Made by a program: the position numbers and the translations under genes. Shown here piece by piece: positions 1 to 47,558 of a stretch of DNA of 47,558 nt (position 1 is the stretch's first letter; each line of letters begins with the position of its first letter). Source of the DNA: a virus; the IMG/VR virus record IMGVR_UViG_3300027759_000134, positions 1 through 47,558 of that record. One strand, given 5' to 3'. The notes beneath the pieces are model-generated. The model saw only the letters and a program-made list of their open reading frames with translations, did no database searches and was not told the DNA's origin.

Positions 1-4
1 AGCA

Positions 5-259
5 ATGATGAAAAAGGAAGTTGGCTTCATGAAGAAAGCTGGCGCCCCTAAATCCATGGTTAAACATGAAATGTCTGAGATGATGGGTATGAAAAAAGGT
101 GGTATTGCTACCTCTTTGAAAGCTCATGCTGCAGCCCCCGCTTCTAAAGCCCACGGCATGAAGGCTGGCGGTTACACAAAAGCTGCTGACGGTATTGCAA
201 GCAAAGGCAAAACCAAAGGCACAATGGTCAAGATGGCTTACGGCGGCAAAGCCTGCTAA
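5..259 (+). CDS. Small basic KG-rich phage protein, copy 1
   Basis: I do not recognise a function. The 84-residue product is rich in Lys, Gly, Met and Ala and has no visible domain or membrane segment. Its C-terminal third carries AADGIASKGKTKG, a signature that recurs in the next gene (ADGCVTKGHTKG) and in the gene at 2323 (AADGIAKKGKTEG), so these look like paralogues. The frame stays open to the left edge of the window, so the ATG at 5 may be internal and the true start may lie outside; another ATG follows at 8. It heads a packed run of small basic genes leading into the first adaptor gene. A virion or DNA-associated role is inferred only from charge and context. Confidence 0.75.
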   Translation: MMKKEVGFMKKAGAPKSMVKHEMSEMMGMKKGGIATSLKAHAAAPASKAHGMKAGGYTKAADGIASKGKTKGTMVKMAYGGKAC

Positions 260-262
260 ATC

Positions 263-466
263 ATGGACGATACACCGCGCATGAGGCCTGCTAAAAAGAT
301 ATACGAGGACATGCTCAATGAGCCAACTCGTCCGTCTGCTGGACACACATCCAAAGCCATGGACATGGCCGACAAGATGTTTGCGCCTGTTAAGAAGGCC
401 AAAGGCGGTGTGACTCGTGCAGACGGTTGCGTGACCAAAGGCCACACAAAAGGCAGGATGATCTAA
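263..466 (+). CDS. Small basic KG-rich phage protein, copy 2
   Basis: Unrecognised 67-residue protein starting four bases after the stop of the previous gene. The N-terminal half is mixed-charge (DDTPRMRPAKKIYEDML) and could form a short helix. The C-terminus ends in ADGCVTKGHTKGRMI, a degenerate form of the signature in the genes at 5 and 2323, with Cys in place of Ile. The close spacing and the one-base gap to the gene at 468 point to one transcript with translational coupling. Function unknown; a minor virion role is inferred from its place among structural genes. Confidence 0.75.
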   Translation: MDDTPRMRPAKKIYEDMLNEPTRPSAGHTSKAMDMADKMFAPVKKAKGGVTRADGCVTKGHTKGRMI

Positions 467-467
467 C

Positions 468-743
468 ATGATGGCCAGTCGCGGTATGGGAGACATCAAC
501 CCCTCTAAAATGCCCGGCGGCAAGCGTAAAGCTCGCCGTGATGATACCGACTTCACCCAATACAAAGATGGTGGTAAAGTCAATGCGGCTGGCAATTACA
601 CCAAACCCAGTCTGCGCAAGCGGATTGTTAGCCAAGTCAAAGCGGCGGCAACTCAGGGCACTGGCGCAGGTCAGTGGTCTGCCCGTAAAGCACAGCTTGT
701 GGCCAAGAAGTACAAAGCCGCTGGCGGCGGATATAGGGACTAA
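468..743 (+). CDS. Small basic phage protein with GQWSARKAQL motif
   Basis: A 91-residue, strongly basic protein. The N-terminus (about residues 14-25) is a KRKARRDDTD stretch. The C-terminal half (about residues 48-91) contains the compact motif GAGQWSARKAQLVAKKYKAAGG. From memory this motif recurs in small proteins of many environmental phages and some large viruses, but I cannot attach a verified family name. The two Met codons at the start are adjacent, and the gene begins one base after the preceding stop. Probably a minor virion or DNA-binding protein; this is inferred from charge and neighbourhood only. Confidence 0.75.
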   Translation: MMASRGMGDINPSKMPGGKRKARRDDTDFTQYKDGGKVNAAGNYTKPSLRKRIVSQVKAAATQGTGAGQWSARKAQLVAKKYKAAGGGYRD

Positions 744-744
744 A

Positions 745-978
745 ATGAAAGCCCCGCAGAAGTCGCTTAAAGACTGGACTGACCAAAAATGGAGAACCAA
801 AAGTGGTAAAAAATCTTCTGACACGGGTGAGCGATACCTTCCAAGCGCTGCGATCAAAAGTCTCAGCCCTGCTGAGTACGCTGCGACAACGCGTGCGAAA
901 CGTGCTGGCAAAAAAGCCGGACAACAATTCGTAAAGCAACCTAAAACGATTGCAAAGAAAACGGCAGGGTTCAGATGA
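745..978 (+). CDS. Small basic phage protein, WTDQKWRTKSG family
   Basis: A 77-residue basic protein. The ATG at 745 is preferred although the frame is open further upstream: 745 follows the stop of the previous gene (743) by one base, and an earlier start would run out of frame through that gene. Landmarks are WTDQKWRTKSGK (about residues 11-22), TGERYLP (about 27-33), SPAEYAATTRAKRAGKK (about 40-56) and a lysine-rich tail. This conserved layout is familiar from memory in small proteins of aquatic phages, with no assigned function. Its stop overlaps the ATG of the adaptor gene in an ATGA, indicating translational coupling. Confidence 0.75.
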   Translation: MKAPQKSLKDWTDQKWRTKSGKKSSDTGERYLPSAAIKSLSPAEYAATTRAKRAGKKAGQQFVKQPKTIAKKTAGFR

Positions 979-1922
979 CAACTTCAGGCGTCGCAAACTT
1001 CAACCTCGACTTGACGGAAATCGTTGAGGAAGCGTTCGAGCGTAACGGCGCAGAGTTGCGTACGGGCTACGACTTGAAAACGGCTCGCCGTTCGTTGAAC
1101 TTGTTGTTCGCGGACTGGTCAAATCGCGGCATTAATATGTGGACGTTTGAGCAAGGCACGATACCGCTTGTGCCCGGCCAAAACACGTATGCGTTACCAA
1201 ACGACACGGTTGATTTGCTTGAGCACGTTATTCGTACCGGCGCAAATACAGCTTCAACGCAGGCCGACCTGACAATTACGCGTATTAGTGTTTCTACTTA
1301 TGCCACGATTCCTAATAAACTTCAGCAAGCCAGACCTATTCAGATCTGGATTCAGCGCTTAAATGGGCAAGACTCCCCTATTGCATCCGCGCTTACAACA
1401 ACCATTACGTCTACAAGTACAGAGATTGTGCTGAGTGACGTTACGGGTTTACCCTATACGGGCTTCATTAAGATTGATAACGAGATCATCAACTACGGCT
1501 ACATTACACAGAACACAAACGCTAGCTCCGGTACGCTGTATAACTGTTTCCGTGGCCAGCAAGATACCATTGCTGCAGCGCATACTGCACCAGCTACTGT
1601 CTATTGGGCTCAAGTCCCTGCAGTCACTGTGTGGCCTACTCCAGATAACTCCCAGCAGTACACGCTTGTTTACTGGCGCATGCGTCGCACACAGGATGCT
1701 GGCGGTGGTGTAAATGTTATGGACATCCCGTTTCGTTTTGTGCCTTGCATGGTTGCTGGACTGTCTTACTACTTGGCCATGAAGATTCCTAATGCCATGG
1801 ATCGGTTGCCCATACTCAAGGCGCAGTACGATGAGGCGTGGGAGTTGGCTGCTACGGAAGACCGCGAAACAGCAGCTCAGCGTTTTGTACCGCGTCGTCA
1901 GTACATCGGGAGCGGCACATAA
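975..1922 (+). CDS. Virion adaptor / head-tail connector-like protein with beta insert
   Basis: A 315-residue protein with the features of phage adaptor (connector ring) proteins, which sit between the portal and the tail. The N-terminal helical part (about residues 10-50, EIVEEAFERNGAEL) is followed by a LVPGQNTYALPNDTVDLLEHV core. A C-terminal helical part (about 250-300) contains ALSYYLAMK-like helices and the phrase ILKAQYDEAWELA. Between about residues 135 and 210 there is a beta-rich insert with the landmarks GFIKIDNEIINYG and CFRGQQDTIAAAH; similar inserts are common in phage virion proteins. It starts inside an ATGA overlap and ends immediately before the next ATG. Exact ring position (first or second adaptor) is not determinable. 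Confidence 0.7.
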   Translation: MTTSGVANFNLDLTEIVEEAFERNGAELRTGYDLKTARRSLNLLFADWSNRGINMWTFEQGTIPLVPGQNTYALPNDTVDLLEHVIRTGANTASTQADLTITRISVSTYATIPNKLQQARPIQIWIQRLNGQDSPIASALTTTITSTSTEIVLSDVTGLPYTGFIKIDNEIINYGYITQNTNASSGTLYNCFRGQQDTIAAAHTAPATVYWAQVPAVTVWPTPDNSQQYTLVYWRMRRTQDAGGGVNVMDIPFRFVPCMVAGLSYYLAMKIPNAMDRLPILKAQYDEAWELAATEDRETAAQRFVPRRQYIGSGT

Positions 1923-2312
1923 ATGGGCAATCGGTTTGCCAGTGCGAAGAATTCGATCGCCCAGTGCGATCGTTGTGGTTTCCGTTTCAAACTTACGGAG
2001 CTTCGCAAAGAAGTTCTCAAAACCAAGATATACAATTTGTTGGTCTGTGATTCGTGCTGGGATCCAGATCAACCGCAGCTGCAGTTGGGCATGTACCCTG
2101 TGGACGATCCACAAGCAGTGCGCAATCCACGCAACGATACAACATACGTAACAGCAGGCCCTAACGTGGCGGGCTTTCCAACAGGCGGCAGCCGGGACAT
2201 TCAGTGGGGGTGGAATCCCGTTGGGGGCTCCCGATTCTTCGATGATGCGTTAACACCTAACAATTTAGTGTTGACTGCAGCTATCGGTCAAGTGACAATC
2301 TCAACATCATAA
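1923..2312 (+). CDS. Virion-associated protein with N-terminal zinc ribbon
   Basis: A 129-residue protein. Near the N-terminus C15-x2-C18 and C42-x2-C45 (CDRCGF and CDSCW) form a four-cysteine zinc-ribbon pattern. The remainder is a Pro/Gly-rich low-complexity segment with GGSRDIQWGWNPVGG (about residues 88-102). The ribbon probably binds one zinc ion; its partner is unknown. The gene begins directly after the TAA of the adaptor gene, so it is almost certainly co-translated with it. I infer a small structural or assembly role from its position between two adaptor-type genes. A transcription factor cannot be excluded, although the unstructured tail argues against it. Confidence 0.7.
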   Translation: MGNRFASAKNSIAQCDRCGFRFKLTELRKEVLKTKIYNLLVCDSCWDPDQPQLQLGMYPVDDPQAVRNPRNDTTYVTAGPNVAGFPTGGSRDIQWGWNPVGGSRFFDDALTPNNLVLTAAIGQVTISTS

Positions 2313-2322
2313 GGAGTCCATC

Positions 2323-2514
2323 ATGACTTTTAAACGCGCAGCAGACGGCATTGCAAAAAAAGGAAAAACCGAAGGTAGAAACCTTGGCGATTCCGGTCCA
2401 ACAAGTGCAGTTCAATCTGAAAGATCCCCCAAGGGCAACCCCGGTAAGACCAACAGCAACATGCTGAAAATGGGCCGTGGTTTGGCTAAAGTAGCAGCAC
2501 AAAAGCGAGGCTAA
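2323..2514 (+). CDS. Small basic KG-rich phage protein, copy 3
   Basis: Unrecognised 63-residue basic protein. The signature AADGIAKKGKTEG is at the N-terminus here, whereas in the genes at 5 and 263 the equivalent signature is near the C-terminus. The rest is a Ser/Pro/Gly/Asn-rich linker followed by a basic tail (GRGLAKVAAQKRG). A good Shine-Dalgarno (AAGGAG) lies just upstream of the ATG. The rearranged position of the motif suggests it is a portable short module, perhaps a binding or DNA-contact peptide, but no function is known. Confidence 0.75.
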   Translation: MTFKRAADGIAKKGKTEGRNLGDSGPTSAVQSERSPKGNPGKTNSNMLKMGRGLAKVAAQKRG

Positions 2515-2515
2515 T

Positions 2516-2719
2516 ATGGCAACATACAATCAACCCAAAACAGCCACGCCTGCCGCTGTGCTTAAAAAAGACAGTGCTTTGAAACACATGGCGGACACCA
2601 ACGTGTCCGTGGCCAACGACCACAGCAACGAGTACCCCGGCGTCAAAACCTCGGGTATTAAGATTCGTGGCACTGGCGCGGCTACCAAAGGCGTAATGGC
2701 TCGCGGCCCAATGGCCTGA
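2516..2719 (+). CDS. Small hypothetical phage protein
   Basis: A 67-residue protein of unknown function starting one base after the preceding stop. It has no Cys and no membrane segment. The composition is Thr/Ala/Gly/Lys-rich with a basic C-terminus (GTGAATKGVMARGPMA). It ends seven bases before the second adaptor gene. I assign it to the group of small virion-region proteins by position only. Confidence 0.65.
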   Translation: MATYNQPKTATPAAVLKKDSALKHMADTNVSVANDHSNEYPGVKTSGIKIRGTGAATKGVMARGPMA

Positions 2720-2726
2720 TACGCAC

Positions 2727-3599
2727 ATGAACTACACCCAGTTGACCGCTGCTATCTGCGACTACACGCAGAACTTTGACCAAGACTTCATTGACAACAT
2801 TCCGGTATTTGTCAAGCAGGCTGAGCAGCGCGTCTACAACACGGTGCAGTTCCCGCCCCTGCGTAAGAACGTTACAGGTGCCGCTAGCGCAACCGTAAAA
2901 TATTTGAGTTGTCCAGAAGATTTCTTGGCTGTTTATTCAATGGCTATATTTTCGGGTGCCACAACCTCAGCTACAAAAGTAACTGAGTTCACAATGCAAG
3001 TGGTCTCGCCAACAGGCATTATTCGTGGCCAGAACGTGACTGGAACAAATATATTTTCAGGGACAACTGTGGTCAGTGTTGTTGGTGATATTGTTACGGT
3101 ATCCCAATCGCTTTCTGCATTCACCACGGGCTCACTAACTTTTCAAGGCGATTACGAGTACTTGCTTAATAAAGACGTGAACTTTATTCGGCAGGCATAC
3201 CCCAATCCCAGCGCAACAGGCGCTCCAAAGTACTATGCATTGTTTGGTCCCACCTCATCTGGCGTAACAATTACGGATGAGCTGACGTTTATTTTAGGCC
3301 CCACACCGGATGCTCCGTACATGGTCGAGCTGCACTATTACTACTACCCTGCCTCAATTGTCACAGCAGGCACATCTTGGCTTGGTGACAACTTTGATTC
3401 TGTGTTGTTGTATGGATCATTAGTTGAGGCGACTACCTTCATGAAAGGCGAAGCCGACATGGTGGCCTTGTATGATGGCAAATATAAAGAAGCGCTGGGT
3501 ATGGCCAAGCGTTTGGGCGACGGTCTGGAGCGCAGCGATTCGTATCGCAGTGGACAGTATCGTACGGCGCCGCTACCGCAGAACAATGGGGTAGTCTAG
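2727..3599 (+). CDS. Phage adaptor protein (SU10-type adaptor-like)
   Basis: A 290-residue protein. The N-terminal phrases NYTQLTAAICDYTQN and FVKQAEQRVYNTVQFPPLR (about residues 2-45) match what I know of the adaptor family typified by podophage SU10, which forms a ring joining portal and nozzle. The C-terminal helical part (about residues 228-275) has the usual LYGSLVEATTFMKGE and YKEALGMAKRL. Between about residues 75 and 145 there is a beta-rich Thr/Val/Ser insert (SATKVTEF, RGQNVTGTN) not needed for the core. It is the second adaptor-like gene in 2 kb and shares the idea of a beta insert with the gene at 975, without obvious sequence identity. Family call from memory. Confidence 0.75.
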   Translation: MNYTQLTAAICDYTQNFDQDFIDNIPVFVKQAEQRVYNTVQFPPLRKNVTGAASATVKYLSCPEDFLAVYSMAIFSGATTSATKVTEFTMQVVSPTGIIRGQNVTGTNIFSGTTVVSVVGDIVTVSQSLSAFTTGSLTFQGDYEYLLNKDVNFIRQAYPNPSATGAPKYYALFGPTSSGVTITDELTFILGPTPDAPYMVELHYYYYPASIVTAGTSWLGDNFDSVLLYGSLVEATTFMKGEADMVALYDGKYKEALGMAKRLGDGLERSDSYRSGQYRTAPLPQNNGVV

Positions 3600-3600
3600 T

Positions 3601-4008
3601 ATGGCGTTTGACCAAACTCTTACTACGCAAGCCAAGCTGGTTGCATTACAGGCTCTGAGCGCTGGCACGCTTAAGATGGCTTTGTATACCGCTAATGCGG
3701 ACTTAAATGCAGGCACTTTGGTATACACCACGAGTAACGAAGTTGTTGGTACGGGATACACGGCTGGCGGCATTACGCTAACCAACGTGACGGTGTTGAC
3801 CTCGGGCACAACTGCATACCTCGACTTCAGCGACGTAGTCTGGAATCCCGCTGTGTTTACTACGCGTGGGGCTCTCATATACAATACAAACCTTAGCAAT
3901 CTTGCTGTGGCTATTTTGGATTTTGGGGCTGATAAAACGGCCACTACAACTTTCACTGTGCAGACGCCCGCTAACACGGCCACGGCTGCGCTTATTCGAT
4001 TCGCATAA
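3601..4008 (+). CDS. Phage virion protein, beta-rich, unknown role
   Basis: A 135-residue Thr/Ala/Leu-rich protein starting one base after the preceding stop. The sequence alternates hydrophobic and polar residues, typical of a beta-sandwich. Conserved-looking phrases are LKMALYTANADLNAGTL, YTAGGITLTN, LDFSDVVWNP and ALIYNT. This pattern is familiar from small structural proteins beside tail genes of environmental phages. I cannot say whether it is a decoration, tail-tube or fibre-base protein. No catalytic residues stand out. Confidence 0.7.
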   Translation: MAFDQTLTTQAKLVALQALSAGTLKMALYTANADLNAGTLVYTTSNEVVGTGYTAGGITLTNVTVLTSGTTAYLDFSDVVWNPAVFTTRGALIYNTNLSNLAVAILDFGADKTATTTFTVQTPANTATAALIRFA

Positions 4009-4017
4009 GGAGCAACC

Positions 4018-4605
4018 ATGTCTCTTCCAGCACAACACGCTACTTCTACAGATACTGTAATTGGCAACGTCAGCAAACTGACGGAGTCCGATAATCAAGT
4101 TAAAGCTGGAGGTGTGTTTCACGTCAAGTGCCACGACGCCAACGGTGACCTTAAGTGGGAAGTCGAGAAGCACAATCTCGTTGTTAACGTCGGTTTGCAA
4201 GACATGAACACGCAGTACTTTACAGGCGTGGGTTATACCGCTGCTTGGTACATTGGTCTGTATGGCGCTGCTGCGTCTAATAACCCTGCTGCCTCAGATA
4301 CCATGTCCTCACACGCAGGTTGGACTGAGGTCACGGCTTATAGCCAAGCCACTCGCCCAGCATGCACGTTTGGTGTTCCAACTACTGCAGACCCGTCTGT
4401 AGCAACAAACACTGCCTCGCCAGCCACATACAACATCAACGCTTCAGTGACTATTGGTGGTGCGTTTTTGACCAGCAGCAGCACTAAGGGCGGCAATACA
4501 GGTGTTTTATTTTCAGCGTCGGATTTTCAAGCCCCCGGCGACCGTATTGTGGTGAGCGGCGACACGTTGACTGTCACGTACACTTTTAGTCTCGATGCCG
4601 TTTAA
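4018..4605 (+). CDS. Phage virion protein, beta-rich, unknown role
   Basis: A 195-residue protein with a good Shine-Dalgarno (AAGGAG) before the ATG. The N-terminal quarter contains HVKCHDANGDLKWEVEKHN (about residues 34-52). It continues with GLQDMNTQYFTG and WYIGLYGAAASNNPAASDTM, then a beta-rich C-terminal half ending in GDTLTVTYTFSLDAV. The layout recurs in environmental phages, usually beside the same kind of 135-residue neighbour, so the two probably act together in the virion. No enzyme motif is seen. The role is inferred from position. Confidence 0.65.
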   Translation: MSLPAQHATSTDTVIGNVSKLTESDNQVKAGGVFHVKCHDANGDLKWEVEKHNLVVNVGLQDMNTQYFTGVGYTAAWYIGLYGAAASNNPAASDTMSSHAGWTEVTAYSQATRPACTFGVPTTADPSVATNTASPATYNINASVTIGGAFLTSSSTKGGNTGVLFSASDFQAPGDRIVVSGDTLTVTYTFSLDAV

Positions 4606-4615
4606 GGAGTAGCAC

Positions 4616-4795
4616 ATGGCGACTTTGTTCAAAAAAGATGACGTAGTTAAACTCGTTGTGCAAGCACCCACGGGCCCAGTCAAGTCTTTTAGAATGCTAG
4701 AGGACGGAACCGTGCAATGTCTAGTTGAGTGGGCTGACTCCGAAGGCAATCTGCAACAGCGTTGGTTTAACGAGGCAGACCTTAGCGCTGCCTGA
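4616..4795 (+). CDS. Small YodC/DUF2158-like protein
   Basis: A 59-residue gene with a strong Shine-Dalgarno (AAGGAG) ahead of the ATG, filling the gap between two larger virion genes. The protein reads FKKDDVVKLVVQAPTGPV followed by V-x-C-x-V-E-W and a C-terminal QQRWFNEADL. This resembles the small SH3-like YodC/DUF2158 fold: a GDVV-L-GGP start, a V-C-W strand and a final F-x-x-x-x-L. The match is by eye and tentative because the usual Gly-Gly-Pro turn is replaced by Pro-Thr-Gly-Pro. Function is unknown even for the family. Confidence 0.65.
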   Translation: MATLFKKDDVVKLVVQAPTGPVKSFRMLEDGTVQCLVEWADSEGNLQQRWFNEADLSAA

Positions 4796-4804
4796 CGGTA
4801 ACGT

Positions 4805-5893
4805 ATGTTTGGCCTGTCGGCATACGCAGCCACCCCCTACGCGGCCACTGGCGGTAGTACTTTTGCAACAGGGGTGGTTGAGAGCGCACGGGTGTCGGAT
4901 TTAGCCAACAGTGCGGTAATTAGTAGGTCAGCAGTTTTGGAAAACGCCGCGCTTACTGACACGGCAAACGCATTTATCCGAGTTTTTGGATTGATTGACG
5001 AGCAAGCCGCCTTAACAGATAGCGTCGCAGCTCCGTTCAACCCGTTTGTCTTTGTTTCGGATTCTGCTTTTACTTCGGATGTAGCTGTCAGCTCAGTTAA
5101 TTTTGCAGGACTTCTATCTGAACAGGCTAGGGCGTCGGACAGCTTGTTTGCTAGTGGGGTTCTTAATCCAATTTTTACCGATACTGCAAGAGCGCAGGAT
5201 CAGGTAGCGTCACTTTTTGCCGGGGGTGCGTCCTTTCAAGATTCTGCGCAAGGTGTTGACGAGACGGAGGGCGTACGACTTTTCTTCCGAACAATTTTAG
5301 AGTTTGCACAAGGTGTAGATACGGCGGCCTCTTCCGTTTCTCTACTGGCAAACACTGCTGACACGGCGCGAATTCAAGATACTCCGTTTGGGCGCACTCT
5401 GTTTAGTACAGCCGTTAGCGAAAGTATTCGGGCCTCAGGCACATTTTCATCTATTCCGACTTACAGCACTAATATTCTTGAGTCCGTTAGCGCATCCGAT
5501 GTAGCAGCAGGTAAAATTAATTTTGCAGCTCAAATTATTGAACTAGTTCAAGGCAGCGTTGAAATTCCTACAAACGCCGATTTGCACATCGGGTTTCAAG
5601 ATAGCGCTTTTGCACTTGATCGGTACCCCAACAATGTCCACGTTTTTGCATATCTCAACGAAGGTGTGCGAATATCTACCCAAGATTTTATTGGCCGGTT
5701 CCTTTGGGAATTAATTGATGACACGCAGAACGCAAACTGGCAGAATATAGCCAATACTCAAAATCCCGGGTGGGTGTTAGTATCGTCTGCGCAAGGCGCT
5801 GTCTGGCAACTGCTGAGTACGACGCAGGGTAGTGGTTGGCAGGTTATTGATACCGATCAAAACCCGTCTTGGGGCAACATTAACAACATCTGA
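4805..5893 (+). CDS. Tail fibre-like repeat protein with C-terminal Trp repeats
   Basis: A 362-residue protein. The N-terminus FGLSAYAATPYAATGG resembles the short anchor seen on other phage tail proteins. The body (about residues 25-290) is a degenerate repeat with a recurring E/D-x-A-x-x-x-D element (ESARVSD, ENAALTD, EQARASD, DTARAQD), probably stacking into a fibrous trimer. The last part is a strict 11-residue repeat, W-x-x-(I/L/V)-x-x-x-Q-(N/G)-x-x, copied five times from residue 301 and ending WGNINNI. No catalytic or chaperone domain is present. Its place just upstream of the other fibres supports a host-contact or fibre-base role; which one is inference. Confidence 0.7.
   Translation: MFGLSAYAATPYAATGGSTFATGVVESARVSDLANSAVISRSAVLENAALTDTANAFIRVFGLIDEQAALTDSVAAPFNPFVFVSDSAFTSDVAVSSVNFAGLLSEQARASDSLFASGVLNPIFTDTARAQDQVASLFAGGASFQDSAQGVDETEGVRLFFRTILEFAQGVDTAASSVSLLANTADTARIQDTPFGRTLFSTAVSESIRASGTFSSIPTYSTNILESVSASDVAAGKINFAAQIIELVQGSVEIPTNADLHIGFQDSAFALDRYPNNVHVFAYLNEGVRISTQDFIGRFLWELIDDTQNANWQNIANTQNPGWVLVSSAQGAVWQLLSTTQGSGWQVIDTDQNPSWGNINNI
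5705..5890 (+). repeat. Five 33-nt units encoding an 11-residue Trp repeat
   Basis: Units begin at 5705, 5738, 5771, 5804 and 5837, each with a Trp codon first; a sixth partial unit starts at 5870. The encoded units start WELIDDTQNAN, WQNIANTQNPG, WVLVSSAQGAV, WQLLSTTQGSG and WQVIDTDQNPS. The period is exact at the protein level while the DNA has diverged, so the repeat is kept by selection on the protein. Confidence 0.9.
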
Positions 5894-5899
5894 CACACA

Positions 5900-6409
5900 A
5901 TGGCACTTGTTCTTGCAGACCGCGTACGAGAAACAACCGATACAGGTGGTACCGGTGCGGTAACGCTTGACGGCGCTGTTACGTCATACCAGTCTTTTCT
6001 TGCAGGTGTTGGTAATGGTAATGAGACGTACTACACAATTGCAGCGCCGTTGCTCAACGAGTGGGAGGTTGGAATTGGCACGTATACGTCAAGCACCGAC
6101 ACACTGTCTCGTGACACTGTTTTATCGTCTAGCAACGGCGGCGCACTTGTCAATTTTACACTGGGGGCAAAAGATGTATTTGTCACTCAACCGGCCGAGC
6201 GTACAGTTTTTGTTGATCTGTATAATGCCATACAAGGTGCAAACAACGCCAATGCGGGTTTAGCTGTTAGTATTTTTAGCTCACAGTCGCAAGGAAGTCT
6301 TGTGTTCCCACCATACGCCAATGGAATGTCATTGGGGCCTTTAAATATAGGCTCCGGTTCATCTATAACAGTTGCTCCCGGACAGTATTGGCTGCTAGTA
6401 ACACCTTAA
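5900..6409 (+). CDS. Phage tail/baseplate-region structural protein
   Basis: A 169-residue protein. The N-terminal two thirds read ALVLADRVRETTDTGGTG, TYYTIAAPLLNEWEVGIGTY and TLSRDTVLSSSNGG, ending with AKDVFVTQPAERTVFVD. This is a widespread small structural module in tail regions of environmental phages, often at the N-terminus of longer fibre proteins. Here it carries only a short extra C-terminus (about residues 115-169). It precedes the S74-terminated fibre, so it may be a linker or fibre base. Exact role unknown. Confidence 0.7.
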   Translation: MALVLADRVRETTDTGGTGAVTLDGAVTSYQSFLAGVGNGNETYYTIAAPLLNEWEVGIGTYTSSTDTLSRDTVLSSSNGGALVNFTLGAKDVFVTQPAERTVFVDLYNAIQGANNANAGLAVSIFSSQSQGSLVFPPYANGMSLGPLNIGSGSSITVAPGQYWLLVTP

Positions 6410-6420
6410 CAGGAAGTATC

Positions 6421-9258
6421 ATGAGTAAAATTTCTGCAGGTACCACATCACTTACCTCTTTAAAATTGGAGGGGGACACCACCGGCACGTTGAATCTAGG
6501 TTCTGGGAGTGGCACTGCCATTTCAATCAACACTTCGCAAAACGTCAGTTTAACCAACGCGCTGCCTATCGCTTCTGGCGGTACAGGCCAGACAACAGCC
6601 AATACAGCACTGAACGCGCTGCTGCCCAACCAATCAGGGAATACGGGCAAGGTTTTGTCAACAGACGGCACGAACACTTCTTGGTCAGCCGATGCTGGCG
6701 GCACTGTTACTTCTGTAGCTGTGTCTGGTGGCACTACTGGTCTGACAACTTCTGGCGGTCCGATTACCGGAGCGGGAACTATTACACTGGCAGGCACGCT
6801 AGCAATCGCTAACGGCGGTACTGGTCAAACTGGGACTACCGCAGCATTCAATGCTCTTGCCCCCACCCAGACAGGTAATACTGGTAAGTTTTTAACTACT
6901 GACGGCACTAACGCTGCATGGGAGCTGGTTGACGTTACGGCAGACATTACTGGCGCGGTTCCTATTGCCAACGGGGGTACAGGTCAGACGACAGCCACTA
7001 CAGGTTTTAATGCGTTAGCTCCTTCGCAGGGCGCTAACGCTGGCAAGTTCTTGACCACAAATGGTACTAATGCTGCATGGGAATTGGTTGACGTCACGGC
7101 TGACATTACTGGCGCTGTCCCGATTGCCAACGGAGGTACGGGGCAGACGACAGCCACTACAGGTTTTAACGCTCTTGCACCTGTTCAGAGCGGTAATACT
7201 GGCAAATTCCTCACCACTGATGGTACAAATGCTGCATGGGAATTAGTTCAACTTGCGGCAGATGTTTCGGGCACGTTACCAATTGCTAATGGCGGTACTG
7301 GTCAGACGACAGCGGCAGCCGCAATTACTGCATTAACTGGAGCACAGACTTCTGGGTACTATTTACGCTCTGATGGAACAAACTCGGCATTGGCGGCGAT
7401 TGTTGCGGGAGATGTCCCAACATTAAATCAAAACACCACAGGAACAGCGGCTAACGTAACTGGTGTTGTGGCAGTAGTCAATGGCGGTACAGGCGCATCG
7501 GATGCAACAAACGCTCGAACAAACTTGACCGCTGCCAGATCTGGTGCAAACACTGACATTACCTCGGTTGCTCTGACGACGGGCACAATTTCTACACTCC
7601 CAGTTAGCAACACAGATATTGTCAACAAACAGTACGCTGATGCTATTGCCTCCGGCATTCATTTTCACGAAGCTGTAGAGCTGGCTACTACTGCCGCACT
7701 GCCAGCCAACACTTACAACAACGGAACCTCTGGAGTAGGAGCCACGCTTACGGCAAATGCCAACGGCGCTCTGTCGGTGGACTCAACCCTCACTGTTACA
7801 TCAAACCGAATACTGGTTAAGAACGAAGTTACACAAGCAAACAATGGTGTTTATGTTGTTACACAAGTTGGTTCTGCTGGGACGCCATACATCCTGACTC
7901 GTGCTACAGACTTTAATACCGCTGGAGCCGGAGTTAACCAGATTGACGAGGGTGACTTTTTCTTAGTCACTGGCGGCACAGCTAATGCAAACACAGCTTG
8001 GGTTCAGCAAACTCCGCCTCCTATTACAGTTGGAACAACGGCACTTGTTTTCCAACAGTTTGCCGCACCAATCACTTACACGGCAGGCACAGGGCTTAAT
8101 GAGTCTCCAGCATTCACATTTAACATTGCTAATACTGGCACTGCTGGCACGTACGGTTCGGCCTCTGCTGTTCCTGTGTTTGTTACCAATGCACAGGGGC
8201 AGGTCACAAGCGTTACAAACACGACGATCTCCATACCTAACTCCAGCACCACGGCTACCAGCGCAAACACCGCAAGTACGATCGTTGCTCGGGATGCTTC
8301 TGGTAACTTTACGGCTGGCACAATTACTGCAGCTTTGTCGGGTAATGCAACGACCGCAACAACAGCGACCAGCGTGACTAACGCGCTGTCTGCGGGTACA
8401 GGGCTGTCTTACACATCAGGCACAACTTTTGATGGTTCCGTTGCACGCACGCTTAACCTAGCCAACACAGCGGTGACTGCGGGCTCATACACAAGTGCAA
8501 GTATTACAGTTGATGCACAAGGGCGGTTAACCGCCGCGTCTAGCGGTTCGGGTGGTGGCGTGTCATCTATCACGGGCACTGCCAGTCAAATTACTGCGTC
8601 CGCATCGACAGGCGCGGTTACTTTGAGCCTCCCAGCTACCATTAACGTAAACACTTCTGGCAATGCAGCTACTGCTACTACCTCAGCAGCTTTGACTGCC
8701 ACAACTTGGCAGCGTATTACGGGTAATGGCGTTACGCAAGGCTCATACGGTTCTATTTCAGTTTCTGGCGCTACCGGTGGTTATTCGGGTATTAACTTTT
8801 CAAACGATTCCGCTACTTTGATGGTGCAATCCGGCGCTAGTGGATTCTATTTTAACAACACCACATGGCGGGGTTATTGGGATGCGTCAGGCAATTTGCT
8901 GAACACAGGCAACGTTACCGCTTACTACTCCGACATGCGGTTAAAAAACAAAGTAGGTAACATTGAAAACGCGTTGGATAAAGTTCGTCAGTTGGAAGGG
9001 TTTTATTACGTCAACAATGATTTGGCAAAAACTTTTGGTTTTACTGAAGACCGAGTACAGTTGGGGCTGTCTGCCCAAGCCGTTAAAAAAGTTGCTCCAG
9101 AAACAGTGTTCCCTGCGCCGTTTGACCTTGACCCAATAAAAAGTGAGGGCAGCGTTTCGGGTGAAAACTACATGACTGTTCAGTATGAACGCCTTGTACC
9201 ACTACTTATTGAAGCTATCAAAGAGTTGGAAGCTCAAATTCAGGAATTGCGCAAATGA
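6421..9258 (+). CDS. Tail fibre with GGTGQT repeats and C-terminal S74 self-cleaving chaperone
   Basis: A 945-residue tail fibre. The ATG at 6421 is chosen because AGGA precedes it and it follows the upstream stop; an in-frame ATG at 6388 lies inside the previous gene and has no such site. Residues 129-287 hold three 53-residue repeats (IANGGTGQTTATTGFNALAP, then GKFLTT-GTNAAWEL). The middle is Thr/Ala/Asn-rich beta-fibre. The C-terminus is an intramolecular chaperone of the peptidase S74 family: S837-D-M-R-L-K842 gives the expected Ser/Lys dyad for self-cleavage, followed by QLGLSAQAVKKVAPE, YMTVQYERLVPLLIEAIKEL and a coiled coil. The chaperone of about 109 residues is predicted to be released after trimer folding. 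It is probably a receptor-binding fibre. Confidence 0.88.
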   Translation: MSKISAGTTSLTSLKLEGDTTGTLNLGSGSGTAISINTSQNVSLTNALPIASGGTGQTTANTALNALLPNQSGNTGKVLSTDGTNTSWSADAGGTVTSVAVSGGTTGLTTSGGPITGAGTITLAGTLAIANGGTGQTGTTAAFNALAPTQTGNTGKFLTTDGTNAAWELVDVTADITGAVPIANGGTGQTTATTGFNALAPSQGANAGKFLTTNGTNAAWELVDVTADITGAVPIANGGTGQTTATTGFNALAPVQSGNTGKFLTTDGTNAAWELVQLAADVSGTLPIANGGTGQTTAAAAITALTGAQTSGYYLRSDGTNSALAAIVAGDVPTLNQNTTGTAANVTGVVAVVNGGTGASDATNARTNLTAARSGANTDITSVALTTGTISTLPVSNTDIVNKQYADAIASGIHFHEAVELATTAALPANTYNNGTSGVGATLTANANGALSVDSTLTVTSNRILVKNEVTQANNGVYVVTQVGSAGTPYILTRATDFNTAGAGVNQIDEGDFFLVTGGTANANTAWVQQTPPPITVGTTALVFQQFAAPITYTAGTGLNESPAFTFNIANTGTAGTYGSASAVPVFVTNAQGQVTSVTNTTISIPNSSTTATSANTASTIVARDASGNFTAGTITAALSGNATTATTATSVTNALSAGTGLSYTSGTTFDGSVARTLNLANTAVTAGSYTSASITVDAQGRLTAASSGSGGGVSSITGTASQITASASTGAVTLSLPATINVNTSGNAATATTSAALTATTWQRITGNGVTQGSYGSISVSGATGGYSGINFSNDSATLMVQSGASGFYFNNTTWRGYWDASGNLLNTGNVTAYYSDMRLKNKVGNIENALDKVRQLEGFYYVNNDLAKTFGFTEDRVQLGLSAQAVKKVAPETVFPAPFDLDPIKSEGSVSGENYMTVQYERLVPLLIEAIKELEAQIQELRK
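6805..7281 (+). repeat. Three direct 159-nt repeats in the tail fibre gene
   Basis: Copies start at 6805, 6964 and 7123, exactly 159 nt (53 codons) apart, and a fourth diverging copy begins at 7282. Copies two and three are the most alike, sharing long runs such as the one encoding GGTGQTTATTGFNAL. An earlier related unit begins near 6568 with a 26-codon insertion. The in-frame, near-identical copies suggest recent duplication by recombination, a usual way for fibres to change length. Confidence 0.9.
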
Positions 9259-9280
9259 TCCATCTGTGTAGGGAAAACAC

Positions 9281-10258
9281 ATGACACTCCCAGCATCAGG
9301 CCCAATTTCTTTCAACGCCATCAACGTAGAACTTGGCGTTGCGGGGACAACTCAGGCCAACATTAACCAAGCATCGTATCGCGCTCTTGCGGGAGTTCCG
9401 TCAGGCACAATTTCTTTAAGTAATTTCTACGGCAAATCCAACACATTCACTATTGGATACACAGTTATCGCGGGTGGCGGTGGTGGTGGTGGTACAAATT
9501 CGTCGTTACGTCCGGGATGCGGCGGTGGTGGTGCGGGTGCTCTGCGATACACAACTGCAACAGTTGGTTCTGGTTCTATAGCTGTAACTGTTGGAGGGGG
9601 CGGTCCCGGTGGCAGTGGTGTTGCACAAGGAAGCAACGGCACAGATTCTTCTTTTAATGGACTTACGTCTACTGGTGGCGGCGGTGGCGCAAGGGGACAG
9701 AGCTACACTTATGTTAATGGAAATAGTGGCGGCTCTGGGGGCGGCGGCTCATCCACCGGCGGCTACGCGGCTGGTGGCGGTGCAGGCACTACGGGTGGTA
9801 ATGCAGGTGGTTCTGGCGGTACTACAGGCGATAAATTTCCTTATAACGGCGGCGGTGGAGGTGGCGGTGCTGGTGCTGTTGGTAATGATGGTAGCGGGGG
9901 CACTGGCGGTACTGGTGGTTCAGGCGCTTCTGACGTAATTACAGGCACTACAAGGTCAGGTGGTGGTGGCGGCGGGTCTTCGTTTTCATCAACTCGTTCT
10001 TCTGGGGGTAGCGGGGGTGGTGGTGCGGGTGGGGCAGTCAATTCAGACGGAATTGCCGGTGCGGATGGTTATGGCGGTGGTGGAGGCGGAGGCGGATACA
10101 ACAACGTGAAAACTGGTGGTTCTGGCGGCTCTGGAATTGTGTTAATTCGTTACCCCATTGGATTGGGGTCAGGTAAATGTTCTGGCGGCACTCAAACCAA
10201 TGATGGCACATACTACATTCACACATTCACAAGCTCTGGCACTTTTACAGTAAATTGA
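9281..10258 (+). CDS. Glycine-rich tail fibre / adhesin-like protein
   Basis: A 325-residue protein. The N-terminal 50 residues (LPASGPISFNAINVELG to LSNFYGK) form a conserved tail-associated module. The centre (about residues 60-290) is dominated by Gly runs alternating with Ser, Thr and Asn, such as GGGGGGGTN, GGSGGGGSS and GGGGAG. It closes on SGIVLIRYPIG and a final beta segment HTFTSSGTFTVN. Polyglycine sandwiches of this type form receptor-binding tips in some phages, for example the Gp38-like adhesins, and the IVLIRY ending is common in glycine-rich phage tail proteins. A host-recognition role is inferred from this and from the neighbouring fibres. Confidence 0.75.
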   Translation: MTLPASGPISFNAINVELGVAGTTQANINQASYRALAGVPSGTISLSNFYGKSNTFTIGYTVIAGGGGGGGTNSSLRPGCGGGGAGALRYTTATVGSGSIAVTVGGGGPGGSGVAQGSNGTDSSFNGLTSTGGGGGARGQSYTYVNGNSGGSGGGGSSTGGYAAGGGAGTTGGNAGGSGGTTGDKFPYNGGGGGGGAGAVGNDGSGGTGGTGGSGASDVITGTTRSGGGGGGSSFSSTRSSGGSGGGGAGGAVNSDGIAGADGYGGGGGGGGYNNVKTGGSGGSGIVLIRYPIGLGSGKCSGGTQTNDGTYYIHTFTSSGTFTVN

Positions 10259-10259
10259 T

Positions 10260-10649
10260 ATGGCACATTTTGCACAACTTGATGAAAACAATATTGTGAC
10301 TGCTGTACTGGTGGTTAGCAATGATGACCTTCAAAATTTACCATTCCCAGAGAGTGAGCCTTTAGGCGTTACTTTTTTGCAAAATTTATTACCTGCCACA
10401 ATGTGGAAACAAACTTCCTACAACCATAATTTTAGGTTTAGGTACGCTGGAATTGGTCACACATTTCATCCTGAATGCGGCGAGCATGGAGGGTTTACTG
10501 CCCCTGCTGAATATGATTATTTTGTTTTTGATGAAGCAACTTGTTCTTGGATTCCCCCGGTTCCTTACCCTGTTGATGGGTTTGATTATTATTGGAATGA
10601 TGTAACAAGGTCTTGGACTAAAGTTCCAACAACAACGGTTATAGGATAA
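10260..10649 (+). CDS. Conserved phage tail-region protein (AHFAQLDENNIV family)
   Basis: A 129-residue protein starting one base after the preceding stop. It opens AHFAQLDENNIVTAVLVVSN and has a middle QTSYNHNFRFRYAGIGHTF, with an aromatic-rich C-terminus (PYPVDGFDYYWNDVTRSW). Proteins with this start and these Trp/Tyr-rich endings are known to me from cyanophage and other aquatic myo- and podophages, without an assigned function. It sits between the adhesin-like and cupin genes. A role in fibre assembly or as a small tail component is inferred. Confidence 0.7.
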   Translation: MAHFAQLDENNIVTAVLVVSNDDLQNLPFPESEPLGVTFLQNLLPATMWKQTSYNHNFRFRYAGIGHTFHPECGEHGGFTAPAEYDYFVFDEATCSWIPPVPYPVDGFDYYWNDVTRSWTKVPTTTVIG

Positions 10650-10652
10650 AAA

Positions 10653-11042
10653 ATGGACAGACCACACTCTCACATCAGCTGTGTTTCAAATGTGTTTATT
10701 AAACAAATGCGTTTTATGAAAGCAGGAGACACCGAGCAGGGTCACGCCCACTGTTTTGACCATGTGACTTTATTGTCTGCTGGAAGCCTTCGTTTAAACG
10801 CTTTGGGTAAATCAACTGACTTTAAAGCACCACACCACATTTTTATTAAAGCCGGGGTTGTGCACGAGTTGGTTGCCTTAGAGGACGATACTCTTGCCCA
10901 CTGCATTCATGCAATGCGTGATGGTGAACGTGTAGAAGATATTGTTGACCCAGCATCTGTTCCCACAAGTTACGATATGCACGAGGTTGATGTTAATTTT
11001 TACCCGTTGACAGAAGACGAGCTTAAACTCAACACCGTTTAA
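10653..11042 (+). CDS. Cupin-fold protein
   Basis: A 129-residue protein that fits the cupin fold. Motif 1 is present as G25-x5-H31-x-H33-x3-H37-x6-G, with His in place of the usual Glu. Motif 2 is recognisable around AGVVHELV, with H71 as the fourth metal ligand. Together these give a plausible four-His mononuclear site for Fe or another divalent metal, but no substrate is evident. It lies within the fibre cluster, one gene upstream of the second fibre and three upstream of the oxygenase-like protein at 12526. It could be an enzyme modifying host or virion glycans or a structural beta-barrel; the intact metal ligands favour metal binding. Confidence 0.7.
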   Translation: MDRPHSHISCVSNVFIKQMRFMKAGDTEQGHAHCFDHVTLLSAGSLRLNALGKSTDFKAPHHIFIKAGVVHELVALEDDTLAHCIHAMRDGERVEDIVDPASVPTSYDMHEVDVNFYPLTEDELKLNTV

Positions 11043-11097
11043 AAATGGCCCGACATCTCATAAAATCAAGGCTAATACCCTAAACGTAAGGACGCAC

Positions 11098-12231
11098 ATG
11101 GCAAGCACATACTCCCCCTCGCTACGCATTGAACTGATTGGCGCTGGCGAACAAGCCGGTACGTGGAATACCACAACCAATAGCAACCTTGGTACGCTGA
11201 TTGAAGACGCCATTGCAGGGTATATTTCTGTATCCGTCACCTCTGCCAACCAAGCCTTCACTGCGCTGGACGGAGCCCCTGACCAAGCGCGAAACGCAGT
11301 CATTGCTTTGACTACCACGCTCGGTGCTAACTTTGCTGTTTACGCTCCACCGCAGGAGAAGACATACATCATCTGGAACACGACTGCTTACACGGCGACA
11401 ATCTATAACTCCACGGTGCTGGGCAACACAACCGCAGCAGGCATAGGCGTAGCCGTCCCAGCTGGCAAAAAACTTTTAGTCTTTACCACGGGTACAAATT
11501 TCTACACCATTGAGTCGGCCAACCTGACTGGGGTTTTAGCAGTTGCCAATGGTGGTACGGGCGTAACCACTTCAACCGGTACAGGCTCCGTAGTTCTGAA
11601 CACTAGCCCTACACTGGTAACTCCAGCGCTGGGTACTCCTGCCTCTGGCACGCTGACAAATGCAACAGGTCTACCGCTGTCAACAGGTGTAACCGGAACG
11701 CTTCCCGTCGCTAATGGCGGAACGGGGGTAACAACTTCAACGGGTACGGGAAACACGGTGCTGAGCAACAGCCCAACCCTAACAGGCACACCCGTAGCAC
11801 CCACAGCTGCTGTTAATACAAGTACTACACAAGTAGCAACTACTGCCTATGTTGTGGCTCAGATTGCTGATGACGCTCCAACTAAAACGGGCGGGGGTGC
11901 TACTGGTACTTGGGATATTAACGTTACGGGCAGCGTATCAGTCACTACAGACCAAGTCCTAAATGCAACGGCAGGGGGCAGTGTTGGCGCGGTAGGAACT
12001 TATGCATTTCTTGTGCGAAACGGTGATTTTGCATCCCTTGCTGCAGGTAGCACAGCGGCAGGTTCAGGTTTAATTTATGGTTCGATGATTTCACAAAACT
12101 ATTATAGCTACAACACCGCGATTGATGGTGGAAGTTCAGTCTCACCGGCTGGAACATGGCGAATAATGGGTGAATTTTTTAGGGGCTCTGACAATGGCAC
12201 CAAAGCCTGTTTATGGCTTCGTATTTCTTAA
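11098..12231 (+). CDS. Tail fibre with GGTG repeats
   Basis: A 377-residue fibre protein with a TAAGGA Shine-Dalgarno upstream. The N-terminal domain (about residues 1-140) starts STYSPSLRIELIGAGEQAG and includes NSNLGTLIEDAIAGY, a common tail-attachment module. The middle carries two VANGGTGVTTSTGTG units (about residues 148-162 and 202-216) separated by a Thr/Ser/Pro stretch, related to the GGTGQT units of the gene at 6421. The C-terminal 100 residues are a beta-rich tip without an S74 chaperone. Presumably a second, shorter fibre or a tail spike; receptor unknown. Confidence 0.8.
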   Translation: MASTYSPSLRIELIGAGEQAGTWNTTTNSNLGTLIEDAIAGYISVSVTSANQAFTALDGAPDQARNAVIALTTTLGANFAVYAPPQEKTYIIWNTTAYTATIYNSTVLGNTTAAGIGVAVPAGKKLLVFTTGTNFYTIESANLTGVLAVANGGTGVTTSTGTGSVVLNTSPTLVTPALGTPASGTLTNATGLPLSTGVTGTLPVANGGTGVTTSTGTGNTVLSNSPTLTGTPVAPTAAVNTSTTQVATTAYVVAQIADDAPTKTGGGATGTWDINVTGSVSVTTDQVLNATAGGSVGAVGTYAFLVRNGDFASLAAGSTAAGSGLIYGSMISQNYYSYNTAIDGGSSVSPAGTWRIMGEFFRGSDNGTKACLWLRIS

Positions 12232-12240
12232 AGGATAAAA

Positions 12241-12489
12241 ATGCAAGCAATACTTACATCTTTAGTAAACCCTCGTTGGGCAAACGCGGCACACACTTTG
12301 ATTGACTGCGAAATAACAACAAGTCAGTTTGGCAATGAAGTGTTGCCCTTTACCGCTAGTCAGAACGACTGTGAGGCGCATGGCCGTGCTATTTTTGCTG
12401 ACATTGTGTCTGGAAAATACGGGTCTATTGCAGAGTATGTTGCGCCTCCCGTTTTACCAGCAACAGAGTTTGAGCAAACAGCAAGCTAA
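12241..12489 (+). CDS. Small tail fibre-associated protein
   Basis: An 82-residue protein with an AAAGGAT ribosome site. The core NPRWANAAHTLIDCEI, then LPFTASQNDCEAHGRAIFADIVSGKYG, is conserved among small proteins that follow fibre genes in many phages. It has two Cys and no signal peptide. Position directly after a fibre gene suggests a fibre-assembly chaperone or a fibre tip component; this is context, not demonstrated activity. Confidence 0.65.
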   Translation: MQAILTSLVNPRWANAAHTLIDCEITTSQFGNEVLPFTASQNDCEAHGRAIFADIVSGKYGSIAEYVAPPVLPATEFEQTAS

Positions 12490-12525
12490 AAACAGTAGCT
12501 AAAGAACCACTCAAAGAGGTATGTA

Positions 12526-13071
12526 ATGCGGATCGTAACTGTTGAAAACTACTTGACCCCGGAGCAGTGCGCTCAACTTACCGACCTGACGCAATACGGA
12601 TACGACAACAATTTGCTGACGCTAGGGCATAACACTACACTGCGGCACACCTCTCGTTTAGCGCCTGATTTGTACCAATACCCACAATGGGTTCTTGATC
12701 TTTCAAATCAAATTCGTACATACTGCGGAGTGTCTAGCTATCCTATTATTAATGGGGGTCGTAACGGTATTGTTACAAACTACACACCACCGACCGCAGA
12801 TGTATTTGCGCATACAGATCCTCCATCCTCAGAAGGTTTGGCGGCACTTCGTTGTAATGTTGTAACTCGTCAAGCTGATTCTGGCGGTGTACTTTTTGTA
12901 GGTGGGCAAGAAGTGCCTTTAAAAGCTGGCGATCTTCATTGTTATCTTGTATCAAAGTATGAGCACTATGTAACTGCGGTTGAGGGAAATACAACGCGGG
13001 TAAACTGGATATTTGGCGCGTATGTTCCGGCGGAAGCTTGGGAGTCTGGTCAAATTGTTGTTGGTAATTGA
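12526..13071 (+). CDS. 2-oxoglutarate/Fe(II)-dependent oxygenase-like protein
   Basis: A 181-residue protein with the double-stranded beta-helix signature of 2-oxoglutarate-dependent dioxygenases. The iron triad is H96-T-D98 and H147, and R158, eleven residues on, is placed to bind 2-oxoglutarate. The intervening GGVLFVGGQEVPLKAGDLHCY matches the usual strand-turn-strand with a G-D turn. Related phage proteins resemble prolyl hydroxylases. The target could be a virion protein, host surface or nucleic acid; none can be inferred from sequence. An AGAGGT ribosome site lies upstream. It is the last gene before the lysis cassette and, with the cupin at 10653, makes two probable non-haem metal proteins in the fibre region. 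Confidence 0.75.
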   Translation: MRIVTVENYLTPEQCAQLTDLTQYGYDNNLLTLGHNTTLRHTSRLAPDLYQYPQWVLDLSNQIRTYCGVSSYPIINGGRNGIVTNYTPPTADVFAHTDPPSSEGLAALRCNVVTRQADSGGVLFVGGQEVPLKAGDLHCYLVSKYEHYVTAVEGNTTRVNWIFGAYVPAEAWESGQIVVGN

Positions 13072-13091
13072 TGACGGAAACGGCAAAATGA

Positions 13092-13376
13092 ATGCGCTGG
13101 TTTTGGTTGCTGCTCATTGGTTTGGTTTTTTGGGCAAGCGCCAAGTCACCATGCATAGTTACGGACTTTTATGCGTTGAGCTGGATTAGTGAACCGACGA
13201 TGCGCCACATGGAGTTGTCTAGGTGGCTGACAACAAACGGGGATAATTGCAGTTCAGAACAGCTGGCCGGAATTTGGAACAAGCTTGCTGAGTGGGCAGG
13301 GGTTGCAGATAGCGCGGAATTGAGAGCCAAGGTGCTGTACTACTACGCAAGGGCGCGGGAAAGGGAAGGCAAATGA
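13092..13376 (+). CDS. Lysis-cassette protein with N-terminal signal/anchor
   Basis: A 94-residue protein. Residues 2-18 (RWFWLLLIGLVFWASAK) form a hydrophobic signal or anchor. The rest is a soluble helical domain (PTMRHMELSRWLTTNG, QLAGIWNKLAEWAG, RAKVLYYYARAREREG) probably facing the periplasm. The context points to a lysis role: it heads the cassette and its stop overlaps the next ATG as ATGA. No lipobox is present (the Cys at 20 is preceded by KSP), so it is not a classical outer-membrane spanin. Function is not recognised. Confidence 0.7.
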   Translation: MRWFWLLLIGLVFWASAKSPCIVTDFYALSWISEPTMRHMELSRWLTTNGDNCSSEQLAGIWNKLAEWAGVADSAELRAKVLYYYARAREREGK

Positions 13377-13609
13377 TTGAAACCATTAGATTATTTCCAA
13401 CAGTTGTAGCGTCAGGTTATCCTGACAAGCGTGACCTTGCCCAAGCAAAACTAGAAAAACAACAAGACGTCAACAAGACAGTTGAAGTTGCCAAGCAAAA
13501 GCAGACGGAACTGCAAGACATTGGCTTTGAGATTTACTGCAAGAAGGTAGTTCAGGAACGCCTCCGTATGGAGATTTTTCAAAATCGTAAACTGGACATT
13601 TATGTATGA
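13373..13609 (+). CDS. Small coiled-coil protein of the lysis cassette
   Basis: A 78-residue protein, ATGA-overlapped on both sides. Residues about 18-60 are a charged Gln/Lys/Glu helix likely to form a coiled coil (AQAKLEKQQDVNKTVEVAKQ). There is no membrane segment or signal. I do not recognise the family. Placement between a signal-anchored protein and a two-membrane-span protein suggests a lysis accessory such as a spanin or holin partner, but the missing membrane segment leaves this open. Confidence 0.65.
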   Translation: MIETIRLFPTVVASGYPDKRDLAQAKLEKQQDVNKTVEVAKQKQTELQDIGFEIYCKKVVQERLRMEIFQNRKLDIYV

Positions 13610-13875
13610 CGAAGAAGCCACCACAACACGTACCGGACACCAAGGAAAAGCTGACGCTGTACGTCACGCTGATGGTAAGCACCACCCTGTGCATCTCTGT
13701 TTTGGCTATGGTGTTTGCCTTTCTCCTTGGTCTGTGGGCAAAAGAAGTAGACAACGCAGAGATATTCAAAATGATTTCACCCGCTTTTTCTACTCTTATC
13801 GGCGGCATGATTGGGTTCCTGTCTGGTATCAAACTCATGCAGAATGAAGAAAACAAACACGAGGAACCAAAATGA
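13606..13875 (+). CDS. Two-span membrane protein, possible holin or holin partner
   Basis: An 89-residue protein with a charged N-terminus and two hydrophobic stretches, about residues 17-44 (LTLYVTLMVSTTLCISVLAM onward) and 59-78 (PAFSTLIGGMIGFLSGIKLM). The C-terminus is strongly charged (QNEENKHEEPK). The size, two spans, polar ends and position just before the holin-type gene and endolysin fit a holin or antiholin. It overlaps both neighbours by four bases (ATGA), so production is probably linked to theirs. Which of this gene and the next is the holin cannot be settled by sequence. Confidence 0.65.
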   Translation: MTKKPPQHVPDTKEKLTLYVTLMVSTTLCISVLAMVFAFLLGLWAKEVDNAEIFKMISPAFSTLIGGMIGFLSGIKLMQNEENKHEEPK

Positions 13876-14279
13876 TTGGACTAGACGCACTTTTAAACGT
13901 GGGCGGTAAGCTCATCGACAAGCTCATCCCGGATCCCGAAGCCAAGGCCAAAGCGCAACTTGAGTTAGCAAAGTTGGCGCAAGACGGTGAGCTGGCTAAG
14001 ATAGCCAATGAAACTAAACTGTACGAGACCGAGCAAAACAACCTCACCCAGCGTGTTCAAGCCGATATGGGTAGTGACTCGTGGCTGTCTAAAAACATCC
14101 GCCCCATGACGCTGATTTTCTTGCTTGTGGCGTATTCTGGCTTTGCCATCGCGTCTATCTTTGAGTATGAAACCCGTGGCGCTTACGTTGAATTACTGGG
14201 ACAATGGGGCATGCTCGTAATGTCGTTCTACTTTGGTGGACGCACTATGGAAAAGATTGCAGATAGGATTAAGAAATGA
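13872..14279 (+). CDS. Holin, GTA-type three-span holin family-like
   Basis: A 135-residue protein. The N-terminal half (LIDKLIPDPEAKAKAQLELAKLA) is a charged helix typical of the holin family first described in gene transfer agents (GTA_holin_3TM). This is followed by membrane spans at about residues 78-97 (IRPMTLIFLLVAYSGFAIAS) and 108-124 (LGQWGMLVMSFYFGG). Holins open the inner membrane so that endolysin reaches the cell wall. The gene directly precedes the endolysin with an ATGA overlap, strengthening the call. Family assignment is from memory of the DPEAKAKAQLEL phrase. Confidence 0.75.
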   Translation: MIGLDALLNVGGKLIDKLIPDPEAKAKAQLELAKLAQDGELAKIANETKLYETEQNNLTQRVQADMGSDSWLSKNIRPMTLIFLLVAYSGFAIASIFEYETRGAYVELLGQWGMLVMSFYFGGRTMEKIADRIKK

Positions 14280-14713
14280 ACCTAACCGCTCACTTTACCC
14301 TTGATGAACTTACATCTTCAGAAGCCGCAGAACGCAATGGATGGGACAACACTCCAAATGACAAAGAGCTTGAAAACCTCAAACGCCTTGCAGAGTTTCT
14401 TGAAGACGTCAAAACAGCACTTGGTGGCAAGCCCATCATGGTTAGCTCGGGTTATCGCGGCAAGCAAGTCAATGACGCTGTGGGCTCTAAAGATAGCAGT
14501 CAGCATCGCACTGGTTGTGCTGTGGACTTCCGAGTACCTCAATTAACCCCAGATCAGGTGGTTAAAGCTATTGTTGCCTCTGGTTTACCCTACGATCAAG
14601 TGATTCGTGAGTTTGATCGCTGGACACATTTAAGCATTCCCAACACGCCAGAAACTGCTCCAAGAAAGCAGGCGTTAATCATCGACAAAACTGGCACACG
14701 GCTGTATGCTTGA
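14276..14713 (+). CDS. Endolysin, M15 D,D-carboxypeptidase/endopeptidase
   Basis: A 145-residue peptidase of the M15A type, which cuts the peptide cross-links of peptidoglycan. The fold markers are FTLDELTSSEAAER at the N-terminus, MVSSGYRGKQVNDAVGS (about residues 55-71) and the zinc site: H77 and D84 within SSQHRTGCAVDF and H118 in WTHLSI. There is no signal peptide, so export depends on the holin genes upstream. Length is usual for single-domain phage M15 endolysins. The start overlaps the holin gene as ATGA. Confidence 0.88.
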   Translation: MNLTAHFTLDELTSSEAAERNGWDNTPNDKELENLKRLAEFLEDVKTALGGKPIMVSSGYRGKQVNDAVGSKDSSQHRTGCAVDFRVPQLTPDQVVKAIVASGLPYDQVIREFDRWTHLSIPNTPETAPRKQALIIDKTGTRLYA

Positions 14714-14743
14714 TGCGCACCCAAATTGATGGGAAAATAAGCT

Positions 14744-16702
14744 ATGCCACTACAAAAACTTCAGCTTCGTTCCGGTGTAAATAGAGAATCAACTACTCTT
14801 TCTAACGAGGGTACTTGGTTTGAAATGGACAAAGTTCGTTTTCGTTCGGGCTATCCAGAAAAAATTGGTGGCTGGGTTTCTGACACCGGCACATCTAATG
14901 CTACTCTGGCTCCCCCTACTGGCTCGTTCTGGGGGCTTTGCCGTTCGATGTTGAACTGGGTTACGTTGGCTAGCTACAACCTGCTGAGTCTTGGCACCAA
15001 CCTTAAATACTACATTCAAAACGGCACGGGCGGCACTTTCTATGACATCACCCCAATTCGCCTAACCACTGCTGCCGGAGATGTAACTTTTGCTGCCACC
15101 AACGGCTCGACCACTTTGACGGTTACCGATGCCGCGCACGGAGCGCAGGCTGGGGATTTTGTAACGTACAGCGGGGCTGTCAGCCTTGGCGGTGCAATCA
15201 CCGCTACCGTGCTTAATAAAGAATATCGAGTAGCGTCTGTCACTAGCAACAGCGTATACACAATCACTTCCACAGTTGCGGCGAATGCTTCCGATGTGGG
15301 TAATGGCGGCTCGTCCACCGTCGGCACATATCAGATTACAACCGGTTCTGACATCTATACGAGTAGCGTAGGCTGGGGAGCTGGCGGCTGGGGCGGTATT
15401 ACAACAGGCTACACATCTACAGGTTGGGGTTCTCCCGCGCCAGCTGGTGTGGGTCTTGGTACACAGCTTCGCCTTTGGAGTCATTCCAACTACGGGCAAA
15501 ATTTAGTTTTTAACCCGCGTGGCGGAGCGCTGTACTACTGGGCAGTAAACGCTAACCCAAACATTTTTGACCGTGGCGTGATTCTTTCCCCGACAAGCTC
15601 GGGCATTTACCAAACCGATGCGGGCTGCCCAAGCGTTTGCAACGCAGTAACGGTTTCTGATGCTTCACGTTTTGTGATTGCATTTGGTTGCAACGACTAC
15701 GGCTCCGCTGTTTTGGACCCGCTTCTGGTTCGCTGGTCTGACCAAGAAGACTATGCAACTTGGACTCCTGCGGCTACCAATCAGGCCGGTAGCTATCGCT
15801 TGTCCACCGGCTCCAGCATTGTCGCCAACCAACAAACTCGTCAGGAGATTTTGGTCTGGACTGATGCTGCGTTGTATTCTATGCAGTACCTTGGCCCACC
15901 ATTTGTGTGGGGCTTTCAAATTCTGGGCTCAAACATTTCAATTGCGGGTCCAAACGCCACGTCTACGGCAGCCAACATCACGTATTGGATGGGGTTGGAT
16001 AAGTTCTACATGTACTCGGGCCGTGTTGAGACCTTATATTGCCCTTTGCGCCAGTACATTTTTGGCGACATTAATCTGAACCAGCAGTATCAAATCTTTT
16101 CCAGCACCAACGAAGGGTATAACGAGATTTGGTGGTTCTACTGCTCGGCCAACTCCACATCCATTGATCGCTATGTCATATACAACCACTTGGAAAAAAT
16201 CTGGAGTTACGGTAATTTGGCACGTACCGCGTGGTTAGATACGCCACTGCGAGACTACCCCACGGCCACTACTTACGGAAACCAGCTTGTCTACCACGAG
16301 AGTGGTGTAGATGACGGCACGACTAACCCGCCTAGCGCAATCTCGGCCTATATTCAGTCTGCCGACTTCAACATCGGTGACGGCCACAACTATGGGTTTG
16401 TTTGGCGCATGGTCCCGGACATCACGTTCGATGGCTCTTACGTCAACAACCCACAGGTGACGTTTACCATGCGCCCTCGGCAGAACCCCGGCTCCAACTA
16501 TGGCACGGCGGGCACTCCAACCGTGACCAGCACTCAGAACTATCAGAGCCAGCGCAACTACACGGTGCAGCAGTTTACCGAGATCATTTATACGCGTATT
16601 CGGGGGCGGCAGATGGCGTTTAAAATAAGTTCTGACGGGTTGGGCGTGAACTGGCAGTTAGGCGTGCCGTCGATTGACATTCGTCCTGATGGCCGGAGAT
16701 AA
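14744..16702 (+). CDS. Tail nozzle / packaged-DNA stabilisation-like protein
   Basis: A 652-residue protein. The N-terminus LQKLQLRSGVNRESTTLSNE followed by FEMDKVRFRSGYPEKIGGW is characteristic of podophage proteins that form the tail nozzle (related in role to P22 gp10 and SU10 nozzle). The body is a propeller-like set of beta strands (RLWSHSNYGQNLVFNPRGG, LVRWSDQEDYATW). An inserted beta domain at about residues 105-200 carries VTDAAHGAQAGDFVTYSG. The C-terminal region includes RIRGRQMAFKISSDGLG, a signature of the family. It is placed after the lysis cassette, separated from the adaptors by about 11 kb of fibre and lysis genes. Family call from memory. Confidence 0.75.
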   Translation: MPLQKLQLRSGVNRESTTLSNEGTWFEMDKVRFRSGYPEKIGGWVSDTGTSNATLAPPTGSFWGLCRSMLNWVTLASYNLLSLGTNLKYYIQNGTGGTFYDITPIRLTTAAGDVTFAATNGSTTLTVTDAAHGAQAGDFVTYSGAVSLGGAITATVLNKEYRVASVTSNSVYTITSTVAANASDVGNGGSSTVGTYQITTGSDIYTSSVGWGAGGWGGITTGYTSTGWGSPAPAGVGLGTQLRLWSHSNYGQNLVFNPRGGALYYWAVNANPNIFDRGVILSPTSSGIYQTDAGCPSVCNAVTVSDASRFVIAFGCNDYGSAVLDPLLVRWSDQEDYATWTPAATNQAGSYRLSTGSSIVANQQTRQEILVWTDAALYSMQYLGPPFVWGFQILGSNISIAGPNATSTAANITYWMGLDKFYMYSGRVETLYCPLRQYIFGDINLNQQYQIFSSTNEGYNEIWWFYCSANSTSIDRYVIYNHLEKIWSYGNLARTAWLDTPLRDYPTATTYGNQLVYHESGVDDGTTNPPSAISAYIQSADFNIGDGHNYGFVWRMVPDITFDGSYVNNPQVTFTMRPRQNPGSNYGTAGTPTVTSTQNYQSQRNYTVQQFTEIIYTRIRGRQMAFKISSDGLGVNWQLGVPSIDIRPDGRR

Positions 16703-16704
16703 GC

Positions 16705-17052
16705 ATGTCGCTGATTGTTACGTCTGACTTTGAACTAAATCGGGTTGTTGCGCCTCGTTTACCGACAGCGCCATTGCAGTACGAAGCGCGGTTTCACGAT
16801 CAGTTTGGTGACGTTTTGCGTCTGTACTTTAACCAGTTAGATAACATCATTGGGCAGTTAGGCACTTCTGCAACGATTCCACCAACCACAAGCTACACCG
16901 TAGCTACACTGCCCAGTGCGGCTACCTCTGGTGCGGGAGCGCGAACTTTTGTCACAAATGCCTTGACTCCATCGTTTGGCGCTACGGTTGTTGGCGGTGG
17001 GGCCGTTTTTATCCCAGTATATTCTGATGGAACCAATTGGAAAGTTGGCTAA
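16705..17052 (+). CDS. Small virion protein (tail/neck), conserved
   Basis: A 115-residue protein two bases after the nozzle gene. The N-terminal part reads APRLPTAPLQYEARFHDQFG and DVLRLYFNQLDN (about residues 16-48). The C-terminal part SYTVATLPSAATSGAGARTF to PVYSDGTNWKVG is a beta segment seen as a C-terminal module in several phage structural proteins. The two halves look like a helical attachment part plus a small exposed beta domain. It is probably a nozzle- or tail-associated component; there is no enzyme motif. Confidence 0.65.
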   Translation: MSLIVTSDFELNRVVAPRLPTAPLQYEARFHDQFGDVLRLYFNQLDNIIGQLGTSATIPPTTSYTVATLPSAATSGAGARTFVTNALTPSFGATVVGGGAVFIPVYSDGTNWKVG

Positions 17053-17101
17053 ATCCACAGCACATGATAAACTTAATCAACCCCTTTTTTGTGAGGCCCC
17101 A

Positions 17102-18478
17102 ATGAGCCTAGAACTTGCTGCACAACACCTTGCCAGTCGTGGGCGCAAAGGCGACACCATGCTGGTACACATGGCCCCACAAGAAGTGTCGGGCCTACAG
17201 GCGCTTGCTAAAGCCCACGGCGGCACGCTAACGGTTAATCCAGATACGGGTTTACCTGAAGCCAACTTCTTAAAACGCATGCTGCCCATGCTTATTGGCG
17301 CTGCGTTGACACCTTTAACTGGTGGTTTGATTAACCCCATGACCGCAGGTCTGTTGATTGGCGGTGTTGAAACCGCCCGTACAGGCGACTTGGGCAAAGG
17401 TTTGATGGCCGGTCTTGGCGCGTACGGTGGTGCAGGTCTTGGTGCAGGTTTGATGGGCGCTGGTGCTCAAGGTGTTGGGGCTAGTGCTCTTGATGCGGGG
17501 ATGGGGGCTTACCCTAGTACGGGTTCTTTAATTCCCGGCAGTGCTCTTGATGTTGGAATGAGTGCTTACCCTACAGCTGCTCCAGTTGCGGCTGCTCCAG
17601 TTGCGGCTGCTCCAGTTGCGGCTGCTCCGACAGGCGGCATTTCTAATTTGTTTGGTGCTGCAACTGACGCGGCTGGACAGCCTTTAAGCTTCAATCCTGT
17701 AACTGCCCCCGCAGCTGCCCCTATAGCTCCCCCCGTAGCTGCGCCGATTACAACAGCTACAACTATGCCAACAATTAGCAGCCCTGTATATGGAACAGAA
17801 GCCGCTAGTTCAACAGTTGGAGATAGGTTTGCGCAAGCTGGTAGAGGACTATCAAATGTGTTTGAGGGTCCAGCCGGACGTAATGCAGCTTTGAACGCAA
17901 TGGGCGGCGGTATGGGTGCAGCTAAGTATGGTCTGGCAGCGCTGAGCCCTATGCTGCAGGCGGGTAAAGAAAAGCCTTTTGATGACGGCGGTCCAAACCC
18001 ATACGAATATAGCTACGACCCGAACAAGCAGATCTACACCCGAGTAGCGCCCGGAACCCGTCAAAGAGATATTCTTGCGCCCACCACAGCTATGATGGCT
18101 GTGGGCGGTCCGGTTGATGAAATGTCCTACCGCAATCAAATAGAAACCATGATGGCCAACGGCGGTCAAATGTTTGCTGCTGGCGGTATTTCCAACCTTG
18201 GCGACTACTCCGACGGCGGTCGTCTTTTGAAAGGTCCCGGCGATGGCATATCTGACTCAATTCCTGCAACGATTGCGGACAAGCGCCCAGCGCGTCTTGC
18301 TGATGGTGAGTTCGTTGTGCCTGCTCGTATCGTTTCTGAGCTAGGTAATGGCTCGACCGAAGCTGGTGCTCGTAAGCTGTACGCTATGCTGGACCGCGTC
18401 CAAAAAGCTCGCGGTAAGACCACTGGCAAAGACCGTGTGGCTGTAAACAGCCGCGCTGAAAAACTATTGCCAGCATGA
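17102..18478 (+). CDS. Virion protein, probable ejection/internal component
   Basis: A 458-residue protein. The ATG at 17102 is chosen because it opens the conserved-looking SLELAAQHLASRGRKGDTML and has GTGAGG just upstream; longer starts would overlap the previous gene. Residues about 58-125 are hydrophobic and Gly/Ala-rich (LIGAALTPLTGGLINPMTAG) and may insert in or cross a membrane during DNA delivery. An Ala/Pro/Val low-complexity linker lies at about 158-175. The C-terminal 80 residues contain ADGEFVVPARIVSELGNG and ARKLYAMLDRVQKARG, a motif block I know from ejection-region proteins of environmental podophages. It heads the module completed by the GNAT-like, Gln-rich and giant proteins. 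Confidence 0.65.
   Translation: MSLELAAQHLASRGRKGDTMLVHMAPQEVSGLQALAKAHGGTLTVNPDTGLPEANFLKRMLPMLIGAALTPLTGGLINPMTAGLLIGGVETARTGDLGKGLMAGLGAYGGAGLGAGLMGAGAQGVGASALDAGMGAYPSTGSLIPGSALDVGMSAYPTAAPVAAAPVAAAPVAAAPTGGISNLFGAATDAAGQPLSFNPVTAPAAAPIAPPVAAPITTATTMPTISSPVYGTEAASSTVGDRFAQAGRGLSNVFEGPAGRNAALNAMGGGMGAAKYGLAALSPMLQAGKEKPFDDGGPNPYEYSYDPNKQIYTRVAPGTRQRDILAPTTAMMAVGGPVDEMSYRNQIETMMANGGQMFAAGGISNLGDYSDGGRLLKGPGDGISDSIPATIADKRPARLADGEFVVPARIVSELGNGSTEAGARKLYAMLDRVQKARGKTTGKDRVAVNSRAEKLLPA
17576..17620 (+). repeat. Three perfect 15-nt tandem repeats coding Ala/Pro/Val
   Basis: Three identical copies of GCTGCTCCAGTTGCG (17576-17590, 17591-17605, 17606-17620) with a partial fourth. They encode the repeated A-A-P-V-A linker of the protein at 17102. 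Perfect identity implies recent expansion, probably by slippage; length variation between related phages would be expected. Confidence 0.9.
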
Positions 18479-18879
18479 GAATCGAACGCGTTGATGTAGG
18501 GCATGTCCACCAAGTCTGGGATTTGGTTGAGCCGCATATTGCATCGGCGCTGGAGCACGCTAAAGGCGATTACACGCTGGAGTCGGTTAAGGTTTTGCTG
18601 GTTACAGGCCAGTGGTTGTTGATAGTAGCCGTTGACGATGAAGGTGTGCAGGGCGCGGCAACAGTGGTTTTTAACAGCCGCCCGCATGACAGAGTTGCGT
18701 TTATTACAACGATCGGTGGCAAAATGATAAGCAGCGAAGAGACGTTTGAGCAGCTCAAAACACTGCTACGTTCTTTGGGTGCTACCTGTATTGAAGGCGC
18801 TGCAAGAGAAGCCATCGCCCGGCTCTGGTCACGTTACGGCTTTGAAGAAAAGTACAAAATTGTTGGAGTGAAGATATGA
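18475..18879 (+). CDS. GNAT-fold-like internal virion protein
   Basis: A 134-residue protein overlapping its neighbours by four bases on each side. The order of elements fits a small GNAT acetyltransferase fold: an N-terminal helix pair (VWDLVEPHIASALEHAKGDY), strands LLIVAVDDEGVQGAATVVF and VAFITTIGGK, a helix EETFEQLKTLLRSLGAT and the closing EAIARLWSRYGFEEKYKIVG. The canonical acetyl-CoA loop (Q/R-x-x-G-x-G/A) is not obvious, so it may be structural. In T7 the first internal virion protein, gp13, has a similar size and fold and acts in assembly. This comparison and the neighbouring ejection proteins are the basis of the call. Confidence 0.65.
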   Translation: MRIERVDVGHVHQVWDLVEPHIASALEHAKGDYTLESVKVLLVTGQWLLIVAVDDEGVQGAATVVFNSRPHDRVAFITTIGGKMISSEETFEQLKTLLRSLGATCIEGAAREAIARLWSRYGFEEKYKIVGVKI

Positions 18880-20015
18880 GTTACTCACGTCGTGAACTTT
18901 ATGCCATGGGTGAACCCCTTGGTGAATCGGTAACCCGCAAAGAAGGCGGGCGCATTATTTATGGTGGTGGCGGTGGGGGTAGCAACAGTAGCAACACCCA
19001 AACACAAGTTGTTGATTTACCAGCGTGGGCTAAACCCACTGCTCAAAAGCAGTTGGGCCTTGCTGAGTCCGTAACCGACATTAATCAAAACCCATTCCAG
19101 TCTTTTGGCGGTATCAAGGACGCGTCGGGCAAGCAAGTTGGGTTTGACCCTAACAAAGTGGTTGCCGGTATGGACCCCATGCAGCAGCGAGCCTACCAAG
19201 GCGCGGGCAATCTACAGACCTCTCCTGAATTGGGAATGGCTAGCGGTTTGACGGGAGCTGCTGCGGGACGTGCGCTAAACACGCGGTACAACCCTTACGC
19301 TACAGGGCAGTTTGGCGCACAGGCTGACCAGTACATGGACCCCTACATGCAGAATGTGGTGGACATTCAGCAACGAGAAGCACAGCGCCAAGCAGGTATT
19401 GCAGGCACACAACGCGGTGCGCAAGCTGCTAAAGCAGGTGCGTTTGGCGGCAGCCGCCAAGCTATCGAGAATGCAGAAGCTGCTCGTAATTTGGCCACGC
19501 AACAAGGCGATATTCAAGCTCGCGGTCTGCAAGACGCTTATACCCGTGGTCAAACACAGTTCAATACAGAGCAGCAACTGCGTGAGCAATCGCGTCAGTA
19601 TGGCGCGGGGCTAGGTCTTCAAGGTCTGCAGACAGCTCTGACAGGTGCAGGCCAGTTGGGTCAGTTGGGTCAACAACAGTTCGGCCAGCAAAAAGACATT
19701 CTTAATTTGCAGAACCAGTTTGGTGGTCAACAGCAGGCGCAGCAGCAAGCACTCATCAACGCCGAGGCGCAGAACTTTGCAGCCCAGCAACGCTACCCGT
19801 ATCAACAGTTGGAGTTCATGTCGAACATCCTGCGCGGCACGCCGATGGGCACTGTACAAAGCATGTACGCGCCGCAGCCCGGTATTGGGCAGCAGGTACT
19901 TGGTGCGGGTACTTCTCTAGCTGGTGCGTATATGATGGGCGGTGGCAAGTTTGCCGATGGCGGCGCAGTCACAACAGGTGCAGGTCTGAGTGATCTGGCC
20001 ATTTCTAAACTCTGA
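18876..20015 (+). CDS. Gln/Ala-rich internal virion (ejection) protein
   Basis: A 379-residue protein comparable in size and composition to T7 gp14-type ejection proteins. Residues about 32-38 contain a Gly run (GGGGGGS). The middle (about 150-300) is a long Gln/Ala/Arg-rich helical region beginning MDPYMQNVVDIQQREAQRQA, with AAKAGAFGGSRQAIENAEA and many QQ pairs. It is probably coiled coil or a membrane-active helix bundle. The C-terminus ends KFADGGAVTTGAGLSDLAI. Such proteins leave the virion to form part of the channel through the host envelope. The role is inferred by composition, size and order of genes. Confidence 0.7.
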   Translation: MSYSRRELYAMGEPLGESVTRKEGGRIIYGGGGGGSNSSNTQTQVVDLPAWAKPTAQKQLGLAESVTDINQNPFQSFGGIKDASGKQVGFDPNKVVAGMDPMQQRAYQGAGNLQTSPELGMASGLTGAAAGRALNTRYNPYATGQFGAQADQYMDPYMQNVVDIQQREAQRQAGIAGTQRGAQAAKAGAFGGSRQAIENAEAARNLATQQGDIQARGLQDAYTRGQTQFNTEQQLREQSRQYGAGLGLQGLQTALTGAGQLGQLGQQQFGQQKDILNLQNQFGGQQQAQQQALINAEAQNFAAQQRYPYQQLEFMSNILRGTPMGTVQSMYAPQPGIGQQVLGAGTSLAGAYMMGGGKFADGGAVTTGAGLSDLAISKL

Positions 20016-20023
20016 GGTGTGAC

Positions 20024-21604
20024 ATGCTGAACGTCAACAAGATCACGTCCATGCTGGCCAAGATGCCAGACCCACAGCTGCAGCAATACGCGCAGATGCA
20101 CAAGAACGACCCCTACATCATGGCGCTGGCCATGTCCGAGTCCAACCGCCGCAAAGAAGTTCGTGCAGTCAAACCACCAATGGCGGAGCAGCCCAAGGTT
20201 ATTGACCAAGAAATCGCCCAGATGGGTCCTCAGCGTTTACCCGAAGATCAAGGTATTGGTCAGCTTCCCACAGGCAATATGGACTTTGCTAATGGCGGCA
20301 TTATTGCGTTTGCTGACGGCGGTGATGTTGAGCGTTACCAGTTTGGTGGGCAAACAGGGAGCTGGGTTGATAGGTATTTTTACGACAATATCACACCCGC
20401 CGAACGCGAACGCCGCGAAAGAATTCAAGCCGAAAAAAGCGCAACTCGTTTGCGCACGCCTTTTGAGCAAGAACGCGCCGCCAACATGGCAGCAGCGGCG
20501 GCGGGTAGTACGTACACGCCAGAAGCATACAACGTAACCACGGCTGCCCCAGCTTTCCAAGACCCCCGTTTGCTTGGTGCAACCCCTGCGGACACAATGG
20601 TAAAAGGCCCGACTACAGACGACAAAACCGGTCAAAAACTTCCCGCATCTGCACCCGCAGCCAACCTCAAACCCGCTGCACCCGGTGGAAAGCCTTCTGC
20701 ACAAGCAGGGCTTGGTAACTTGGACGTGTCAAAGTTGACTGAAACAGCGCTGGCAACAGCGGCTAAACAACCCAATCCTTTTGCTGCGGATGTCACAAAA
20801 ATTGGCGAAGAAAGAGTCAAGGCTAAAGAAGCCGAAGTCGCTGGGCTAGAGGCTATACAGAAGCAGTACTCTGACATCTTTAAAGGACGTAAAGAGCGTC
20901 TGGACAAGAAAGAAGGCGACATCGAGACCATGAAGGACCAAGGCCTTGGACTTGCGTTGCTGCAAGCAGGCGCTGCCATGATGACTACACCCGGCGGTAT
21001 AGGTGCGGCTATTGGTAAGGGTGTTGATGTTGGCAGCAAGCAGTACGCCGCAGGCATCGACAGAGTGCGTTCAGCCCAAGAGAAGTTGTCTGATGCACGC
21101 GACCGCTTGGAAGAAATTGAAGCCAATCGCGGTGAGATGTCCGCCCGTGAGTTGCTCAAAGCTCAGAATGAAGTTAAGACCGCTGGTATTGGCGCTCGGG
21201 AAGACTTGCTCAAAGCCAACATGCAGATGTACAACGTCAATCGCGAGACTGCACTTAAGATGGTGGACAACCAAGTTAAAGTCGGCCTTTCAGTGTATGA
21301 GCAGCAACAGCAAAACGCCCGTACTCAGATGCAGGTTTCCGCGCAAAGGGACACACCAGACCGCGTTGTGTTTGACCAACTGGTTAAGGCTAATCAGGGT
21401 GATGCGGTCAAGGCGGCTGAGGCTTTGCAGAAGATGAAGGCCGAGAAGTTCAACATGTATGAGGCATACAGCAAGTACTTGACCGGATTTGCTGGTAAAG
21501 ATACGCTTACGCCACCACTTGCCTTCGATCAATTTGCTACACAGTTTGCAATTCCAACAACAAAAGCTCCCGGCAAAGGCGCTACTGTACTGACACAGCC
21601 GTAA
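20024..21604 (+). CDS. Internal virion (ejection) protein, coiled-coil
   Basis: A 526-residue protein. The N-terminus NVNKITSMLAKMPDPQLQQY and HKNDPYIMALAMSESNRRKE is a recurring phrase in this class. FANGGIIAFADGGDVERYQFGG-type Gly/Phe elements at about residues 86-108 echo the ADGG motifs of the two preceding ejection genes. About 265-305 is charged coiled coil (EERVKAKEAEVAGLEAIQKQ). About 305-345 is a hydrophobic Gly/Ala stretch that could insert in a membrane, and a second helical section follows to about 420. Together with the genes at 18876 and 21673 it would make a three-protein ejectosome. No catalytic motif is seen. Confidence 0.65.
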   Translation: MLNVNKITSMLAKMPDPQLQQYAQMHKNDPYIMALAMSESNRRKEVRAVKPPMAEQPKVIDQEIAQMGPQRLPEDQGIGQLPTGNMDFANGGIIAFADGGDVERYQFGGQTGSWVDRYFYDNITPAERERRERIQAEKSATRLRTPFEQERAANMAAAAAGSTYTPEAYNVTTAAPAFQDPRLLGATPADTMVKGPTTDDKTGQKLPASAPAANLKPAAPGGKPSAQAGLGNLDVSKLTETALATAAKQPNPFAADVTKIGEERVKAKEAEVAGLEAIQKQYSDIFKGRKERLDKKEGDIETMKDQGLGLALLQAGAAMMTTPGGIGAAIGKGVDVGSKQYAAGIDRVRSAQEKLSDARDRLEEIEANRGEMSARELLKAQNEVKTAGIGAREDLLKANMQMYNVNRETALKMVDNQVKVGLSVYEQQQQNARTQMQVSAQRDTPDRVVFDQLVKANQGDAVKAAEALQKMKAEKFNMYEAYSKYLTGFAGKDTLTPPLAFDQFATQFAIPTTKAPGKGATVLTQP

Positions 21605-21672
21605 CTGGCATAATTCCTTTAGGCGATCAATTTTCCGGGCCACGCCTCCCGGACACAATTTGCGGATAGAAC

Positions 21673-24600
21673 ATGGCTGAATACATACAACTTCCCAGCG
21701 GTGCGTACCTTGAATTAAAAGAGGGTCAGTCGCCCTTAGAGGGAATGATGGCCGCTCGCCAGCTCTATCCTGACGCATTTAAAAAAGAAGAAGTTAAACC
21801 CAAGCAAGACACTTCTGGCTTCAAAGCGGCAGCATCTGCTGGTGCTACCCGACTGGGGGGTGAGTTTGAACTGCTCAAGGGTAAGCTTGGCGTTAAGAGT
21901 GAAGCCGAAGCGCAAAAAGAATATGAAGCCGCACAGAAACGTGCACAAGAGCGGTTTACTCCAACAGAAAAAGGCTTTACTGAAGACCCGCTTTTAAAGT
22001 TTCGGGAACTTCTTGGCGGGTCTGTTCCCTACATGGCCGCTCCAGCAGCCGCAGGTCTTGCGGCTTTAGCCGCTCCCGTTTCCGTTCCAGTTGCGGCAGG
22101 TCTTGGTTTGCTGGGCGCAGGTGCTGTGTCTACTGGACAGTTTACAGGCTCTAACTTAGCCCGTCAGATGGACACAGGCAAGACGCTGGAAGAGGCCAGC
22201 CTTGGCAAAGCTGTAGCCGCAGCCGTTCCGCAAGCACTGATTGATACCGCCGCTATGGCGTTGATTCCCGGTGTGGGCAAGCTTTTTGGTTCCGTAGGCT
22301 CTAAGCTAACAACCGAACAAGCTAAAGCTATTGCCAACCAGACGCTTAGCAAAGCGGCGATGGACTACACCGCCAAGACGGGCATGGCCATGGGCCGTGA
22401 AGGCATTACCGAGGTCGCCCAGCAATCACTCGAACGCTTGCAGGCAGGTTTGAACATTGCTGACCCAGAAGCCCGCAAAGAGTACGTTGATAGTTTCATT
22501 GGTGGCGCAGTGCTGGGCGGAACTTTAGCCCCAGTCGGTCGTGCGTTTGAGCGCAGCAGTGCAAAAACACAGGCAGCCAAAGCCGAGCGTGACGAACGCA
22601 ACTTGTTGTCCAAAGAAGCTGCCGAGCAAGAGCGCCTTGTTCAAGAGCAAGAGGAAGCCAGACGCCAGACCCCTGAGTACGCGCTTGAAAAAGCCAAAGA
22701 GCTGCAAACTCTTGAGCAAGAGAAGATTGCGCTGCAACAGCAAGAGCGCAAGGTAACCAAAAATTCTCCTACCGAGGCAGAGGATAAGGCGTTCAACAAA
22801 GAAATCCGAGAGCAGCTTCGCGTTAACAAGTTGGCGCGAGATGAGATTGCTCCCGAGGTCAACCGCTTGAAACAGACAGGCGTGTACCAACAGGCGCTGG
22901 AGCAAGAACGCGTTGCAGGTATGTCTCCAGAAGACTACATGTTGGAGCAAATGAGCCAGCAAACGGGTATTCAAGCCGCTGGCAGGAAGACAAACAAAGG
23001 GCAGTTGTTTCCAACCGAAGCGCCTGCTCCCGCAGACACGACTCTACAAGACTACGCCACAGAACAACTGACAGCGGCACAAAACGTTGGGGCATTGACC
23101 ACAAAAGACCGTCTTGACTATTTAATGCAAGACCCAGAGAAGGCAAGGCAGTTGCTTGCAAACCGCACACCGTTGCCCGGAGTAGATGAAAAAGAACAAA
23201 AGATTATTTACAGCGCGTTAGTTGGGCAGCTTAAAGCGTACGACAAACAACAAGCGGAACAAGAAAAACAGAAAGCCGCGCAGTTAGAGCGTGTACGCGG
23301 ACAGATGGCTGGCACAACTCCCGGCTCTGAGCTTATGCGGACCGCGACCCAAATGCCTGCTGTGCAGGCTGCGGAACAACAGCGTGCTATAGACGAAGCT
23401 CGTTTGCGCGTAGTCACGCCTGAAGTTGAAGGCCTGCAAAGACTTGGTCAGACCCTTGACTACAGCCCTGCACAAGCACTGCGCCAGTCTTATGAAACAA
23501 GAAAAGCCAGCGAACAGCAAGACGAAGCTCTTGTTCAAGGACTATTAGACACGTTGCCTAAAGGCGGCATGATTACACCCGGCCAAGTGTTCCAAGGTCT
23601 GGGTGGCGGTACGGCGCGTGAGCGTAGCGATCTGCTGACTCAACTGGCTGTTGCCCGAGAATCCAGCGGCAAATCAAAGACGGGCGGTGTCAAAGACAAC
23701 GACGTATCACGCGGCATTATTGAGAAGCTCCGCGCTTTAAAACAAACGGAGACAACCGGAACGGGTGCGGAAACCGCCCCTATGCAAACAGTACTTGCTG
23801 GCATTTCTGTGCCAGAAGCGCGTGCTAAAGAAGCCGCAGCAAACAAATTTGCTGACCGGCAAAACCAACAGTTGTTGGCGTTTACGCGCATGTTGGGTAA
23901 AGTAAATAGAGGCACGCTAGTACTACCGGACACATTTAAACAACGCTCCGATGCCGTCAAGCAAGCGTATCTTGAACTACACATAGACGAGATTAACGCT
24001 AGGCGCGATGCGTTTGGCTTGCCTCCTATGGCCGACTGGGAACGCGGCGAAGCTCGTGCTCGTGTCATGGAAGCGCTTAATGAGTTGGGTGATCGTTGGG
24101 GCAGCGCAGCTAACGCAGGGCCTGCTGGCCAGCGCCAGTTCGGATCACAACTACAAGCGGTTGCCGCACTGCAAGAGCAGATGCGTACCAACATCCAGAA
24201 GACTGTGGCCGGAGCCGCACAGCGTGCAAACTTAAACGCAACAAATGAAGTAGCTGAGAAGACTGGCGCTACGCCCACACAGTACTACACAGAAGATGAA
24301 AAAGGCAACAAAAAACCCGCCAGTATTGAGCAGCCTGCAACTGGCAAACGTATTGCAGCCCCCGCCGAGCTAACCCTGCGCGGCGAAGCACGTACTGAGC
24401 CGTCCACTGAGGACATGATTGAAGCGTTGTTATCTCAAACAGAAACACGCGAACGCGCAGTGCCTACGGAGGCAGTCAAGCCAGCTAAAAAAGTTACAGA
24501 CCTTGGGGATATAAAGCAACTACTAGAGAAAGAGCGTTCTGGTGGCAAGCTAGAGCCCATGGGCAAAGGCTCCGTTCAGTTACTTCAACAGCTTCAAGAC

Positions 24601-27600
24601 ATGTTGCCGCAGACAACAGATGCTGACTTTAAAGAACTAGCTCGCAAAATTGTTCGTCAGATTTACACAGGCAACGAGCCTAATTTGTTTGACGTTCGCG
24701 ATCTGGAAGAGATGACTAAAGGTATGGAAGCCGCAGGTCAAAGTGCAACACGCCCCGGCGTTACTCCAGAAGAACTACAACGCACCAGCGCTCAGCCACA
24801 ACTTGACTTGTTTGCTGACAAAGATACGCAAACACAACGTGCCACACCGCGCAACTTCCAAAAGATGTTGGACTCGGGCAATGTGCAAAGACTTCGTCAA
24901 GCTATTGCGCAACTAAACAAAGACTCTGAAAACGAAGTGGCTGCTGTAGAGGAAACGCTTACAGATGCGCAAGAACAGCTTGCTAAAGCAGAAAAGATTA
25001 CAAAGAAAGCTCTTGACAAAATTGAAGCCCTTGAAGAAGGCGCTGATGTTGGCAGTTCGCCATTAGCAGACCAATCGTCTGAAGCGTTTGCAACCGTCAA
25101 AGCAACGGATGAAAAATTAAAAACACGTTCTAAAGTTGCGCCAGAGACTTCAAAGTTTGTAGCCGAGTACGGTTTGAAGCCTACAAACAAGGCAGACGAT
25201 GAGATTAAAGTTGCATGGGCTGAAGCGACGCGTGATGTTGTAGCCGCCGAATCTGCTTTACAAGCGTTGCCCTTGCGGATTGCGTATTTGACTGAGATTC
25301 GTAACAGTGTTGCCAAGCTGTCTAAAAAAGGTAAACAAGACCTAGTTGCTTTGATTGACGAAGCGTTGCGCTTTGGCAGAGACCCAAACAACCCTGCATC
25401 AATGCGCGACAGCTTAGAGCAGAAAGAGTTTGCAGAACTTAAACAGTGGTTAGATCCGGATACAGCAAACACAGAAATTAAACGTCTTAAAACTACGTAC
25501 AACTTAGCCAAGAGAGCATTAGGCCCTGCGCGTGAACGTGTGGATGCCGCCGTTGCTGAATACGAAGAAGGTAGCGTTGTTCGTAAAGCACTGGAACGAG
25601 AACAGAAAAAAGCACAAGACGCTTTAGCCAAAGCGCAAAGAGATGAACAGGCAGCGCGAGCGGCTGTAAAAGCAGAACAAAAACAAGAAACAACTACGGA
25701 AGAAGTCGGCACACCAAACGCAGAATACCGAGCCGCACTACAACGCGCTCGTGAAGGTTTGAATTTGCCCGGTGTTCGCAATCTGGTGGACACAACTGCT
25801 ATGAAGCAGACCATCTTTAATTTGCGCAGTGCCATGGGGTCGTTTGATGCGCAGTTGGAAAACAAACAGCTGACTGAAGAAAAGCGTGCAGAAATAGAAG
25901 CTAAGCGCGAGGATGCTGCCAGAAGGTTGGAGTCTGTTTATCAAGACGCACCACGCATTACGTCTGAAATCAAAGAGAACGGTCAACTTGATCTGGAGCG
26001 GGCGTTTGATGATGCCCAAGCCAAAGCTTACGACAAACAAGTTGCCAAGCGCCGTACGCGTGCGGGTGAGTCGCCCCCAGTTTTACCATCCAGCAGAACT
26101 GGCCCCGTTGTTAAGGGCGTGCGGAACCAACGCATATCTCAGTCAGGGGAAACATCAGAAACAGAGGCAACAAAAGAAGCGGCCACAGCGCTTGAGAAGC
26201 TTGCAGAAGAGCGTGCTACGTTGGCTGACTTGGAACGTCGCGAGAAGTTCTTGCGTGACAACGGTAAGGCTAAGTCCGGTGGTCGTTTAACACCGGCGTT
26301 TAAAGCGCTACAAGCGCAGATTACAAATCAAAAGAACGTTGTAGCAGAAGCCGCCGAAGAACAGGGCAAGATTGTTGCCGAAGTTCGTGAAACAAAACAA
26401 GCGCTTGGCAAGAAGAGAATTCAAAACGTTGCGTCCGAGACTGAAGTTGGACTGAAGGGCGAAGAAGCCAAAATTTCTAAAGCGCCTAAAGTTCTGTTCC
26501 GTACAGTAACGCGTGGCCCAACATCTTTGCAAACTGCGCAAGTAGAACGTCTAGCCGAACGGATTACCAAAGACTGGGCCAACGCTCCCAAGATTGTGGT
26601 GGTGGCTACTGAGGCAGACTTGCCTGTGCGTATCCGTGGACAGATTGTTCGAGAAGGCCGCAAAACCGGCACAACACCCGGTCTGTTTGATACACAGACA
26701 AAAAAGGTGTATTTGATTGCGGACAACTTAAGTAATGCTAACGATGTAATTTTAACAATTGCACACGAAGCGGCAGGACACTATGGCTTGCGTGAATTGT
26801 TAGGTAGTTCGTACACCGCCACAATGGACAGTCTGTACGGTGGTAATTTAGAAGTTCGGTTACGAGCCAACGCCAAAATTAAAGAAAACAAAAAGCTGTC
26901 AAAACAAATAGCAGTTGAAGAAGTTTTGGCTGAAATGGCGGAAGATCCTAACCCAACGCCCATAGAGAAAAGCGCTTTGCGTCAGTTGTACGAGCGTTTG
27001 CGTGCATGGTTCCGCACTACGTTTAACTTAAGTAATGTTACAGACGCGGAAGTGCAACAGCTTGTTGCCAACGCACGCCGCTATGTTATTGAGGGTGGCG
27101 TAGCTGGCGAAGGGCAAGCACCTGTTGGCGAGACAACATACAGAACCAAAGCAGCCTCCCCAGCCAACGCACTTGAAGCATTAGCGCAGGACATCACCAC
27201 TCAACCTAAGACACTCAGAGAAAAGTTGGGCAGCAACCTTGCTCTGCAAGCTGAAATGCAAGCGGTGGATATGCGTGCTGGGCTGCGCGACACCCTCAAG
27301 TTTGGTGACGACAACCTGTTTACCCAAGCCATGTACCATGTACGCAAGGCTGAACAGAAGATGGCGCAGATGTTCACCGTCATGAACAGCGGACCACTGG
27401 TTGCGTACAAGGATGAGAAAGGTTTTGTTGGCTACCGTAGCTCCAACGAGAACAGCGCTCGTGATGTGTTTGATGCTATTGCCGACATTCCTGTGGACGA
27501 CCCACAGCTGAAGACCAACATTGCTCAGGCTTATATGGTTGCGCAGCGTGCTGCTAACAAAGGCTTGTCCAAGCTTGACCTTGGCGAGTTAGGTATCACT

Positions 27601-29799
27601 GAGGAAAAACTTAAAGCCGCCTTAGCTGCGGCTGATGCTGACCCTGCCTTGAAGAACGCGCTTGAAAACGTCCGCCGCAAGTACAACGCCTACAACAAAG
27701 GCATGATTGAGTTTCTTGCCTCGACTGGGCGTATCTCTAAAAAAGTAGCCGCAGACTTGCTGAAAGACGGCGACTATGTTCCTTTCTATCGCGTGCGTGA
27801 GAACGGCACGGCTGAACTGAACTTTGGCAACAATGTTACATTCAACGTGGGCGACATTCGCCGCCAGCCATATCTTGCCGAACTTAAAGGTGGTGAGACC
27901 AAGCTGTTGCCACTGAACGAGGCTATCCAGCAAAATACTTTGCTGCTGACAGACATGGCGTTGACTAACAACGCCGCCAAGAGCGTGGCGTACGGCTTGC
28001 AAGCACTGGGTAAAGGCAAAGGTCCTGTTGACCCCAAGACCGGTAAACCTACGGACGTGATGGCCATCAAAACAGGTCTTGGCCCTGACGATGCTAAAGT
28101 TATTCGCTTCTACCAAGAACCTGATCCAAACAAATCCGACGATAAAGGCGAGCGCCACATTGTGGTGAACACCAAGGGTACTGCCGCCGAAGGCATTCCT
28201 GCTGAGCTAGTGGTGCAAAGTTTGGAAGGCGCAAGTCTTGCCCTGCCCGGGTTCCTCAAACTGGGTGGTGTTGCCGCTGATCTGTTGCGTGCCGGTGTAA
28301 CCCGCACTCCTCTGTACATTGCCCGCAAGTTGCTTCGCGAACCTATGGCCGCATCCTTCACTGGTGGCTTGAACAACAACGCGTTCTCTGCTGTCTTTAA
28401 GGCAGGCGCTGAGTTTGTTCGCATGAGCCGTGGCACCAGTGACTCACAAGCCAAGCTGATTGAGAAGGGTTTGATTCAGTCCAATATCTTTGCAGGCGAT
28501 ATGTCTGACATGAAGAAGATGGCGCTTCAGCTTGCCAGCGGAAAAGACCAGAGCGTGATGGATAAAGTGTTTGCCGCCGCCGACCGGTACGCAATGCGTG
28601 CCGATGCTGCCACACTAGCGCTGGTGCTCAAGAACGCTGAAGAAAATGGCTTGTCAGAAGTCGAAGCCGACATGATGACGATGGAGTCCATGAACTTCTA
28701 CAAGCGCGGTCTGTCGCCTACGTTGCAGTACGCCAGCCGCCTAATCCCGTTCTTTAACGCCCAGATTCAAGGTCTGAACGTATTGGTTAAAGCCGCCCGG
28801 GGCAACATGCCTTTCGAAGAGCAACAGCAGATTAAGCGCAAGTTCTTTAACAACGCTATGTTGCTGATGGGCACCGGCCTTGTGTACGCCATGGCTATGG
28901 ATGACGACGAGACCTTCCGCAACGCTCGCCCAAGGGACAAGTACTCCAACTTCTTCATGCCGATTCCCGGCGTGGATGAGCCACTGAAGTTGCCAATTCC
29001 TTTTGAAGCCGGTTACTTCTTCTCTCTGGCTGTGGCCGCAGTTGACGGTATGCGTGCTGAAACTGATGGTAAGGCGCAGTTCCAAGCTTTGCGCGATTTG
29101 TTCTTAGGTTCTGTTCCCGGCTACTCATCCATGGGCATGCCGCAGATTGCTAAGCCTGCGTTTGAGGTGTGGAGCAACAAGAACTTCTTGACTGGTGGCA
29201 ATTTGGAATCGTTGCGTTTGCAGGGGCTTGACCCCGAAGCGCGATACCTTGCTACCACCACTGAGTTGGCCAAGCAGATGAGCAAAGCTATACCAATCCT
29301 GTCGCCTATCCAGATTGAGCATCTTGTGCGCGGCTACTTGGGCGTGCTACCTTTGGTAGCCGCTGCTGGGGCCAACAGTTTGTTTGAACGTGAAAGCAAG
29401 GGTGAGAAGCCTGCAGGCCGTGCGTCTGACCTGCCGTTGGTGGGCACAGCCTTCCAGAAAAAATACGGCGGGGCAGATTCCGACGTGGTGTTCCGTGAAG
29501 CCAAAGAAGTTGAGCAGGCTCGCAATACTTTTAACGACATGCTTAAGAGTGGTCGCAAAGAAGAAGCGGCAGAGTACCGCAACACGCACCGCGCTGAGCT
29601 TGTTATGGCCCCCGCCGCAGGGCAGTACCGCCAAGTGGTAGGCCGCATTAACGCAGACATTCGCCGTACACAAGAACGCAACGACCTGACGCCTGAAGAA
29701 AAGCGCTTGCGGCTAGATATGTTGGACAAAGCTAAGCAAGATCGGGCTGAAGCTTTTATCAAACAGTTGCGCCGTGCGGAAGAGCGGTTAGGGGGCTAA
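21673..29799 (+). CDS. Giant ejection-type polyvalent virion protein with zincin-like motif and LPD38-like C-terminus
   Basis: A 2708-residue protein, about one sixth of the window. The N-terminal 40 residues (YIQLPSGAYLELKEGQSPLE) form a small module. About 100-200 is Ala/Gly-rich and hydrophobic. About 300-1640 is mostly charged helices and coiled coil. At H1698-E-A-A-G-H1703 an HExxxH-like motif sits after VILTIA, followed by YGLRELLG; this resembles the metallopeptidase-like domains described in phage polyvalent proteins, although spacing differs from classical HExxH. About residues 2340-2450 contain RLIPFFNAQIQGLNVLVKAA and LLMGTGLVYAMAMDDDE, resembling the LPD38 domain of large virion proteins. 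No lysozyme-like transglycosylase was found. It ends the plus-strand block and is likely injected with DNA. Confidence 0.75.
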   Translation: MAEYIQLPSGAYLELKEGQSPLEGMMAARQLYPDAFKKEEVKPKQDTSGFKAAASAGATRLGGEFELLKGKLGVKSEAEAQKEYEAAQKRAQERFTPTEKGFTEDPLLKFRELLGGSVPYMAAPAAAGLAALAAPVSVPVAAGLGLLGAGAVSTGQFTGSNLARQMDTGKTLEEASLGKAVAAAVPQALIDTAAMALIPGVGKLFGSVGSKLTTEQAKAIANQTLSKAAMDYTAKTGMAMGREGITEVAQQSLERLQAGLNIADPEARKEYVDSFIGGAVLGGTLAPVGRAFERSSAKTQAAKAERDERNLLSKEAAEQERLVQEQEEARRQTPEYALEKAKELQTLEQEKIALQQQERKVTKNSPTEAEDKAFNKEIREQLRVNKLARDEIAPEVNRLKQTGVYQQALEQERVAGMSPEDYMLEQMSQQTGIQAAGRKTNKGQLFPTEAPAPADTTLQDYATEQLTAAQNVGALTTKDRLDYLMQDPEKARQLLANRTPLPGVDEKEQKIIYSALVGQLKAYDKQQAEQEKQKAAQLERVRGQMAGTTPGSELMRTATQMPAVQAAEQQRAIDEARLRVVTPEVEGLQRLGQTLDYSPAQALRQSYETRKASEQQDEALVQGLLDTLPKGGMITPGQVFQGLGGGTARERSDLLTQLAVARESSGKSKTGGVKDNDVSRGIIEKLRALKQTETTGTGAETAPMQTVLAGISVPEARAKEAAANKFADRQNQQLLAFTRMLGKVNRGTLVLPDTFKQRSDAVKQAYLELHIDEINARRDAFGLPPMADWERGEARARVMEALNELGDRWGSAANAGPAGQRQFGSQLQAVAALQEQMRTNIQKTVAGAAQRANLNATNEVAEKTGATPTQYYTEDEKGNKKPASIEQPATGKRIAAPAELTLRGEARTEPSTEDMIEALLSQTETRERAVPTEAVKPAKKVTDLGDIKQLLEKERSGGKLEPMGKGSVQLLQQLQDMLPQTTDADFKELARKIVRQIYTGNEPNLFDVRDLEEMTKGMEAAGQSATRPGVTPEELQRTSAQPQLDLFADKDTQTQRATPRNFQKMLDSGNVQRLRQAIAQLNKDSENEVAAVEETLTDAQEQLAKAEKITKKALDKIEALEEGADVGSSPLADQSSEAFATVKATDEKLKTRSKVAPETSKFVAEYGLKPTNKADDEIKVAWAEATRDVVAAESALQALPLRIAYLTEIRNSVAKLSKKGKQDLVALIDEALRFGRDPNNPASMRDSLEQKEFAELKQWLDPDTANTEIKRLKTTYNLAKRALGPARERVDAAVAEYEEGSVVRKALEREQKKAQDALAKAQRDEQAARAAVKAEQKQETTTEEVGTPNAEYRAALQRAREGLNLPGVRNLVDTTAMKQTIFNLRSAMGSFDAQLENKQLTEEKRAEIEAKREDAARRLESVYQDAPRITSEIKENGQLDLERAFDDAQAKAYDKQVAKRRTRAGESPPVLPSSRTGPVVKGVRNQRISQSGETSETEATKEAATALEKLAEERATLADLERREKFLRDNGKAKSGGRLTPAFKALQAQITNQKNVVAEAAEEQGKIVAEVRETKQALGKKRIQNVASETEVGLKGEEAKISKAPKVLFRTVTRGPTSLQTAQVERLAERITKDWANAPKIVVVATEADLPVRIRGQIVREGRKTGTTPGLFDTQTKKVYLIADNLSNANDVILTIAHEAAGHYGLRELLGSSYTATMDSLYGGNLEVRLRANAKIKENKKLSKQIAVEEVLAEMAEDPNPTPIEKSALRQLYERLRAWFRTTFNLSNVTDAEVQQLVANARRYVIEGGVAGEGQAPVGETTYRTKAASPANALEALAQDITTQPKTLREKLGSNLALQAEMQAVDMRAGLRDTLKFGDDNLFTQAMYHVRKAEQKMAQMFTVMNSGPLVAYKDEKGFVGYRSSNENSARDVFDAIADIPVDDPQLKTNIAQAYMVAQRAANKGLSKLDLGELGITEEKLKAALAAADADPALKNALENVRRKYNAYNKGMIEFLASTGRISKKVAADLLKDGDYVPFYRVRENGTAELNFGNNVTFNVGDIRRQPYLAELKGGETKLLPLNEAIQQNTLLLTDMALTNNAAKSVAYGLQALGKGKGPVDPKTGKPTDVMAIKTGLGPDDAKVIRFYQEPDPNKSDDKGERHIVVNTKGTAAEGIPAELVVQSLEGASLALPGFLKLGGVAADLLRAGVTRTPLYIARKLLREPMAASFTGGLNNNAFSAVFKAGAEFVRMSRGTSDSQAKLIEKGLIQSNIFAGDMSDMKKMALQLASGKDQSVMDKVFAAADRYAMRADAATLALVLKNAEENGLSEVEADMMTMESMNFYKRGLSPTLQYASRLIPFFNAQIQGLNVLVKAARGNMPFEEQQQIKRKFFNNAMLLMGTGLVYAMAMDDDETFRNARPRDKYSNFFMPIPGVDEPLKLPIPFEAGYFFSLAVAAVDGMRAETDGKAQFQALRDLFLGSVPGYSSMGMPQIAKPAFEVWSNKNFLTGGNLESLRLQGLDPEARYLATTTELAKQMSKAIPILSPIQIEHLVRGYLGVLPLVAAAGANSLFERESKGEKPAGRASDLPLVGTAFQKKYGGADSDVVFREAKEVEQARNTFNDMLKSGRKEEAAEYRNTHRAELVMAPAAGQYRQVVGRINADIRRTQERNDLTPEEKRLRLDMLDKAKQDRAEAFIKQLRRAEERLGG

Positions 29800-29991
29800 A
29801 TAGGACGCAGGAAATTTCCGATAAAACCATACGCCTAGTTGGTGGTTCTTGATACCCACGATAGCCCGCGCTTGAATGCGGTGAGGGAGAGCGGCACGTA
29901 AGCCTAACTCCCTCACCTTTTCAACGTCTAGCCCCGGTACGAAGAAACCCTCACCCGGCCTTAGCTTCGCCCACGGATATATTATTACCAT
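29788..29991 (-). CDS. Small hypothetical phage protein at the convergent junction
   Basis: A 67-residue protein on the minus strand. The composition looks like a real folded protein (IYPWAKLRPGEGFFVPGLD, KVRELGLRAALPHRIQARAI, NHQLGVWFYRK), with Arg/Lys and aromatic residues typical of small phage proteins. The ATG at 29991 overlaps the 3' end of the primase-helicase gene by 41 bases, and the 3' end overlaps the giant virion gene on the other strand by 12 bases. No strong ribosome site is visible, so translation may depend on the gene upstream. It contains both arms of the terminator-like hairpin. Function unknown; it could be a non-coding shadow, but the sequence argues for a gene. Confidence 0.6.
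   Translation of the reverse strand: MVIIYPWAKLRPGEGFFVPGLDVEKVRELGLRAALPHRIQARAIVGIKNHQLGVWFYRKFPASYLAP
29880..29921 (+). terminator. Rho-independent-like terminator of the virion block
   Basis: A perfect 10-bp inverted repeat: GGTGAGGGAG at 29880-29889 and CTCCCTCACC at 29908-29917, with an 18-nt loop, followed directly by TTTT (29918-29921). It lies about 80 bases after the stop of the giant virion gene, where the two transcription blocks meet. The T run is on the plus-strand side only, so it suits plus-strand transcription. It sits inside the small minus-strand gene. Confidence 0.7.
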
Positions 29992-32881
29992 CAAAGACTT
30001 CGTCCCTAAAAGTTATGTGCATGGTGTTCACACGCATGGCAGGGCCGTTGGTACGGGACAGCATATCTTTCTTGACGTACTTGCAGGTAAACAACTCCTC
30101 CATCTGCGCCTTGAACTCGTCGTAGCCGAAGCTCATGCTCACGCAATGCTTCTTGAGTAACTGCTCCTCGATGTAGAACTCTCGGTAACCCGGTGCCATA
30201 AGCCCGTGTTCTACCCTGCCGAGCACCTTGCTCTTGGTGGTCGAGCGGTCAACGATGTCGCCGTTATCGCCCCACGCTGCCAAGATTTTGCCCTCGACTT
30301 TCTTCAGAACAATGAAGCTTCCGTAGTTGTCGCCGATGTAGGCGTTCAGCACGTCTTCAGCAGAGCGCACGCTAGTCTTGATGACGCCACGAGCTTTCTC
30401 CACAAGTCCTTTCAGAGCGTTGATGACCTTGTTGATCTCCACGTCTAGGATGCCTGAGTACTCTTTACGCAGAAGAATTGCCGCCGCTACAGTTGTAGTA
30501 CAGCCTGCATGCCAGTAGCGCTCATCGTCGTTGAAGTTCATGACTTTTTTCAGGTGAATGTGTACCTTGCGCACAATTTCTTCAGCCGTCTTTTGATTGA
30601 CAGCCAACCACCTGACCCACGCTTCACCGGCTACGCCGTAGTTACGCTTGATCTCAAGCAAGGTCGTGCGCTCCTGCGCTGTAAACTTCAGCTTTACATG
30701 TGGCGTCCACTCAAGCATACGCAGTAGCTCGCCGTTAGAACTGTGAGCCCGAGCCCCCGCCATGTAGTCGGTCAGCTTCGTGTTGGACGTCATGGTACAT
30801 GTGGCAGTCCACGTACTATTGTTGATACGTTCCTTGTTGGAGCCGGACTCCATACGCTCTTTGCCCTGACCCTCTGCGTAGTCAAAGATAAAGGCAGGCG
30901 CCCACTCCATGTCTTTGCGTTGGGTGTTGGTGATCTCGTCAATCAGAAGCGGCATGCTGTTAAGCAAACCCGCCCGTTGTTGCATCGCAACAGGAGAAGT
31001 GCTCTTGCCTGTGCGGTAGCGTAGCGGGTGACCCCACACGCCTGCCTTGGCACTAAGTACTAGGGATTTACCCGTACCTGACCACTGTGAACCAATGTGC
31101 CAGACGAAGCCTTCGTACTCTGTGAAGCGCATAAGCGGTGATCCAAAGGAATCCAGAGCCACAGCCAAGGCTGTCTCCATACCTTCTTTCTCCACAAAGA
31201 TCGTCTTCCATAGGTGTTTCCACGTAGCCAATTCGCCCTTGCCGTTGGTGTTGCGGTTGATGTTCTCAAGCCCGGGCATGGGGATGCGTGTCTCACGTCC
31301 GTCTTTACTGAATACGCGGTTGTTGTAAACAAACGACTGATCTGCCTGCCATCCACATTGGAACGGAACTTCGACGGGTTTGCGGTTCTGAGAAGCCTCA
31401 CCCACGCATGAACGCACGTACTCAAACAGCGTCTTGTCGTGTCCCGCAAAGGTGCTGACGATGTTCTGACTGGCCAACCACTTGAGCGTCTCGTCCTTGC
31501 TGACAATAGATTTCTGTGGGAAGTTAAGCGTCTGCACGCCTTCGGGACGGACAGCGGCCATGTGAATCAGGTGGTCGTTCTCCATCTTCAGGAGGTCAAC
31601 CACAAACAAGTCGTAGGGAACCAGTTGAATGTTCTTCTTGCTCTTTTTGCCTTCTTCGTCTTCCTCGGTGCGTGTGCAATACACGCCGCCATGCTCGCCA
31701 TAGCTGTAGCCACGAGGGGGCACAGGACGTACCACGCTAGGTGCTAGGGGTAAACCCGTATCTTCTGGCTCGTATGCTTCCTCAGAGTCAAGCTCGGACT
31801 CATCAAAGTCTTCTTCGGCAGGCGCCGACAGCATGATTTCCTTGGCGGTGTTGTCCACCTTGATCTCGCGCCCCAGTATCAGGGGGTTGGTGATCTTGCC
31901 CCAGTGCTTACATTTTGTGCAGATGCCGGGGTTCTCGCTGTCCATTTTCATGCATGCGTATGGCCCTTTGATCTCAGACATCTTTTGGTGCATCCGCTCA
32001 TGTGGGTACGGGTGCATGTCTGACAGCCAGATAGCCTTCTCTGCGCCATCCTCACAGACCTTCGCCCAAGACAGGATTCCTCGCCAGATGGGTTCCTTGC
32101 CATCTTCCGAAGCCGTGGCAATGTAGTCCTGAATCTGACCGCACTGGTTCTCAAAGTTCCCAAACAACGTGTAGCTGTCTTGAATCAACTTAACCTGAGC
32201 GCGTGTCTGAACACCTTGTGGGCGTTGACCGGGCAGGTCTAGCTTGGGCGCGGGAGTGTGAACAACCGGTACCTCTTCCAACTTCTCATAAACAAGTGGC
32301 GAAAAAGTCGAGAAGTCAAAGATGTCGCCTTCTTGTACCACACGCACAGGGCGCGGCGTCGCGTACTTCTTCTTGTTGTTAGCAGTTCCGGGCACACGCA
32401 GAATCCTTGCGGTATCTGCCGTGACCGCCATGTCGATGGTGAAGCCTTCTTGTTTGCACAGACGCTTCAAGTTCTCCGCAACAGGTTTCCAAATAGCCGC
32501 AGGAATCTCATCCTTCAATGGCCAGTAGCAATGCAAGCCTCCGCCTGAGTCAACCACCCATGGCGTACCAAGAACATCAAGCCCAGACCTTGTCAGAAAC
32601 TCGATCAGTGCATCAGCCGCCGCTTTCTTGGAGGCATACCCGTCCAAGTCCACAAAGAACGACTTGAGGTACTGAGCTTCTTCAGCGCCGCGCTTCTTGT
32701 CAAAGGTAGCTACGCCATAGAAGACGTCGTAGTTGTTGGCGTGCCACTGCTCGATCGTCGGGATGAGGTCGTCAATCTTGTCTGCATATACATGCTCTTT
32801 CTTTTTTGTGAGTTCTACCGCGCAGTACAGGCCAAAACCTTCGGACGGCAAAACCACCGCTAAAAACTCAGCGGATGTCAT
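29951..32881 (-). CDS. Primase-helicase fusion (prim-pol-like N-terminus, DUF927-like SF3-type helicase)
   Basis: A 976-residue two-part replication protein. The N-terminal part resembles archaeo-eukaryotic primase/prim-pol: D78-x-D80 in FFVDLDG, H117 in DSGGGLHCYW, then D150 and ARILRVPGTANNKK (about 158-171). A cysteine cluster at about residues 308-326 (CMKM and CTKC) may bind zinc. An acidic linker follows (about 355-380). The C-terminal half has a Walker A motif GSQWSGTGKS with K605 and a Walker B-like PLLIDEIT about 50 residues later, resembling DUF927-type helicases. It would prime and unwind DNA for the family A polymerase encoded upstream. AAGGAT lies before the ATG. It is one of the last genes of the minus-strand block. 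Confidence 0.85.
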   Translation of the reverse strand: MTSAEFLAVVLPSEGFGLYCAVELTKKKEHVYADKIDDLIPTIEQWHANNYDVFYGVATFDKKRGAEEAQYLKSFFVDLDGYASKKAAADALIEFLTRSGLDVLGTPWVVDSGGGLHCYWPLKDEIPAAIWKPVAENLKRLCKQEGFTIDMAVTADTARILRVPGTANNKKKYATPRPVRVVQEGDIFDFSTFSPLVYEKLEEVPVVHTPAPKLDLPGQRPQGVQTRAQVKLIQDSYTLFGNFENQCGQIQDYIATASEDGKEPIWRGILSWAKVCEDGAEKAIWLSDMHPYPHERMHQKMSEIKGPYACMKMDSENPGICTKCKHWGKITNPLILGREIKVDNTAKEIMLSAPAEEDFDESELDSEEAYEPEDTGLPLAPSVVRPVPPRGYSYGEHGGVYCTRTEEDEEGKKSKKNIQLVPYDLFVVDLLKMENDHLIHMAAVRPEGVQTLNFPQKSIVSKDETLKWLASQNIVSTFAGHDKTLFEYVRSCVGEASQNRKPVEVPFQCGWQADQSFVYNNRVFSKDGRETRIPMPGLENINRNTNGKGELATWKHLWKTIFVEKEGMETALAVALDSFGSPLMRFTEYEGFVWHIGSQWSGTGKSLVLSAKAGVWGHPLRYRTGKSTSPVAMQQRAGLLNSMPLLIDEITNTQRKDMEWAPAFIFDYAEGQGKERMESGSNKERINNSTWTATCTMTSNTKLTDYMAGARAHSSNGELLRMLEWTPHVKLKFTAQERTTLLEIKRNYGVAGEAWVRWLAVNQKTAEEIVRKVHIHLKKVMNFNDDERYWHAGCTTTVAAAILLRKEYSGILDVEINKVINALKGLVEKARGVIKTSVRSAEDVLNAYIGDNYGSFIVLKKVEGKILAAWGDNGDIVDRSTTKSKVLGRVEHGLMAPGYREFYIEEQLLKKHCVSMSFGYDEFKAQMEELFTCKYVKKDMLSRTNGPAMRVNTMHITFRDEVFDGNNISVGEAKAG

Positions 32882-32894
32882 GTGTATCCTTTGG

Positions 32895-33104
32895 TTATAG
32901 GGGGGTGTCGTCGGCGTGAGTTATGCCGTCAGCAAAGCCGTCAGCGAAACCTTCATCGTATTTGTTCTGCACGGCGTCTATTGCCGCCGCTAGGCGTGTG
33001 CAGAGTTCTTCTACCCACTCCTTTGGAAGCATCTCGTTGCCCATCAGGTACACCTGACGCAAAACTTCTTCGTCACTCAGGTTTCTAGGTTGAATGCTTT
33101 GCAT
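32895..33104 (-). CDS. Small acidic hypothetical protein
   Basis: A 69-residue acidic protein of unknown function. The ATG at 33104 is preferred over an in-frame TTG four codons earlier because a strong GGAGGA site sits five bases before it; the TTG overlaps that site. The sequence is helical (LSDEEVLRQVYLMGNEMLP, VEELCTRLAAAIDAVQN) and ends in an acidic Gly/Phe repeat (EGFADGFADGITHADD). It overlaps the HTH gene by 28 bases and ends 13 bases before the primase-helicase start, so it belongs to the replication transcript. Confidence 0.7.
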   Translation of the reverse strand: MQSIQPRNLSDEEVLRQVYLMGNEMLPKEWVEELCTRLAAAIDAVQNKYDEGFADGFADGITHADDTPL

Positions 33105-33355
33105 GTCTTCCTCCAAGCTTCTTCGCCCGTGCCGGACGACTTTAAAATATTAAGAAGAGCTTCCACCGCAGGGCGGTAAGCCACGAAGACTTCGCCACCA
33201 CTGAACCAGTTGTAAACAGATTGCCGAGAGGCGCCTGTTGCTTTCGCTAGTTTCGTGACAGGAAAGTCATGATGCACAGCCCATCGCCCGAGTTGGTTGC
33301 CCAACGTCTTAGGCGCTCGTTTGACTGCGCTAATAACTTGTGGTGAATATGGCAT
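33077..33355 (-). CDS. HTH (XRE-like) DNA-binding regulator
   Basis: A 92-residue protein containing a helix-turn-helix: FPVTKLAKATGASRQSVYNW (about residues 30-50), with the typical L-A-x-x-x-G-x-S-x-x-x-V-x-x-W spacing, followed by two helices (PAVEALLNILKS). It resembles Cro/CI-type regulators, though no oligomerisation domain is apparent. The ATG at 33355 has a poor ribosome site; a GTG at 33400 in the same frame is a possible longer start. It is a candidate for binding the TGTCAA-N4-TTGACA palindromes found upstream of genes in this arm, but nothing in the sequence proves this. Confidence 0.75.
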   Translation of the reverse strand: MPYSPQVISAVKRAPKTLGNQLGRWAVHHDFPVTKLAKATGASRQSVYNWFSGGEVFVAYRPAVEALLNILKSSGTGEEAWRKTCKAFNLET

Positions 33356-33420
33356 GATGTAGGTGGGGGTACTAGCCGCTCGTCCGCAAGCATGTTGCAC
33401 GACGTTCCCCCCGAATTCCT

Positions 33421-34389
33421 TTACTCGTTCTCATCCCAGTCGTCCACCATGGCAGACAAGTCAGCCTTGGCCTTGGGCACAGCGTTGGGCTTCTTCTCTT
33501 CCTTGCGGACTACGGGTTCCTCATCATCCTCGGCAGGCAGAGGGGCGGGTTTGGCTTTGGCCTTAGCCTTGGCCGCAATCGGCTCGTATGCGGGCGCGTC
33601 TTCTTCCTTGGTCAACTCACCCATGGGACGCTTGCCTTCAAGCTTTAAAGGTGCGGGGGCGGCAACGCTGTCCATCTTAGAGAAAGACATTGTGATCGCC
33701 TTAACAGCGGTGTCTGTCTTGCCTTGTTCCTGAATGGTTGGGAACTCGTCGTCAGTCAACCAACGCATAGCCTTGAAGAACAACTTAGGCGCTTCAGACT
33801 TGGTGTCAAACTTCATGCGCGTGATGACTTCAGATGGGTCAATGTTCTGTGCGCCCAAGTGACGAGCGTATGCTTGCAAGGCACGGTTGTCGCCTTCTTC
33901 TTTGCCAAACACAGACTTAGCAGGCACAGTCAACTTCAACACAGAACCTTCCATGTCGTTAGCCAATACTACAGCAATGTGTTGTTGGAAGCGGCAAGCG
34001 CGGCTATTGTTTTGACCAGAACCGGCAATGTTCTGTTGGCACCCATCGCACTTGTTGTGCTGTGGGTTGCTTGCCTCAGGGCTTGGTGTCTTGCCGTCTT
34101 GTGACCAGCAGTCAGGCGCAGAGACTTCGCCATCGTATGCTTTCGCATAGAACACGCGTGAAACATCAGGCGCGGCATTGACAATGACTACGTCGAGGTA
34201 GCGCTCTTCGATAGCGGCGATCTCCTTGCCGCCCTCGTTCAAACGAAACACACCGCCTTTGATGGAGATGCTCTTGGTGCGGTTACCTACTGCGCCACCG
34301 GCTAGGGCTCGGGCCATGGGTGACAACGATGTGCGGTTCTTTGCGAACGCGGGGGCTTGGGATGGGTTGAATAGAGCTACATTGCTCAT
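33421..34389 (-). CDS. Probable single-stranded DNA-binding protein with zinc cluster and acidic tail
   Basis: A 322-residue protein. The centre has four cysteines, C94, C114, C117 and C132 (CDGCQQN in the middle), suited to a structural zinc. The last 80 residues are an Ala/Lys/Pro linker (AKAKAKPAPLPAEDDEE) ending in the acidic tip MVDDWDENE. An acidic C-terminal tip that contacts replication partners is a hallmark of phage ssDNA-binding proteins such as T7 gp2.5 and T4 gp32; this is the main reason for the call. An AGGAG site precedes the ATG. The gene lies between replication genes. Confidence 0.65.
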   Translation of the reverse strand: MSNVALFNPSQAPAFAKNRTSLSPMARALAGGAVGNRTKSISIKGGVFRLNEGGKEIAAIEERYLDVVIVNAAPDVSRVFYAKAYDGEVSAPDCWSQDGKTPSPEASNPQHNKCDGCQQNIAGSGQNNSRACRFQQHIAVVLANDMEGSVLKLTVPAKSVFGKEEGDNRALQAYARHLGAQNIDPSEVITRMKFDTKSEAPKLFFKAMRWLTDDEFPTIQEQGKTDTAVKAITMSFSKMDSVAAPAPLKLEGKRPMGELTKEEDAPAYEPIAAKAKAKAKPAPLPAEDDEEPVVRKEEKKPNAVPKAKADLSAMVDDWDENE

Positions 34390-34403
34390 AATGATTCTCC
34401 TGA

Positions 34404-34850
34404 TTACTTAGTTGGTTTACGAACGGAAATGGCGTACTCTGTCATAGAGTTAAGCCCTGCGGGAACTAGACTGGGATTCTCTTCCAAGAACGTAGCCATG
34501 TTGGTCTGCGCAATACGCTTCTCCAACAAGTCCAACGCATCGTGTTCTTTGATGAACTCTTTGAACGAGTCCCAGTCCTGTGTGTTGTAGCGTGTCTTGG
34601 TAGACAGCACTACGGTGCCTTGGTCGGTGCGAACACTTGATACACCAAGCTTAAGCATCTGATCTTTGAGCGCGATCTTCACAACGTCTTGTTGACGTTT
34701 GATTTCTTCAATCTGTGTCTCGAACTCTTGAGTCAGCTCTTGTACGCGTGACTGCATCTTGCGGTACACCTTCGCCAACTTGTCCATAGGGACAATGACC
34801 TCTGTCGGCGACTCCTGAGGAGCAGGCTCCTCGTCATCTATATCTAGCAT
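34404..34850 (-). CDS. Coiled-coil protein, Gam/nuclease-inhibitor-like, tentative
   Basis: A 148-residue protein. Residues about 22-65 form a charged coiled coil (LAKVYRKMQSRVQELTQEF). The second half is a compact domain with LGVSSVRTDQGTVVLSTKTRY, DWDSFKEFIKEHDALDLLEKR and VPAGLNSM. Similar architecture is known to me from small proteins in phage replication clusters, sometimes annotated as Gam-like host-nuclease inhibitors or DNA-end-binding proteins. That link is weak. It is the first gene after the promoter/operator at 34876-34918, and AAGGAG is present eight bases before the ATG. It probably starts a transcript including the SSB-like and primase genes. Confidence 0.6.
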   Translation of the reverse strand: MLDIDDEEPAPQESPTEVIVPMDKLAKVYRKMQSRVQELTQEFETQIEEIKRQQDVVKIALKDQMLKLGVSSVRTDQGTVVLSTKTRYNTQDWDSFKEFIKEHDALDLLEKRIAQTNMATFLEENPSLVPAGLNSMTEYAISVRKPTK

Positions 34851-34875
34851 TTTACTTCTCCTTGAATTATTTTAT

Positions 34876-34918
34876 TGTCAATGGTTTGACAGCATAGCAC
34901 GACTGAATTGATTTGCAA
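34876..34918 (-). promoter_or_regulatory. Promoter with palindromic operator, site A
   Basis: On the minus strand TTGCAA (34913-34918) and TATGCT (34891-34896, preceded by TG one base upstream) form -35 and extended -10 elements with a 16-base spacer. Immediately downstream lies TGTCAA-N4-TTGACA (34876-34891), a perfect palindrome with 6-bp arms. The arrangement fits a repressible promoter for the gene at 34404-34850. Elements are matched by eye. Confidence 0.55.
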
Positions 34919-34926
34919 CTCCTTTC

Positions 34927-36489
34927 TTAAATATTTTTTACTTCGCTGTCGAACATGCCGACAAGCAAAGCGTGGTCAGAAACTTTTGTATTCATTGCCT
35001 TGAATAATTTCTTCTCGATGGGGCTTGACTCAATGTGTACCACAGTGACTTTGTCTGAGTCTTGCCCCTTGCGATCAGCGCGTGCTATGCACTGCGTATA
35101 CATTTCTACTGACATAAGGGGACCAAAGAATACAACGGTGTCAGCGGCAGTTAGGGTAATCCCGTGGGCTGTCGCTTGTGGTTGCAACACCAACACGCGG
35201 ATGTTGTCAGTAGTCTGAAAGTCATTGATGATGTGCCCACGTTTTGTTGCAGACACGTCGCCATGAATTTGGTCGACGGCATAGCCGTTCTTGGTAAGGT
35301 GCTTGACGATGGTGTCAATGCTTGAGCGGAACAGCGCAAAGATAATTACCTTGCGGGATGTCTCCTCCAATACCTCCTCCAGTACACCAAGGCGAGGCGC
35401 GGCATCGAACTCCACAACTTCCTTCTCGTCTGTGTATGCGGCACCACAACTGATTTGTAGCAACTTGTTTACGGCAACGCCTGCGTTGACTGCGCTGATT
35501 GTTTCTCCGGCAGCTTGGAAAAGCATCTGCTCTTTAAGTAGTTTGTAGTACTTAGCTTGCTGTGGCGTCATTGGTACTTCGCGTGTGACTGTGATGACTG
35601 GTGGCAAGTCAAGGCACTGGTCTTTGGTGAAACGTATTGCGGGTTGTAGTGCCGCGAACACTAATTCCTTGGCGTTAGCCTTGGGTGCCCACTTGAACAT
35701 GCTGATTTTGTTCATGACCTTGTCGCGCCATGATGTCTGGAACTTAGGCACACCACTTGGATTAACAAAGCGAGCCAAGCCATACGCATCAACAGGCGAC
35801 TGCGATGCGGGCGTGCCCGTCATCATCCACAAATATGTTTCAGGTTTGATGATTGATGCAAGTGTCTTCCATCTGCGAGTAGACGGGTTCTTGTAAGCGT
35901 TAGCTTCGTCAACAATCACGAGGTCGAACCTACCATCTGCATTTATCTCAGACGCAATTAAGTTCAGGCCATCGTAGTTGGCAATCACAATCTCGTAGTC
36001 TTGCTGAATCATTTCAATACGCCGACTAGCTTGAGTATGGTGCGCGACAACGGCGCTTCTGTGTATCACGCTTCGGTTGATGTCACCCATCCACGCGCTG
36101 TGCATGATAGACAAGGGGCAGAGAATTAGTATGCGACGAACTTCACCACGCTTCATCAAGAAGTCAGCCGCCCACAATGCTGAGAGCGTCTTGCCAGTTC
36201 CGGGGTCGTTAAAGCAGAACGCTCTGCGGTTAAGTGTGAGGAAAGCCGCTGTCTCTATTTGGTGAGCCATTGGTATAAACTTTCCGGGCCAGTCATAGCG
36301 CCTAGTGATAGGCGATGGGACATCCTTCACACCAAGATTGCGTAGTACCCTTGCCTCATCTAAGCCCCAGTACACAGCAACTTCGTAGACACCTTCTGTC
36401 TCAGACAGCACCTTATGCTTTGGAATGATCGCGTACTTGTTTGGGTTACGTGTGCGAAGTACGAGCGCCTTGTCGTCAACTATTTGCAT
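34927..36489 (-). CDS. SNF2-like superfamily 2 helicase/translocase
   Basis: A 520-residue ATPase with SNF2/superfamily 2 motifs in order: motif Q/I region PMAHQIETAAF, motif I D95PGTGKT101, motif Ia LILCPLSIMHSAW, motif II D194EAN197, motif III MTGTPASQSP, then IIFALFRSSIDTI, LVLQPQATAHGITLTAAD (motif V) and QCIARADRKGQ (motif VI). Such enzymes move on duplex DNA and help in replication restart or recombination; UvsW is a distant analogue in T4. Motif II has Asn where DEAH or DEAD is usual. The start codon overlaps the TAA of the preceding gene as TAATG. Confidence 0.85.
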   Translation of the reverse strand: MQIVDDKALVLRTRNPNKYAIIPKHKVLSETEGVYEVAVYWGLDEARVLRNLGVKDVPSPITRRYDWPGKFIPMAHQIETAAFLTLNRRAFCFNDPGTGKTLSALWAADFLMKRGEVRRILILCPLSIMHSAWMGDINRSVIHRSAVVAHHTQASRRIEMIQQDYEIVIANYDGLNLIASEINADGRFDLVIVDEANAYKNPSTRRWKTLASIIKPETYLWMMTGTPASQSPVDAYGLARFVNPSGVPKFQTSWRDKVMNKISMFKWAPKANAKELVFAALQPAIRFTKDQCLDLPPVITVTREVPMTPQQAKYYKLLKEQMLFQAAGETISAVNAGVAVNKLLQISCGAAYTDEKEVVEFDAAPRLGVLEEVLEETSRKVIIFALFRSSIDTIVKHLTKNGYAVDQIHGDVSATKRGHIINDFQTTDNIRVLVLQPQATAHGITLTAADTVVFFGPLMSVEMYTQCIARADRKGQDSDKVTVVHIESSPIEKKLFKAMNTKVSDHALLVGMFDSEVKNI

Positions 36490-36773
36490 TACGCATCTTC
36501 CTTCAACCTAGCCCAAGGCGAGTTGTCTGAGTGATGGTTTAGTTCTTCCATCTTTTTATTTGTATGTAGTCGCGCTGACGCATCAGACCAAAAGTCATCT
36601 TCTATCTCCGACACATCTACCCACGTATCACCAAACTTTGCACGCCATAAGTTGACAAGTTGCGATAGCGGTATGGAATACACAGGGTGTTTATTAGGGT
36701 TGAACACCGTCATGGTTACGTGTTCATCCGTCTCATCCATCATCTTTATTAACTCACTTTTCACTTTTCCCAT
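36489..36773 (-). CDS. Hypothetical protein, paralogue A of a tandem pair
   Basis: A 94-residue protein of unknown function. Its core SIPLSQLVNLWRAKFGDTWVDVSEIEDDFW (quoted here only as a pattern: IP-x-x-x-L-x-x-LW-x-A-x-FG-x-x-WVD) matches the core of the next upstream gene, so the two are paralogues. Starts with GGAGAAG before the ATG. The stop overlaps the SNF2 start as TAATG. The conserved Trp/Phe pattern suggests a small folded protein interaction domain. Confidence 0.7.
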   Translation of the reverse strand: MGKVKSELIKMMDETDEHVTMTVFNPNKHPVYSIPLSQLVNLWRAKFGDTWVDVSEIEDDFWSDASARLHTNKKMEELNHHSDNSPWARLKEDA

Positions 36774-36788
36774 TTGCTTCTCCTCGAT

Positions 36789-37091
36789 TTATTTTGGATT
36801 TCGACACACATACTTAGAGCGGTCTGTTAGGAAGTGAATCTCTAGCTCGCCTTCTCTTCTCATTCTGTCGTACGCGGCTTTGTAGAACGGGTCCTCAACT
36901 ACTTCTTGTAGATCAACCCATTCATGTCCAAAACGCGCTACCCACAGATCAATAAGTCTTGCAGTCGGTATGTCACTTAATAGAATGGTCCGACTTTCTT
37001 GCATACGAACGGTTTGCGCTCGCGTCTTTAACGCGGAGATTCGAACGTACGGTCTTTCCTCCTTTTGATAGCGCTCTTTTGTGGTCGACAT
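36789..37091 (-). CDS. Hypothetical protein, paralogue B of a tandem pair
   Basis: A 100-residue protein whose core (DIPTARLIDLWVARFGHEW, then VDLQEVVEDPF) matches that of the gene at 36489 residue for residue at the key Ile-Pro, Leu-Trp, Phe-Gly and Trp-Val-Asp positions. The ATG at 37091 is chosen for its AGGAG site at eight bases; an in-frame ATG at 37100 overlaps that site. This start makes the gene overlap the HNH-like gene by about 119 bases in another frame. A shorter start at 37004 would reduce the overlap but lacks a ribosome site. Function unknown. Confidence 0.65.
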   Translation of the reverse strand: MSTTKERYQKEERPYVRISALKTRAQTVRMQESRTILLSDIPTARLIDLWVARFGHEWVDLQEVVEDPFYKAAYDRMRREGELEIHFLTDRSKYVCRNPK

Positions 37092-37239
37092 CTCTGCCAT
37101 CTCCTTTGTGTACTAGTCCTTCCTTCTCCATCATGTCGCGTGCTTTGTTGCGTGCGGCACGCTTCTTCTTGACCATCGGTGTGCCGTCATAGTTGGCGTA
37201 CTCTTTGGCATAAGGACGTGGTTTGTTTACGTAAGGCAT
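36973..37239 (-). CDS. Small HNH-like endonuclease
   Basis: An 88-residue basic protein. The HNH-like core is GRDVDHKRALSKGGK (about residues 48-62), with D-H as the catalytic pair, followed by RSNLRVKDASANRS, where N-L-R-V and the final N-R-S match the usual middle Asn and end of small phage HNH proteins. There are no zinc-binding Cys pairs. AGGAAA precedes the ATG. It begins inside the 3' end of the larger HNH-type gene (13-base overlap), so the two nucleases are co-translated. Small HNH enzymes nick or cut DNA in packaging, recombination or homing; the role here is undetermined. Confidence 0.72.
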   Translation of the reverse strand: MPYVNKPRPYAKEYANYDGTPMVKKKRAARNKARDMMEKEGLVHKGDGRDVDHKRALSKGGKTVRSNLRVKDASANRSYARKSDHSIK

Positions 37240-37787
37240 GATTTTCCTTTCTTTGAATTACATGAGCGGCAAAGTATCTGGTAGTCAGCATGGCGTTTAT
37301 GAAATGCTTGCCACGCATCTGATACTTGCGAACTTTTAATTACCCAACCTGCGCCGGTTGCATCGTTGGTCAGCTCAACTGTACCTTGCTCTTCACAAAA
37401 AGCCATAGCAATTTTCTTAAATGGTAACTTTTTATGGTCAACTGTGATAAGCGCGGTAGTTCCGCACGCTACGCAAACACGCGTTGCGGTGCTTTTGTAT
37501 TCAGACATTTGGTCCGCTACTGACACACGTAGCGCACGCATCAAACTGTTGTCTGGCGTTAGTGCTCTGTTCCATGACCATACCTGAAACGTCACACCAT
37601 TTTCTGAGTTAGCAATACAGCGTGGGTCGTTTGGAAAATTGGGGTTGACGATTCGTTTGTAGAAAGGAAAACTCCAACCTGTCAATGCATTGAATTGCAT
37701 CACATCGGTATCGTTAAATAACACGCCATGCAACTGCCGATCAATCAGTGCCTGAATCTGTGCCTTGCGTTCTTTAATCGTTGCCAT
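37227..37787 (-). CDS. HNH-type endonuclease with zinc-binding cysteines
   Basis: A 186-residue protein. The nuclease core lies in the C-terminal half: C105-x2-C108 (VCVACGT), D117-H118 (TVDHKK), a His near 163-166 (FHKRHAD) and C173-x2-C176-N177 (CRSCNSKKG). This is the Cys4-zinc HNH pattern, like that of endonuclease VII relatives. The N-terminal half (GWSFPFYKRIVNPNFP, WSWNRALTP) is probably for substrate recognition. It starts one base from the stop of the Fe-S nuclease gene. Possible roles include resolving branched DNA. Confidence 0.75.
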   Translation of the reverse strand: MATIKERKAQIQALIDRQLHGVLFNDTDVMQFNALTGWSFPFYKRIVNPNFPNDPRCIANSENGVTFQVWSWNRALTPDNSLMRALRVSVADQMSEYKSTATRVCVACGTTALITVDHKKLPFKKIAMAFCEEQGTVELTNDATGAGWVIKSSQVSDAWQAFHKRHADYQILCRSCNSKKGKSCLT

Positions 37788-37788
37788 A

Positions 37789-38454
37789 CTAGTGTTTTTT
37801 ATTAAATTCGCAAGTCTTTACTGGGCACCAACCGCATAGTGGCGTTTGGTTTGGGTTCCACACGTCGTTGGCAAAGCTAGCTTCAAGCCGCGCTGTACGC
37901 TCACGATAGTCCCACCAGTGTTTGTCGGCATCTTCTCGCGCCATCGACATCTTGACCATATCATTTTTGACGATGAACAGCAACGCTGAGTTGACCTTGC
38001 GGATGTGTGGGAAGTGGGCGAACACCATCAAAGACATCAGTACAAGCTGATCTCTATCGGGGTACTTGTTGTTGCCAGTTTTCCAGTCACCCACCCACGC
38101 CGTGAGGTTGTCATCATCAACGATCAGGATGTCAGCAATGCCGCGCACCCATACGTCTTTGGTTTTCCAAGTTGTAGGCTTGAGGTCGACAGTCAGCGCC
38201 ATCTCATACTCAGCAAGCTTGCGTCCGTTCTTCTTGAGCATGGCGTCCACCACAGGTTGAAACTGTGAGTACTCAGCAGGAATCGGTTTCCCATCCTGAA
38301 TGTAGTGTTCAATAGCTTCATGTACCTGATTGCCGTAACGCGTTGCCTCAGTCTCCGTGAACGGGTAGTTCTTTAAGACCTTGACTTCGTAGTAGCGGCG
38401 TTGGCATCCCTCAAAATCTTTGAGCGACGAGTGTGACCATGCGGGTTGTTTCAT
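37789..38454 (-). CDS. PD-(D/E)XK nuclease, RecB/Cas4-like, with probable Fe-S cluster
   Basis: A 221-residue nuclease of the PD-(D/E)XK (PDDEXK_1) group. Motifs in order: SHSSLKDFEGC with C17, GNQVHEAIEHY with H45, GIADIL with D108, GDWKTG with D123 and K125, and Q136 in DRDQLVLM. Cysteines C17 and C207-x2-C210-x4-C215 match the Fe-S cluster arrangement of Cas4/AddB-like exonucleases. This type of enzyme resects DNA ends in recombination and replication. It overlaps the small metallopeptidase gene as ATGA and shares the run with DNA polymerase and two HNH genes. Confidence 0.82.
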   Translation of the reverse strand: MKQPAWSHSSLKDFEGCQRRYYEVKVLKNYPFTETEATRYGNQVHEAIEHYIQDGKPIPAEYSQFQPVVDAMLKKNGRKLAEYEMALTVDLKPTTWKTKDVWVRGIADILIVDDDNLTAWVGDWKTGNNKYPDRDQLVLMSLMVFAHFPHIRKVNSALLFIVKNDMVKMSMAREDADKHWWDYRERTARLEASFANDVWNPNQTPLCGWCPVKTCEFNKKH

Positions 38455-38747
38455 AGTTGGGCTGAGTCCACGGCAAGGGATAGGCGGTTGGCAAAAGCGT
38501 TGACAAACTTCTCGTCACTACATAGATCGTGGTTCATGTCATGTAGTACAGCGTGTGTCATCTCGTGCCAGAACGTGTCAGACATTTCTTCTTTGCCAAG
38601 CTTGTTGCCCTGCATGTCGTGTGTCGCCATCCATATAATGCCGTGTGTGTAGTCAATCGTGGCAAGGATATTCTTTGTCTTTGCTTTCTTGACTTTGATG
38701 ACTGCGTAAGTCTTCCTGCCCACAGTAATTTTCTTTGGTATCTGCAT
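38451..38747 (-). CDS. Small zincin-type metallopeptidase-like protein
   Basis: A 98-residue protein. The zinc site is H61-E62-M-T-H65 within DTFWHEMTHAVLHDM; a third ligand may come from the downstream acidic part (CSDEKFVNAFANRL). The N-terminal half is a small beta sheet (TVGRKTYAVIKVKK, TIDYTHGIIWM). Small phage zincins of this layout are known to me but have no defined substrate. AGGAG precedes the ATG by six bases. Genes on both sides are the DNA polymerase and the Fe-S nuclease, so the target could be a replication or host protein; that is speculative. Confidence 0.75.
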   Translation of the reverse strand: MQIPKKITVGRKTYAVIKVKKAKTKNILATIDYTHGIIWMATHDMQGNKLGKEEMSDTFWHEMTHAVLHDMNHDLCSDEKFVNAFANRLSLAVDSAQL

Positions 38748-38755
38748 TGCTTCTC

Positions 38756-40726
38756 CTAGTTTTTTGCTAACCCATACCTACGGTGAGCGCCACCGTCAGC
38801 GTCCAATGGAATACCCTTCATGTAGGGCGGCTCCATAGTCATTTGCGCCAAGACCCAAGTCTTAGCGTCAACCACTTCATCATCAGGTACAACAGCAATC
38901 AGTTCATCATGCACTGTGCCTGCGATCGGGTATTTCTTTGCTACCCTCAACATACCATCCGTCATAACAATACGTGCCAATGCCTGCGTAATGTTGTTCG
39001 TTATCTTCCCTGCATACAACTTGGTAGCGTGTGGCCCGTAGACTGCTTGGCTCCTACCTTTGTCGTCCTTCACATAGCGAAGATCAGGGTACAACAACTT
39101 CATTCCGTTGGGCAATTCTATCTCGCCTTTGCGGAACGTAATGCATTTATACACCAGTTCATCACCATTGACAAGCGCCCTGTGTAAAGCTGTTTCACAG
39201 AGACTCCAGAACGCTACAACAGGGTACGCAGTTCTCCTATACGTGTCGATGATGGCTTTGGCCGCAAGCACATGATGCAGAAGCTCTTGCGTGGAACACG
39301 TATGCGGGATGTCAAACATCTTCTCATCGTTGCCGTCCCACTTGGCAAACGCCTGCGCATACTCCGAGTCAACGCCTAGCTTCTTTGCAAAGTCTTTGGA
39401 GTACCTTACAGGCGGAGCGCCGAGGAAACCTACCAGTAGTTGGGACGCGAAGGATGCCCAACCAAGCCCATAGCCACAGCCAAGTAAAGCCGATTTAGCC
39501 GATTGGCGTAAGTCGGGGTGACTATCTTTTGTGAGGTTCGGGATGTTGAACATCTGCGCACCGAACGCGGCGTAAGGGTCACCACCTCCCTTGAAGATGT
39601 CGAGCATATCTTCGTAATCCGAAAGCCATGCGAGAACTCGCGGTTCAATCTGAGATAAGTCCCCAACGACTAGTTGATGCCCCTCGGGAGCCATAATTGC
39701 TTTACGTAAGAATGAACCTCGCTTGAGGTTTTGCATGTTGATGGCCGAGCCTTTGGCCGCCGTCCACCTACCCGTCTGCGCACCGTAGTATGAGAGAGGT
39801 ACCGGTAAGGCTCCGCGTTTACTAATGTCGAGGAATCTCTGAGCCCTTGTGCGCTCAGTGGTCGATTTAACCTTAAGACGCGCTTGACAAAGTAGGGCAA
39901 CGTCTTCACGTTCACTGTTGAGCAACGTCTGGAAGAGGGCATCGTTCTTCGCAAGGGCAAGCGTTGTCTTCCCTGTGGTTTTACTCGTCTTGGTAGGCGG
40001 AACAACGCCCAGTTTTGTAAGTAGTTCAGCAAACTTTGGGTTCGATGCCAACTCAGCATCTTCCACGCCGAGCCTCTGTAATAGTTGTTCACGAGCGTTT
40101 CCTTCCTCGGCCAAGGCCTTGACTAACATTGGTTGATCTAGCAGTAACAGCGGGCGCGTGTACATCTTGAGCGTCATGTCTATAAGCCGTAGCTCTTTCG
40201 CAGGGTATCCATTGACCAAGCGTGCAAAGATTCGTTCGCATAGATATACGTCGTGTTTGCAATAGTCTGCAAGCTCAGATTCCAAGACCTCGTCCAACTC
40301 GGCCACACCATTGGTGCTGTGTACGGCTGTCCCTTTGGCGGGAAGATCAAAATCGACTGCAAGTTTGGCGAGACTGTTGCCAACCTCAACGCCTCTGAGA
40401 GCTCGCGCCATTGATAGCGTGTCGAAGATAAAGGCTGGATGTGTATCGTAGACCCACTCCATAATGGATACATCGAACTGTGCGTTGTGTGCAAGTACTG
40501 CGGTTCGTCCCCAGTCGACTCCAGAAAAGTAGTCACGTAGTCCCTCTGCGCTAACCCATCTAACTGGTTCATCGCTTCCGTATACATGGACGCAAGCTCC
40601 GAACGCTCTAAATTTATCATCACGTATGTACTCCTCGGTTGTCATCTTTGTAAGTGTGTAACCTTCTTTGGTATCCCAAAAGGTTTCGAAGTCGATGGTT
40701 ATTATTCTGTCAAATGGTTTGGTCAT
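38756..40726 (-). CDS. DNA polymerase, family A, with 3'-5' exonuclease
   Basis: A 656-residue replicative polymerase. The exonuclease domain shows D12-x-E14 (IDFETF), HNAQFD (about residues 80-85) and YCKHD (about 155-160). Polymerase motif A is D356LSQIEPR; motif B is R407QSAK411 with Y419G420; motif C is TVH606DELI with D607. At the position equivalent to E. coli Phe762 it has Leu415. This position affects nucleotide selectivity, and in phages it has been linked to replication speed and lifestyle. No 5'-3' exonuclease domain is present. The ATG overlaps the upstream stop as ATGA. Confidence 0.95.
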   Translation of the reverse strand: MTKPFDRIITIDFETFWDTKEGYTLTKMTTEEYIRDDKFRAFGACVHVYGSDEPVRWVSAEGLRDYFSGVDWGRTAVLAHNAQFDVSIMEWVYDTHPAFIFDTLSMARALRGVEVGNSLAKLAVDFDLPAKGTAVHSTNGVAELDEVLESELADYCKHDVYLCERIFARLVNGYPAKELRLIDMTLKMYTRPLLLLDQPMLVKALAEEGNAREQLLQRLGVEDAELASNPKFAELLTKLGVVPPTKTSKTTGKTTLALAKNDALFQTLLNSEREDVALLCQARLKVKSTTERTRAQRFLDISKRGALPVPLSYYGAQTGRWTAAKGSAINMQNLKRGSFLRKAIMAPEGHQLVVGDLSQIEPRVLAWLSDYEDMLDIFKGGGDPYAAFGAQMFNIPNLTKDSHPDLRQSAKSALLGCGYGLGWASFASQLLVGFLGAPPVRYSKDFAKKLGVDSEYAQAFAKWDGNDEKMFDIPHTCSTQELLHHVLAAKAIIDTYRRTAYPVVAFWSLCETALHRALVNGDELVYKCITFRKGEIELPNGMKLLYPDLRYVKDDKGRSQAVYGPHATKLYAGKITNNITQALARIVMTDGMLRVAKKYPIAGTVHDELIAVVPDDEVVDAKTWVLAQMTMEPPYMKGIPLDADGGAHRRYGLAKN

Positions 40727-41130
40727 TCGCGTTCCTCAAATCTAGCTTCCCGCAACCACGTATCAATACGCGCAACTTCATTCAGCAACGCGCTTCTAAT
40801 TTGATTAAACATTTCAATATCTTTAGTTGACATGACGTGCTCTGGAGGGTCTCCCCATGATTCAAACCCCTCATGAACGTCATCCAAAAGCTCTTTCATT
40901 GTGGTTTTAAATGTAATCCGGTCGTCTCCCCCGTACACATCTACAGACGCATAGAAAGTCAAGGGGTCGTCCACACCTTTACCCCCAATCCCATCCTTGT
41001 CTTTTGTGCCCCAGTGTTTGTATTGATAGGGCATAAAAAAAGATAGGCTCCCGTGTTTTAAAAACTCCCCAACAGTAGCGTCCTTGACCAATTTTGATAC
41101 GTTGTGTGCTAGTTTCTGTCTTTCAATCAT
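40723..41130 (-). CDS. Hypothetical protein, replication block
   Basis: A 135-residue protein of unknown function just upstream of DNA polymerase. It starts with a helical segment (ERQKLAHNVSKLVKDATVGE), has a central aromatic/polar part (FFMPYQYKHWGTKDKDG, FYASVDVYGGDDRITF) and ends in an acidic helix (FNQIRSALLNEVARIDTWL). AGGAG is present before the ATG and its stop overlaps the polymerase start, so the two are coupled. Possible polymerase accessory by position; no motif supports it. Confidence 0.65.
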   Translation of the reverse strand: MIERQKLAHNVSKLVKDATVGEFLKHGSLSFFMPYQYKHWGTKDKDGIGGKGVDDPLTFYASVDVYGGDDRITFKTTMKELLDDVHEGFESWGDPPEHVMSTKDIEMFNQIRSALLNEVARIDTWLREARFEERE

Positions 41131-41139
41131 TGCTTTCTC

Positions 41140-41427
41140 CTAGTTAAAGTTTTCTTTGGGTGGTGCGTCGAGGACGTTTAAGAAGCCGAAAAAATCGTTT
41201 GCCGCCAACATGAGTTGCGACGCCTCCATCTCATTACAGTTTAGGGTAACGACTCCTGCAATGTTGTCTTCAGCGCGGCCAACAATGACCACACCCTGTG
41301 CTTTGCCTTCTCCATAACACATCACCAACTTGTGTATGAGTAGCTTGAAGTGCACCTGTTCTTCGTCTGACATAGCTTGTACACGCTCGTGCAGTTCAGC
41401 GTCCGTCATTGGGTACTCGTCGTTCAT
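41140..41427 (-). CDS. Hypothetical protein, replication block
   Basis: A 95-residue acidic protein of unknown function. Helical N-terminus (MTDAELHERVQAMSDEEQVH), then KLVMCYGEGKAQGVVIVGR and VVTLNCNEMEASQLMLAAN. The pattern recurs in other aquatic phages according to my memory, without function. Overlaps the VRR-NUC gene as ATGA and is followed ten bases later by the 135-residue gene, so it is inside the same operon. Confidence 0.65.
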   Translation of the reverse strand: MNDEYPMTDAELHERVQAMSDEEQVHFKLLIHKLVMCYGEGKAQGVVIVGRAEDNIAGVVTLNCNEMEASQLMLAANDFFGFLNVLDAPPKENFN

Positions 41428-41705
41428 GATATTACCTCCTTCAAAGTATGTAAGTTGTCTTCATTGATGACAACGGCTGTCCCCCCTGCGCCACGTATGC
41501 GGCTTAGATGAGACTCTTGTAGCGCGGTGGTTTTACCCTTCCCCGCTTTCGCTTCGATGCCGACGAACTTGCCGCCAGCGCACACGAGAAAGTCAGGCAC
41601 CCCTGAGTTGCCGTATCCTGTTCCGATGGGCATGGCGTAGTACACGCCTGCCTCATCAAGTAGCTTTCGTATCTTCTTCTTGACTAGTACTTCCGGTGTT
41701 GCCAT
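41424..41705 (-). CDS. VRR-NUC domain nuclease
   Basis: A 93-residue single-domain nuclease. The VRR-NUC pattern is clear: an N-terminal helix (EVLVKKKIRKLLDEAG), GYGNSGVPD38FLV, E51-x-K53 in VGIEAKAG and TTALQESHLSRIRGAGG with Q63. VRR-NUC enzymes act on branched DNA; stand-alone phage forms are proposed Holliday junction resolvases. A near-perfect AGGAGGT site lies before the ATG. It is the first gene after the structured leader at 41706-41872 and probably begins a transcript that includes DNA polymerase. Confidence 0.85.
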   Translation of the reverse strand: MATPEVLVKKKIRKLLDEAGVYYAMPIGTGYGNSGVPDFLVCAGGKFVGIEAKAGKGKTTALQESHLSRIRGAGGTAVVINEDNLHTLKEVIS

Positions 41706-41727
41706 GGCAACCTCCTATAAATTAGGT

Positions 41728-41757
41728 GAGGGGGTCAAGTAGATTCCGCGCCCCCTC
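41728..41757 (-). other. Leader hairpin before the VRR-NUC gene
   Basis: GAGGGGG (41728-41734) and CCCCCTC (41751-41757) form a perfect 7-bp GC-rich stem with a 16-nt loop, extendable by wobble pairs. It lies between the probable operator and the ribosome site of the VRR-NUC gene. No T run follows on either strand, so it is more likely an mRNA leader structure than a terminator. Confidence 0.5.
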
Positions 41758-41776
41758 GTATCGCGGTTGGGAGTGA

Positions 41777-41817
41777 TAGTAGTTGGTCATGTATCAAAGG
41801 GTTGACAACAACTACTA
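41777..41817. repeat. 9-bp inverted repeat flanking operator-like site C
   Basis: TAGTAGTTG at 41777-41785 and CAACTACTA at 41809-41817 are perfect inverse copies separated by 23 bases. The spacer contains the operator-like palindrome TATCAA-AGGG-TTGACA. The nested arrangement suggests a protein-binding site rather than chance. Confidence 0.5.
41792..41807. promoter_or_regulatory. Operator-like palindrome, site C (one mismatch)
   Basis: TATCAA-AGGG-TTGACA matches the TGTCAA-N4-TTGACA pattern of sites A and B with one mismatch and the same 4-base centre. It lies about 85 bases upstream of the VRR-NUC start. I could not pick convincing -10 and -35 boxes here, so only a binding site is proposed. 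Confidence 0.4.
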
Positions 41818-41872
41818 CCGACAAAATGTGTTCGCATCTACTAGGCTTGCACAGATCGTCTTATCATAAACG

Positions 41873-42040
41873 TCAACCCTCTGAATTCTTTTCGTAATAC
41901 TTCTTGGGCATGGGCGCATGCTTGTCAAGCATCGCACGCAACCATGTACTACCGCCCAACTGTTTTAGAATTGCTTTGTGCCGCGCTGTTAAGCGGAAGT
42001 CGGCACGCTCTAATGGCTCAATCGGTTTTGGTCTTGGCAT
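41873..42040 (-). CDS. Small ribbon-helix-helix-like DNA-binding protein
   Basis: A 55-residue protein in what would otherwise look like a gene gap. It begins MPRPKPIEPLERADFRLT, where residues 12-18 would be the DNA-contacting strand, followed by ARHKAILKQLGGSTWLRAML, two helices with a Gly-Gly turn. The strand-helix-helix order and size fit the Arc/MetJ-type RHH fold. It overlaps the gene at 42018 by 23 bases. The ribosome site is weak (GGGATAT). It ends about 65 bases before operator-like site C and is a second candidate regulator for this arm. Confidence 0.65.
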   Translation of the reverse strand: MPRPKPIEPLERADFRLTARHKAILKQLGGSTWLRAMLDKHAPMPKKYYEKNSEG

Positions 42041-42245
42041 TTTTCATATCCCTTACATAGCAAGCAAAGCTTGCGGCTGTGTCACCAAGGGCGTGCATCT
42101 TATCAAACTCACGCGCCACTTCTTCAAGCACTTGGTTACGTTGTGATGAAGACACATACACATCAAAGACGTATGGCTGTCCTGATTTCATTTGGTTCTC
42201 GTGCTCGATGCGCTCGAACTCATCATCTTCTGCTGTTTGAATCAT
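42018..42245 (-). CDS. Small acidic hypothetical protein
   Basis: A 75-residue protein. The ATG at 42245 is chosen for the GGAGGT site five bases upstream; a TTG four codons earlier overlaps that site. An acidic N-terminus (AEDDEFERIEHENQM) is followed by a beta strand PYVFDVYVSSS and a helix RNQVLEEVAREFDKMH. Unrecognised. Ends overlapping the RHH-like gene and starts two bases from the stop of the gene at 42247, so it is in an operon with both. Confidence 0.65.
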   Translation of the reverse strand: MIQTAEDDEFERIEHENQMKSGQPYVFDVYVSSSQRNQVLEEVAREFDKMHALGDTAASFACYVRDMKNAKTKTD

Positions 42246-42246
42246 A

Positions 42247-42804
42247 TCAACCTCCAAAGATTTTCTTCAAGTAATCATACAACTCGCGTGCTTGCAAGAC
42301 AGTCATGTGTTTGATAACTTCTTCTGGAGTCTTGCCAAACACAATCGTGTTGACGATACGCTTGCCCACGCCTTCGGGTTGTAGCGCGGCAATGCCTGAA
42401 CTCTGTGGCTCGTGGGCATGTGCTTTGGACGCAGGCTTCGCCTTGACAGCAGGCTTCTTTGTGTACTTATGCGCGGCTTTCATTGGGATGTATTCATCTA
42501 CCATTACGCGGTAGCCATGGTTATTATCCCGAGTAGCCAAACCAGCGCGGACAAATTGCGCCATGAGCGCTGTGACTGATGACTCTTTGAAGCCGTGTTT
42601 GATGAGATCACGACTAGCGGCGGCGGCAGTAGTGCCCGGGTGCAACTTGATGTAGTCAAAGGTTACGCGGGTTACGTTGTTCTTAATTTCAAATGCGGGT
42701 CTTTTAGACATGGTTTTTTCCTCGGGTTGTTGAACTGGTTTGTTGGTGGGGGTGGGTTCCCACGACTCGATTGCGTTTTGAAGTGCGGACTTAAGATCAG
42801 GCAT
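42247..42804 (-). CDS. Probable winged-helix DNA-binding protein
   Basis: A 185-residue protein in three parts. Residues about 42-105 look like a winged helix: TRVTFDYIKLHPGTTAAAAS, then LIKHGFKESSVTALMAQFVR and the wing GLATRDNNHGYRV. A Lys/Ala/Pro linker follows (about 118-135). The C-terminal 40 residues (NTIVFGKTPEEVIKHM, VLQARELYDYLKKIFGG) form a short helical tail that recurs in phage proteins. The N-terminal 30 residues are Pro-rich. Likely a regulator or replication-initiation accessory; target unknown. An AAGGAA site precedes the ATG. Confidence 0.6.
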   Translation of the reverse strand: MPDLKSALQNAIESWEPTPTNKPVQQPEEKTMSKRPAFEIKNNVTRVTFDYIKLHPGTTAAAASRDLIKHGFKESSVTALMAQFVRAGLATRDNNHGYRVMVDEYIPMKAAHKYTKKPAVKAKPASKAHAHEPQSSGIAALQPEGVGKRIVNTIVFGKTPEEVIKHMTVLQARELYDYLKKIFGG

Positions 42805-42979
42805 GACCGTTCCTTTCTGTTATTGTTTCCAAGCGTTGTACATGTTTTGCTAGCAACCACTTGTCACCAAGCCTACGAATACCGCGTACCCATTGGCGTT
42901 GGTAGTTGCGGATGGTTGAGTGTGGTGCGTCATACGTTGCGAACAACTGGCGCACATGTGTCAGGTATCTAGTGTTCAT
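42797..42979 (-). CDS. Small basic hypothetical protein
   Basis: A 60-residue basic protein. The ATG at 42979 is chosen for the AAGGAG site seven bases upstream; a longer in-frame start 13 codons earlier reads through that site and overlaps the previous gene. The sequence RYLTHVRQLFATYDAPHSTI and RNYQRQWVRGIRRLG is Arg-rich and helical, consistent with nucleic-acid binding. The 3' end overlaps the winged-helix gene by eight bases. Unrecognised. Confidence 0.65.
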   Translation of the reverse strand: MNTRYLTHVRQLFATYDAPHSTIRNYQRQWVRGIRRLGDKWLLAKHVQRLETITERNGHA

Positions 42980-42989
42980 TTGTTTCTCC

Positions 42990-43877
42990 TTAGAAGTTAA
43001 ACTTGTCGAGGATTGCATCGACGTTCTTCTTGACGTCTTGACGGATAGCCTCGTTCTTGCGGAGGTCAGCAGGCGTAACGCCTACAAGTAACTGCTCCAA
43101 CTGACTACGTGCAGTCTCAAGCGTTGTATCGTTTGTCACGTTCAATGCCTTGGTGAGATCACACAACTCAAGCGCACCATCGACAAGCGTGTCGTGGAAG
43201 CGCCTTTGCTTAGCCTCACCGCCTACATAGTCAGTCGTCAATCTGTCTGACATACGTTTGAGGTGGGTGCTAAGTCTCTCACGCACATCTGCCATAGCAG
43301 AGTCGATGCGTTCTTGTGTCAGAGATTCAAGGCGAGCCTTGAGTTCTGCCTGTGCTTGGTTACCCACGTCTACACGGAAGTCACCCGATGATGGGACAGG
43401 CATGTAGTTAACGCGGAATGAGAACTTGGTCATGATCTCATTAGCGGTAGGGTAGTCATCTCTCCTGAACATATCGCCGAGAGCCAATGCCTGCGCCGTG
43501 ATAAGCGTAGGGTAGATAGCCACGAAGGACTTGACGATGGCCTCCATCTCTTCCTCGAACTCATTCATGCGCTCGGTGAACTTCATGAAGTTGACAGTCG
43601 GGAGAAGACGCAGACCTGAGTCAGACCAAGGCGCTGTGTTGTCGTATACGAATTGACGTGCACGACTGACCGCTTGTTGGATGACGTCCAACTCGGTGCG
43701 ACCTGCGAGCAGGTGCTTGTTGACACGGGCGGCATCCTTTGCCCCCGCGTTCTTGCTTGCCACTACCTCATCGGTAGTAGTCTTGTCTAGCTTGCGTGCT
43801 GTCCACACAGAAGCGTTGAACTCCACAAGCATAGCGCATGTGTCGATGTTGTGGCGAGGTGTACTAGTTGTGTTCAT
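42990..43877 (-). CDS. Helical protein of the AAA+/VWA module (DUF3150-like, tentative)
   Basis: A 295-residue mostly helical protein. There is a short N-terminal polar part, then LLAGRTELDVIQQAVSRARQ (about residues 55-75), a central helix pair (FTERMNEFEEEMEAIVKSF) and a long charged helix (QAELKARLESLTQERIDSAM). There are no cysteines in key positions and no catalytic motif. From memory, proteins like this (DUF3150-type) travel with CobS/MoxR-type AAA+ ATPases and VWA partners in prophages and mobile elements. Here the ATPase and VWA genes are just upstream, with a 73-residue gene between. It probably serves as substrate or scaffold of that machine. Confidence 0.6.
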   Translation of the reverse strand: MNTTSTPRHNIDTCAMLVEFNASVWTARKLDKTTTDEVVASKNAGAKDAARVNKHLLAGRTELDVIQQAVSRARQFVYDNTAPWSDSGLRLLPTVNFMKFTERMNEFEEEMEAIVKSFVAIYPTLITAQALALGDMFRRDDYPTANEIMTKFSFRVNYMPVPSSGDFRVDVGNQAQAELKARLESLTQERIDSAMADVRERLSTHLKRMSDRLTTDYVGGEAKQRRFHDTLVDGALELCDLTKALNVTNDTTLETARSQLEQLLVGVTPADLRKNEAIRQDVKKNVDAILDKFNF

Positions 43878-44085
43878 GATTAACTCCTACTATATAAAGG
43901 TCTAAGATTACGGATTCCATTTGTTGCAGTTCCTCTTCGTTGATGTCATCAAACCAAACTTCGTAGACTGTGTCAGAGCCTCGTTTAATTTGGATTGATG
44001 CACGCTTGCGAACAGAGTCGTTAGGCCACCATCTAGAGTGATATGCAATGGGTGGTGGTACAGGTTTCTCTTTCTTCTTACGCAT
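43864..44085 (-). CDS. Small hypothetical protein within the AAA+/VWA module
   Basis: A 73-residue protein. Basic, Pro-rich N-terminus (RKKKEKPVPPPIAYHSRWW), then a strand-rich part (RASIQIKRGSDTVYEVWF) and an acidic helix (DDINEEELQQMESVILDLY). Its ATG overlaps the TAA of the ATPase gene as TAATG, and its stop overlaps the next gene by 14 bases, so it is translationally tied to both. Unrecognised; a small adaptor for the ATPase is possible. Confidence 0.65.
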   Translation of the reverse strand: MRKKKEKPVPPPIAYHSRWWPNDSVRKRASIQIKRGSDTVYEVWFDDINEEELQQMESVILDLYIVGVNHEHN

Positions 44086-45209
44086 TACTTGGTTGAGAAA
44101 AAGATTTTGTGCTCGGCTAACATGCGACCGAACTCATTGATCGTAGCGAACAAAGCCACACGCTGACTTGTTGCTACTGTGTTGCAGAAGATAGACTGCA
44201 TCTCTGCACGCATACGCCATACGTACTTGACGATGGCTTCTGCCTCTGTCCTGTCCGCTACGCGAGTAACGAACTGGAATACCTGAATCAACTGCGCCGT
44301 AGGGTTGTCGGACAGCGGTGCTGTGTCAGGTGATTTGATAACACGCGAGTACTCGCAGATCTCACGACCGAAGCGAATGAACGATGCCAATGCCTCTGCC
44401 GTAGTAGCACCGACAGTACCCGTGAGAGCCGCCTCAAGTGTCTCGTCGTCAAGCACACCCAGACCCGCATCGAGGATGTCACTAGCGGCAACCAATGAGC
44501 GAGGTGTAGCGTATGCAAGTTGCATAGACTTGGGGTTGAAGATGAAGCCGTTGTCTTTGGACAAGTCCTTGCCCTCGAACATACCGCCCTTCTCGTAGTC
44601 AAGGAACGATTGCATGACGCGTGGCTCGTTGCTAACGAAAGCAATAATCATTGGATTGACGCCATTGTCAGTAGCCCACTTGACCCACTCGTCACAGCTA
44701 GGCTTACGCATCTTGACGAACACAAGACGATTGCGTAGGTGAGCCTGAATAGAATCACCAAGACCCTCGACAGATAGGTTGGTAAAGCACACAACCACGC
44801 TACCCTCAGGCATGCTTAGGTTACCGACTCTGCGCTCATAGATGATCGGAGCCAATACGTTCTTGATGAACTGTGGTGCCTTGGCAATCTCATCAAGACC
44901 TACGAGGATAGGCTTGGAGTTGTTGACACCGAGTTGATTGAACGCGCTAACACCGAAGCGCTCATTGGGTAACTCACGAGACACGCCATTCTCACGATCG
45001 AGGTCAGGCATCCACACAGAGCCATCAGATAACTGAGTACAGTCGATAGGTTGCACAGCGATGTGGTCAGCAAACTTGGGTAGCTTGCGCAGTGCATGGA
45101 AGAGGGCAGTCTTACCGATGCCGTTCTCACCCTCCACAATTACTGTGCGCTTGTCACCGACAGCGGCAACGAGGGAAACGACTTGAGATGCAGATAAAAA
45201 GTTGTTCAT
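44085..45209 (-). CDS. AAA+ ATPase, MoxR/CobS-like
   Basis: A 374-residue ATPase. The ATG at 45209 is used rather than a TTG five codons earlier; GGAG lies nine bases upstream. Walker A is G27ENGIGKT34 with K33; Walker B is ILVGLDEIAKAP; a sensor-1-like VVVCFTNLS follows, and an Arg-finger region lies near AHLRNRLVFV. Insert and lid segments resemble MoxR/CobS proteins, which pair with VWA-domain partners as chaperone-like or chelatase-like machines. The VWA gene directly upstream (26-base gap) supports this pairing. The C-terminal third is helical (QSIFCNTVATSQRVALFAT). Confidence 0.82.
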   Translation of the reverse strand: MNNFLSASQVVSLVAAVGDKRTVIVEGENGIGKTALFHALRKLPKFADHIAVQPIDCTQLSDGSVWMPDLDRENGVSRELPNERFGVSAFNQLGVNNSKPILVGLDEIAKAPQFIKNVLAPIIYERRVGNLSMPEGSVVVCFTNLSVEGLGDSIQAHLRNRLVFVKMRKPSCDEWVKWATDNGVNPMIIAFVSNEPRVMQSFLDYEKGGMFEGKDLSKDNGFIFNPKSMQLAYATPRSLVAASDILDAGLGVLDDETLEAALTGTVGATTAEALASFIRFGREICEYSRVIKSPDTAPLSDNPTAQLIQVFQFVTRVADRTEAEAIVKYVWRMRAEMQSIFCNTVATSQRVALFATINEFGRMLAEHKIFFSTK

Positions 45210-45235
45210 GATAAGGTTCTCCAAAAGTTAAAAGA

Positions 45236-46441
45236 TTAAACAGAAATACGCAGGACTTTGCCATGAGTAGGAACGAATGACTCGTTCTCTACTACACCCC
45301 ACAGAGATGGCATTGGGGTATTCGGGGTATCGCAACCAAGGTAGCCGTCTGTCAACCAGACGATTGCCCTAGCGTCGATCTTGTGTTCGCGGATGTAGTC
45401 AACGACAACATCGGGAGTTGTGCCGCCACCACCCTTGGGACTCATGAGTGATGTGATCTGCTCGTAGTCAGCAGGCTTGAATGATTGATCGCCACACACA
45501 TCGGTGTCCCACCACAACACACGCACACCCGCAGGCTTGGTGATGTTGCAGATACGAGCGATCTCACCGAACAACAAGCGGTAGTACGGATACATAGAGC
45601 CCGATGTGTCGACAGCAAGAATCAACTCACCGACAGACTCGGTGAAGTGTGATGGCATAACGAAGCCCGATGCAAGCAAGCGTTTGTTGGGAGGACAGAA
45701 GCGTGAGTTGTCGTCGCCCGCAGAGATAGAACTAATCCACTCTTGAAGCGCTTGCTTCCAATCTGTCGTGCGTTCCTTGGCTGTGCCTAAGATGTCACGA
45801 CCACCGGCTTCCTTACCCGCAAGCTTACGTGCAAGTATCTCGCCTTGACGATTGGCATCGTCGATCTGCTTGCCTAGCTTGTCTTGCTCGACTGGGTTGT
45901 CATCGAACTCACCATCCTCATGTGCATCGAGGGGCTCATCGAAGTCACTACCGCCATCACCATCGCCCTTGTCACCCTTCTCAGGTTCCTTGCGACCACT
46001 CTTGAGTAAGTCATTGAGTACCTGAGGGAAAGACCAACCGAAGTACTTGCGATCAATCAGCAACGACTCGGTAGGACGCTCGACGAACTTGAAGTCGGGG
46101 TCCATCTCCTCGATCAATGCGTTGACCACATAGTCCTGTGCTACGTTGGTGAGCTTAGGCATCTTGCGTGTGTACTGCTTGAACAAGATGCAATGCTTGA
46201 GGGCTACGTGAAAGTTCTCATGCAGAACTAAGTAGCGCATCTGCTTGCGGTTGAGGGGCTTGATGAACTCAGCGCCGTACTTCTTGTCACGCCCGTTGGT
46301 AGCGGCTGTTGGTATCTTGTCTGACACCTCGCTCTTACCTAGCATGATGACGCCTGACAGCAAGGCGAACTTGGGGTGCCGCATACAGTCAATGTTGGCG
46401 GCTTGTACTCTCTGATTGAGAGTCATCTTCTCATAGCTCAT
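45236..46441 (-). CDS. VWA-domain protein with N-terminal zincin-like motif (DUF2201-type)
   Basis: A 401-residue protein in three parts. The N-terminal domain contains H74-E75-N-F-H78 in YLVLHENFHVALKH, a zincin signature. A low-complexity acidic/Gly linker lies at about residues 150-200 (KGDKGDGDGGSDFDEP). The C-terminal VWA-like domain has the metal-ion site D278-T-S280-G-S282, T341/T342 in GGGGTTPDV and D365 in LTDG. The combination matches VWA-like proteins with an N-terminal metallopeptidase-like domain (DUF2201), partners of MoxR-type ATPases. GGAG lies before the ATG, and a promoter with palindromic operator (46469-46503) is about 30-60 bases upstream. Confidence 0.82.
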   Translation of the reverse strand: MSYEKMTLNQRVQAANIDCMRHPKFALLSGVIMLGKSEVSDKIPTAATNGRDKKYGAEFIKPLNRKQMRYLVLHENFHVALKHCILFKQYTRKMPKLTNVAQDYVVNALIEEMDPDFKFVERPTESLLIDRKYFGWSFPQVLNDLLKSGRKEPEKGDKGDGDGGSDFDEPLDAHEDGEFDDNPVEQDKLGKQIDDANRQGEILARKLAGKEAGGRDILGTAKERTTDWKQALQEWISSISAGDDNSRFCPPNKRLLASGFVMPSHFTESVGELILAVDTSGSMYPYYRLLFGEIARICNITKPAGVRVLWWDTDVCGDQSFKPADYEQITSLMSPKGGGGTTPDVVVDYIREHKIDARAIVWLTDGYLGCDTPNTPMPSLWGVVENESFVPTHGKVLRISV

Positions 46442-46468
46442 AGTGCTTCTCCGTTTTGTTGTGAATAA

Positions 46469-46503
46469 ATTATAGCATAGGTTGTCAAAGACTTGACAAC
46501 CTA
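46469..46503 (-). promoter_or_regulatory. Promoter with palindromic operator, site B
   Basis: On the minus strand a consensus -10 TATAAT (46469-46474) is preceded by TGC (46475-46477), an extended -10. Directly upstream lies a perfect palindrome with 11-bp arms, TAGGTTGTCAA (46478-46488) and TTGACAACCTA (46493-46503), around a 4-base centre. It overlaps the -35 region, so a bound protein would block or recruit polymerase. It would drive the VWA/AAA+ operon. Confidence 0.7.
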
Positions 46504-46522
46504 GCGGAAACCCTGAGGTAAC

Positions 46523-47506
46523 TCAGGTGTGAATGTTAGAACGTGGGTATTCAGAACTTTTAGGGAATTGTTTCACCTCCTCTGGTTTCTTAAGCGAGTT
46601 GCTACCAACGTATTTGTGTATCCTGTCAAGGATGGCACGCCTGAACTCAGGCATCTCGATAGGCTTGGCTAAGTCGTCGACTGTGTTGTCGGTACTGGTG
46701 TTGCGGGTATACCAAGAGCCTTTTATTTGGAAGTCAGGTTGTTCCGTACCGCGCTTGGATGCGATGATGTCGTAGGCTTTCTGACACATCTCAAAGAACA
46801 CGTCGATGTCTTGTTGCCGTGGCTCGGGTGTCTGCCACAACTCTTGCATCGCCATGTAGTATGCGCGGTTGAATCCTTCACCACCGAACCTGCGTCCAAG
46901 ATCGTAGTTAATACTGCACGATGCCCTAAACTCTGGCATACGCATCTGTGCAAGCATGATGTATGGCTCGAAGTGTGCGGCTACCTTGGCCTTGAACTTG
47001 CGGACATCGGTGTCCGCGACCATGCGGTAGTGCGGCGTGTGCTCAGACTCGGGGATAGATAGCTTGCCATCGACAAACACAGCGTCCAAGCTGAACGGCG
47101 TGTTGTTATCACCATCAACCATGAAGTGCTTGGTGTAGATAGGCATGATGACTGAGTCGTCGCTATACAAACCCTCGCTATCGAGTTGCCTGTTGACACC
47201 GAGGTCAACGTACAGCGTGTGCCGCATGAACTGCTGACTTGTCTGCGATGCGTGGCCTTGATACAACCTACGCTCAACGCGCTTGCCGTTCTCTACCTTG
47301 GGCTCGTAGAACCGCGCCATGACTGTCTGATACAGCTTGACGTCGAAGTACTTGCCGTAAGAGTTACTGCCCTCGATGAGCTTGTGTTCTGTGCGCGGCT
47401 TGGGGTCAAGCGGCCTCTCGTTGGGTTGCCATGCACTACTGCGTACTGCCTTGCGAAAGGCGAATGTGCCTAACGCTTCTTCATAATTTCTACATACGTA
47501 TGCCAT
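46523..47506 (-). CDS. Conserved phage protein of unknown function
   Basis: A 327-residue protein I do not recognise. Features: KLIEGSNSYGKYFDVKLYQT (about residues 42-61) with repeated Tyr/Phe, ARFYEPKVENGKRVERRLYQ, a region TSQQFMRHTLYVDLGV, and LGRRFGGEGFNRAYYMAMQE in the second half. The high Tyr/Arg/Lys content suggests nucleic-acid or virion contact. No Walker, nuclease or protease motif is seen. AGGAGT lies before the ATG. It is the first complete minus-strand gene and lies just before promoter B, so it is probably read from a promoter beyond the right edge. Confidence 0.65.
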   Translation of the reverse strand: MAYVCRNYEEALGTFAFRKAVRSSAWQPNERPLDPKPRTEHKLIEGSNSYGKYFDVKLYQTVMARFYEPKVENGKRVERRLYQGHASQTSQQFMRHTLYVDLGVNRQLDSEGLYSDDSVIMPIYTKHFMVDGDNNTPFSLDAVFVDGKLSIPESEHTPHYRMVADTDVRKFKAKVAAHFEPYIMLAQMRMPEFRASCSINYDLGRRFGGEGFNRAYYMAMQELWQTPEPRQQDIDVFFEMCQKAYDIIASKRGTEQPDFQIKGSWYTRNTSTDNTVDDLAKPIEMPEFRRAILDRIHKYVGSNSLKKPEEVKQFPKSSEYPRSNIHT

Positions 47507-47558
47507 GATGTTTACTCCTGTGTTTCAGTTAATGTTGATTCCACTGCGGGGATGGGTG

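Follow-up and report, generated by a model that had tools for sequence, protein, structure and literature searches.

Layout of the module

The window analysed here is the whole 47,558-nucleotide stretch of an incomplete, 47.6-kb IMG/VR contig from a freshwater phage whose relatives reach about 66 kb. On its minus strand, alongside replication genes, it carries three core genes in the order VWA-ATPase-DUF3150: a DUF2201-type zincin+VWA protein, a MoxR/midasin/NorQ-clade ATPase and a DUF3150-family protein. The core pair is already known: it is PHROG 1297/1314, the counterpart of the core genes gp24/gp25 of N4. A preliminary description of the sequence had proposed a MoxR-type ATPase and VWA/zincin module with a DUF3150 partner, which is upheld by the gene families and by the behaviour of the three genes as a unit; the 1-base TAATG and 14-base overlaps that it reported between module genes are present, but of its four genes we retain the three large ones and not the 73-residue linker. 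Related loci are referred to by sample labels (e.g. L007-L010, L080, L214, G415).

The first gene (45236..46441, minus strand) encodes a 401-aa, N4 gp25-like zincin-VWA protein in which PF13203 (DUF2201_N; 2.1e-13, 50.9 bits against a Pfam cut-off of 23.2) is followed, in the expected order, by the PF09967 VWA domain (DUF2201; 8.9e-11, 42.4 bits against 26.4), and it matches PHROG 1314 at 2.3e-58. HENFH occupies residues 74-78 within an HExxHxxxxH stretch (74-83), NxAxDxxxN spans 99-107, and the MIDAS is complete (D278xSxS282...T341...D365, comprising D278, S280, S282, T341 and D365). HExxH, H83, N99, D103, N107 and the MIDAS residues do not vary among 32 relatives or in a distant 8-member set, which, together with the two domains above cut-off, bears out the N-terminal zincin-like motif and VWA assignment first made by eye; judged from this conservation, the third zinc ligand would be D103 or H83. 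The AF2 model (pLDDT 78.7, pTM 0.51) finds the MDN1-MIDAS and NorD VWA folds as matches. No effector domains lie at the C-terminus of the window's VWA protein, and the HNH endonuclease annotation of PHROG 1314 found no Pfam support.

The second gene (44085..45209, minus strand) encodes a 374-aa, N4 gp24-like MoxR/midasin-clade AAA+ ATPase of PHROG 1297, probably starting at ATG 45209 rather than the listed TTG 45224. The sequence alone falls under the Pfam AAA cut-offs; its alignment shows a GENGIGKT Walker A, an LVGLDE Walker B, N144 as sensor 1 and R161 as arginine finger, and the family profile recovers midasin (3e-38), ClpB and NorQ (9e-8) from the PDB. With these motifs, midasin/NorQ as nearest relatives and a VWA gene adjacent, the protein belongs to the MoxR clade, as had been claimed. 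In a Pseudomonadota sample (E <= 1e-24), bacterial zincin-VWA genes adjoin this ATPase in 11/11 loci.

The third gene (42990..43877, minus strand) encodes a 295-aa protein predicted to consist mostly of long helices with short strands. Its match to PF11348 (DUF3150; 6.9e-4, 19.4 bits) lies under the cut-off of 24.9, but its AF2 model (pLDDT 82.9) matches the viral DUF3150 protein A0A6J7WV52 in BFVD (TM 0.80, E 1.6e-19), and its sequence matches the annotated DUF3150 of phage MinM2 at 9e-23. Membership of the DUF3150 family, suspected earlier, is therefore supported by the predicted fold. Neither sequence nor fold retrieved PDB relatives at E <= 0.001. Between this gene and the ATPase lies an optional 73-aa ORF (43864..44085, minus strand), found outside the window only in the contigs behind L007-L010, four very close relatives, at 92% identity, and without a match to the 90-aa MinM2 protein in the equivalent position. 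In most relatives the large genes abut without it, and we rejected the ORF as a core subunit.

Promoter, operator and candidate regulator

Upstream of the module, a -10-like TATAAT (46469..46474, minus strand) is kept in alignable relatives, and a palindrome, TAGGTTGTCAA-AGAC-TTGACAACCTA, with perfect 11-bp arms (46478..46503) overlaps the -35/spacer of this promoter. It is the window's sole inverted repeat with perfect arms of at least 9 bp and a loop of at most 8, and is kept upstream of the module in both VWA-first and ATPase-first relatives. The operator is thus a genuine perfect palindrome over a promoter, but it is not dedicated to the module as first proposed: a second copy of its core, TGTCAA-N4-TTGACA (34876..34891, 0 mismatches), lies upstream of 34404-34850, with equivalents in relative L214 and looser ones in loci without the trio; a weaker third site (41792..41807, 1 mismatch) stands upstream of 41424-41705, a VRR/Hjc-type nuclease gene; and relatives that lack the trio have matching sites too. 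In these the palindrome stands directly upstream of the gene for a 185-aa protein, which in the window (42247..42804, minus strand) forms the distal flank of the slot that holds the trio and is kept in the trio, amidoligase and peptidase variants of that slot described below. It appears winged-helix-like by eye, found no Pfam support, and is a candidate regulator.

Exchange of the trio among relatives

All 29 relatives anchored on polA fill the slot beside the replication genes with one of three contents: the trio (15), an amidoligase with a class-II glutaminase (GAT-II; 11) or a Zn-ribbon-like protein with an M20/M28-like peptidase (3). All three trio genes are present in 15/29 loci and none in 14/29, with no partial sets, so that unrelated cassettes are swapped at one locus between close relatives. 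Three gene orders were seen and, except at contig ends, the trio genes were never found apart within the phage clade; the loss or shuffling of the large genes without co-occurrence, which would have spoken against a module, is thus not what the relatives display, and the trio behaves as one unit. This cohesion through three orders, the whole-slot swaps and the finding that the closest virion protein belongs to a trio-less phage are new here, and the all-or-nothing exchange among close relatives provides natural comparison pairs.

Three further lines were considered and set aside. The trio and the peptidase cassette do not strictly exclude each other, since both stand next to one another in L080, L140 and L172; mirror-tree co-evolution proved unspecific when VRR served as the control (DUF3150-VRR partial correlation 0.66 against 0.72 for VWA-DUF3150); and a Pseudomonadales MAG (L137) encodes DUF3150 fused to VWA, a candidate for contact evidence, but this fusion is the remnant of an internal deletion and has neither HExxH nor the MIDAS DxSxS.

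Related systems in phages and plasmids

Pairs of such an ATPase with a VWA protein belong to the core genes of N4-like phages, are also present in jumbo phages and on plasmids, and are widely mislabelled as HNH endonucleases. N4 gp24/gp25 of the Schitoviridae belong to the same ATPase and DUF2201 zincin-VWA families (PHROG 1297/1314), are likewise adjacent and lie in the early/middle region; they are middle transcripts and form part of the strict core gene set of N4-like phages (PMC4193335). The pair is universal in N4-like phages whilst exchangeable in the window's clade. Such strict core status is unlike that of a typical accessory counter-defence gene. In N4-like Presley, unlike the window, there is no DUF3150 match near the pair, and an unrelated 174-aa gene separates the two. 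Group 2.2 jumbo phages also pair a MoxR ATPase with a VWA that has a metallopeptidase domain fused to its N-terminus, but have no described DUF3150 partner (PMC7824862).

All three families meet in one operon on plasmids (Burkholderiales, Rhodovastum; pCAR1 ORF101-103), in the order ATPase-DUF3150-VWA rather than the window's, with DUF3150 proteins 27-34% identical; the Burkholderiales and Rhodovastum VWA is of DUF2201 type, like the window's, whereas pCAR1 has a NorD-like VWA without DUF2201. Synechococcus phage MinM2 and Planktothrix phage Pag-Yong1 also cluster MoxR ATPase, DUF3150 and VWA-like genes, but in the order ATPase-90 aa-DUF3150-three small genes-VWA and at about 22-28% identity. 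Degenerate-alignment scans for distant relatives lacked conserved stretches, and one genome-contig scan gave two loci only. MoxR-vWA ternary conflict systems share the MoxR and vWA core with a third component, there a VMAP, inactive STAND, FtsH or beta-propeller protein (PMC7159879); the module genes had no Pfam match to any of these, and the third component here is DUF3150.

A probable host-side role

We lean, by a modest degree, towards an exchangeable AAA+ unfoldase/peptidase-like machine, probably expressed early or middle, with a host or shared target, and away from a chaperone dedicated to virion assembly. The ATPase ring would pull on or remodel a protein substrate, with the VWA protein as its MIDAS co-chaperone, whose fused front zincin domain may cut that substrate, and DUF3150, particular to the plasmid and phage versions, as a scaffold or an adaptor for the substrate. 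Transcription would run from the single palindrome-regulated, sigma70-like promoter, jointly with genes beside the replication cluster, which suggests early or middle expression. The target would belong to the host or be shared between mobile elements, probable uses being takeover or counter-defence, and the trio could give way, as a whole, to other peptide-bond enzymes.

A narrower version is possible but doubtful: it would make a host defence protein the substrate that the complex unfolds or cleaves, and the slot a counter-defence island. The cassette swapping between close relatives fits it, as does the occurrence on conjugative plasmids, since these have to cope with the same defences. Against this, the pair is universal in N4-like phages (PMC4193335), and PADLOC gave weak generic ATPase matches only, which led us to reject identity with a known anti-phage defence system.

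We consider it rather unlikely that the ATPase-VWA pair serves as a virion-assembly chaperone or processing machine, folding or trimming a structural protein. Such a role was proposed for the jumbo-phage pair (PMC7824862), archaeal virus ATV p618-p892 acts in tail development (reviewed in PMC4124505), and some of the structural genes of N4-like RPP1 are close to gp24/25 (PMC4193335). In the window, however, the module sits with minus-strand replication genes, apart from the plus-strand structural genes, and trio presence does not track virion-protein similarity: the nearest virion protein is that of a trio-less record (80%, against 43-65% in trio-bearing sampled relatives), and a 2708-aa protein is 61-64% identical in trio-less G415, G417 and G421 but 30-37% in trio-bearing relatives. 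The trio also occurs on Burkholderiales and Acetobacteraceae plasmids, which have no virions. An assembly role is therefore disfavoured in this clade, which weakens the published idea here and points to the host side; the plasmid occurrence and the unit swap for other peptide-bond enzymes make action on host proteins likelier than particle building. Of the two roles first proposed, takeover or anti-defence thus fits the data better than assembly.

Insertion of a metal or cofactor into a metalloenzyme in the manner of NorQ-NorD, CobS-CobT or CoxD-CoxE, with a zincin part that binds metal and does not cut, is very unlikely. NorQ and the VWA of NorQD do rank among the closest relatives with solved structures, and the pCAR1 trio has a NorD-like VWA, but none of the loci examined showed a candidate metalloenzyme or chelatase large subunit beside the module, HExxH+D is a site of the peptidase type and the slot partners are peptide enzymes.

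Returning to the host-directed machine, the alternatives in the slot, amidoligase with GAT-II and the M20/M28-like peptidase, likewise act on peptide bonds, and this shared chemistry is suggestive. We offer, as a speculative extension, a "protein-processing slot": one operon position whose three exchangeable, unrelated occupants, the AAA+/zincin-VWA/DUF3150 trio, amidoligase with glutaminase, and a Zn-ribbon-like protein with an aminopeptidase-like one, would each form or cleave peptide bonds within one host pathway. In this reading DUF3150 would direct the trio, as an ATP-driven metalloprotease, to a host target common to phage and plasmids. A homologue on a Paraburkholderia dioscoreae plasmid has kept the module whilst losing HExxH and the Asp, which suggests that the predicted catalysis may be dispensable.

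A three-gene module kept or lost as a unit

Four minus-strand open-reading frames lie within 42990-46441, the large ones in the order zincin-VWA, ATPase, DUF3150, and both the TAATG and the 14-base overlaps given for them in the preliminary description are present. Scans of IMG/VR with the DUF3150 and VWA proteins recovered more than 100 loci, which share contigs and so are not independent counts, and the three large genes stood together at every locus whose contig suffices in length, in three orders (VWA-ATPase-DUF3150, ATPase-VWA-DUF3150 and ATPase-DUF3150-VWA). These changes of order are the stronger evidence for one module, as plain synteny leaves them unexplained. Anchoring on the DNA polymerase gave an unbiased test: of 29 loci reaching 5.5 kb or more upstream, 15 had the complete trio, 14 lacked it and none had it in part, which bears out the earlier proposal so far as the genes behave as one unit. 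The 73-aa frame between the ATPase and DUF3150 genes (minus strand), once counted as a linker within the module, has homologues on just four contigs, at 92% identity, and is dropped from its core. Directly upstream of the module, a 327-aa gene (46523-47506, minus) is kept in trio-bearing relatives (24-82%), had no detected homologue in trio-less loci and had no Pfam, PHROG or NCBIfam match.

The zincin-VWA, ATPase and DUF3150 proteins

The 401-aa zincin-VWA protein (45236-46441, minus; PHROG 1314, 2.3e-58) matches the Pfam domain DUF2201_N (‘putative metallopeptidase’, 2.1e-13), then the DUF2201 VWA domain (8.9e-11). Residues H74, E75, H78, H83, N99, D103 and N107, and likewise D278, S280, S282, T341 and D365, are unchanged throughout an eight-member alignment (the window with Schitoviridae, phage G and plasmid members that are 22-67% identical to it) and in 32 closer relatives, the invariant HExxHxxxxH residues bearing out the zincin-like HENFH motif first seen by eye. 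These residues make up an HExxHxxxxH site, an invariant Asp one helix further on and a complete MIDAS. Its AF2 model (pLDDT 78.7, pTM 0.51) places HExxH within helix 65-80 and D103 within helix 95-113. In its VWA part the model matches midasin (MDN1) at the MIDAS domain, with a weaker match to the VWA of NorQD; the family profile gave weak matches to the minimal zincins MJ1213 and projannalysin (0.013-0.21). We lean towards an active zinc peptidase. The ‘HNH endonuclease’ or ‘homing endonuclease’ label of PHROG 1314 members was rejected, Pfam giving DUF2201 metallopeptidase plus VWA and no HNH domain; it is a widespread, propagated misannotation (e.g. L003:5932-7137).

The AAA+ ATPase (44085-45209, minus; PHROG 1297, 1.2e-38) also has profile matches to midasin (3e-38), ClpB and NorQ. 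The DUF3150-like protein (42990-43877, minus) matches Pfam DUF3150 below cut-off (6.9e-4); its model (pLDDT 82.9) reaches TM 0.80 to a viral DUF3150 protein, and nothing in the PDB matched at E ≤ 0.001.

Bacterial, plasmid and phage versions

DUF2201_N scored above cut-off in 14 of a sample of 399 Pseudomonadota genomes. The ATPase adjoins the zincin-VWA gene in all 11 strong cases (E ≤ 1e-24), but DUF3150 is present in just one; the cellular core is therefore ATPase plus zincin-VWA, to which plasmids and phages add DUF3150 as the third component. DUF3150 relatives (27-33% identity) occur on 43 plasmid records, mostly Burkholderiales, and the VWA protein matches 26, at least 19 of them also on the DUF3150 list. 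At five plasmid loci examined DUF3150 adjoins DUF2201-VWA, with the ATPase in front or near, among conjugation, PRTRC, primase or partition genes. Plasmid pCAR1 has an AAA-DUF3150-VWA arrangement, but its VWA is NorD-like; its ORF100-103 are reportedly conserved in R478, Rts1, SXT and R391, with a suggested role in transfer (PMC2642839).

Three further records stand apart. In a Paraburkholderia dioscoreae plasmid (L131:8914-10191) the DUF2201-VWA homologue has LKVMQ in place of HExxH and has lost the conserved Asp, a natural zinc-site-dead version in an otherwise intact operon. A Ca. Manganitrophus plasmid (L133:5872-8894) offers another DUF3150 context, with AAA ATPase, DUF1257 and DUF2997 and no VWA gene within that stretch. 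NZ_CP110465.1 (75 kb, an Acinetobacter baumannii ‘plasmid’) has an N4-like zincin-VWA gene and N4-like genome size, and may be a phage deposited under a plasmid label.

The ATPase/zincin-VWA pair is already known, as N4 gp24/gp25 are core genes (PMC4193335, PMC2784036); MoxR with metallopeptidase-VWA has been published in jumbo phages (PMC7824862) and a MoxR pair in phage 0305phi8-36 (PMC2147016). DUF3150 is mentioned nowhere in the literature searched, and as far as we found, this clade's ternary phage version, its exchange as a unit and its independence of virion genes are undescribed.

Exchange of the trio and its possible target

Relatives with 76-80% identical polymerase fill the trio's slot, before the 42247-42804-type gene, with other cassettes: an Amidoligase_2 (PF12224) and a class-II glutamine amidotransferase-like protein at 11 loci, or a Zn-ribbon-like protein and an M20/M28-like peptidase at three. 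Trio and amidoligase co-occurred at no locus; three more distant members (L080, L140, L172) carry the trio with the peptidase cassette directly upstream. Mapping onto the polymerase tree takes a minimum of two changes for the amidoligase label and nine for all slot types together, therefore the slot was exchanged more than once. The window's label there, ‘DAV’, merely reflects reading on the plus strand, its real order being VWA-ATPase-DUF3150. The amidoligase pair of sister phages (L250:2830-6139; L228, L241, L263, L265, L270) is possibly a peptide-ligation system. The peptidase cassettes (L272:3035-5578, L236:2297-5187, L269:2250-4681) encode the Zn-ribbon-like protein, of unknown family, then the peptidase (phrog_4191).

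In MoxR-VWA systems (RavA-ViaA, NorQ-NorD, midasin, ATV p618-p892) an ATPase ring and a MIDAS VWA partner remodel protein. The ATPase and VWA protein here very probably form a complex, and by analogy the ring, working with its MIDAS partner, would remodel a substrate protein; since a zincin domain forms part of that partner, the pulling may go together with cleavage, and DUF3150 is the natural candidate for adaptor. A dedicated assembly chaperone would track its client, yet the trio does not track the two proteins compared: for the 652-aa virion protein of the window (phrog_3287), identity is 80% in trio-less G418 vs. 65% (G007), 62-64% (G003), 51-57% (G001/G005) and 43-49% (G010) in trio-bearing records, and the C-terminal part of its 2708-aa protein shares 61-64% identity with trio-less G417, G421 and G415 vs. 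30-37% for the protein in trio-bearing records. Recombination between genome arms could obscure this comparison, and the client could be some other virion protein. A host or shared target is favoured because the trio occurs on plasmids, is exchanged as a unit and is independent of virion genes, and we think a host-side target somewhat the likelier; this estimate, like those for the complex and the peptidase, is a judgement, not computed. Early or middle expression is suggested by the module's place next to the replication genes and by N4, where gp24/gp25 are transcribed in the middle phase (PMC4193335).

A palindromic regulon site

The window has just one inverted repeat whose arms match perfectly over at least 9 bp around a loop of at most 8, the palindrome TAGGTTGTCAA-AGAC-TTGACAACCTA (46478-46503); the chance expectation of an 18-base version is 0.03. 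The palindrome overlaps a promoter-like region with TATAAT at 46469-46474 and a -35-like TTGTCA inside the first arm, the 19 bp between them being a long spacer. In relatives it sits upstream of whatever module gene leads, with changes often mirrored across the arms. Perfect or near copies lie at 34876 and 41792 in the window, and relatives lacking the trio have such sites immediately upstream of the 42247-type gene and close to the 34404-type gene; the palindrome is therefore a phage regulon site, not an operator dedicated to the module as first described. Position alone makes the 42247-42804 protein a candidate regulator; domain-library searches gave no confirmation. Another candidate palindrome-binding factor is a 55-aa protein (41873-42040, minus) that is ribbon-helix-helix-like by eye.
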